Assembly: GCA_017398125.1 (NCBI GenBank)
Contig: JAFQHE010000068.1
Location: forward strand, 1-35,267
Source of the DNA: Bacteroidales bacterium
Lineage (GTDB): Bacteria > Bacteroidota > Bacteroidia > Bacteroidales > UBA932
Reading direction: 5' to 3'
Length of the DNA stretch: 35,267 bases
The position numbers and the translations under genes are program-made. Shown here piece by piece: positions 1 to 35,267 of the stretch. The first letter of the stretch is position 1, and each line of letters begins with the position of its first letter. The notes below the pieces were generated by a model. It saw only the letters and a program-made list of their open reading frames with translations. It did not search any database and was not told the origin of the DNA.

Positions 1-2
1 AA

Positions 3-467
3 CTTACTACAGAATACCGCAGAACCACAGTGGCTGCAAAGGAGAGGAGAGAGCTCTCGGGAGTCCCTACTGCTGCTATTGAGTTACTGGACGGCACAAT
101 TATCACTTCAAGGACAAGTCCGTTGCTTGGACCAAGTGCAGCACTGATACTCAATGCAACAAAACATCTGGCCGGTATTCCACACGAGGTAAAGCTTATT
201 CCGGAAGAGATGATAGCTCCAATACAGAAGACAAAGGTAGATTATCTTCATGGAAACAATCCGCGTCTGCATACAGATGAGGTGCTTGTTGCACTCTCAA
301 TGTTGAGCAATCAGGATATGAATTGTCGCAGGGCTCTGCAGCAGCTTCCAAAACTCAATGGATGCCAGGTTCACTCTACTGTTATGTTGAGCGAGGTAGA
401 CCATAAGATCTTCAAGAAACTGGGAGTGGGTCTTACTTGTGATCCGGTAAAGAAATCAAAGAATTAA
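3..467 (+). CDS. DUF1846 family protein, C-terminal part (5' end outside window)
   Basis: The reading frame is open from base 3, so this is the last ~154 codons of a longer gene. A GTG at base 30 could be read as a start, but upstream codons (LTTEYRRTT) continue the protein without a break. The segment TVAAKERRELSGVPTAAIEL, then a GTIITS.TSPLLGPSAALILNA stretch and a C-terminal LGVGLTCDPV, is what I recognise from the C-terminus of the DUF1846 family, proteins of about 500 residues found in Firmicutes and Bacteroidota. The biochemical function of the family is not established. It lies 49 bases before rsmE on the same strand, so readthrough into rsmE is possible. Confidence 0.75.
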   Translation, partial: LTTEYRRTTVAAKERRELSGVPTAAIELLDGTIITSRTSPLLGPSAALILNATKHLAGIPHEVKLIPEEMIAPIQKTKVDYLHGNNPRLHTDEVLVALSMLSNQDMNCRRALQQLPKLNGCQVHSTVMLSEVDHKIFKKLGVGLTCDPVKKSKN

Positions 468-516
468 GGAGTCGTCTGATTGTAGGCATCGTCAGCTCCA
501 CTGCCTTTTAACGAAT

Positions 517-1407
517 ATGGAACTGTTTTATTCCAAAGAGATTTCTGGCCAGTTCTGCTCTCTCGACGAGCAGGAGAGCCGTCATTGTATAAAGGTATTG
601 CGCCATAAGGCCGGAGAGATTATCAATGTTATCGATGGCGAAGGGGCTCTTATGGAGTGCCGTATTGTTGAGGCATCCCGCAATGTAAAGCTCGAAATCA
701 TTTCAGTAACTGAAAATTTCGGCTCCCATGGCTATTATCTTCAGATGGCAGTCTGCCCGACCAAAAATATTGACCGCTATGAGTGGTTTTTGGAGAAGGC
801 AACAGAGATAGGTATTGATTCCATTGTTCCTGTGATTGGAGAACATTCAGAGCGTAAAGTCATAAATCCAGAGCGTTGCGGCAGAATTTTGCTATCTGGG
901 GCCAAACAGTCACTTAAGGGTGCTGTGCCGGTTTTGGAGGGTTGTTGCAGCGTAGAGGAGTTCATACTCAATCAGGACTCCTGCTCAAATGAAAATGGCT
1001 CGGATACCGGATGTTCCGGAGCAAAGGGCGAATGTGGCGTTTCTGAAGAGGTCGCTGCAACTTTGTCGGGAAGAGAATTGAAACTCATAGCCTATTGTGG
1101 AGAAGCAACCAAAATGAGTGTGCATGAGGCTGTGGCGGCATATCTTGAGAATCTCAAAAATATTGGTCCCGACAGCAAGTTGGCAGTAGAATCTCCTGGC
1201 CAATCCGTTGCCCGGGCAAAGACATCTGCGGCAGAGTTGCCCAAAATAAAAATTCTTATTGGACCCGAAGGCGATTTCTCGGCCGAAGAGGTTAGTCTGG
1301 CCATACAGAATGGCTTTATTCCTGTTCATCTTGGCCAATCGCGCCTAAGAACAGAGACCGCTGCTGTAGTGGCATGCAGTTGGGTCTACTCGTATATGAG
1401 CCGTTGA
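517..1407 (+). CDS. rsmE: 16S rRNA (uracil-1498-N3)-methyltransferase RsmE, with two extra inserts
   Basis: Predicted SAM-dependent SPOUT-class methyltransferase that makes m3U1498 in 16S rRNA of the small subunit. The N-terminal PUA-like part (residues 1-65) has HCIKVLRHKAGE. The SPOUT part has PTKNIDRYEWFLEKATEIG (about 82-100), SERKVI (111-116) and AKQSLK (129-134), and ends with the knot motifs GPEGDFS (249-255) and LGQSRLRTETA (272-282). Bacteroidota RsmE is usually about 230-240 residues; this one is 296. The excess sits in two low-complexity Ser/Gly/Ala/Glu-rich inserts at about 153-186 and 217-242, between the SERKV region and GPEGDF. All recognisable motifs remain, so I expect activity. 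ATG at 517 is the natural start. Confidence 0.93.
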   Translation: MELFYSKEISGQFCSLDEQESRHCIKVLRHKAGEIINVIDGEGALMECRIVEASRNVKLEIISVTENFGSHGYYLQMAVCPTKNIDRYEWFLEKATEIGIDSIVPVIGEHSERKVINPERCGRILLSGAKQSLKGAVPVLEGCCSVEEFILNQDSCSNENGSDTGCSGAKGECGVSEEVAATLSGRELKLIAYCGEATKMSVHEAVAAYLENLKNIGPDSKLAVESPGQSVARAKTSAAELPKIKILIGPEGDFSAEEVSLAIQNGFIPVHLGQSRLRTETAAVVACSWVYSYMSR

Positions 1408-1456
1408 GGGGCAAATGAAGTCAGCTTTGCTTGAAAATAATATTCATTTTTACAAT

Positions 1457-2185
1457 ATGAAAAGGCTATTTACTCTTTTGCTGCTGATGATGGCAGCAGT
1501 TGCGTTGGATGCGCAGGAACCGATTATAGGAAAATATAAGAAGGCTTTGGTAATAGGAGCTCATCCCGATGACCCTGAATCCATGTGCGGAGGTACAATG
1601 CTCAAATTGAAGGAGCAGGGATGCGAAGTGGTTTGTGTGTACTTTACAAGCGGAGAAGGTGGTATACCCGGAAAAACACATGAAGAGGCTGCTGCAATCC
1701 GCCGTCAGGAGGCGCTCAATGCCTGTGAGGTTATGGGAGTAAGGGCTGTATTTATGACCCAAATAGATGGTGATTCTCAAATAAACAAGGAGCGGTATAA
1801 AGAGATGAAGGATCTCATTGACAAGGAGAAACCCGATATGGTCATCACCCACTGGCCTATAGATGCCCATAGGGACCACAGAGTCTGTTCGGTTCTTGTC
1901 TATGATGCATGGCGTCTGAGCAAACACTCGTTTGATCTCTATTATGGCGAGGTTATGACCGGTATGCAGACGCAAATGTTCACTCCTACGGTATATGTGA
2001 ACATAGACTCCACAGTGGAGTTGAAGCGCAAGGCTTATCTTTGCCATGAGAGCCAGGGTACTGCCGCAAATATCGAAAAATGGCACGAAGTCATCGGCCG
2101 CATGAGAGGGCACGAGTTCCACTGCACCCATGCCGAAGCCTTTGTAAAGCACGTCTGGAGATCCAGCGATATGCTGGACAGGTAG
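1457..2185 (+). CDS. Secreted PIG-L/LmbE family zinc deacetylase
   Basis: Member of the PIG-L family, which removes N-acetyl groups from GlcNAc-type sugars using one zinc ion. The family hallmarks are visible: GAHPDDPE near the start of the mature protein (the H and second D bind zinc, the first D is the likely base) and THWPIDAHRDHR in the second half (zinc ligand H). An in-frame ATG exists at 1415, but the ATG at 1457 gives a proper signal peptide (MKRLFTLLLLMMAAVALDA then QEP), so I take that start. Export to the periplasm suggests action on a cell-wall, glycan or glycoconjugate substrate rather than on an intracellular thiol pathway. The substrate cannot be told from sequence. It follows rsmE closely and may be cotranscribed. 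Confidence 0.85.
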   Translation: MKRLFTLLLLMMAAVALDAQEPIIGKYKKALVIGAHPDDPESMCGGTMLKLKEQGCEVVCVYFTSGEGGIPGKTHEEAAAIRRQEALNACEVMGVRAVFMTQIDGDSQINKERYKEMKDLIDKEKPDMVITHWPIDAHRDHRVCSVLVYDAWRLSKHSFDLYYGEVMTGMQTQMFTPTVYVNIDSTVELKRKAYLCHESQGTAANIEKWHEVIGRMRGHEFHCTHAEAFVKHVWRSSDMLDR

Positions 2186-2287
2186 AAACGAATGAAGTTC
2201 CTAAAAGATTGGAAGGAGTCCTAATTACTTTTTGGCCTCCTCCCGTACTTTTTCCATTCTTCAGATAACAACAGTATACTCTAAATC

Positions 2288-4453
2288 CTATTCTCTTATA
2301 CAGCGTACAGAACAACCGGCCCCATATGCACTAGTTGTTTTGTCAAGTATGTAACCGTTACTATAGAACTGAATGGCATATACATCACCATATTCAGCAT
2401 CTCGAGGTGTTGCGGAAAAATAATAGCCGATAGGCTCGCCTGATGATAGGACGCCAGTATTATAGCGGCGGAAGTTCGCTGATGGATACCAGGCAGTGTC
2501 ATTATTGGCCAATGTCCAATAGATTCCCATTTTTATAGGATCACCCTTAATCCCAATGTTTGCTGAAGCCCAAAATCCGTCGGGACCACCTTTGGGAATC
2601 CTGTATCCCGTAGGGCATGGGTCATATATTGTCTTTTTTGAATCCATCCATCTCTGTTCATCTGATAAAGATGAGCACCATTCAAGTCCTGTTACATAAG
2701 TTGTTGGATTTTCTATTGTATAATCAATGCTCTGATATCCTGAAACCCTGAACCATGTTCCGGTGGATAACGCTAATATATTACTGGAAGTGGACGCAGA
2801 ACCAATAAACGGATCTTTTCTACCCCACTGGTAGTGAAGACCTAATGCACCTACGTTGCCTGGAGTGGCTGAAATTGCACCAAGATTCCTATCCATCATG
2901 ATTCCTGCATTGTTGGCATATATATGGTCAGTCCATCCCTCTTTAGAGCACCAAATATGCCACGACCATAAAATCTTGCCATCTGAGCTCTTTGCTGCAA
3001 TGCCGGCATTCCCTTCTCTGAAATTTTTTGGGGTGGAGAATGTAATATAACCATTCTTATAACCTGCTGATGCGATCAAATCTCCCTCTTGAGGAGCTAT
3101 TTCAGTTCCAAATGACTCCCATATAACTTCTACTTTGGCAATACCGCCAACAGATGTGGTACTATTTCCCTTTACCGATTTGAATTTATAGTTACCAGCA
3201 GCCTTAATCAAATAGCAATTTGCTGTACCAGCAGCTGAGAGATCAATTTGTACGTCATCTTCTTCTTTGCCTTTTTGTGAAATCGTTACTGTTTTGCTGA
3301 TGCCCTCACCCGTTAGTGTAATATTGGCACTTCTACTTGTAGTTTGGGAATTTTCAATAATATTGAAAGTGAGGGTTTCATTCCTTGTTGATTTAGTGGA
3401 TACATGTTTAATCCAGGATTGGGCAGATGTGGGAATTTTAATGCTATAGTTAATGTTTGTAGTGACTTTAACTTCAATATTTCCGCCAGTGGCATCAATG
3501 CTATAGGCATCTGTAACCAATGTAAGAACTTTTTCCTCTTCGGATGTAGATGCACTGAAATTAAGGGCTTTTATTACAACCCTTCCTGCTTGGTCATTGA
3601 CAAACAGTAAAATTTTACCATCTTCTATTGGATTTGGTGCTGTAATCTTAATTTTTCCAATTGTTGAACTGCTCATTATGGTTTCTGCTTTCCAACCATT
3701 CTCAGACAGAGTCTCTATAGTGATTTCGCCTATTGCCCCTGAAACAGAAAAGGAGATTGTCTTGCTTGCACCTGCTGTAAATTTGAGAGATTCGTAATTG
3801 TCTAAACTTACAGATAATAGACTTGAAATCATTGGTAATTCAAATATCGTTCCATCTGACAGAGTAAAAACAACACTATCCTCCTTAACATCAATACTTT
3901 CAAATAGCCCTTTATCGCTTGAATTATTATCTCCAGTGACCTTGTCAAACTGGGTCCATGTGTTGCCGTTATCATAAGATATGTACCAATAGTCATCTAC
4001 AATTTTCAATTGTGGGGTAATGCCATCTACTGCAGATGCTTTGATTTTGTTTCCATGACCATCTAACAGCCAGTTGCCGTCTAAGGTCCAATAGAGAAGT
4101 CCATCAGAGTATTGTTGCACACCAATATCTGGTGTATGCCCGTCTACTCCATTCTTTCCATCCTCACCGTGATAAATTGTGACAGGAGAACTTCTGTTGA
4201 AGGAAATCGTATAGCCTATAATCCTTGTTCCCTCATAAATAGGAGATACAGAAGTAATATAATCGTTCTGCTGCAGGGCGGTAACTATTGCTTGCAGAGA
4301 TGAAATATTTGTATTCATCTGATTGCAAAGTGTCTCAAGTTTTAGTATACGGCTTTCATGATCTCTGAGTTCTTCCCAAATTTCAGAATCATCGAATTTT
4401 TTGCATGAAAATACAGCAAACGCAATCAATGCAAATAGCACTATCTTTTTCAT
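2288..4453 (-). CDS. Large modular lipoprotein (DUF4988/BACON-type) with FISUMP-like C-terminus
   Basis: A 721-residue surface or periplasmic lipoprotein. Order of parts: lipoprotein signal with lipobox Cys17 (AFAVFSC); a short coiled coil, about 24-65; a DUF4988-type region with the collagen-like stretch GEDGKNGVDGHTPDIG and several Trp-rich strands (about 90-175); beta-rich segments; a BACON-like domain around 310-400 ending SKTVTISQKG; then DLSAAGTANCYLI and a C-terminal block with DRNLGAIS, YQWGRKDPF, DPCPTGYRIPKGG and a final CSVRCIRE. That C-terminal block resembles the Fibrobacter-type major paralogous (FISUMP) domain common in Bacteroidetes surface proteins. BACON domains are associated with carbohydrate or mucin contact, so adhesion or glycan binding is a fair inference. 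No catalytic motif seen. It stands alone between oppositely oriented genes. Confidence 0.8.
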   Translation of the reverse strand: MKKIVLFALIAFAVFSCKKFDDSEIWEELRDHESRILKLETLCNQMNTNISSLQAIVTALQQNDYITSVSPIYEGTRIIGYTISFNRSSPVTIYHGEDGKNGVDGHTPDIGVQQYSDGLLYWTLDGNWLLDGHGNKIKASAVDGITPQLKIVDDYWYISYDNGNTWTQFDKVTGDNNSSDKGLFESIDVKEDSVVFTLSDGTIFELPMISSLLSVSLDNYESLKFTAGASKTISFSVSGAIGEITIETLSENGWKAETIMSSSTIGKIKITAPNPIEDGKILLFVNDQAGRVVIKALNFSASTSEEEKVLTLVTDAYSIDATGGNIEVKVTTNINYSIKIPTSAQSWIKHVSTKSTRNETLTFNIIENSQTTSRSANITLTGEGISKTVTISQKGKEEDDVQIDLSAAGTANCYLIKAAGNYKFKSVKGNSTTSVGGIAKVEVIWESFGTEIAPQEGDLIASAGYKNGYITFSTPKNFREGNAGIAAKSSDGKILWSWHIWCSKEGWTDHIYANNAGIMMDRNLGAISATPGNVGALGLHYQWGRKDPFIGSASTSSNILALSTGTWFRVSGYQSIDYTIENPTTYVTGLEWCSSLSDEQRWMDSKKTIYDPCPTGYRIPKGGPDGFWASANIGIKGDPIKMGIYWTLANNDTAWYPSANFRRYNTGVLSSGEPIGYYFSATPRDAEYGDVYAIQFYSNGYILDKTTSAYGAGCSVRCIRE

Positions 4454-4492
4454 AAGATGACGTATTTATAATAAATATTGTACTGAGTTCTA

Positions 4493-4500
4493 CAAATGTA
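4493..4500 (-). promoter_or_regulatory. Probable -7 box of the large lipoprotein gene
   Basis: Read on the minus strand this is TACATTTG, an exact match to TAnnTTTG, 40 bases before the ATG at 4453. No convincing -33 TTTG lies at the expected distance, so only the -7 half is supported. Confidence 0.45.
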
Positions 4501-4578
4501 GCAAATCATTATTAAATTACCGCCAGTTGAATCTTGAAAATCTGCCAATTGAAGATGATTGGTTCCTAAGGGATATAC

Positions 4579-4611
4579 AAAAAAAGCACTCAAATTCTTG
4601 AGTGCTTTTTT
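4579..4611 (-). terminator. Intrinsic terminator of the tRNA-Gln/tRNA-Met unit
   Basis: AAAAAAGCACTCAA, a short loop, then TTGAGTGCTTTTTT: a perfect stem flanked by A and T runs. It begins only two bases past the 3' end of tRNA-Met on the minus strand. The symmetry means it could also stop plus-strand transcription. Confidence 0.9.
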
Positions 4612-4612
4612 G

Positions 4613-4686
4613 TAGCGCGGCCCAGGATTGAACTGGGGACCTCATGATTATGAATCATGCGCTCTAACCAGCTGAGCTACCGCGCC
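4613..4686 (-). tRNA. tRNA-Met (anticodon CAT)
   Basis: A complete 74-nt cloverleaf on the minus strand. Acceptor arm GGCGCGG pairs with CCGCGCT (one G-U at the end); the D arm is GCTCAGCTGGTTAGAGC; the anticodon loop TTCATAA sits on the stem CATGA/TCATG; the T arm contains GTTCAATC. The discriminator base is A and no CCA is encoded. The first acceptor pair (G-U) differs from the mismatch expected in initiator tRNA, so this is an elongator tRNA-Met, or possibly tRNA-Ile2 if the C34 is modified to lysidine; I cannot separate those two by eye. Confidence 0.93.
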
Positions 4687-4695
4687 ATTTTGTTG

Positions 4696-4766
4696 TTGAG
4701 ATATCAGGACTCGAACCCGAACCAAGAGAGCCAGAATCTCTTGTGCTACCATTACACCATATCTCA
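4696..4766 (-). tRNA. tRNA-Gln (anticodon CTG)
   Basis: A 71-nt cloverleaf on the minus strand. Acceptor arm TGAGATA pairs with TATCTCA (a weak first T-A pair, typical of tRNA-Gln); D arm GGTGTAATGGTAGCAC; anticodon loop TTCTGGC on the stem AGAGA/TCTCT gives anticodon CTG; T arm GGTTCGAGTCC. Discriminator A, no encoded CCA. It precedes tRNA-Met by nine bases and shares its promoter and terminator. Confidence 0.93.
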
Positions 4767-4791
4767 GTATCCCACTTGTCGTTTGGGGCTG

Positions 4792-4824
4792 CAAATATAA
4801 GCAAATTTTTTAAAATCAAGCAAA
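4792..4824 (-). promoter_or_regulatory. Consensus Bacteroidota promoter for the tRNA unit
   Basis: Minus strand: TTTG (4821-4824), a 21-base spacer, then TATATTTG (4792-4799). This matches the sigma-ABfr consensus for both boxes and spacing. Predicted transcription start is around 4785-4788, about 20 bases before tRNA-Gln. The -33 box lies just past the ispF stop codon. Confidence 0.8.
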
Positions 4825-4834
4825 AAATTAAAAA

Positions 4835-5311
4835 TTATTTTTGTTTTAACAGAACAGTTGCGTAAACAGCAATCGCCTCCTCCCTTCCTACGAAGCCTGC
4901 TCCTTCGGTTGTTGTGGCTTTTACAGATATTCTATCAGTTTCAATTTCAAGTACTTGTGATAAACATTCCCTCATCTTTACAATATACGGGGCAATTTTT
5001 GGTTTCTGGAGCAGTATGGTGCAGTCAGCATTTCCAATAGTATAACCTTTTTCATTTATCAGACGATTGACCCGTGAAAGAAGTATTTTGCTGTCGATTC
5101 CCTTGAATTCTGCAGAGCTGTCGGGAAAATGTTTGCCAATATCTCCAAGTGCAAGTGCGCCCAGCATGGCATCGCACAGTGCGTGGATCAGTGTGTCACC
5201 ATCTGAATGGGCAACACATCCTTTTGTGTGTTCTATTCTTATGCCTCCAAGGAAAAAAGGCAGTCCATCTGCAAGCAGGTGCACATCATAACCGTTTCCG
5301 ACTCTTATCAT
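4835..5311 (-). CDS. ispF: 2-C-methyl-D-erythritol 2,4-cyclodiphosphate synthase IspF
   Basis: Cytoplasmic enzyme of the MEP (non-mevalonate) isoprenoid pathway; it converts CDP-ME 2-phosphate to the cyclic diphosphate with release of CMP. At 158 residues it has the normal family length. Metal ligands Asp9 and His11 are in GYDVH and His43 follows AHSDGDTLIH; the substrate-loop FPDSS and the C-terminal KATTTEGAGFVGREE are present, the last with GAG where many family members have KLG. It lies upstream of the tRNA unit on the same strand, but the tRNAs have their own promoter. A minus-strand promoter is visible about 30 bases before the ATG. Confidence 0.96.
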   Translation of the reverse strand: MIRVGNGYDVHLLADGLPFFLGGIRIEHTKGCVAHSDGDTLIHALCDAMLGALALGDIGKHFPDSSAEFKGIDSKILLSRVNRLINEKGYTIGNADCTILLQKPKIAPYIVKMRECLSQVLEIETDRISVKATTTEGAGFVGREEAIAVYATVLLKQK

Positions 5312-5344
5312 ATAAATGTTTTTTTACCTGTATAAACAACTCCA

Positions 5345-5377
5345 CAAAAATAGTTGTTTTTTCAGAAATTTGTCCAA
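5345..5377 (-). promoter_or_regulatory. Probable ispF promoter
   Basis: Minus strand: TTG (5375-5377), 22-base spacer, TATTTTTG (5345-5352). Both boxes fit the Bacteroidota consensus, with the spacer one base longer than usual. It predicts a leader of about 30 bases to the ispF ATG. Confidence 0.55.
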
Positions 5378-5415
5378 TGCAAAATCTATCGGATAGATTT
5401 TTTAATTCTTATTTG

Positions 5416-5423
5416 TATCTTTG
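5416..5423 (+). promoter_or_regulatory. Probable -7 box for the mutL gene run
   Basis: TATCTTTG, an exact TAnnTTTG, 24 bases before the ATG at 5447. No clear -33 TTG lies 19-22 bases upstream. It would drive the plus-strand run from 5447 to about 10129, which is closely spaced and has no terminator inside that I can see. Confidence 0.5.
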
Positions 5424-5446
5424 AAGTTTAAATAGACTGAATCAGT

Positions 5447-5740
5447 ATGGGAATATTTTTTAAGACGCCAAAACACAGAGTCTTCAATTATCAGCCGTTG
5501 TATTATGATCCCCGTAAGGAGGAGCTGGAAGAGAAGATTGAAAACCAGCGTAAACGCGATGCCGGTGAGTATGTGCCGGGAGATAATGTCCGCAAGGGCT
5601 TTCACCGTATCAAGTATGAGTCAAAGCGCAGCGGAGGAGCAAGCATGCTTATCCGCCTGATATCTGTAATAACTTTGGGAATAGTTGTATATCTTCTTAT
5701 GCGTTTTACAGATGCATTTGATTTCTTTATGAATTTGTAG
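5447..5740 (+). CDS. Small membrane protein upstream of mutL, function unknown
   Basis: A 97-residue protein. The N-terminal two thirds is charged, with a basic/acidic helix (PRKEELEEKIENQRKRDAG), and the C-terminus carries one hydrophobic segment (about 67-86, MLIRLISVITLGIVVYLLMR) near a short tail. I recognise the type as a small conserved protein that commonly sits next to mutL in Bacteroidales, but no function is known to me. The likely topology is a cytoplasmic N-terminus with a single membrane anchor. It is 65 bases before mutL and probably cotranscribed. Confidence 0.75.
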   Translation: MGIFFKTPKHRVFNYQPLYYDPRKEELEEKIENQRKRDAGEYVPGDNVRKGFHRIKYESKRSGGASMLIRLISVITLGIVVYLLMRFTDAFDFFMNL

Positions 5741-5805
5741 AGGCGTAGCAGATTGGATTTTCATTTGTCAAACTTGATTAAGAACTGTAATTGGACTGAT
5801 ATTGT

Positions 5806-7695
5806 ATGATTAGAGTTTTACCAGGCCATATTGCCAATCTTATAGCGGCAGGAGAGGTTGTACAGCGCCCTGCGTCTGTAGTGAAGGAGCTTATGGAGAA
5901 TGCCATTGATGCCAATGCATCAAAAGTACTTCTTATTGTCAATGATAGCGGACGTACACTTATTCAAGTGATTGACAATGGCATTGGAATGACCTCGGAG
6001 GAGGCTGTAATTGCATTTGAACGTCATGCCACATCAAAGATTGAGAAGGTGGAGGATCTCTATTCCATCAAGACATTCGGTTTCAGGGGGGAGGCACTTG
6101 CCTCTATTGCTTCTTGTGCGGATGTTACCCTAAAGACCCGCAAGGAGGGAGAGGAGACCGGTACTGAGGTGCATGTTGCTGAGAATACAGTTCTCTCTTC
6201 GGGGCAGACGAGTTGTCCGCAGGGTTGTAATATTGCAGTCAGGAACATATTTTACAATATCCCTGCAAGGAGAAAATTTCTCAAGTCAGACAACGTGGAG
6301 TACAGGCAGATTGTCTCGGAGTTCATTAAGGTGGCTCTTACGCGTACAGATGTGGAGTTCAAGTTTATACATAATTCAAAAGATATTTATTGCCTTTCGC
6401 CTGTAAGCAATGTGAAGCAGCGGATAGCGCAGATTGCAGGCAAGGATATTGCCAAGGATCTGATTGATCTGCAAACAGATACCACTGTTGCAAATATAAG
6501 GGGATTTGTCGGGCGTCCCTCACTGGCTAAAAAGAGCCAGCCAAACCAGTACTTCTTTGTAAACGGGCGTTTCTTTAAAAGTCCGCTTTTGCATAAGGCA
6601 GTGATAAAGGCTTATGGTTCTCTTATTCCCGACGGCTCAACCCCTTCATACTTCATATACCTTGACATTGATCCTGCCAATATGGATGTGAATATACATC
6701 CTACAAAGACAGAGATAAAATTTGAGAATGATACGGTAATATTTGAGATACTCCATGCTGCTGTGAAGGAGGCCATTGGTGAGGGTGCATTCCTCCCGTC
6801 AATAGATTTTGATACGGAGGGCGCGCCGGAGATTCCGGTTCTGCCGGCAGGTCTCAAGCATGTTGCTCCTCCAAAGATAAATTATGATCCACTCTTCAAC
6901 CCTTTCAATGAGGAGCTGGAGTCGAGGCGCGGTCTCTCGGCTGACAATTTCAGAGGATTCAATCCCGGAAGCAGATTCGGAAATAATGAGGAGTTCTCAT
7001 TCAATGAGTTTTCAGAAAATGCGGCAATTGGGGCCGATGATACTATGCAACCGTCAGCTCCCGACAAAAGCTATTTTACAGGAGAGAACAGTTATGGTGG
7101 AGTATTCAGTGATGAGACTGTAAGCGGTGAGCGTCCTATTTTGCAACTTAAAGGAAAATATATTGTTACAACAGTAAAATCAGGGCTTCTGCTTATTGAT
7201 GTGCAGAGGGCAAAGGAGAGGATCCTGTATGAAAGGTATCTGAACGCCATAAAATCAGGCTCGGTAGCAATTCAGGAGAACCTCTATCCGCAGACCATAG
7301 ACCTTGACCATGCCTCATATACGCTTCTTATGGAGGATACGGAGTTCCTTAAGGAGTTAGGATTTGACATACGCCCTTTCGGTACGGACTGCATTGTAGT
7401 TTATGGCCTTCCTGCCGTTTTGTCTGAGGATGACATTGATGCAAGGGCCTGTCTGGATAACCTTTTGGCAAATTTACAGGAGGCAGGTTCAGATATGCGT
7501 AAGGAGATGAAAGAGAAGATAGCTCTTGATATGGTAAGGGCAAAAGGATGTAAATCAGCCAATAATATTACTCATACGCAAGCTCAGACCATTGTCGACA
7601 GCCTCTTTGCATGTGAAGAACCACATGTGGCACTCAGGGGTGGAAAGTGCATGACAATAATAACATTGGAAGAGTTGGCCAAAAATTTGCTTTAA
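5806..7695 (+). CDS. mutL: DNA mismatch repair protein MutL
   Basis: Mismatch-repair ATPase that links MutS recognition to strand removal. The N-terminal GHKL ATPase core is complete: ELMENAIDANA with catalytic Glu28 and Asn32, DNGIGM (57-62), the lid with TSKIEKVEDL, and TFGFRGEALASI (90-101). The transducer domain has NQYFFVNGRFFKSP and NVDVNIHPTK-type sequence (DVNIHPTKTEIKF). A poorly conserved acidic linker spans about 345-445. In the C-terminal dimerisation domain the endonuclease signature DQHA(X)2E(X)4E appears as D465-VQRAKERILYE, keeping Asp and both Glu but losing Gln-His, and the terminal C-P-[N/H]-G-R-P motif is also altered. Length 629 is normal for Bacteroidota. Confidence 0.96.
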   Translation: MIRVLPGHIANLIAAGEVVQRPASVVKELMENAIDANASKVLLIVNDSGRTLIQVIDNGIGMTSEEAVIAFERHATSKIEKVEDLYSIKTFGFRGEALASIASCADVTLKTRKEGEETGTEVHVAENTVLSSGQTSCPQGCNIAVRNIFYNIPARRKFLKSDNVEYRQIVSEFIKVALTRTDVEFKFIHNSKDIYCLSPVSNVKQRIAQIAGKDIAKDLIDLQTDTTVANIRGFVGRPSLAKKSQPNQYFFVNGRFFKSPLLHKAVIKAYGSLIPDGSTPSYFIYLDIDPANMDVNIHPTKTEIKFENDTVIFEILHAAVKEAIGEGAFLPSIDFDTEGAPEIPVLPAGLKHVAPPKINYDPLFNPFNEELESRRGLSADNFRGFNPGSRFGNNEEFSFNEFSENAAIGADDTMQPSAPDKSYFTGENSYGGVFSDETVSGERPILQLKGKYIVTTVKSGLLLIDVQRAKERILYERYLNAIKSGSVAIQENLYPQTIDLDHASYTLLMEDTEFLKELGFDIRPFGTDCIVVYGLPAVLSEDDIDARACLDNLLANLQEAGSDMRKEMKEKIALDMVRAKGCKSANNITHTQAQTIVDSLFACEEPHVALRGGKCMTIITLEELAKNLL

Positions 7696-7734
7696 CTTTT
7701 CCATAATTTAAATGCTGATATAAAAATTACAGAT

Positions 7735-8400
7735 ATGTTCAATAGAATACCGCCGGTTGTAAAGAACCTTATAATAATAAACGTAATAATGTTTGTGGCT
7801 ACATTCATTATTGGTGATTTTATGTATGAAAAGCTTTCGCTGTTCTGTTTCCAGTCGCCATTTTTCAAACCGTACCAGTTGCTTACACACATGTTCATGC
7901 ATGGAGGTTTCTTTCATATATTTTTCAATATGTACACACTTTTCATCTTCGGAAGTGTGCTGGAAAATGTATGGGGTGGAAAGAAGTTCCTTTTCTATTA
8001 TCTGGTGACCGGATTGGGTGCGGCATTGTTGCATAACCTTACAATATATATAGAGTTGAATTCTCTGGCAAATTCTGTAGATGCCGGCAATTTTATCAAT
8101 TTAATGGCCCAGGCACAGATAAACCAGATTTTGGGGACCCCTACAGTGGGAGCCTCCGGTGCAATATATGGTTTGTTGCTCGCTTATGCCATGTTGTTCC
8201 CTAATAATGTAATGCAGCTTATATTCCCTCCTATAGCTCTTAAAGCCAAATGGTTTGTACTTATTTTCGGTGTAATTGAGTTGTTGTCGGGACTCTCTGG
8301 AGCTGGAAGCAATATAGCCCATTTTGCCCATTTGGGTGGTATGATATTCGGTTATTTCCTAATCATATACTGGAAGAAGAACAACAGGATGTACTACTAA
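7735..8400 (+). CDS. Rhomboid family intramembrane serine protease
   Basis: A polytopic inner-membrane protease of 221 residues with about six membrane segments. The family motifs are present: HMFMHGGFFHIFFNMYTLFIFG (the H...N oxyanion region), GASGAIYG with nucleophile Ser141, and AHFAHLGGMIFGYF with catalytic His196. This is the bacterial GlpG-like fold without the extra domains seen in some members. Substrates are membrane proteins and cannot be named. It begins 39 bases after mutL, in the same transcription run; a rhomboid gene next to mutL and an EEP-domain gene is a familiar Bacteroidales arrangement. Confidence 0.92.
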   Translation: MFNRIPPVVKNLIIINVIMFVATFIIGDFMYEKLSLFCFQSPFFKPYQLLTHMFMHGGFFHIFFNMYTLFIFGSVLENVWGGKKFLFYYLVTGLGAALLHNLTIYIELNSLANSVDAGNFINLMAQAQINQILGTPTVGASGAIYGLLLAYAMLFPNNVMQLIFPPIALKAKWFVLIFGVIELLSGLSGAGSNIAHFAHLGGMIFGYFLIIYWKKNNRMYY

Positions 8401-8426
8401 TATCTATTGCAAGGGCAGGTTTGATT

Positions 8427-9536
8427 ATGCCAAAGGAAAAAAGAAATAGCAGCTTTAGACGAAAGACCCCATTTGTTCTGGCGTTGTCATTCAGGGTCAT
8501 ACTTGTTGTGGCAGCTGTAGCTTTGGTGCTCTCATATATATCAATATATGTTAACCCGTCAAAGTTCTCTGTGCCTCTCTTTTTTGGACTCTATTTCATT
8601 CCTATTGCAGTGGTAAACCTTCTGCTCTTTTTTATAGCACTCTTCAACGGAAGCCGTTCGGCATGGATCCCAATTATAGCCCTTATGCCATCGTTGCTCT
8701 ATGTGGAGAGTATCTGTAAAATTACAACAGGTAGTGTGGAACCTCAGAAAGAGGGGATCAAACTTAAGGTCTGGAGTTATAATGTTGGAATGTTCTCAGC
8801 CGGCAGGGGAATCGGTACAAAGGAGGAGTGCAGAGGCAAAATAGTGGGGCATATAAGGATGAACGCTCCTGATGTAGTTTGTCTGCAGGAGTTTTTTGTG
8901 GAATCAAGGGAGCAGGCCGATACAATTATGGGAGAGTACAAATACAGGTACCATCACCTTTTCAGAGTGAAGAACGGCAAGTTTTTCGGCAATATTATCT
9001 TAAGCAGGTATCCGATAGTTGCAGGGGGAAAGATAAGTTTTCCAAAGAGTACAAATTTGTCGGTATATGCAGATATTGACCATTATGGAAGGAAGGTCAG
9101 GGTTTATAATAACCACCTTGAGTCGTATAATGTATCATTTGCCGGTTTTATAAAGACCCTCAATTCAGATCCGCAGAGGGAGGAGATTACAGACGAGATA
9201 ATTCAGGTACATGAAAAGATGAAAGGAACCTTCATCAGACGGTCTGAGCAGGTCAATAAAATAATGCAGAACATTGAGGAGAGCCATTTGCCTGCAATAA
9301 TCTGCGGTGACTTCAATGATACGCCAATGTCATATACATATCACCGTCTCTCAAAGGGGAGAAAGGACTCTTTTGTTGAGGCTGGTTCAGGTTTTGCCGG
9401 CACATATGTTCCATTATGGCCGTTGTTGAGGATTGATTATATACTCTATCCGCAAGACTATGAGGGGGTATCTCATGTTACCCAGAAAGTTGAATTTTCT
9501 GACCACTATCCGGTTATGGCGGAGTTTATTTTATAG
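8427..9536 (+). CDS. Membrane-anchored endonuclease/exonuclease/phosphatase (EEP) family protein
   Basis: About 369 residues. A TTG at 8421 is in frame, but ATG at 8427 (MPKEKRNSSFRRK) is the better start. The first ~95 residues hold a basic tail and three hydrophobic segments. The rest is an EEP domain: WSYNVGMF, PDVVCLQEF (metal-binding Glu), NIILSRYPI, RVYNNHLESY, CGDFNDTP and the terminal FSDHYPVMAEF (catalytic Asp-His). These families cleave phosphodiester or phosphoester bonds in DNA, inositol phosphates or sphingomyelin; the substrate is not evident. The membrane anchor places the catalytic domain at the membrane, probably in the periplasm. It starts 26 bases after the rhomboid gene. 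Confidence 0.88.
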   Translation: MPKEKRNSSFRRKTPFVLALSFRVILVVAAVALVLSYISIYVNPSKFSVPLFFGLYFIPIAVVNLLLFFIALFNGSRSAWIPIIALMPSLLYVESICKITTGSVEPQKEGIKLKVWSYNVGMFSAGRGIGTKEECRGKIVGHIRMNAPDVVCLQEFFVESREQADTIMGEYKYRYHHLFRVKNGKFFGNIILSRYPIVAGGKISFPKSTNLSVYADIDHYGRKVRVYNNHLESYNVSFAGFIKTLNSDPQREEITDEIIQVHEKMKGTFIRRSEQVNKIMQNIEESHLPAIICGDFNDTPMSYTYHRLSKGRKDSFVEAGSGFAGTYVPLWPLLRIDYILYPQDYEGVSHVTQKVEFSDHYPVMAEFIL

Positions 9537-9565
9537 GAATAGTATTGAATTTAAAATTTAAAGAG

Positions 9566-10129
9566 ATGAATACACAGATAGATGCTGCAGTAAAAGTGCT
9601 TAAAGAGGGTGGAGTTATTCTTTATCCTACCGATACAGTATGGGGACTGGGATGTGATGCTACAAATGAAAAGGCTGTAGAAAAGATATATAAAATTAAG
9701 CAGAGGGCCGACAGCAAGAGCCTTATTACACTTGCTGCAGACATTGATATGGTGTGCAGATATGTAAAGGAGGTTCCAGAGATAGCAGTCACTTTGGTTG
9801 AGGTCAATGACAAGCCTATGACAATAATCTACCCGGATGCCGTTGGCTTGGCTCCAAACGTGGTTGCCGAAGACGGAAGTGCCGGTATAAGAGTGCCAAT
9901 GAGCGATTTCTGCATAAAGCTCATTTCAAAGTTCCGCAAGCCAATAGTCTCTACATCTGCAAATATTTCGGGTGAGGCTGCTCCAAAATATTACGAGGAG
10001 ATTTCAGAGCAGATCAAGGCCGCGGCAGACTATGTGGTGGATCCGTCATGTGAAGACAGTGCCACACACCAGCCGTCGCAAATAATAAAGGTTGGCCTTA
10101 CCAGTGAGATAGAGATAATAAGGGAGTAG
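9566..10129 (+). CDS. YrdC/Sua5 family L-threonylcarbamoyladenylate synthase
   Basis: Predicted to make threonylcarbamoyl-AMP from threonine, bicarbonate and ATP, the first step of the t6A37 modification of ANN-decoding tRNAs. The 187-residue protein has ILYPTDTVWGLGCDA near the N-terminus, KIKQRADSKSL (the K.R...K..P/S-type substrate site), GIRVPMSDFC and PIVSTSANISGE. It is the short TsaC form, lacking the C-terminal Sua5 domain. An in-frame TTG at 9545 would add seven residues, but the ATG at 9566 gives the usual N-terminus. It ends the plus-strand run and faces the convergent aminotransferase gene. It could instead be a YciO-type paralogue. Confidence 0.88.
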   Translation: MNTQIDAAVKVLKEGGVILYPTDTVWGLGCDATNEKAVEKIYKIKQRADSKSLITLAADIDMVCRYVKEVPEIAVTLVEVNDKPMTIIYPDAVGLAPNVVAEDGSAGIRVPMSDFCIKLISKFRKPIVSTSANISGEAAPKYYEEISEQIKAAADYVVDPSCEDSATHQPSQIIKVGLTSEIEIIRE

Positions 10130-10161
10130 TCCTGTTTTACGGTAGAGTGCCAAAAGATCAA

Positions 10162-11355
10162 TTATTCCCCAAAAATTGCACTTTTGAGCTGATCCATTGC
10201 CTGTTGCAGAACCTCTCTGCCACAACCGATATTGAGCCTCATATATCCGTCTCCTCCTGGGCCGAATGCCGCTCCGTCATTTAGGGCAAGACCTGCCTTC
10301 TTGATGAAAAGATGCACAAGCTTCATCTGGTCTGTACTGCCAAACAGCATGTTGCACAGCTGACGGCAATCGAGCCATATAAGGAATGAACTTTGCGGTC
10401 TGATTGGCTTGATGACTCCTTTCAGCTCCTCTTTGCAGTATTTTTCAATGAAGAGTACGTTGCTTTCAATGTATGGGAGCATCTTTTTTCTCCACTCATT
10501 GCCATTTGTGTAGGCTGCAATTGTACCCTGTGTTGCAAAAATAGTAGGGCTGCTCAGTTCGTTTACCTGCATCCATTTGAAGAAAGGTTCACGCAACTCC
10601 TTGTTTGGAACCACTGTGTAGGAACTTACAATGCCCGCCATATTGAATGTCTTTGAAGGGGCTCCAAATGTAATGCTGATTTGTGCAGCCTCATCACTTA
10701 CAGATGCAAATGGTGTGTGACTGTTGCCGAACAGCGGCATGTCGGCATGAATTTCATCAGAAATTACAAGTACATTATATTTGTGGCATATTGATGCCAC
10801 TCTCTGCAAAGTCTCTTTATCCCATGCAATACCTGCAGGGTTGTGGGGATTACTGAGAATGAGCAGTCTGCACTCATTCTTTCTGCATAACTCTTCGAGA
10901 TTGTCAAAATCCATGCAGTAGGATGAGCAGTTCCCGTTCTCTACCCTTATCAGCGGATTGAAGAGCAAATTCCTGCCGTTCCCTTTGGGCAGATTCATGA
11001 ACGGAGGGTAGATTGGAGGCTGAACAATAATATTGTCTCCGCTCTTTGTGAAGTAGTTGATCACATATCCGATTCCCTTTACTATTCCAGGAATGAATGC
11101 TATCCAGCTTGGATCAACACTCCAGCTCTGCTGCTCTTTGAGCCACTTTGATATTGTGGGAAAATAGTTGTCGGGAATATGGTTGTAGCCGTAAACACCT
11201 TGTTGGACAATGGTATTCAAGGCCTCCTTCACACATGCCGGAGTTTCAAAATCCATATCTGCCACCCAAAGGGGAATAAGATTATCTGATCCGAAATATT
11301 TTGCAATGGCATCAACTTTAATGGAATATGAACCTTTCCTATTTACATGTTTCAT
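10162..11355 (-). CDS. MalY/PatB family pyridoxal-phosphate aminotransferase (probable cystathionine beta-lyase)
   Basis: A fold-type I PLP enzyme of 397 residues. Motifs: PLWVADMDFETP at the N-terminus, which is diagnostic for MalY/PatB; GYNHIPDNYF; ILSNPHNPAG (PLP-binding Asn); VISDEIHADM (Asp to the ring nitrogen, then the Tyr/His site); and FGAPSKTFNMAG with the Schiff-base lysine at about 235; C-terminal RLNIGCGREVL supplies the carboxylate-binding Arg. Family members act as C-S lyases on cystathionine or cysteine, producing homocysteine or sulfide. A TTG four codons upstream is in frame, but ATG at 11355 is preferred. A minus-strand TATATTTG lies about 20 bases upstream. Confidence 0.9.
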   Translation of the reverse strand: MKHVNRKGSYSIKVDAIAKYFGSDNLIPLWVADMDFETPACVKEALNTIVQQGVYGYNHIPDNYFPTISKWLKEQQSWSVDPSWIAFIPGIVKGIGYVINYFTKSGDNIIVQPPIYPPFMNLPKGNGRNLLFNPLIRVENGNCSSYCMDFDNLEELCRKNECRLLILSNPHNPAGIAWDKETLQRVASICHKYNVLVISDEIHADMPLFGNSHTPFASVSDEAAQISITFGAPSKTFNMAGIVSSYTVVPNKELREPFFKWMQVNELSSPTIFATQGTIAAYTNGNEWRKKMLPYIESNVLFIEKYCKEELKGVIKPIRPQSSFLIWLDCRQLCNMLFGSTDQMKLVHLFIKKAGLALNDGAAFGPGGDGYMRLNIGCGREVLQQAMDQLKSAIFGE

Positions 11356-11375
11356 AATTTCAAGCAATTTTTTAG

Positions 11376-11383
11376 CAAATATA
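11376..11383 (-). promoter_or_regulatory. Probable -7 box of the malY-type gene
   Basis: Minus strand TATATTTG, 20 bases before the ATG. There is no matching -33 box at standard spacing. Confidence 0.45.
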
Positions 11384-11407
11384 GTGAAGAGTCACATAAC
11401 TTTAAGA

Positions 11408-11423
11408 TATTTTTGTAGCTTTG
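11408..11423 (+). promoter_or_regulatory. Two adjacent -7-like boxes before the beta-barrel gene
   Basis: TATTTTTG (11408-11415) and TAGCTTTG (11416-11423) are consecutive matches to TAnnTTTG, 35-43 bases before the ATG at 11458. Either could serve; neither has a clear -33 partner. With the minus-strand box at 11376 they make a divergent promoter region. Confidence 0.45.
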
Positions 11424-11457
11424 TTTTGTGACTTTTAAACCATTAATAATTTAAAGA

Positions 11458-12204
11458 ATGAAAGAAAAAATTTTAGCACTCTTTGTTTTATTGTTCTGTG
11501 TATTAGGACATATAAATGCGCAGGAGAAGGTTGAGCCACTTTATGGCGGAGAGATTGTGAGCAAATATGTATGGCGCGGACAGGATTTTGGAGGTGTGGC
11601 GGTCCAGCCTTATGCGGGTCTCTCTTATAAGGGCTTCTCTTTTACGGTATGGAGTTCCCTCGGATTTACCAATGAGGATGTCGCGGAGGTAGATCTGATT
11701 GTTGAGTATACCAATGGTGGTTTTACCGCCTCAATAACAGATTGCTGGAGCACATATTATGGCTCTGGTGCCAAGTATTTTGCTTATGGGGCAAACTCTA
11801 CCTGCCACACTTTTGAGGCTCTTGTAGGGTATGACTTCGGCCCTGTAAATGTGGCATGGAGTACAAATTTTGCCGGCTACGATGGTGTAACGCCCAAAGG
11901 TAAAAGGGCATATGCATCATACTGTTACATTGCGGCACCATTCTCGCTTCTTACTATAGATTGGGAGGGTGGAGTAGGCTTTACACCTTGGGCCAATGAC
12001 TATTATGCCGGGTATGGAAGTACTGTCGGGTGTGATGACGATGACTGCTATGTAGGAACAACAAGTTTTGCTGTGTGCGAGATTGCACTTCAGGCTGTGA
12101 GGGAGTTCAGGATAACAGATTCATTCAGCATCTCCCTTATGGCAAAGGGATGCTACAATCCTGCAATCAACAAGTTCTATTTTGTAGCGGGTATTTCATT
12201 ATAG
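11458..12204 (+). CDS. Predicted outer-membrane beta-barrel protein
   Basis: A 248-residue exported protein: signal peptide MKEKILALFVLLFCVLGHINA then QEKVEP. The mature part is almost wholly made of alternating aromatic/small-residue strands (GGEIVSKYVWRGQDF, VQPYAGLSYKGFSFTVWSSLGF and others) and ends FYFVAGISL, a typical barrel-closing strand. The opening strand with SKYVWRGQ resembles TorF-type putative porins, though I would not insist on that family. A loop Asp/Cys cluster (CDDDDCY, about 193-199) may bind a metal or form a disulfide. It stands alone, with its own promoter region and a weak hairpin past the stop (12226-12240). Confidence 0.75.
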   Translation: MKEKILALFVLLFCVLGHINAQEKVEPLYGGEIVSKYVWRGQDFGGVAVQPYAGLSYKGFSFTVWSSLGFTNEDVAEVDLIVEYTNGGFTASITDCWSTYYGSGAKYFAYGANSTCHTFEALVGYDFGPVNVAWSTNFAGYDGVTPKGKRAYASYCYIAAPFSLLTIDWEGGVGFTPWANDYYAGYGSTVGCDDDDCYVGTTSFAVCEIALQAVREFRITDSFSISLMAKGCYNPAINKFYFVAGISL

Positions 12205-12242
12205 ACTCTTCCCGATAGCCATTATCCCGAATGTGTCGGGCC

Positions 12243-12941
12243 TTAGTCTTTAAGGGAACTTGAAATCTTCAGATAGAGTATCTGCTCGCATTTATAACCC
12301 ACATTATGGCTGTACATCTGTTGCTGTGCAGCCATAAGTTCTTTTTGTGCATCAAGCATAAGCTCATACGTCTTGGTTACATAGTTGCCGGTCCTCTTTC
12401 TTTCAAGCCTGAATCCGGCCAGCTTTCTGACATCCCTGAGTGATCGCCATTTTTCTATAAAAGAACCGTTCTGTTGACATTTATGGGCATAGTCTGCTGC
12501 ATTGTACAGATGCATTGCCTTATTGGCTCTATCCTCCATTTTACGGTGTTGGGCAATCCACGGACGCAGGTAGCTAGAAGCAGCCTCCTGCAGATTTGAT
12601 CTGTTGAAGGCCTCTTCAAGCTCCTTGCTGTTGGAACAGACTATTTTGCAGAAGGCATCAACCGCAGAGTTATAGTTATGAAATATGGCCTCTCTATTGT
12701 TGGAGTCAAGCTGATGGGCAAGTACATCCATCTGTTCATGCAGTGGAGAGTAACGTGCAATTGCATCAAGCAGATCATAGGCTCTAAGTTGGGCAGCCAG
12801 AGATATGGTGCCGGCAGAGAGAATATTCCTTATATCGGATTCGCAGATTCTTATCTGTTCTGTAAGTTCAATAAACCATAGGGCAGGAGTGTAACCGCCA
12901 TTCTGCCTACCTGCAGAGCCTTTGTCAGATTGAGTTTTCAT
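12243..12941 (-). CDS. Uncharacterised helical protein
   Basis: A 232-residue protein with no signal peptide or membrane segment. Composition points to an all-alpha fold: long amphipathic helices rich in Ala, Leu, Gln and charged residues, e.g. AAQLRAYDLLDAIARYSPLH and KELMAAQQQMYSHNVGYK. A Cys-containing stretch (DAFCKIVCSNSKELEEAF) is in the middle. I do not recognise the family and see no catalytic motif. It is convergent with the beta-barrel gene and divergent from the NifX-like gene, with which it shares a 92-base intergenic region containing a minus-strand TATCTTTG (12961-12968). Confidence 0.6.
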   Translation of the reverse strand: MKTQSDKGSAGRQNGGYTPALWFIELTEQIRICESDIRNILSAGTISLAAQLRAYDLLDAIARYSPLHEQMDVLAHQLDSNNREAIFHNYNSAVDAFCKIVCSNSKELEEAFNRSNLQEAASSYLRPWIAQHRKMEDRANKAMHLYNAADYAHKCQQNGSFIEKWRSLRDVRKLAGFRLERKRTGNYVTKTYELMLDAQKELMAAQQQMYSHNVGYKCEQILYLKISSSLKD

Positions 12942-12980
12942 TGCTGTTTATTTGTGTGAACAAAGATAAAAATAATAAGG

Positions 12981-13011
12981 TTGACAAAAACATTAAAGTA
13001 GAGTATCTTTG
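12981..13011 (+). promoter_or_regulatory. Consensus promoter of the NifX-like gene
   Basis: TTG (12981-12983), 20-base spacer, TATCTTTG (13004-13011); both boxes and the spacing match. The ATG follows 22 bases later, so the leader is very short. Confidence 0.7.
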
Positions 13012-13033
13012 CAGAAGTTAAAAAACGCAAATT

Positions 13034-13429
13034 ATGAATCTTACTTATAAATTCAGCAGAGTAACAAAGGTCGCTGTTCCAACAAGAGAGAATATGGTTG
13101 ATGACCATTTTGGACATTGTGACCACTATACTATTTTTACTATAGAGAATAATAAAGTTGTTGCTAAAGAGGATTATCCGTCACCTCAGGGATGTGGATG
13201 CAAATCTGGGATTGCTCCTGTATTGCATAATATGGGCATAGAGGTCATGTTGGCAGGAAGTATGGGGCAAGGTGCAACTAATGTATTGACCGCTAATGGA
13301 ATAAAGGTAGTTAGAGGTTGTTCCGGTTGTGTGGATGTTCTTATTGAAGAGTATCTTGCGGGCAAAGTCTCTGATTCCGGTGAAGGATGCCACTCTCATG
13401 GTGAGGATGGACATGTTTGCCACGGATAG
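13034..13429 (+). CDS. NifX/NifB-type dinitrogenase iron-molybdenum cofactor family protein
   Basis: A 131-residue small soluble protein. After a short lead it has KVAVPTRENMVDDHFGHCDHYTIF (about 12-35), the standard opening of the NifX/NafY/MTH1175-like fold; then QGCGCKSGIAPVLHNMGIEVMLAG, GQGATNVL and GIKVVRGCSG, which complete the domain. Cysteines cluster at CGC and GCSGC, and the tail is His/Cys-rich (GCHSHGEDGHVCHG), a likely metal-binding extension. No nif genes for nitrogenase are nearby, so nitrogen fixation is not implied; many anaerobes carry such proteins with no known partner. It is transcribed alone from its own promoter. Confidence 0.85.
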   Translation: MNLTYKFSRVTKVAVPTRENMVDDHFGHCDHYTIFTIENNKVVAKEDYPSPQGCGCKSGIAPVLHNMGIEVMLAGSMGQGATNVLTANGIKVVRGCSGCVDVLIEEYLAGKVSDSGEGCHSHGEDGHVCHG

Positions 13430-13465
13430 TCAATTGGAGATAAAGAGAAGAGGATGTTGATATTC

Positions 13466-13654
13466 TCACTTTACGTGGAATTCACCATCCTCTCCTTTAA
13501 TTATATAGTCACCCTCATTTACGGTTACAAACCCATCTTTTGTAACCAATGACAACATGTTGAAACCCATACAGAAATAGGGCGCAAGAATTTTCCCTTG
13601 GGCAAACTCCTTAACCTCCTGGTAGTTGGTGCCTGTGTACTGTATGGATTCCAT
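13466..13654 (-). CDS. Small protein resembling a phage-associated family, shortened at both ends
   Basis: A 62-residue protein: MESIQYTGTNYQEVKEF, then LSLVTKDGFVTVNEGDYIIKGEDGEFHVK. The EAIQYTGxN...EI..F opening and VxxGDYIIKGxxGEF ending are what I know from a small protein family widespread in phages of Gram-positives. Those usually start with a basic RKKPV segment and continue about 15 residues (CKPDIFExTY) past the GEF motif; both ends are missing here. An in-frame TAA lies three codons before the ATG, so no longer start is possible. It begins 24 bases after cysS on the same strand. Function unknown; a domesticated fragment is possible. Confidence 0.6.
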   Translation of the reverse strand: MESIQYTGTNYQEVKEFAQGKILAPYFCMGFNMLSLVTKDGFVTVNEGDYIIKGEDGEFHVK

Positions 13655-13677
13655 ACACTTGGATTAAATCATATATT

Positions 13678-15165
13678 TCAGATAGACCATTCAACTCCAT
13701 TTTTGGTGTCTTTGATTTGAACACCAATCTCTTTCAGGCGGTCTCTGATTTGGTCTGATTTTGCCCAGTTCTTCTCTGCTTTGGCTTGTACCCTCTCTGC
13801 AAGAACCATCTCCATCAAACCTTCAATTACATTCATGTTGCCGGTTGATGCGCCCTCTGCTGCCTGCTCGTCAACAACACCCAAAATGCCCTCAAGAACA
13901 TCAGAAAATAGAAATGCCAAAGTCTCTTTCTCTGCTGTGCCAATGGCCATTTTCCCATCTTTTACACTATTGATTATCCTGACTGCATCAAACAGATGCG
14001 ACAATGCAATTGGAGTGTTCAAATCATCACATAGTGCAGCAAAAACATTCTCCTTAAGGGTTGCAATCTCTTTTGCTACCTCTTCAGTCGCATTTGAAAC
14101 CGCAATGTTCTTAAGGTCTTTGGCAGCCTGAAGAATACGTTTAAGACCTTTCTCTGCAGCCTGAAGAGCCTCGTTGCTAAAGTCAAGAGTGCTTCTGTAG
14201 TGTGCCTGCAGAATGAAGAATCTTATGGTCATTGGTGTATATGCCTGTGCAAGCAATTTGTGGTTGCCGGTAAAGAGCTCATCCAAAGTAATGAAATTGC
14301 CCAACGATTTGCCCATTTTCTGTCCGTTGATGGTAATCATATTGTTGTGCATCCAGTATTTTACGCCACCTTTACCTCTTGAGGCTGTATTTTGGGCAAG
14401 CTCACACTCATGGTGAGGGAACATAAGATCCATACCTCCACCGTGAATGTCAAACTCCTCGCCAAGATACTTTTCACTCATTGCCGAGCACTCAAGATGC
14501 CATCCTGGGAAACCGTCGCTCCATGGAGATGGCCATCTCATGATATGCTCAGGTGAAGCCTTTTTCCATAGGGCAAAGTCAAATGATGAGTGTTTGTCAT
14601 CCTGACCGTCAAGCGTCCTGGTATTTGCAAACATATCTTCAAGGCTTCTTCCCGACAAAATACCATATTTGAACTTCTTGTTGTAGGCCTGCACATCAAA
14701 ATAGACAGATCCGTTACTTATGTATGCAAGACCCTCGTCAAGAATCTTTTGTACAAGATTAATCTGTTCAATTATATGTCCGCTGGCGCGAGGTTCAATG
14801 CTTGGCGGACAGTTGTTGAGCTTGCGCATGGCATCATGGAACTTGATGGTATATGTCTGTACTATCTCCATTGGCTCAAGTTGCTCGAGTCTTGCCTTCT
14901 TTGCAATCTTGTCTTCACCTGCATCACCATCATTCTCAAGGTGTCCTACATCTGTAATGTTGCGGACGTATCTTACTTTATATCCCAAATGTCTGAAAAG
15001 ACGTACCAGAACATCAAATGTGATGGTTGGGCGTGCATGGCCCAAATGTGCATCTCCATAGACTGTAGGCCCACAAACGTAAAGTCCTACCATTCCTGGT
15101 GTAATTGGTTTAAAACTCTCCTTTCTACGGTTAAGTGTGTTATACAACAGAATATCTCTCTCCAT
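13678..15165 (-). CDS. cysS: Cysteine--tRNA ligase CysS
   Basis: Class I aminoacyl-tRNA synthetase that charges tRNA-Cys; 495 residues from the ATG at 15165. An in-frame TTG seven codons upstream is less likely. Motifs: [18 protein letters not shown] with zinc-ligand Cys31 and the HIGH-equivalent HLGH (40-43); [10 protein letters not shown] and [18 protein letters not shown] supply further zinc/adenylate residues; [12 protein letters not shown] is the KMSKS loop (KMGKS). The C-terminal anticodon-binding region ends with [21 protein letters not shown] and [13 protein letters not shown], all standard. It lies downstream of ssb but has its own promoter inside a repeat array, and is followed by the 62-residue gene. 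Confidence 0.97.
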
Positions 15166-15183
15166 ATTGAAAAAATTTGGGAA

Positions 15184-15214
15184 CAAAGATACAATTAGTT
15201 ATTTACTCCGCCAA
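15184..15214 (-). promoter_or_regulatory. cysS promoter whose -33 box lies in a tandem repeat
   Basis: Minus strand: TTG (15212-15214), 20-base spacer, TATCTTTG (15184-15191). Both boxes and the spacing fit. The -33 TTGG is the first four bases of the repeat copy closest to cysS; the ATG follows about 18 bases after the -7 box. Confidence 0.65.
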
Positions 15215-15252
15215 TAGTTATTTACTCCGCCAATAGTTATTTACTCCGCCAA
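15196..15252 (-). repeat. Triplicated 19-bp repeat over the ssb stop codon
   Basis: Three perfect head-to-tail copies of TTGGCGGAGTAAATAACTA (minus-strand sense) at 15234-15252, 15215-15233 and 15196-15214. The first copy encodes the last residues of Ssb and its stop codon (..TTG GCG GAG TAA). The other two are copies of this gene end lying in the ssb-cysS gap, and the last one supplies the cysS -33 box. Confidence 0.95.
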
Positions 15253-15576
15253 CGGAACTATAATTTTCAAGGCCAGAATTTCAGTAATGCTTTTCTCCTC
15301 ACCCGAACTGTTTCTAAACTTGATATATCTTATTTTGCCAACCAGTTCAATAAAGGTGCCTTTCCTGATTTTACTGAAATCAGGCATGTTTTTGGAACTC
15401 CATGCCACTATGTTGTGCCATATTGTCTCTTCTTTCCACTCACCCTCTTTTGTCCTGTATGTTTCATGTGTGGCAAGCGAAAACCTTATTACAGTCCCTC
15501 CATTTTCTATATTCACAATTTTTGGATCTTGTCCCACGTTGCCCTTCAGCTCCACTTTGTTCAATGATTTTTCCAT
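15241..15576 (-). CDS. ssb: Short single-stranded DNA-binding protein (OB fold) without acidic tail
   Basis: A 111-residue SSB-family protein. The OB fold is clear: MEKSLNKVELKGNVGQDPKI, GGTVIRFSLATHETYR, EWKEETIWHNIVAW (the conserved WHNIV), KGTFIELVGKIRY and ITEILALKIIVPL. The protein stops at the end of the OB fold (PLAE) and lacks the Gly/Pro-rich linker and the DDDIPF-type acidic tip through which housekeeping SSB recruits repair proteins. It may therefore be an accessory SSB, with the main ssb elsewhere, though short SSBs also occur as the main form in some Bacteroidota. Its stop codon lies in the tandem repeat, and cysS follows. Confidence 0.88.
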   Translation of the reverse strand: MEKSLNKVELKGNVGQDPKIVNIENGGTVIRFSLATHETYRTKEGEWKEETIWHNIVAWSSKNMPDFSKIRKGTFIELVGKIRYIKFRNSSGEEKSITEILALKIIVPLAE

Positions 15577-15826
15577 ATTTCGATTCGCTTTTGTTAATGT
15601 TGTTTTTTTGGAATTCCAATTGCAAAGTAAGTGGAGCGGGCATTCGTGATCCAGTATCCAAACGTGTATAAACGTTTAAAAACGTAAAAAGTGGGATGTG
15701 AAATTTTAAAATTATTGCTTAAAATATGGAATCGTATAATTGATGGTCGGATTATGTAATTTCGGTATTGTTGCAAGTGGCTGTTTGTTAACTTGCGGGG
15801 CAAATAATTGTTTAAAATGTAATGGT

Positions 15827-16120
15827 ATGGGAGAAAAGAGATGCCCGGTTTGTGGAACTGCAGTGGTAGGCAGGATAGACAAGGTCTTCTGTTGTGATGA
15901 TTGCCGCTCTTATTATCATAATGCGCGGTACAGAAAAAGGATAGGAGTCCTGCATCGGAACAAGGAGATGCTGCAACTATGGAATAATGCAGCCTTTCTG
16001 GCTGAAAAAAAATCGCACCAACTCTTGAAATTTATTGTAATTCTGTCGGGAATATGCAAAATAATATCTACTTTTGGCACTCCTAAGTTAAAGGATGAAA
16101 GAAGATTGATTAAAAATTAA
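15827..16120 (+). CDS. Small zinc-ribbon protein
   Basis: From the ATG at 15827 the protein has 97 residues: MGEKRCPVCGTAVVGRIDKVFCCDDCRSYYHNARYRK. The CxxC...CxxxC-like spacing (CPVC, then CCDDC) marks a zinc ribbon similar to DUF2116-type proteins of Bacteroidota. A basic middle region follows and then a moderately hydrophobic helix (LLKFIVILSGICKII) that may be buried or membrane-attached. The frame is open back to 15740, but the upstream residues are poor in protein-like features, so I prefer the internal ATG. It is followed 10 bases later by the coiled-coil lipoprotein gene and is divergent from ssb. Role unknown. Confidence 0.65.
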   Translation: MGEKRCPVCGTAVVGRIDKVFCCDDCRSYYHNARYRKRIGVLHRNKEMLQLWNNAAFLAEKKSHQLLKFIVILSGICKIISTFGTPKLKDERRLIKN

Positions 16121-16130
16121 ATTGTTTGAC

Positions 16131-17021
16131 ATGCGTAGTTTTACATTAATTGTTGTGATGCTTCTCTCTTTTGTTTTCTCCTCGTGTGTGGAGAATTCAA
16201 AAAAGTATAAGGAGCTGGAGGAGAGACTCGAAGCTCTCCAGTCTGACTATGGTCTTCAGACAGAGGAACTTGATGCTGTTTTTGCGACCTTGAATGAGGT
16301 GGAGGCCGGACTCCAGTCAATTAGGGAGAGTGAAAATATAATAGCCGTACAGTCTACGACAGAGGATGGCATTGATGTGCCTGCAGATTCAAAAGAGCAG
16401 ATTAAGAGGGATATGCAGACAATTCAGGAGACAATCAAAAAGTATCAGAAGCAGATTGACAATCTCAAAAAGGAGAACAGAATAAAGTCTGCCCAGTTCA
16501 AGAAGAGGCTTAATGCATTGTCGGCAGAACTTAAGGAGAAATCAAAACTGATTGAGAGCCTTTCAGAGCAGCTGAATGAGAAGAGTGCGCAACTTGAGAT
16601 CAAGACCAAGGAGGTGGCAACATTGGGTGAGGTTGTTTCTAATCTGAAGAATGAGGTAAACACTTTGAACCAGGAGGAGAAGCGCCTTAAGGATAAGGTT
16701 GCCCATCAGGAGCAGGAACTCTATTCAGTATACTATATAGTAGGAACAAAGAGTGAACTCATTGATGCCGATGTAATAACAAAAGGCGGTCTGTTTAAAT
16801 CTGCACAAGTCTCTTATCAGTCAGAGAAAGACACTTTTGTAAAAATTGATTACAGGCAGATCTCAACAATAACAACCAATGCAAAGAGAGCAAAAGTGCT
16901 TTCGGTGCACCCTAAGGGAACCTATGCTATTGAAATGGTTGACGGTGAGGCTACCCTGATAATTTCTGATCCTGAAAGCTTCTGGGAGCAGACAAAATAT
17001 CTCGTAATCCAGACAAATTAA
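16131..17021 (+). CDS. Coiled-coil lipoprotein (similar to Cbp1-type adhesin family)
   Basis: 296 residues from the ATG at 16131; the in-frame TTG at 16122 is less likely. The lipoprotein signal MRSFTLIVVMLLSFVFSSC ends at lipobox Cys19. From about 25 to 200 there is a long heptad-rich coiled coil (KKYKELEERLEALQSDYG, later KEKSKLIESLSEQLNEKSAQ). The C-terminal ~95 residues form a globular tail: YYIVGTKSELIDADVITKGG, then VLSVHPKGTY and IISDPESFWEQTKYLVIQ. That tail matches what I remember of Bacteroidota proteins annotated as Cbp1-family collagen-binding adhesin, but I treat the name as tentative. It would be a lipid-anchored rod in the envelope. It is 16 bases before the M3 peptidase gene, likely cotranscribed. 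Confidence 0.72.
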   Translation: MRSFTLIVVMLLSFVFSSCVENSKKYKELEERLEALQSDYGLQTEELDAVFATLNEVEAGLQSIRESENIIAVQSTTEDGIDVPADSKEQIKRDMQTIQETIKKYQKQIDNLKKENRIKSAQFKKRLNALSAELKEKSKLIESLSEQLNEKSAQLEIKTKEVATLGEVVSNLKNEVNTLNQEEKRLKDKVAHQEQELYSVYYIVGTKSELIDADVITKGGLFKSAQVSYQSEKDTFVKIDYRQISTITTNAKRAKVLSVHPKGTYAIEMVDGEATLIISDPESFWEQTKYLVIQTN

Positions 17022-17037
17022 AAACAAAATAGCCTAT

Positions 17038-19137
17038 ATGAAAAAACTATCTTTAATTTTTACGGCATTATTTGCCCTAATTATAACATCTTGTAGTACA
17101 GATATGTCTAATCCATTATTAGAAACATCAACACACCGTTACAATGCTCCGGCGTTTGATAAGATAAAGACTGAGCATTACTTGCCTGCTTTTGAGGCTG
17201 CAATTGCTGAGGGTAAAGCCGAGATTGCTGCCATTGCAGACAATACAGAGGAGCCAACATTTGAAAATACAATCCTTGCATTGAACTATGCTGGTGGCAA
17301 GTTGAATCTTGTTTCAGGCATTTTCTACAACATCAACGAGGCTGACACCAACGATGAAATGCAGAAAATTGCAGAGACTGTATCTCCAATGATGACTGAG
17401 TACAGCTTGTCAACTATCTTGAATGAGAAACTTTTTGAGAGAATAAAAAAGGTTTATGAGCAGAGAGATAGCCTTAACCTTGGCCAGGAGGAGGCAAGAT
17501 TGTTGGAGCAGACATACAAACAGTTCGCAAACAATGGTGCCAACCTTAAAGGTGAGGATAAAGAGAAGTTTACCAAGATTCAGGAGGAGTTGAGCCTTCT
17601 TTCGCTTAAATTCGGCAGCAATGTTTTGGCTTCGACAAATGCTTTCACTCTTCATATCACAGATTCTACAGAGTTGGTTGGTCTTCCTGCTTTTGTAGTT
17701 GCAGGTGGTGCAGCAGAGGCTAAATCAAGAGGTCTTGAGGGCTGGGTATATACCTTGCAGTATCCAAGCAGCGGTCCTTTCATGAAGTTCAGCGCAAACC
17801 GCGCATTGAGGGAGAAGATGTGGAGAGCAAGCAACAGCGAGGCACTTGGCGGTGAGTATGACAACCAGGCAATTGTAAAGAGAATGGCAGAGTTGAGATT
17901 GCAGGAGGCAAATCTTTTGGGACATAAACTATACTCAGATTATGTTCTTGAGGATAATATGGCAAAATCAACAGAGATTGTAAATGATTTCCTTGCCGAT
18001 CTTTTGAAGAAATCACTTCCTTTCGCTAAGAAAGATGTTGAGGCTGTCCAGCAATATGCGAATGCTCATGGTCTTGAGGGTCAGCTTATGCCTTGGGATT
18101 TCTCATACTATTCAGAGCAGTTGAAGAATGAGAAATACTCTGTAAGTGATGAGGTTTTGAAACCATACTTCAAGTTGGAGAATGTTAAGCAGGCTGTATT
18201 TGCATTGGCAGATTCACTATATGGACTTAAATTTGAGTTGGCAAAGGATATTCCTGGTTATCATCCTGAGGTTGAGGTTTATGACGTTAAGGATGCTTCA
18301 GGCAGACATATGGCTGTATTCTATACAGATTTCTATCCAAGAGAGAGCAAACGTGGTGGTGCGTGGATGACTTCGTTCAGAGAGCAGGGCTTCTCAAAGG
18401 ATGGAGTAGAGGAGAGACCTTTTGTTTCAATTGTATGTAACTTTACAAAACCTACAGAGACTGAGCCTTCATTGCTTACTTTCTATGAGGTTACAACTTT
18501 CCTTCATGAGTTCGGACACGCATTGCACGGAATGTTGGCAGAGGGTAAATATACATCACTTACTGGTACAAGCGTAGCACGTGACTTTGTAGAGCTTCCA
18601 TCTCAAATTATGGAGAACTGGGCTACAGAGAAAGAGTATCTTGCTTCATTTGCAAAACATTACCAGACAGGAGAGGTCATTCCTGACGAGTTGGTTAAGA
18701 AAATCATTGATTCAAAGAACTTCAACAGCGGTTATCAAAGTGTAAGACAACTTCATTTTGGCACTTTGGATATGGCTTGGCATACAATCACATCAGTTCC
18801 TGAGGATGTAGTTGCATTTGAGAATGAGGCTGTAAAAGAGTGTATTCTTCTTCCTGTAATTGAGGGTACAGCATTCTCAACATCATTCTCGCACATCTTT
18901 GCAGGCGGATATGCTGCAGGTTACTACTCATATAAATGGGCAGAGGTTCTTGAGGCAGACGCTTTCAAATATTTCAAGGAGATGGGCATCTTCAATAAAG
19001 AGGCTGCTGAGAATTTCAGGAAGAATATCTTGAGCAGAGGCAATATTGAGGATGCTGATGTGCTTTACAGAAACTTCAGGGGCAGGGATCCTCAACCAGA
19101 GGCTCTAATGGAGAAACTTGGAATGGTCAAGAAATAG
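17038..19137 (+). CDS. dcp: M3 family peptidyl-dipeptidase (Dcp-like), lipoprotein
   Basis: Zinc metallopeptidase that releases dipeptides from the C-terminus of oligopeptides. It is 699 residues, normal for Dcp. The signal MKKLSLIFTALFALIITSC gives lipobox Cys19, so the enzyme is anchored in the envelope, unlike cytoplasmic E. coli Dcp. The zinc site is FLHEFGHALHG with His490 and His494 as ligands, Glu491 as base and Glu519 (DFVELPSQ) as third ligand. The C-terminal FSHIFAGGYAAGYYSYKWAEVLEADAF is typical of M3A enzymes and holds the substrate-contact His and Tyr. It follows two small genes on the same strand and ends at a strong shared terminator. Its export and the nearby S9 peptidases suggest peptide feeding. 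Confidence 0.93.
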   Translation: MKKLSLIFTALFALIITSCSTDMSNPLLETSTHRYNAPAFDKIKTEHYLPAFEAAIAEGKAEIAAIADNTEEPTFENTILALNYAGGKLNLVSGIFYNINEADTNDEMQKIAETVSPMMTEYSLSTILNEKLFERIKKVYEQRDSLNLGQEEARLLEQTYKQFANNGANLKGEDKEKFTKIQEELSLLSLKFGSNVLASTNAFTLHITDSTELVGLPAFVVAGGAAEAKSRGLEGWVYTLQYPSSGPFMKFSANRALREKMWRASNSEALGGEYDNQAIVKRMAELRLQEANLLGHKLYSDYVLEDNMAKSTEIVNDFLADLLKKSLPFAKKDVEAVQQYANAHGLEGQLMPWDFSYYSEQLKNEKYSVSDEVLKPYFKLENVKQAVFALADSLYGLKFELAKDIPGYHPEVEVYDVKDASGRHMAVFYTDFYPRESKRGGAWMTSFREQGFSKDGVEERPFVSIVCNFTKPTETEPSLLTFYEVTTFLHEFGHALHGMLAEGKYTSLTGTSVARDFVELPSQIMENWATEKEYLASFAKHYQTGEVIPDELVKKIIDSKNFNSGYQSVRQLHFGTLDMAWHTITSVPEDVVAFENEAVKECILLPVIEGTAFSTSFSHIFAGGYAAGYYSYKWAEVLEADAFKYFKEMGIFNKEAAENFRKNILSRGNIEDADVLYRNFRGRDPQPEALMEKLGMVKK

Positions 19138-19256
19138 CTTTGTAAGAAAATTGATTTCCGGTTAATAGCCGGATGCAAGATCGAATAGACTGCTAGCCAT
19201 ACCGAAGGCCAGTTTGAGGATCTTGTATGTGGATGGGAAGTGGGGTATATAAAATG

Positions 19257-19290
19257 AAAAGGGGCTGACCTTTTGGGTCAGCCCCTTTTC
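19257..19290. terminator. Bidirectional intrinsic terminator
   Basis: AAAAGGGGCTGACC, five-base loop, GGTCAGCCCCTTTT: a perfect 14-bp stem including the A/T flanks. It sits between the convergent M3 peptidase and FKBP genes and has T runs in both directions. The ~115 bases before it (19141-19256) contain no ORF of note. Confidence 0.93.
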
Positions 19291-19393
19291 GTTTATGGAG
19301 ACGGCTTCATGCCTATCTATTCATTGTGCAAAATTGCATTATTGGCAAATGCCACTGAAAGTGGCTTTATGCCCTTTGTCTGTACTGTGGAAA

Positions 19394-19978
19394 TTATAGA
19401 ATCTCCAACAATTCAACGGTGAAGATAAGGGTCGCGTATGGAGGAATTGACTGGCCTGCACCTCTCTCTCCGTAAGCAAGATTATAAGGGATGTATAGCT
19501 CCCATTTTGAACCTACAGGCATAAGCTGCAATGCCTCTACCCATCCTTGTATAACACCGTTTACAGGGAATACTGCAGGTTCGTTTCTGTCATACGAACT
19601 GTCAAATTTTGCTCCGTTGATAAGAGTTCCCTCATAGTGGCATTTTACCTGTTGGCTTGCTGTAGGTTTATTGCCGTTGCCCTCAGTAATCACCTTATAT
19701 TGAAGACCGCTTGGAAGTGTTACAACACCCTCTTTTTTTGCATTTTCAGCCAAGAATGCCTCACCCTCTGACTTGAACATCTTTACCTGCTCCTCCTGGA
19801 GTTTGGTAAAATACTCTGTAAGAACCTGCTGAGCCTCCTCTACCGATAGGGTTGGCTGCTGGTTGGTAAGAACAGCTTTTATAGCGTTTGCAAACTCCTC
19901 AATGTTCAAATCTTTTACGCCTGATGCCAAAATATTGTTGGCTACACTCATTCCAAGTGCATAACTTACTTTATTCAT
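19394..19978 (-). CDS. FKBP-type peptidyl-prolyl cis-trans isomerase
   Basis: A 194-residue protein folding enzyme. The N-terminal dimerisation part (about 1-80: MNKVSYALGMSVANNI, NIEEFANAIKAVL, VEEAQQVLTEYFTKLQ) is of the FkpA/Mip type. The FKBP domain covers about 90-194: LPSGLQYKVITEGNG, VKCHYEGTLINGAKFDSSYDR, VIQGWVEALQLMPVGSKWELYIP, LAYGERG, IPPYATLIFTVELLEI, with the usual active-site aromatic residues. Unlike FkpA there is no signal peptide, so it should act in the cytoplasm unless exported otherwise. A minus-strand -7 box is about 45 bases upstream. Confidence 0.93.
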   Translation of the reverse strand: MNKVSYALGMSVANNILASGVKDLNIEEFANAIKAVLTNQQPTLSVEEAQQVLTEYFTKLQEEQVKMFKSEGEAFLAENAKKEGVVTLPSGLQYKVITEGNGNKPTASQQVKCHYEGTLINGAKFDSSYDRNEPAVFPVNGVIQGWVEALQLMPVGSKWELYIPYNLAYGERGAGQSIPPYATLIFTVELLEIL

Positions 19979-20021
19979 CTATTCTTCTGATTTTATTGTT
20001 AATCTGTTTTACTTGAAACCA

Positions 20022-20029
20022 CAAATATA
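20022..20029 (-). promoter_or_regulatory. Probable -7 box of the FKBP gene
   Basis: Minus strand TATATTTG, 43 bases before the ATG at 19978. No -33 TTG at standard spacing was found. Confidence 0.45.
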
Positions 20030-20098
20030 CGTAAAACCAATTTATTTATTAAATTTGTATCCGTTAATATATTATTCCAAAACTTTAACTTAATAAAT

Positions 20099-20284
20099 AT
20101 GGGAACAATTATCTATATCGCGGGTATCGTACTTGCTATTATGGCAGTTATTGACATTCTTAAAAAGAACATTTCTGCTCCTTGGAAAATAATCTGGATC
20201 GTGTTGGTGCTTGTAACAAGTTGGATAGGTATTGCAGTATACTATCTTTTTGCAAAGAACCGTATCGAGGGTTGGTGCAAATAA
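20099..20284 (+). CDS. Tiny two-helix membrane protein (PLDc_N-type)
   Basis: A 61-residue protein with two hydrophobic helices: IIYIAGIVLAIMAVIDILKK and WKIIWIVLVLVTSWIGIAVYYLF, ending in AKNRIEGWCK. The pattern hydrophobic-DIL(K)-PWKIIW-hydrophobic-GIAVYYLFAKNR is that of the PLDc_N (phospholipase D nuclease N-terminal) membrane module, here as a stand-alone protein with no nuclease domain. Such mini-proteins are common in Bacteroidota and have no settled function. It is monocistronic, with a good terminator 34 bases after the stop. Confidence 0.8.
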   Translation: MGTIIYIAGIVLAIMAVIDILKKNISAPWKIIWIVLVLVTSWIGIAVYYLFAKNRIEGWCK

Positions 20285-20317
20285 GCATATAGGCAGTTTG
20301 GATACTGCATAGAAGAG

Positions 20318-20357
20318 AGAACTCACCGATATAAGTTACCGGTGAGTTCTTTGTTTT
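20318..20357 (+). terminator. Intrinsic terminator of the mini membrane protein gene
   Basis: AGAACTCACCG, 11-base loop, CGGTGAGTTCT, then TTGTTTTT: an 11-bp perfect stem with a U-rich tail. The following bases to 20476 show only a weak CACCAA/TTGGTG hairpin (20366-20382). Confidence 0.9.
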
Positions 20358-20476
20358 TATTGATGTCACCAACTGTTTTGGTGGCAGTCCCATATTTTTA
20401 CTCAATGTCATAAAGCCTGACGCCTTCGGTATATTGGCGCAATGCTCTGGCGAAAACTACAAATGCAAAATGCTGA

Positions 20477-22615
20477 TTATTTGCAGTATTTGTCAAGCCA
20501 GTCATAGAAAGCCCTATGCCAGTGTACTGAGTTCTGTGGTTTTAGAATCCAGTGGTTCTCTTCAGGGAAAAGAAGCATCTCTGAAGGAACGCCCATCATC
20601 TGCGCTGCATTGAAGGCGGCCATTCCCTGCTCAACAGGAACGCGGTAATCCATTTCACCATGTGTAATAAGTATAGGAGTATTCCAGTTCCTGATAAGTT
20701 TATGAGGGGAATTGCCGTAGTGACGGTTGGCTGTAGGGTTGTTGTCCCAAGGTGCACCACCGTTATCCCAGGTAGGGAACCACATCTCTTCTGTCATCAT
20801 GTACATCTGCTCCTGATTGAAGATGCCGGCATGTGCAATCAGCGCCGAGAATCTGTTTTTATGTACACCTGCAAGGTAGTAAACAGAGTATCCTCCATAA
20901 CTTGCTCCTGTAGCGGCAACTTTACCTACATAAGGTTCTTTCTTCATTACATCAACAGAGGTAAGGTAATCCTGGATGTTCAAACCGCAGTAGTCGCCTG
21001 AAATCTGCTCGCACCACTCCTGGCCGAAGGCAGTTGTTCCTCTTCTGTTTGGAAGAATTACTATATAGTCATTTGAAGCCATAAGCCTGTAGTTCCATCT
21101 TGTAGACCATCCCTGGCTTATTGTACCCTGAGGGCCGCCCAAACACATTAGAATTGCCGGATACTTCTTTGTTTTGTCAAAATCAGGTGGGTAAAGGATC
21201 CATGTGTGCATCTTCTTGCCGTCAACAGTGGTCATCCATCTCTGCTCGATGGTCGGCTCTTTCATCTTGTCAAGAGTCTCCTTGTTTTCGAAAGTAAGTT
21301 GTGTGCATGCACCGTCTGCAATATTTACTGAAACAATTTCAGCCGGACGCAACATACATTTGTTGGTTGTGATAAGTTTTTCGCCTGCAACCCGAACACC
21401 GTCAAAATCAAACAAAAGGTTATCTGCGGTAATTCTGCGGACGCCATTGCCAAAATGGGTCTCATCAGTAGGCTCATTTGCACGTGGCTTGTAAATGGCA
21501 CTGCAATCTTTGTTCACATCAACCTCAAAGATGGCTGTGAGCGCATTAACGCACGATGTAAAGTAGATTTTGTCAGATTCAGGAGCCCATGTAATGGCCT
21601 CAACATTATACTTGAAGTCTCCCGACAACTCCTTTTTGCTTCTGTCTGACATATCCATTACAAAAAGGCGTCTCTTGTCGGCCTCATAACCGTTTCGCTC
21701 CATGCTTACCCATGCAAGGAGTTTGCCGTCAGGGGAGAAGAGCGGTTCAGTATCATAACCCATCATTCCCTCTGAAAGGTTCTCGGTCTTGCCTGTGGCA
21801 ACCTCATAAAGGTAGATGTCTGAGTTGGTTGAGAAAGCATATTGTTTGCCGGCAACCTTGCGGCAGGAGTATGCTATATATTTTCCGTCGGGGCTCCAGC
21901 TCAACTGCTCAAGGCCGCCGAATGGAAGGGTAGGAAGTTCATAAAGCTCCTCACCTGCACCAAGAATATCTTTTGAACCAGACAGTGTTGCGCCATCAAA
22001 TGATGCTACAAAAGTGTGTGGAATCTCCTCAACAAAATGGTCCCAGTGGCGGTACATCAGATCTTTGATGATTCTTCCGCTTGATTTTTCAAGGTCGGGA
22101 TATACATCTGTAGGCTTTGTGCAAGCTTTAATGTAGCTGATATACATTATTTTGTCCTCTGCCGGAGAGAACTCGAACGCATCAATGCCTGAGATGCCTT
22201 TAACCTCCTTCTCATTCTGGCCATTGGCATCCATTATCCACATTGATCCGCCTCTAAGGAATGCAATCTGGCTTCCTCCGTTAATCCAGCGGGCATTGTT
22301 CTCACTCTTTGGACTGTTGGTAATCTGATGGTTGTCTGAACCGTCAACATTCATAACAAAGAGTTCTCTGTTGCTTCTGTTCTCCTTTACGGATGTATAG
22401 CCTACTCCGTAAAGAATTTTTGTGCCGTCGGGAGAAAGCTGAGGATCCCCAACTTTGCCCAACTGGTGCATTATCTCCGCTGTAAAGCGGCCGTCAACAA
22501 CCTCAATAGGCTGTTTTGTTATCATGGCAGCCTCTTGCTGTTTCTCTGCGCCGCCACAGCAGGAAGCGAGTACTGCAGATGCCAATGTCATTGTAACAAA
22601 TAGTTTTTTAGTCAT
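20477..22615 (-). CDS. S9 family prolyl oligopeptidase-type lipoprotein (DPP5-like)
   Basis: A 712-residue serine peptidase. The signal ends in a lipobox (VLASCC), with a Gly-rich mature start, so it is envelope-anchored. Residues ~40-450 form a beta-propeller of WD40-like TolB-type repeats (DPQLSPDGTKILYGV, LSWSPDGKYIAYS, PLFSPDGKLLAWVS). The C-terminal alpha/beta hydrolase has GASYGGYSV (nucleophile Ser572), HGEMDYRVP (Asp656) and EENHWI (His688). The layout and motifs match dipeptidyl-peptidase 5 of Porphyromonas gingivalis, which removes dipeptides from oligopeptide N-termini. It follows the 964-residue S9 gene by 27 bases, so the two probably form one operon. Confidence 0.9.
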   Translation of the reverse strand: MTKKLFVTMTLASAVLASCCGGAEKQQEAAMITKQPIEVVDGRFTAEIMHQLGKVGDPQLSPDGTKILYGVGYTSVKENRSNRELFVMNVDGSDNHQITNSPKSENNARWINGGSQIAFLRGGSMWIMDANGQNEKEVKGISGIDAFEFSPAEDKIMYISYIKACTKPTDVYPDLEKSSGRIIKDLMYRHWDHFVEEIPHTFVASFDGATLSGSKDILGAGEELYELPTLPFGGLEQLSWSPDGKYIAYSCRKVAGKQYAFSTNSDIYLYEVATGKTENLSEGMMGYDTEPLFSPDGKLLAWVSMERNGYEADKRRLFVMDMSDRSKKELSGDFKYNVEAITWAPESDKIYFTSCVNALTAIFEVDVNKDCSAIYKPRANEPTDETHFGNGVRRITADNLLFDFDGVRVAGEKLITTNKCMLRPAEIVSVNIADGACTQLTFENKETLDKMKEPTIEQRWMTTVDGKKMHTWILYPPDFDKTKKYPAILMCLGGPQGTISQGWSTRWNYRLMASNDYIVILPNRRGTTAFGQEWCEQISGDYCGLNIQDYLTSVDVMKKEPYVGKVAATGASYGGYSVYYLAGVHKNRFSALIAHAGIFNQEQMYMMTEEMWFPTWDNGGAPWDNNPTANRHYGNSPHKLIRNWNTPILITHGEMDYRVPVEQGMAAFNAAQMMGVPSEMLLFPEENHWILKPQNSVHWHRAFYDWLDKYCK

Positions 22616-22616
22616 A

Positions 22617-22645
22617 TTCTGATATTATTTATACTTCTGATATTA
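22617..22645 (-). repeat. Short direct repeat across the S9-S9 gene junction
   Basis: TAATATCAGAA (minus-strand sense) occurs at 22635-22645 and again at 22617-22627, offset by 18 bases. The first copy starts with the stop codon of the 964-residue peptidase; the second abuts the ATG of the next gene. Confidence 0.75.
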
Positions 22646-25537
22646 CTCCTCAATAAGTTCATAGCCAAGGTCATACTCTTTCTCAACTGCCGGACGGCCA
22701 TATTTCATCCATTTAGGCATTGGGGCTCCCTTCAAATAGTGGTTGAAGAACTGCTCAAGACGTATGCTCAAATCTTTTGCATTGCGCAACTCCTCAAGGT
22801 TATGATACTCGTTGTTGTACTGAAGCAACCATGCAACCTTGCCAAGTCTCTTCAAACCTGCAAACAGCTCAATACCCTGATACCAAGGAACAGCTCCGTC
22901 CTGGTCATTGTGCATGATAAGTACAGGAGTTGTAACGTTAGGAAGGAAGAATAGAGGCGAGTTCTCAACATAAAGGTCATATCCGCTCCATAGATCTTTA
23001 CCAATACGGCTCTGGGTCTGTTCATACTGGAACTGGCGGGTAATACCGGTGCCCCATCTTACACCACCGTATGCACTGGTCATATTTGCTACAGGGGCAC
23101 CTGCACCGGCAGCCTTGAACTTGTTGGTCTGGGTAATCATATATGCAACCTGGTATCCTCCCCAGCTCTGACCCTGGATTGCCATGTTTTTACCGTCAAT
23201 CCATGGGAATTTCTCAAGCATCTCAACACCCGGCATGATTGAACGCATTGCACTCTGGCCAGGGTGACCGTCAAAATAGTAGATGTCCGGTACAAATACA
23301 ATGTAACCGTTGCTTACAAAGTAAGGAATATTCACTGTTGAGCGGCTTGGAGCAGGCTGTGAGTAGCGGTGAAGGGTATTTGAACTCTTCTCATAGAAGT
23401 AGATAATTACCGGATACTTCTTGTTAGGGTCAAAATCTTCAGGCTTGTATAGGATACCGTCGGCCTTGATGCTGTCAAGTGTATACCAGCTTACAAGCTC
23501 TGCAGTACCCCAGTTGTAATCTCTCTGTTGTGGGTTAATGTCTGTAAGTTGGCTCTCTGACTTGAAGTTATCTTTGGTTATCCACAAATCCATAGGGTTC
23601 TGGAAATTGCCTTTCAAGTATGCGTATACAGGCGCTTTGCCCTTCTCCCCCTTGATGTAGGTGAAGTTTCTGTATGTGTAAGGGCCATCCTGAAGTTTTA
23701 CAAGTTTGCTCTTCTTTTTTGTAAGATCTTTGCTGTAGATGCCGTTCTCTTTGGTTACGTTGTTGTAGGCATTTAGGAATAGAGGTGTGCCTGCATTGAT
23801 CTTTCTTGAGAAACGGTTGTATCCTATAGGACCGTATGTTATGGTTGATTTGTCAATAAGGTTGAACATTGGGGTAAAGGAGATCTTGTTATCTTTACCA
23901 TAGCCCTCTGTAATGCAGATTGGTTCTCTTGTGCCTTGAGGATCAATGCTCCATACATCATAGAAATCATTAATGATAAGGGCGCTGTTGTCATCAATCC
24001 ACATTGCTGGACCTGCAGATCTTGGAAGGCTTGGAGTGTCATGCTCAATGTCATAGAAATCTCCTGGAAGCTCAGCTGTAAGGTTCTTCAACTCGCCTGT
24101 TGCCATATTGTGAAGCAGCCACCATTTGTTCTGCATATCATATATTGCATAGAACTTGCCATCTTCAGAGGCTGTAAGTTCATAGTATACATCCTTGTAA
24201 AGGAGTTTGCGCGAACCATCTTTCACATTCATTACATAGATGTCTGTAGGATGGATGTAGCTCCATTGTGACATTAGTCTGAACCTCTTGTCATTCTCAA
24301 AAAGAACATAGTCTGCGTTTCCGCCATCTGTAACGTCAATTTGAGGAACATCAATGTCTCCCAACTGAACAATTTTCTTGCCTACAGGCTGCATCGTTGC
24401 AGGATCAATGTTGATGTAAGCTGTATAGGCCTGTCTCAAATCCTCATTCAAAGTGACCAACTGTCCAGGCTGGATATAGTCGTCGTGCCAGCTCCAGATG
24501 TCAAGTTGAGGCTTCTCAAAGTCAGGGATTGTGGTATCTTTTTCAAGCGGTTTTGGTGCAGTGCCAAAGAATAGTCTGCTGCCGTTCTCGCTGAAGGCAA
24601 TATGGCCGTTAGGGGAGATGATCCAACCTGCATTCATACCCTCTGCATTTTTGTTTACTGCCTCAACAAGTGATTTTGTAGCAGGGTTGTACATATATAT
24701 TACAAGGTTGTTCTTGGCGGTCTTTGCTGTGTCTGTATTGGCACTGAATGCCATTACATTGTTCTTGTAGAATGTAGGAAGTTTGATTTTGCTCCCTTTT
24801 GGTCCCGACAAAATCTCTGAACTCTCTCCTGTTGCCACGTTGTATGCATACAATGCAGGCTGGGCCTCTTTCTTGCATGCCGTCTCTTCTGAAGTGGCTG
24901 TTGAATCGGCAGACTCCTTTTTCTTTTTCTCTGTTTTAGGCTTGGTTATGTAGGTAAGCAAAGAGCCGTCGGGAGAAAAATTATAGGAAGCAACATTAAG
25001 GATTGTATCGGTTACATTTCCTGATATGATGTCAAGGATAAACAGTGAATCCTTTTTAGGTGCTTTCTGGAATGCGATTCTGTTGCCCAATATGGCAGGA
25101 GCCTTGAAACCTGCAGCTGCAGGAAATTTTGTGATGTTGCCGGTGGTAAGGTCAACAATAGCCAAAGTGTCCTTTGGCATATCATCCCTTTTGGTCTTCT
25201 TGATTTTTGCTGCACGTGTCTGCTCAAAGAGTGGCTTGATTGTTGCTATTGCACGGGTGCCGTCGGGAGTGATGGCTGCAGTTGCGGAACCTGGCATTAT
25301 TGAGTGTATGGCACGTTCAACAAATATATCCTTGCCTGTTTTGGTGTTGTGGAAAACCAACTTGCTGTCACCCTGCTGGGGGGTAATGTTATATACAAGA
25401 ATGTGGCTGTTGCCTGGGGCCTTAAGACTTTTGATACTTTTCCAAGAGTCATAAACCGAATGATCAATTGGAGGTTTCTGCGCCGTACAAATTACGGAAA
25501 ACAAGCAGAACAAGAGTGTTAAATTAAGATATTTCAT
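22643..25537 (-). CDS. Exported S9 family peptidase, long form (964 residues)
   Basis: Signal peptide MKYLNLTLLFCLFSVICTA then QKPPIDHSVYDSWKS; a type I signal, not a lipoprotein. A long propeller region (to about 720) contains a Lys/Glu-rich insert (KPKTEKKKKESADSTATSEE, about 200-220) and repeated SPDG/SENG blades. The catalytic domain has GQSWGGYQVAY (Ser791), HNDQDGAVP (Asp880) and NEYHNLEE (His912). GQSWGG rather than GxSYGG marks a Bacteroidota subfamily of long S9 peptidases of unknown specificity. It is a clear paralogue of the gene at 30807-33623. It heads a two-gene unit with the DPP5-like gene. Confidence 0.9.
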   Translation of the reverse strand: MKYLNLTLLFCLFSVICTAQKPPIDHSVYDSWKSIKSLKAPGNSHILVYNITPQQGDSKLVFHNTKTGKDIFVERAIHSIMPGSATAAITPDGTRAIATIKPLFEQTRAAKIKKTKRDDMPKDTLAIVDLTTGNITKFPAAAGFKAPAILGNRIAFQKAPKKDSLFILDIISGNVTDTILNVASYNFSPDGSLLTYITKPKTEKKKKESADSTATSEETACKKEAQPALYAYNVATGESSEILSGPKGSKIKLPTFYKNNVMAFSANTDTAKTAKNNLVIYMYNPATKSLVEAVNKNAEGMNAGWIISPNGHIAFSENGSRLFFGTAPKPLEKDTTIPDFEKPQLDIWSWHDDYIQPGQLVTLNEDLRQAYTAYINIDPATMQPVGKKIVQLGDIDVPQIDVTDGGNADYVLFENDKRFRLMSQWSYIHPTDIYVMNVKDGSRKLLYKDVYYELTASEDGKFYAIYDMQNKWWLLHNMATGELKNLTAELPGDFYDIEHDTPSLPRSAGPAMWIDDNSALIINDFYDVWSIDPQGTREPICITEGYGKDNKISFTPMFNLIDKSTITYGPIGYNRFSRKINAGTPLFLNAYNNVTKENGIYSKDLTKKKSKLVKLQDGPYTYRNFTYIKGEKGKAPVYAYLKGNFQNPMDLWITKDNFKSESQLTDINPQQRDYNWGTAELVSWYTLDSIKADGILYKPEDFDPNKKYPVIIYFYEKSSNTLHRYSQPAPSRSTVNIPYFVSNGYIVFVPDIYYFDGHPGQSAMRSIMPGVEMLEKFPWIDGKNMAIQGQSWGGYQVAYMITQTNKFKAAGAGAPVANMTSAYGGVRWGTGITRQFQYEQTQSRIGKDLWSGYDLYVENSPLFFLPNVTTPVLIMHNDQDGAVPWYQGIELFAGLKRLGKVAWLLQYNNEYHNLEELRNAKDLSIRLEQFFNHYLKGAPMPKWMKYGRPAVEKEYDLGYELIEE

Positions 25538-25592
25538 GTAGATAATATATATAATTACAAATATTTACATCGTAAAAGTTGTAAAAATACAC

Positions 25593-25600
25593 TATATTTG
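25593..25600 (+). promoter_or_regulatory. -7 box of the NifU-like/GGGtGRT operon
   Basis: TATATTTG, exact match, 53 bases before the ATG at 25654. The -33 region is not clear: GTTG (25578-25581) is too close and TTTA (25563-25566) slightly too far. The AT-rich leader has no stable hairpin. Confidence 0.6.
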
Positions 25601-25653
25601 CGCCCGAACAAAATTTAGTTAAGGAAATTGATTAACGATTAAATAAATTTCTT

Positions 25654-26355
25654 ATGGTTTATTCACACGAAGTTCAACACATGTGTGTTGTAAAAAAAGG
25701 TCCTAACCACGGACCAGCACCTATTCCTGAAGAGGGCAAATGGGTGAGAAGCAAAGAGATCAAAGATATTTCAGGTTTGACTCACGGTATTGGCTGGTGC
25801 GCTCCTCAACAGGGTGCCTGCAAACTTACCCTAAATGTTAAAGAGGGTATTATCCAAGAGGCTTTGGTTGAGACAATCGGTTGTTCAGGTATGACCCACT
25901 CTGCTGCTATGGCATCTGAGATTCTTCCTGGCAAGACCATTCTTGAGGCATTGAACACAGACCTTGTTTGTGATGCCATCAACACTGCAATGAGAGAGTT
26001 GTTCCTTCAGATCGTTTACGGACGTACACAGTCTGCATTCTCAGAGGGCGGTCTTATCATTGGTGCAGGTCTTGAGGATTTGGGTAAAGGCCTAAGAAGC
26101 CAGGTTGGTACACTTTACGGTACTTTGGCTAAAGGTCCACGCTACCTTGAGATGGCTGAGGGCTACATCAAGACTTTGGCTCTTGACAAAAATGACGAGA
26201 TCTGCGGATACGAGTTTGTTCACATGGGCAAATTCATGGAGGAGATCAAAAAAGGCACAGATGCTAATGAGGCATTAAAGAAAGTTACCGGTACTTATGG
26301 CCGTTTCACTGCTGAGCAAGGTGCTGTAAAACACATTGACCCACGTAACGAATAA
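25654..26355 (+). CDS. NifU-like iron-sulfur cluster scaffold-type protein
   Basis: A 233-residue cytoplasmic protein related to the N-terminal (IscU-type) domain of NifU. Recognisable core: GWCAPQQGACKLTLNVKEG (Cys49, Cys56), ALVETIGCSGMTHSAAMASEI (Cys77, the IscU GCGSAxASSS equivalent) and NTDLVCDAIN (Cys106). The usual third IscU cysteine motif (HCSxLAE) is not there; after residue ~115 the protein runs into its own region (GRTQSAFSEGGLIIGAGLEDLGKG..) with Cys184. There is no Nfu or ferredoxin domain. Codon use strongly favours the set of highly expressed genes. It is followed 12 bases later by the GGGtGRT gene, so the two products probably work together. IscU-like cluster carriage is inferred, not shown. 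Confidence 0.85.
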   Translation: MVYSHEVQHMCVVKKGPNHGPAPIPEEGKWVRSKEIKDISGLTHGIGWCAPQQGACKLTLNVKEGIIQEALVETIGCSGMTHSAAMASEILPGKTILEALNTDLVCDAINTAMRELFLQIVYGRTQSAFSEGGLIIGAGLEDLGKGLRSQVGTLYGTLAKGPRYLEMAEGYIKTLALDKNDEICGYEFVHMGKFMEEIKKGTDANEALKKVTGTYGRFTAEQGAVKHIDPRNE

Positions 26356-26360
26356 GGAGG
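26356..26360 (+). promoter_or_regulatory. Strong Shine-Dalgarno site before the GGGtGRT gene
   Basis: GGAGG directly after the stop codon of the NifU-like gene, seven bases before ATG 26368. Most genes here have no such site, in keeping with Bacteroidota, so this one stands out. Confidence 0.7.
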
Positions 26361-26367
26361 AAAGAAA

Positions 26368-27381
26368 ATGGCTATTAGAGAAGTAAAATTTGAGAGCCAA
26401 GACCGTAGAATGGCTCAGATCAATGCGGTTTTGAATGCTAACGGCATTAAAAGTATAGAAGAGGCAAACGAGATTTGCGAGCAGTATGGTTTGGATCCTT
26501 ACAAAACTTGTGAGGAGACTCAGCCTATCTGTTTTGAGAATGCAAAATGGGCATATGTAGTTGGTGCTGCCATTGCTCTTAAGAAAGGTTGTGCAAATGC
26601 AGCTGATGCTGCTGAGGCTATCGGTTTGGGTCTACAGTCATTCTGTATCCCCGGTTCAGTTGCTGATGACAGAAAAGTTGGTCTTGGCCACGGTAACCTT
26701 GCTGCACGTCTATTGAGAGAGGAGACAAAATGTTTCGCTTTCTTGGCAGGTCACGAGTCATTCGCTGCAGCTGAGGGTGCAATCAAAATTGCAGCTAAAG
26801 CAGACAAAGTAAGAAAAGAGCCTCTACGTTGTATCCTTAACGGTTTGGGTAAAGATGCTGCTCAGATCATCTCAAGAATCAACGGCTTTACATATTGCCA
26901 GACTGAGTTTGACTATGCAACCGGTAAAGTTAAGGTTGTAAACAAGATTGCTTACTCAGACGGTCCTCGAGCAAAAGTTAACTGCTACGGTGCAGACGAT
27001 GTAAGAGAGGGTGTTGCAATTATGCACCTTGAGGGTGTTGACGTATCAATCACTGGTAACTCAACCAACCCAACACGCTTCCAGCATCCAGTTGCAGGTA
27101 CTTACAAGAAAGAGTGCATGGAGATGGGCAAGAAATATTTCTCAGTTGCATCAGGTGGCGGTACAGGCCGTACCCTTCACCCAGACAACATGGCTGCAGG
27201 TCCTGCATCATATGGTATGACCGACACAATGGGCCGTATGCACTCAGACGCTCAGTTTGCAGGTTCTTCATCAGTTCCTGCCCACGTTGAGATGATGGGC
27301 TTCCTTGGCATCGGTAACAACCCAATGGTAGGTGCTACTGTTGCTGTTGCTGTGGATGTTGCTACTGCATTGAGCAAATAA
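26368..27381 (+). CDS. GGGtGRT protein, function unknown
   Basis: A 337-residue cytoplasmic protein that I recognise by its namesake motif ASGGGTGRTLHPDNMAAGPA (GGGTGRT at 263-269). It has ten cysteines, spread over 37, 48, 55, 75, 93, 122, 155, 177, 206 and 250, many within helix-like Ala-rich segments (AIALKKGCANAADAAEAIG), and an extended Gly-rich C-terminus (MGFLGIGNNPMVGATVAVAVDVATAL). No signal peptide, no known catalytic motif. The family is known only as 'GGGtGRT protein' and its gene regularly follows a NifU-like gene; the biochemical role is not established. Cysteine content and partner suggest cluster binding or handling. Codon bias is extreme (GGT, GCT, AAC, CAC preferred), implying high expression. 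A strong terminator follows. Confidence 0.88.
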   Translation: MAIREVKFESQDRRMAQINAVLNANGIKSIEEANEICEQYGLDPYKTCEETQPICFENAKWAYVVGAAIALKKGCANAADAAEAIGLGLQSFCIPGSVADDRKVGLGHGNLAARLLREETKCFAFLAGHESFAAAEGAIKIAAKADKVRKEPLRCILNGLGKDAAQIISRINGFTYCQTEFDYATGKVKVVNKIAYSDGPRAKVNCYGADDVREGVAIMHLEGVDVSITGNSTNPTRFQHPVAGTYKKECMEMGKKYFSVASGGGTGRTLHPDNMAAGPASYGMTDTMGRMHSDAQFAGSSSVPAHVEMMGFLGIGNNPMVGATVAVAVDVATALSK

Positions 27382-27455
27382 CCGACGCCAAACCGAGCGC
27401 AATCAAGCTTGCTTGAATTGCCGAGGTGCGAAGGAGGAAAACAAGCGTAGCTCGT
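27381..27455 (+). repeat. Interspersed palindromic repeat, copy A
   Basis: About 75 bases starting in the GGGtGRT stop codon. Blocks: CCGAGCGCA, a hairpin TCAAGC-TT-GCTTGA inside GCAA...TTGC, TGCCGAGGTGCGAAGGA (27419-27435), GAAAA, then GCGTAGCT. A second copy in opposite orientation lies at 29571-29648. It looks like a REP-type element of the kind found between Bacteroidales genes. Confidence 0.75.
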
Positions 27456-27487
27456 TAATTGGCTTTATATCAGTTGATTATATAAAG

Positions 27488-27516
27488 GAGCTTTCCTACG
27501 GGGAGGCTCTTTTTTT
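27488..27516 (+). terminator. Terminator with UNCG-type tetraloop after the GGGtGRT gene
   Basis: GAGCTTTCC, loop TACG, GGGAGGCTC, then a run of seven T. The nine-pair stem includes two G-U pairs and closes on C(UACG)G, an extra-stable tetraloop. Confidence 0.9.
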
Positions 27517-27661
27517 GTGCTATTTCAGTTTTGTTGATGAAGGGGTGATGTAGAGATACATTGCCCCAATTTTTTTATAAAGTATTTTTCTGTCAATATT
27601 GGTTTTTAGGAATATTTGACGGAATTTTGCAGCCCAATACCCCAGAATGAAAAACATTTTC

Positions 27662-27669
27662 TATCTTTG
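27662..27669 (+). promoter_or_regulatory. -7 box before the structured-RNA candidate
   Basis: TATCTTTG, exact match to TAnnTTTG. Predicted start is about 27673-27676, right at a GTCTG-GCAA-CAGAC hairpin. No -33 TTG at standard spacing. Confidence 0.5.
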
Positions 27670-27899
27670 TGGAGTCTGGCAACAGACATACATATTTTAG
27701 ATGAAAGTGTTTCGCTTTTATCCTTGTACAGAAATCTGGAAAATTTCAATTAACGCAGGGAAGAGCCATACATTCATCACTTGCTTTGTCATATACTGTT
27801 CTCAAGTATATATCAGCAAGTGTGGGGTATTGTTTATTTGCGTTAAGGTTATTCCAGAACCTCTGTACAGATAACGATTAACTCCACACTTTCTTTTTG
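27668..27899 (+). ncRNA. Candidate structured RNA or long structured leader
   Basis: No ORF is convincing here, but nested inverted repeats are: TGTGGAGT (27668-27675) with ACTCCACA (27881-27888); TGTACAG.TCTGGAA.TTAACGCA (27725-27757) with TGCGTTAA.TTCCAGA.CTGTACA (27839-27869); CACTTGCT (27778-27785) with AGCAAGTG (27815-27822); ATATAC with GTATAT innermost. A GNRA-loop hairpin GTCTG-GCAA-CAGAC is at 27674-27687, directly after the -7 box. The outer stem is followed by a T-rich tract. A long closing stem, an internal bubble (27758-27777 and 27823-27838) and a terminal stem recall 6S RNA, but I cannot confirm a family. It could also be the 5' leader of the lipoprotein gene at 27942. The 140 bases before it hold nothing else. 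Confidence 0.45.
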
Positions 27900-27941
27900 T
27901 AATCAATGCTGCTCTTGGGGTTGGGGTGGGTGTGTCTAATT

Positions 27942-28943
27942 ATGAAAAAACTTTTTTTAATGTTGGCAATATTGTCACTTGTCTTTGCATCTTGCAGTAA
28001 AGATGAAATTAATAACCCTAATGATGGAAATGATTATTACATTGTTCAACTTGGATGGAGTGGGGATATTCTGGATATTTTTGAGGAGCCTCTAACAAGG
28101 GTTTCCGGAAATGACTTGTATGGCATACAGGTATATTCTTGTCCAGATGTTGAAGGAAGTACAACATATATCCCGTATGCTTATGGATTATTTGATGATA
28201 TAGATGGTATTACCATTAAACTTTTAGCCGGATACAAATATAAATTTGAATCTACAATGATTGTGGATGGAAAGAATAAACTATCTTCAAATAGCGAAGG
28301 TGCATTTTTGTCACCTTTTAATGTTGACAATGGTTGGATATCAATAACAAACGACTTTAATTTTTCATCTACAATTAAGATGGAGCCTAGTAAGTCATTA
28401 GTGAGTCTAAAAGTTGGTGGAACAGCCTATGTTCCCAATTTAGAACGTTTTTACGGGGTAACAACTGATTACAAACCATCTGATAATGGCAATGTGGATA
28501 TAGATATGAAGAGAGTGAGTTTTGGAGCCAAGTTTGTAGCTCAAGGCAAGTTTAAACAAGAGGGTGGCGAAATTAAAATTCAAATTCCTGATGCTCCAGT
28601 TGCGTATATTACTTATTCTGCAGAGAATAATGAACACAAGTATGAGGATATTTATTCTTTCAAAGATATTGTGGGAGCATACAATGTAGCTAAAGATAAT
28701 GACTACGTTGTTGAAATGGAAGTGAATCTCTCATGGACAAAGGCTAACGGTGTTACTGTGCCATTTGGAGATTATAAAGTTAAATTCAGAAGAAATAAGA
28801 AAACAGTTATCAACATAAAGGTTGATGACAAGAGTTCAGAAAATGGTATGGGGCTGATTCTTGAGACTACGGAGATAACCAATGGAGACGAGTATACAAT
28901 TGATCCTGGTGGCTCATCAGATACTGATGTGGATATAAATTAG
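27942..28943 (+). CDS. Lipoprotein of unknown function (possibly fimbrillin-like)
   Basis: 333 residues from the ATG at 27942; the frame extends upstream to 27906, but only this start gives the leader MKKLFLMLAILSLVFASCSKDE with lipobox Cys. The mature protein is beta-rich, with alternating strands and a repeated V/I-K pattern (ISITNDFNFSSTIKM, LVSLKVGGTAYVPN, VSFGAKFVAQGKF, YVVEMEVNLSWTKANGVTVPFGDYKVKF, KTVINIKVDD). This resembles a fimbrillin-type two-domain lipoprotein, but I cannot assign a family. The tail is acidic (DPGGSSDTDVDIN). It is AT-rich compared with the genes on either side. A second lipoprotein with an almost identical leader follows. Confidence 0.72.
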   Translation: MKKLFLMLAILSLVFASCSKDEINNPNDGNDYYIVQLGWSGDILDIFEEPLTRVSGNDLYGIQVYSCPDVEGSTTYIPYAYGLFDDIDGITIKLLAGYKYKFESTMIVDGKNKLSSNSEGAFLSPFNVDNGWISITNDFNFSSTIKMEPSKSLVSLKVGGTAYVPNLERFYGVTTDYKPSDNGNVDIDMKRVSFGAKFVAQGKFKQEGGEIKIQIPDAPVAYITYSAENNEHKYEDIYSFKDIVGAYNVAKDNDYVVEMEVNLSWTKANGVTVPFGDYKVKFRRNKKTVINIKVDDKSSENGMGLILETTEITNGDEYTIDPGGSSDTDVDIN

Positions 28944-28962
28944 CCTTCAACCTCATCCCTAA

Positions 28963-29016
28963 GATGTTACATATGATGGTGGAGATGGAAGTGGTACAAC
29001 CGTAGATCCAGAATAA
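28963..29016 (+). pseudogene. Remnant of a coding 3' end
   Basis: Directly after an in-frame TAA, the frame reads DVTYDGGDGSGTTVDPE and a TAA stop. It has no start codon. The acidic Gly/Thr-rich composition is like the C-terminal tails of surface lipoproteins and similar in style to the tail of the gene just upstream. It looks like the end of a deleted gene. Confidence 0.4.
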
Positions 29017-29040
29017 GAATTTGATTAAACTATAGATGTT

Positions 29041-29505
29041 ATGAAAAAATTTTTTTTAATGTTGGCAATATTGCCATTTGTGTTTATCTCTTGTTCAAAA
29101 GATGATAATGGAGACGGTAATTCAGAAAAATTTATTGGACTTTGGGCATTACTGGATTATTATTATGATGAGCTTTTAGTAGACGAAATGTGGGAGTTTA
29201 AGGAAGACGGGACTTTTATTTATATGGATGATTCACGTGATAATATTGAATTTAAGGATGGTTGTGTTTATAATTATGGTTCATTCCGCCAAAAAGTCGC
29301 AGGAACGTATTCAGTTAAGGGTGACATAATTACTTTGAAAGCAAAGGATGAATTATTTTATTTAGAATTTGAATATGACTTTTATGATGATGACCAAATA
29401 AAGATTCATCAAGTGTATGGTTGGGAAGTTGAAGATGGAGAAAAGGTGGAGGTGGAGCCCGAAGAAGAGTTTATCATTATACATAGGGTAAAGAAACTAA
29501 TGTAG
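29041..29505 (+). CDS. Small lipocalin-like lipoprotein
   Basis: 154 residues. Leader MKKFFLMLAILPFVFISCSKDD with lipobox Cys; its DNA is nearly the same as that of the leader of the gene at 27942. The mature part has the pattern of the Bacteroidota lipocalin-like domain: FIGLWALLDYYYD (G-x-W), MWEFKEDGTFIYMD, GTYSVKGDIITLKA and strands ending FIIIHRV. Unusually acidic and Tyr-rich. Ligand unknown. Strongly AT-rich. It probably shares a transcript with the lipoprotein 97 bases upstream; the gap contains the coding remnant. Confidence 0.7.
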   Translation: MKKFFLMLAILPFVFISCSKDDNGDGNSEKFIGLWALLDYYYDELLVDEMWEFKEDGTFIYMDDSRDNIEFKDGCVYNYGSFRQKVAGTYSVKGDIITLKAKDELFYLEFEYDFYDDDQIKIHQVYGWEVEDGEKVEVEPEEEFIIIHRVKKLM

Positions 29506-29570
29506 GCATTAAAAACAAACCCCACAACCTCATCCCGAGACTGCAGGGTTTGCCCGACTTAACCTAACTT

Positions 29571-29648
29571 AAAGCTGCGCTTTTTCTTCCTTCGCACCTC
29601 GGCATAGCTAAAGCAAACTTTGCTCTGCGCTCGGCTTGTCGTCAGTTA
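29571..29648 (-). repeat. Interspersed palindromic repeat, copy B (inverted)
   Basis: Read on the minus strand it matches copy A block by block: AACTGACGACAAG, CCGAGCGCA, a central AAAGTTTGCTTT hairpin, TGCCGAGGTGCGAAGGA (29588-29604, identical over 17 bases), GAAAA and GCGCAGCT. The two copies face each other across the two lipoprotein genes. Confidence 0.75.
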
Positions 29649-29740
29649 AAAAACTATTTCACTTGTATAACAAGGAAACGGAAAAAAGTTCTTTAGGTTT
29701 AAGGGGATGTGAATAGAAATACGAAAAATAAACATAAGAG

Positions 29741-29777
29741 AATCCTGATGGTTGGCAAGACTGTCAGGATTTTGTTT
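29741..29777 (+). terminator. Intrinsic terminator
   Basis: AATCCTGA, 15-base loop, TCAGGATT, then TTGTTTT. Eight-pair stem with a U-rich tail on the plus strand. It lies 235 bases after the lipocalin-like gene, the nearest plus-strand gene upstream. Confidence 0.75.
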
Positions 29778-29885
29778 TATAAAGTTACGGATGGATTTTT
29801 GATTTTCAAAATGAGAAAGTAGGGAAAGTCCTGTTGGTATTGGGAATGGGCAATAGTGGCGCAATAATGGACATATTTTTGTGGC

Positions 29886-29918
29886 TTTAACTCTTTAAAA
29901 GAAAAATTGTTATATTTG
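29886..29918 (+). promoter_or_regulatory. Promoter of the mntA-hepT pair
   Basis: TTTA (29886-29889), 21-base spacer, TATATTTG (29911-29918). The -7 box is exact and the -33 differs by one base. The mntA ATG follows 15 bases later, giving an almost leaderless message. Confidence 0.6.
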
Positions 29919-29933
29919 TAAAAATCCTGATTA

Positions 29934-30233
29934 ATGAAATTGATTGAGAGAAATATGCAAACTATTATTGCTTTGTGCAAGATGTACAAGGTGAATAAAC
30001 TGTTTGTGTTTGGCTCAGTCCTTACTGAAAGATTCAATAAGGAGAGTGACATAGATCTGGTTGTTGATTTCAATAAAGAGGATATCACAGATTACTTTGA
30101 CAATTATTACAATCTGAAAGATTCCTTGCAGGAGGTTTTGGGGAGGGAGATAGATTTGCTTGAAGAGCAGTCTATCAGGAATCCGTATCTGAGAAAGAGT
30201 ATTGATTCTTCAAAAATGCTGATTTATGGATGA
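29934..30233 (+). CDS. mntA: MntA-type nucleotidyltransferase antitoxin
   Basis: A 99-residue minimal nucleotidyltransferase. The active-site signature G-S-X10-D-X-D is exact: Gly27-Ser28, ten residues, Asp39-Ile40-Asp41 (DIDLVVDF). A third acidic position is likely the Asp in GREIDLLEEQ. In the MntA-HepT (type VII) toxin-antitoxin systems this protein transfers AMP from ATP to a tyrosine of the HEPN toxin and so silences it. The gene overlaps hepT by eight bases. Start chosen at 29934; a second in-frame ATG at 29955 is possible but would remove only seven residues. Confidence 0.88.
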   Translation: MKLIERNMQTIIALCKMYKVNKLFVFGSVLTERFNKESDIDLVVDFNKEDITDYFDNYYNLKDSLQEVLGREIDLLEEQSIRNPYLRKSIDSSKMLIYG

Positions 30234-30561
30234 TGTGGTAAAGAAATCGTTGCATGATATTTTAACTGCAATTGAGGAAGTGGAAAGCTTTTTTGGCGAT
30301 AAACCAAAATTGTTTGAGGAGTTTTGTGGGAACATCTGCTTAAAAAGGGCCATAGAGCGCAATATTGAAATTATTGGAGAGGCAATGAGCCGCATTGTTA
30401 AGATTGATAATGATATTGCCATCACAAATTCCAGAAGAATAGTAGATGCAAGGAATTATATCATTCATGGTTATGACAGTCTTTCTCCCGATATCTTGTG
30501 GAGTATGGTCATTAACCATTTTCCTAGGTTAAGAGAAGAAGTGGAGAGTCTTTTGGATTAG
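30226..30561 (+). CDS. hepT: HepT-like HEPN-domain toxin (predicted ribonuclease)
   Basis: A 111-residue helical HEPN protein of the DUF86/HepT family. The RNase motif R-X4-H is present as Arg76-NYII-His81, followed by Gly82-Tyr83. The Tyr two residues after the His (RX4HXY) is the residue AMPylated by MntA in characterised systems. The rest shows the HEPN helices: IEEVESFF, FCGNICLKRAIERNIEIIGEAMSRI. Toxin action would be RNA cleavage in the cytoplasm, restrained by the product of the overlapping upstream gene. A palindrome follows (30615-30645). Confidence 0.9.
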   Translation: MDDVVKKSLHDILTAIEEVESFFGDKPKLFEEFCGNICLKRAIERNIEIIGEAMSRIVKIDNDIAITNSRRIVDARNYIIHGYDSLSPDILWSMVINHFPRLREEVESLLD

Positions 30562-30614
30562 TTCATTGTGCTATAATTCCCACTTTTGCGCCTTATAGCC
30601 GCCACAATAACAAT

Positions 30615-30645
30615 ATGAGGGCTGTAGTATGTACTACGCCCTCAT
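30615..30645. other. Perfect-arm palindrome after hepT
   Basis: ATGAGGGC-T-GTAGTA, two-base loop, TACTAC-GCCCTCAT: 14 pairs with one bulge. No T run follows, so it is not a textbook terminator, but it sits between convergent genes and may stop or protect transcript ends. Confidence 0.55.
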
Positions 30646-30759
30646 AATTGCAGATGTTTATATCAGGTAATGTTGCCACTGATTCTGGAAACATTACCGT
30701 TTTTGGTAATCATACCCTCTATCAGGTCCTGTTGTTGAAATATTATCTCCGGTCCTGAT

Positions 30760-30801
30760 ATTGATATATTCTCTTCGGTTATTGATATATTCTGTTCGGT
30801 T
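30760..30801 (-). repeat. 21-bp direct repeat just past the S9 stop codon
   Basis: Two adjacent 21-base copies (30760-30780 and 30781-30801; core TGATATATTCT, end TTCGGTT) with one mismatch. A looser third unit is at about 30733-30756. They begin within six bases of the stop codon of the S9 gene. Confidence 0.8.
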
Positions 30802-30806
30802 GTCGG

Positions 30807-33623
30807 TTACTCTTCTACAAGTTCATATCCTAAATCAATTCCTTTTTCTGTGGCAGGACGGCCATATTTCATCCATTTAGGCATAGGGGCACCTTTGAGG
30901 TAATGGTCAAAGAATTGTGCAAGGCGGATACTCAAGTCTTTTGCATTTTTTCTCTGCTCAAGGTTGTGCTCCTCATCATTGTATTGCAACAGCCATGCAG
31001 TTTTGCCGCAACGGCGCAATGCGGTGAAGAATTCAATGCCCTGGTACCATGGAACTGCTCCATCTTTGTCATTATGCATAATGAGTACTGGTGTTTTTAC
31101 ATTGGGAACAAAGAATATAGGGGAGTTCTCAATATAAAGGGAAAAACCGCTCCAAAGGTCTTTGCCTATACGGCTTTGTCCGTGTTCATACTGGATCTGA
31201 CGGGTAATTCCACTGCCCCAGCGGATGCCGCCGTATGCACTTGTCATATTTGCAACCGGCGCGCCGGAACCTGCGGCCTTGAATTTGTCTGTTTGGGTAA
31301 TCATATATGCAACCTGGTAACCGCCCCAACTTTGGCCCTGGATAGCCATATTCTCGCCGTCAATCCAAGGGTAGGTTTTCTCAAGCATTTCAATACCAGG
31401 CATAATTGAACGCATTGCGCTTTGGCCCGGATACCCCTCGTTGAAGTAGATGTCCGGCACAAATACCACATAACCGTTACTTACAAAATAAGGGATGTTG
31501 ATGGTTGAACTGCTTGGCGCAGGGAATCTTGGGTTGAAAAGTTTGTCGCTATACTTCTCGTAGAAGTAGACCAATACAGGGTATTTCTTTGTAGTGTCAA
31601 GATTCTCAGGCTTATAAAGCAGACCCTCACAATAGATGTCGTCTGCAGTCTGCCAGTTTACAAGTTCAACAGTACCCCAGTTATACTCCCTTTGTTGAGG
31701 GTTTATATCAGAAAGTTGTTTTTGTGTCATGAAGTTGTCATATGTTACAAAAGCATTGTTACCCTCTTCGTAATTTCCTCTTGCATAAACAAATGCTTCC
31801 TTTTTACCTTTGCCGGCTTTTGAATATGCAAAGTTTGAGAATACATAAGGGCCCTCAACCAATTTGGTTGTAACAGCCCTCTTTTTAGACAGATCCTTCA
31901 CTGCAAGACCGCTCTCTTTGGTCTTGAAGTTGAATGTGGTGAAGAAGAGAGCCTCACCTTTTTTTATAACAGCCGTAGGTCTGCCAACTGCCTGTGGCCT
32001 TTCAGGATCCTCAATAAGGCTGACCATAGAGAGGCGGGTGTTATTGTTTCGGCCATAGTTGTCGGTAAATGTTTTTGGAGACTCAATGCCGTTAGGGTCA
32101 AATATCCAGTAGTCATATTTGTCGCCAATTACAAAAGCGCTGTTGTCTTCAAACCAGATTGTCTGACCGGCAGGTGAAGCAAGATTTGGAGTATCGTGCT
32201 CCTCATCGTGGAATGCTACGCCCAAAGACTCTGTAAGGTTCTTGAATTCACCTGTAGCAATAGTGTACTGGAACCAGTGCCTTGAATTTTTGTCATAGAT
32301 TATGACCCACTTGCCGTCGGGTGATGTACTGGTTGCACCAAAACAAACCTTCTCCATAACAAGTTTTCTTGAGCCGTCATTTACATTCACAAGATAAATG
32401 TCGGTCAACCTGTTGGCATTCCATTGTGATTCAATTCTATATGGCTTGTCATTTCCAACAAGTACAAAGTCTGCCATCTGTTTGTTGTAAACAACCACAT
32501 TAGGAACATCAAGGTCTCCAAGTTGTACAAATTTGCCGTTGTCAAGGTTTATATAGGCTGTATAGGTTTTTTTAAGATCTTTTGATCTCCTTAAAAGTTG
32601 GACAGGTTGAAGAAAATCATCATGCCACGACCAGATGTCAAGTTGAGGTTGCTCAAATTCAACCAAAGTGGTATCTTTTTCACGTGGTTGTGGAGATGTG
32701 CCAAAGAAAAGTCTCTTGCCGTTTTCACTGAAACTCAAAGATGAGTTCTCGCTCACAATCCACCCTTTCTGCAGCCCCTCAATTTTATTGTCAGCAACTT
32801 TTTTTAATGCTCCAGACACGAGGTCGTAATGCCAGATGCAAATCTCCTTTTTGGCACTTTTTGATGTGTCTGTGTTGGCAAAGAAAGCCAAAGTGTTCAC
32901 TTTGCTGAACTCCGGCAATTTTATTTTTGAACCTTTAGGCCCGCTGATAATCTCTTTGCTCTCTTTGGTGGCAATGTCATAAAGCATCAAAGCCGGTTTT
33001 GCAATTGAATCTTTTTTCCCTACCTCAAGAGTGTAGGCTATAAGATTGCCCTCTTTATTGAATTTGTATGAAGATACATTTTTAATGGTATCAACGTTAC
33101 CTGTTGCAATATTTCTCAAATAGAGCTCCTTGGTAGCCTTTCCCTTTTTGGCAGCCTCCCCTTTTGGCGGGTTCATCTCAAAAGCAAAGATATTCAAGAA
33201 TTTGTCGGGACAATTATATGATTTGAAATTTGCTATTTTTTCTACATTTCCCGACAATACATCTATAATTGCCAAGGTATCTTTTGGCATATCATCCTTT
33301 TTTGCCTTTTTGATTTTTGCATCTCTTGTCTGGCTGAAAAAGGGTTTGATTGTAGCAATGACTGTTCTGCAATCGTCACTGATTTTTGCACGGGATGCCC
33401 GTGGTATTTCAAATTTTTTGCCTGTTCTGATGTTCTCAATAACGAGGGTAAGGTCACCTTCGCCAGGTGTGATGGTATACATCATGATATCTCCATTGTG
33501 TGGAACACTCAATGCTCTCAAAGTATTCCATGAATCATATACCGAGTGGTCCAGTGCAGGCTTCTGGGCATATGAGAGTGCTGCTGTTAAAATCAGCGCC
33601 AATATTAAAGACAATCTCTTCAT
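30807..33623 (-). CDS. Exported S9 family peptidase, long form (938 residues), paralogue
   Basis: Signal peptide MKRLSLILALILTAALSYA then QKPALDHSVYDSWNT, matching the start of the 964-residue gene at 22643-25537 (QKPPIDHSVYDSWKS). The two proteins align throughout; the last 176 residues are mostly identical. Catalytic triad: GQSWGGYQVAY (Ser765), HNDKDGAVP (Asp854), DEEHNLEQ (His886). The propeller is about 26 residues shorter, mainly because the charged KKKKES insert of the other copy is absent. Specificity unknown; presumably a periplasmic or secreted oligopeptidase. It stands alone, with no partner peptidase gene behind it. Confidence 0.9.
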   Translation of the reverse strand: MKRLSLILALILTAALSYAQKPALDHSVYDSWNTLRALSVPHNGDIMMYTITPGEGDLTLVIENIRTGKKFEIPRASRAKISDDCRTVIATIKPFFSQTRDAKIKKAKKDDMPKDTLAIIDVLSGNVEKIANFKSYNCPDKFLNIFAFEMNPPKGEAAKKGKATKELYLRNIATGNVDTIKNVSSYKFNKEGNLIAYTLEVGKKDSIAKPALMLYDIATKESKEIISGPKGSKIKLPEFSKVNTLAFFANTDTSKSAKKEICIWHYDLVSGALKKVADNKIEGLQKGWIVSENSSLSFSENGKRLFFGTSPQPREKDTTLVEFEQPQLDIWSWHDDFLQPVQLLRRSKDLKKTYTAYINLDNGKFVQLGDLDVPNVVVYNKQMADFVLVGNDKPYRIESQWNANRLTDIYLVNVNDGSRKLVMEKVCFGATSTSPDGKWVIIYDKNSRHWFQYTIATGEFKNLTESLGVAFHDEEHDTPNLASPAGQTIWFEDNSAFVIGDKYDYWIFDPNGIESPKTFTDNYGRNNNTRLSMVSLIEDPERPQAVGRPTAVIKKGEALFFTTFNFKTKESGLAVKDLSKKRAVTTKLVEGPYVFSNFAYSKAGKGKKEAFVYARGNYEEGNNAFVTYDNFMTQKQLSDINPQQREYNWGTVELVNWQTADDIYCEGLLYKPENLDTTKKYPVLVYFYEKYSDKLFNPRFPAPSSSTINIPYFVSNGYVVFVPDIYFNEGYPGQSAMRSIMPGIEMLEKTYPWIDGENMAIQGQSWGGYQVAYMITQTDKFKAAGSGAPVANMTSAYGGIRWGSGITRQIQYEHGQSRIGKDLWSGFSLYIENSPIFFVPNVKTPVLIMHNDKDGAVPWYQGIEFFTALRRCGKTAWLLQYNDEEHNLEQRKNAKDLSIRLAQFFDHYLKGAPMPKWMKYGRPATEKGIDLGYELVEE

Positions 33624-33755
33624 AACAGTTTATTTAAATTAAAATTTGCCATAAATAAATAACGGTTGTAAAAATACATTATACTTGTGAGTTTGCAAAT
33701 AGTAAGCATATATTCAAATCCAAGTTATTGGTTATTTTTGCACTTTCTTTTAGAA

Positions 33756-33763
33756 TATATTTG
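33756..33763 (+). promoter_or_regulatory. -7-like box just before the MATE gene
   Basis: TATATTTG only six bases before ATG 33769; it would give a nearly leaderless transcript. A second match, TATTTTTG (33733-33740), is 28 bases before the ATG and is the more comfortable candidate. Confidence 0.4.
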
Positions 33764-33768
33764 TTCAG

Positions 33769-35097
33769 ATGAAAGCACAAATAACAAATAGGGAGATTTG
33801 GTGTATAGCGTTGCCGATTATGTTGGGGAATATGGCCCAGACCATAATCAACTTTACCGACACAGCATTTTTGGGGCATCTTGGCGTGGTGGCGTTGGGC
33901 GCATCTATGCTTGCCGGACTTTTTTATTTTGTTTTCACCACGGTGGCATCAGGTTTTGCAATAGGAATACAAATCATTGTGGCACGCCGTTTTGGAGAGA
34001 GAAATTTCGGCCGTATTGGCGTAATTTTCCAGCATGGGGCACTTTTTGTATTGCTTTTGGGCTTGATTCTCTTTTCAATATTGTATTTCTTCTCTGATAC
34101 TCTTCTGCTATGGCTCATTGATTCTCCAAACATTTATGATGCCTCCATCGAATATATAAAATACCGCCGGTATGGAATTGCATTTGTCTGTTTCAACTTC
34201 CTCTACAGGGCTTTATATGTAGGAATATCCAATACAAAAGTTATTACCTACTCCACTATAATCATGGCTATTGTAAATATATTGCTGGATTATTGCCTGA
34301 TATTTGGCAATTTGGGGCTCCCTCAGATGGGAATATCTGGTGCTGCTGTAGCATCTTTTTGTGCAGAAGTATCGGCTTTCGCATTTTTTACGGTATACAG
34401 TTATGTTACAATGAGGAAAAAGGAGTTCGGGATGTTCAAAGTTCATAAGCCGGAATCTGAACTTATGGGGAGAATACTTAAAATATCCACCCCAACAATG
34501 GTGCAGAAACTCTTCTCTTTCAGTGTATGGTTCATCTTTTTTGTACTTATAGAAAAGATGGGAGAGACTGCTACCGGAATCTCATCAGTAACAAGAAGTG
34601 TCTATATGATACTCATTACACCTTGTTTTGCATTTGCAACAACAACGAATACTTTAGTAAGCAGAATCATAGGAGAGGGGGAGACCGGGCAGGTCTTCCC
34701 GACAATCAACAAAGTATTGAAAAATTGTCTGTTGTGTACAATTCCTATTGTTATGATGGTGGCAATCTTTCCTGTGCAGATTGCAGGTATCTATACCGAT
34801 GACCTCAATTTTGCCCACTTGGTTGTACCTGCAATAGTTGTGATATGTGGCGGAACAATTTTCCAATGTATAGGCAATGCCTATTTTGAGGCGGTTTCCG
34901 GTACAGGAAACACTACTGCCGCTTTGTATCTTGAAACCATTGTCCTGGTTTTTTATATATTTTTCATTATGGCGATGACTCGCCTTACAACAAGGGTGGA
35001 ACTGGTCTGGACTGCAGAAATCCTATATGGTCTAGTGCTGGGAATATTATGCTCCCTCTATATGAAATTTGCAAGTTGGCACAAGAAGAGAATTTGA
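33769..35097 (+). CDS. MATE family efflux transporter
   Basis: Inner-membrane multidrug/toxin extrusion antiporter of 442 residues with about 12 membrane segments, driven by Na+ or H+. N-terminal motifs fit the family: EIWCIALPIMLGNMAQTIINFTDTAFLGHLG, then SGFAIGIQIIVARRFGERN; the pseudo-repeat half has GETATGISSVTRSVYMI and a further A...N...G helix set. The closest style is the NorM/DinF-like branch of Bacteroidota. Substrates cannot be inferred. It is divergent from the S9 peptidase gene and is monocistronic as far as the window shows. Confidence 0.92.
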   Translation: MKAQITNREIWCIALPIMLGNMAQTIINFTDTAFLGHLGVVALGASMLAGLFYFVFTTVASGFAIGIQIIVARRFGERNFGRIGVIFQHGALFVLLLGLILFSILYFFSDTLLLWLIDSPNIYDASIEYIKYRRYGIAFVCFNFLYRALYVGISNTKVITYSTIIMAIVNILLDYCLIFGNLGLPQMGISGAAVASFCAEVSAFAFFTVYSYVTMRKKEFGMFKVHKPESELMGRILKISTPTMVQKLFSFSVWFIFFVLIEKMGETATGISSVTRSVYMILITPCFAFATTTNTLVSRIIGEGETGQVFPTINKVLKNCLLCTIPIVMMVAIFPVQIAGIYTDDLNFAHLVVPAIVVICGGTIFQCIGNAYFEAVSGTGNTTAALYLETIVLVFYIFFIMAMTRLTTRVELVWTAEILYGLVLGILCSLYMKFASWHKKRI

Positions 35098-35103
35098 TCA
35101 CTC

Positions 35104-35135
35104 TTGGTGAATGTAAATAACATTTGCTATATTTG
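35104..35135 (+). promoter_or_regulatory. Consensus promoter facing the right edge
   Basis: TTG (35104-35106), 21-base spacer, TATATTTG (35128-35135). Predicted start about 35140, followed by an AT-rich leader of about 60 bases to the possible gene at 35200. Confidence 0.6.
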
Positions 35136-35199
35136 ATGTAGTTTGATTAAGATTCTTTGAGTATCAAACCATTAAGAAGAACTTGCATGAGAATGGGCA

Positions 35200-35267
35200 A
35201 TGGATAAGAAATTGCTAACTTGTTTTGTTACACTATATTCCTCATGCTTTTCAAATAACTCTTTTCT
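35200..35267 (+). CDS. Possible start of a lipoprotein gene, cut by the window end
   Basis: ATG at 35200 opens a frame that runs to the edge: MDKKLLTCFVTLYSSCFSNN. A basic start, a hydrophobic stretch and YSSC look like a lipoprotein leader, though Tyr at -3 is not ideal. The consensus promoter 65 bases upstream supports a gene here. Only 22 codons are visible, so this is weak. Confidence 0.35.
   Translation, partial: MDKKLLTCFVTLYSSCFSNNSF

What the first reader, a model, noticed from the sequence alone, without database searches (positions are those of the whole stretch)
25593..27516. Two-gene NifU-like/GGGtGRT operon: a candidate uncharacterised metal or Fe-S system
The sequence shows a self-contained unit: -7 box, NifU-like gene, 12-base gap with a strong ribosome site, GGGtGRT gene and UNCG-loop terminator. 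The first protein keeps the IscU cysteine region (Cys49, 56, 77, 106) but not the last IscU motif (HCSxLAE), and it has a long private C-terminal half. The second has ten cysteines and the invariant-looking SGGGTGRTLHPDN, with no known activity. No iscS, suf, nif or ferredoxin gene is nearby. Codon choice (GGT, GCT, AAC, CAC, GAC) sets both genes apart from their neighbours and implies abundant products. From family knowledge, the pair is recurrent in anaerobes and unexplained. I infer a cluster carrier plus a client or enzyme that uses a cysteine-bound cluster or another metal.
Basis: partly seen in the sequence, partly recalled or inferred. Interest (0 to 1): 0.75.

Follow-up and report, generated by a model that had tools for sequence, protein, structure and literature searches.

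The report
Iron-regulated NifU-like/GGGtGRT gene pair
Two neighbouring genes that occur together in many gut anaerobes probably make the two halves of one abundant iron-sulfur protein whose job is unknown; this copy is an ordinary member, but the pair looks like an iron-sulfur scaffold reused as a fixed part of something else.

Summary
A 233-aa NifU-like gene (25654-26355) and a 337-aa GGGtGRT gene (26368-27381) form a compact operon. The pairing is strict: 121 of 121 assessable loci are adjacent and co-oriented. Of 148 genomes of the order, 29 have GGGtGRT and 28 of these the NifU-like gene (the other ends 66 bases upstream); 0 of 119 others have it.

The first protein has an IscU-like fold and three invariant cysteines but lacks IscU's Asp, His and LPPVK elements. 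Of GGGtGRT's ten cysteines only Cys122 is invariant; it matches no solved structure by sequence.

Published tables give both genes 11-12.8-fold lower in iron-starved B. thetaiotaomicron and GGGtGRT 7.1-fold higher with iron in C. pasteurianum. In Bacteroidota, where Shine-Dalgarno sites are reported not to be recognised, GGGtGRT has one in 70 of 73 tightly spaced pairs and 0 of 7 wide ones, suggesting coupled translation.

Best reading (0.4): a two-subunit iron-sulfur protein whose scaffold fold became a fixed cluster holder. No activity or bound cluster is shown. The pair is already annotated elsewhere; this is an ordinary member of an unexplained kind.

The parts
25593..25600 (+). Bacteroides-type -7 promoter box TATATTTG, 53 bases before the NifU-like start codon
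   Evidence: Sequence; motif type found upstream of 83 of 119 homologous genes, shuffled mean 12.4
25654..26355 (+). NifU-like gene, 233 aa; residues 38-127 IscU-like with Cys49, Cys56, Cys77, Cys106; C-terminal half without a recognised family
26356..26360 (+). Shine-Dalgarno-like GGAGG directly after the NifU-like stop codon, 7 bases before the GGGtGRT start codon
   Evidence: AGGAG/GGAGG in 73 of 83 Bacteroidota loci, 70 of 73 tight pairs and 0 of 7 wide pairs
26368..27381 (+). GGGtGRT gene (PF14057, 633.7 bits), 337 aa; helical N-domain 10-116, Rossmann-like core from 118, invariant Cys122
27151..27189 (+). Codons of the signature SGGGTGRTLHPDN (residues 262-274), start of the most conserved segment (263-319), which the monomer model cannot place
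27484..27513 (+). Terminator hairpin with UACG (UNCG) loop followed by a T run

Best explanation
The two genes encode the two subunits of one abundant, iron-dependent protein complex of anaerobes. Shown by sequence and model: the NifU-like subunit has an IscU-like fold with three invariant cysteines (49, 77, 106) and lacks several elements that IscU uses for assembly and hand-over; GGGtGRT is a separate alpha/beta protein, not found apart from its partner in any assessable locus here, with one invariant cysteine (122). Inferred: the NifU-like subunit keeps an Fe-S cluster instead of passing it on; GGGtGRT docks over it with its glycine-rich segment (perhaps with Cys122) and uses the cluster as a catalytic or electron-transfer centre. 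The subunits are made together from one mRNA by translational coupling, and mainly when iron is plentiful. The reaction is unknown.
Against: No bound cluster, physical complex or activity has been shown. Both models are of moderate confidence (pLDDT 73 and 77), and the segment proposed to meet the partner is unplaced; the NifU-like low-confidence segments are not more conserved than the rest (16 of 31 against 84 of 202). Cys49 is not in exact register with the first IscU cysteine, which falls on Gln53. No third conserved neighbour and no association with two Fe-S enzyme families point to any pathway. Iron regulation fits the rivals too.
Confidence: 0.4

Rival explanations
1. Dedicated carrier and client: the NifU-like protein is a specialised U-type scaffold that builds or delivers a cluster, and GGGtGRT is its only client or an assembly factor in the place of IscS.
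For: IscU-like fold and cysteines; best profile match is A. fulgidus IscU, known in complex with IscS and a [2Fe-2S] cluster (figure legend); it is the only NifU_N match in the window's genome, beside SUF.
Against: Asp, HC pair and LPPxK missing; no desulfurase gene among the window ORFs scanned; 116 of 148 genomes of the order have neither the pair nor a strong NifU_N match, so the pair is not a general scaffold.
Confidence: 0.25
2. Iron or Fe-S store or buffer: an abundant pair that takes up iron and sulfide as clusters when iron is plentiful and gives them back in need.
For: Much higher with iron; reported as highly expressed; accessory and patchy; no pathway neighbour.
Against: Conservation of GGGtGRT (177 of 337 positions), with many invariant polar residues, is more than a store would seem to need; no invariant cysteine-rich stretch in GGGtGRT. 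Not tested against ferritin distribution.
Confidence: 0.15
3. Zinc-bound or sulfur-transfer pair: the NifU-like protein works like SufU (zinc-dependent sulfur transfer) and GGGtGRT is a sulfur-accepting enzyme using Cys122.
Against: SufU models match far below cut-off (18.2 against 92.5 bits); control by iron; no sulfur-transfer gene among the window ORFs scanned.
Confidence: 0.08
4. GGGtGRT is a remote relative of the CODH/HCP (prismane) fold and an enzyme of that type.
For: Foldseek repeatedly lists Ni,Fe-CODH-II over most of the model (best E 0.034); a helical domain followed by a Rossmann-like core.
Against: rmsd about 18 A and TM 0.25; PFK, universal-stress and SIS folds score as well or better; profile comparison with 30 HCP sequences gives probability 0.9%; no co-occurrence with PF03063 (12 of 29 against 53 of 119).
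Confidence: 0.04

Closest known systems
GGGtGRT family (Pfam PF14057) with adjacent 'nitrogen-fixing protein NifU', e.g. B. thetaiotaomicron BT0173-BT0174 and Collinsella ULD52_RS06930/RS06935
   Same: Same two genes in the same order; PF14057 at 633.7 bits; 71-73% identity of both proteins to Collinsella
   Different: Nothing that bears on function was found; the known members are equally uncharacterised
IscU / NifU N-terminal (PF01592) and SufU Fe-S scaffolds
   Same: Fold of residues 38-127; Cys77 in register with the IscU 'GC' cysteine; Cys49/Cys56 and Cys106 near the other two sites (and model)
   Different: No Asp, HC pair or LPPxK; about 16 residues missing before Cys106 (86 model residues against a chain range of 102); about 100 extra C-terminal residues; strict pairing with GGGtGRT; no desulfurase next to it
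A. fulgidus IscS-IscU complex with [2Fe-2S] (4eb5/4eb7)
   Same: Best sequence match of the NifU-like profile (4eb5_C, E 9.4e-5); a U-fold protein holding a cluster inside a two-protein complex (figure legend in PMC9769115)
   Different: The partner is a PLP-dependent desulfurase, which GGGtGRT does not resemble; ligation of the cluster by a partner cysteine is recalled, not checked
Strong Shine-Dalgarno sites of rpsU/rpsR in Bacteroidia (PMC9976891, abstract and passages)
   Same: A conserved strong site in a phylum that otherwise rarely uses them
   Different: Here it sits in the short gap of an operon and is absent in 7 of 7 loci with wide spacing; the passages that I saw do not mention these genes

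Membership tests
GGGtGRT protein, PF14057 | Score above the curated cut-off over the full length | tested here: met
   633.7 bits (cut-off 27), profile 1-326 of 327
GGGtGRT protein, PF14057 | Signature GGGTGRT | tested here: met
   Residues 263-269; each of these positions conserved at 99% or more in 106 rows
IscU/NifU_N U-type scaffold | Score above family cut-off | tested here: inconclusive
   PF01592 21.5 bits against 22, 22.3 in the six-frame search; NCBIfam equivalogs far below cut-off: 25.5/187.9, 20.7/192.4, 18.2/92.5
IscU/NifU_N U-type scaffold | U-type fold | tested here: met
IscU/NifU_N U-type scaffold | Three ligand cysteines | tested here: inconclusive
   Cys49/77/106 invariant in 122 of 122, but only Cys77 is in exact register; the first IscU cysteine falls on Gln53
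IscU/NifU_N U-type scaffold | Asp two residues after the first cysteine; His before the last cysteine; LPPVK | tested here: not met
   Asp falls on a gap; no HC pair at residues 96-115 and no LPPxK in 122 of 122
IscU/NifU_N U-type scaffold | Assembles a cluster and passes it on | not testable with these tools
   Needs biochemistry
HCP/CODH (Prismane, PF03063) | Sequence-profile similarity of GGGtGRT | tested here: not met
   hhalign probability 0.9% over 27 columns with 30 HCP sequences; no PF03063 match in the Pfam scan
HCP/CODH (Prismane, PF03063) | Fold | tested here: inconclusive
   Foldseek E 0.034, TM 0.25, rmsd about 18 A to CODH-II
Iron store (ferritin-like or thioferrate type) | Binds many iron atoms | not testable with these tools
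   Needs purified protein

The most novel reading that the evidence does not exclude
A new class of two-subunit iron-sulfur enzyme: the ancient U-type scaffold fold, stripped of its assembly functions, has become a permanent cluster-bearing subunit. Its three-cysteine cluster is completed or capped by the single invariant Cys122 of GGGtGRT, whose Rossmann-like core and invariant glycine-rich segment bind the substrate. The two subunits are kept in balance by a Shine-Dalgarno-dependent coupling in a phylum whose ribosomes otherwise ignore such sites.
Probability: 0.25. Interest if true: 0.8.

Novelty: new member of a known kind. Interest (0 to 1): 0.5.

Why it matters
The pair occurs in many gut and rumen anaerobes, is strongly conserved, is reported as highly expressed and is controlled by iron, yet the searches listed here found no paper that assigns it an activity. 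If it is a fixed-cluster enzyme or an Fe-S store, an abundant part of anaerobe iron physiology is missing from current maps. The work narrows the question to residues that can be tested (Cys49/77/106 of one protein, Cys122 of the other). The coupled Shine-Dalgarno site is a second, separate puzzle about translation in Bacteroidota.

Tried and rejected

Literature: 'GGGtGRT' occurs in 9 held papers; I saw passages of five and only the listing of four. The searches gave no functional study; most subscription journals and all preprints are outside the library.

Limits and dropped rows: the gaps for reverse-strand loci were wrong and are replaced. Adjacency means same strand and a gap under 700 bases, with ORF ends extrapolated from the window proteins. 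The 106 GGGtGRT and 122 NifU-like rows are those with a complete ORF near the expected start and include repeats of one locus (window/L001, L018/L122, L110/L124). The Vibrio GGGtGRT was left out of the 106 and read apart: it keeps C37, C93, C122 and C206 and has Ala at C55. I fetched 5 of the 10 plasmid records hit. One search covers 79 loci, of which two fall between its gap classes; three more wide-gap loci without a called ORF were read apart and also lack the site. Several hits among the 12 of 106 in the control look like the pair itself in loci without a called ORF, so 12 is an upper bound. The heterodimer could not be modelled: the tool offers single chains, and both jobs went to the monomers. 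The genome-contig scan kept only the best 80 of 593 relatives, all 83-99% identical, so Clostridia and archaea are barely sampled.

Full report
WHAT IS THERE. The window holds the two genes as described: a NifU-like ORF at 25654-26355 and a GGGtGRT ORF at 26368-27381 on the + strand, 12 bases apart. A -7 box TATATTTG lies at 25593-25600; the motif type occurs within 200 bases upstream of 83 of 119 homologous genes, against a mean of 12.4 after shuffling. A terminator hairpin with a UACG loop lies at 27484-27513. The window's genome (2.2 Mb, 95.6% complete) has one PF14057 match and one NifU_N match, both in this operon, and two SufB/D-type matches elsewhere.

PAIRING. Upstream DNA could be examined in 121 loci: 79 from named genomes, 26 from the order sample, 10 from a sample of the phylum of a Treponema genome, 5 from plasmid records and 1 viral contig. 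In all 121 the NifU-like gene lies upstream on the same strand within 700 bases; the median gap is 12, 15 and 8 bases in the three large sets, and seven loci have gaps of 132-561 bases. Not assessable: L005, L093 and L135 (contig ends), L109 (partial) and six viral loci with only the 3' part of GGGtGRT. In 148 genomes of the order GGGtGRT occurs in 29 and the NifU-like profile in 28, all 28 within the 29; the odd one, G166, has 66 bases before GGGtGRT. In the window's own family 45 of 119 genomes and 13 of 20 genera have GGGtGRT; in the phylum of the Treponema genome 10 of 149; in an even draw from the window's phylum 1 of 148, the window's own genome. The pair is thus patchy even among close kin. 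Distances of the two proteins correlate (Pearson 0.78 over 101 loci). In a quick tree of the joined pair, named treponemes group with Bacteroidales copies at support 96, and four copies from the same phylum sample branch elsewhere. This hints at transfer of the pair as a unit, but the tool's count for named rows does not force more than one origin.

THE GGGtGRT PROTEIN. It is a clear PF14057 member without a solved relative by sequence. The model (pLDDT 77, pTM 0.79) shows a helical N-domain and a Rossmann-like core whose structural matches are generic. 177 of 337 positions are conserved at 99% or more in 106 rows. Against L117, L118, L120 and L121 (and L119 for the NifU-like gene), fourfold sites differ at 0.47-0.85 while second codon positions differ at 0.14-0.18, so constraint is strong. 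Of the ten cysteines C122 is kept in 106 of 106, C206 in 105, C37 and C93 in 104, C55 in 95, C48 in 82, C75 in 78, C155 in 54, C250 in 35 and C177 in 4. The most conserved stretch is the one the monomer model cannot place: 55 of 62 low-confidence residues are conserved against 122 of 275 others. That fits a segment ordered by the partner or a ligand, but invariant columns also give the predictor nothing to work with, and the NifU-like protein shows no such excess (16 of 31 against 84 of 202).

EXPRESSION AND IRON. PMC10434189 (passages) lists BT0173-74 of B. thetaiotaomicron at -12.8 to -11 in its iron stimulon table and names BT0174 among downregulated genes. PMC5395762 (passages and table header) gives GGGtGRT of C. 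pasteurianum 7.1-fold higher at Fe+ in the early and 2.2-fold in the late phase; the two spots of the NifU-related protein are 2.4- and 3.7-fold higher at Fe+ early. PMC11204068 (passages) calls GGGtGRT highly expressed in vivo in distantly related gut taxa.

A SECOND PUZZLE. PMC9976891 (abstract and passages) reports that Bacteroidia ribosomes fail to recognise Shine-Dalgarno sites and that strong ones are found at rpsU, rpsR and some other ribosomal genes. Yet GGGtGRT has AGGAG or GGAGG just upstream in 73 of 83 Bacteroidota loci, against 15 of 349 flanking ORFs by first ATG (30 of 349 if any ATG in the first 60 codons counts) and none of the other 21 window starts examined. Other closely spaced co-directional neighbours have it in at most 12 of 106, and the NifU-like gene in 18 of 119. 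The site tracks tight spacing: 70 of 73 with gaps up to 40 bases, 0 of 7 with wide gaps (four, three). I read this as coupled reinitiation that keeps the two subunits in balance, which supports a complex. Starts were called by script, so a few may be wrong.

WHAT IT IS NOT. It is not a stand-in for a missing IscU: only 3 of 148 genomes of the order have a strong NifU_N match, none of them with the pair, and 116 have neither. It is not associated with HCP/CODH (12 of 29 against 53 of 119) or FeFe hydrogenase (18 of 29 against 84 of 119). Among 85 loci no third gene accompanies it; the largest other flank family is in 17.

VERDICT. The locus is an ordinary member of a widespread, annotated but uncharacterised pair. 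Most likely it is a two-subunit iron-sulfur protein with the U-fold as a fixed cluster holder (0.4). A carrier with its client (0.25), a store (0.15), a zinc or sulfur-transfer pair (0.08) and a CODH-like enzyme (0.04) remain open.

Noticed in passing
L111-L116 (five IMG/VR contigs); L010, L067, L070; genomes; the corresponding gene end in the window is 27300-27381: The 3' end of GGGtGRT looks like an integration hotspot. All six viral loci with only the gene's last part have a PHROG integrase within about 0.4 kb; L010, L067, L070 and the contig of L111/L115 carry direct repeats of the gene end (75-233 bases, 92-98% identical); 6 of 45 GGGtGRT-bearing genomes of the family have extra C-terminal fragments.
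   Followed up: partly
window 26356-26360 and the same place in 73 of 83 Bacteroidota loci: A conserved Shine-Dalgarno site in a phylum reported not to use them; it is absent where the two genes are far apart.
   Followed up: partly
window 27419-27441 (+) and 29582-29604 (-): A 23-base element (22 of 23 identical) occurs inverted on both sides of the ORFs at 27906 and 29041; its 16-base core is found twice against 0.00 expected. Possibly a repeat element beside the operon's terminator.
   Followed up: no
window 29934-30561; L067:9088-9844: A nucleotidyltransferase/HepT-like toxin-antitoxin pair lies 2.5 kb downstream of the operon. In L067 two ORFs that look similar by eye (no family search beyond PHROGs: no match) lie between GGGtGRT and a repeat of its 3' end.
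   Followed up: no
window 13034-13429: A NifX/NafY-type protein (PF02579, dinitrogenase iron-molybdenum cofactor family), 12 kb upstream of the pair.
   Followed up: no
L109 / L167 (G233:C33:34763-35456): A NifU-like fragment (residues 1-66) is followed directly by a GGGtGRT fragment (from profile position 163): a natural deletion or a misassembly.
   Followed up: no
L131-L134: A branch from the Treponema phylum sample has a longer GGGtGRT (345-348 aa) with extra residues in the N-domain and near residue 190, and still an adjacent NifU-like gene.
   Followed up: no
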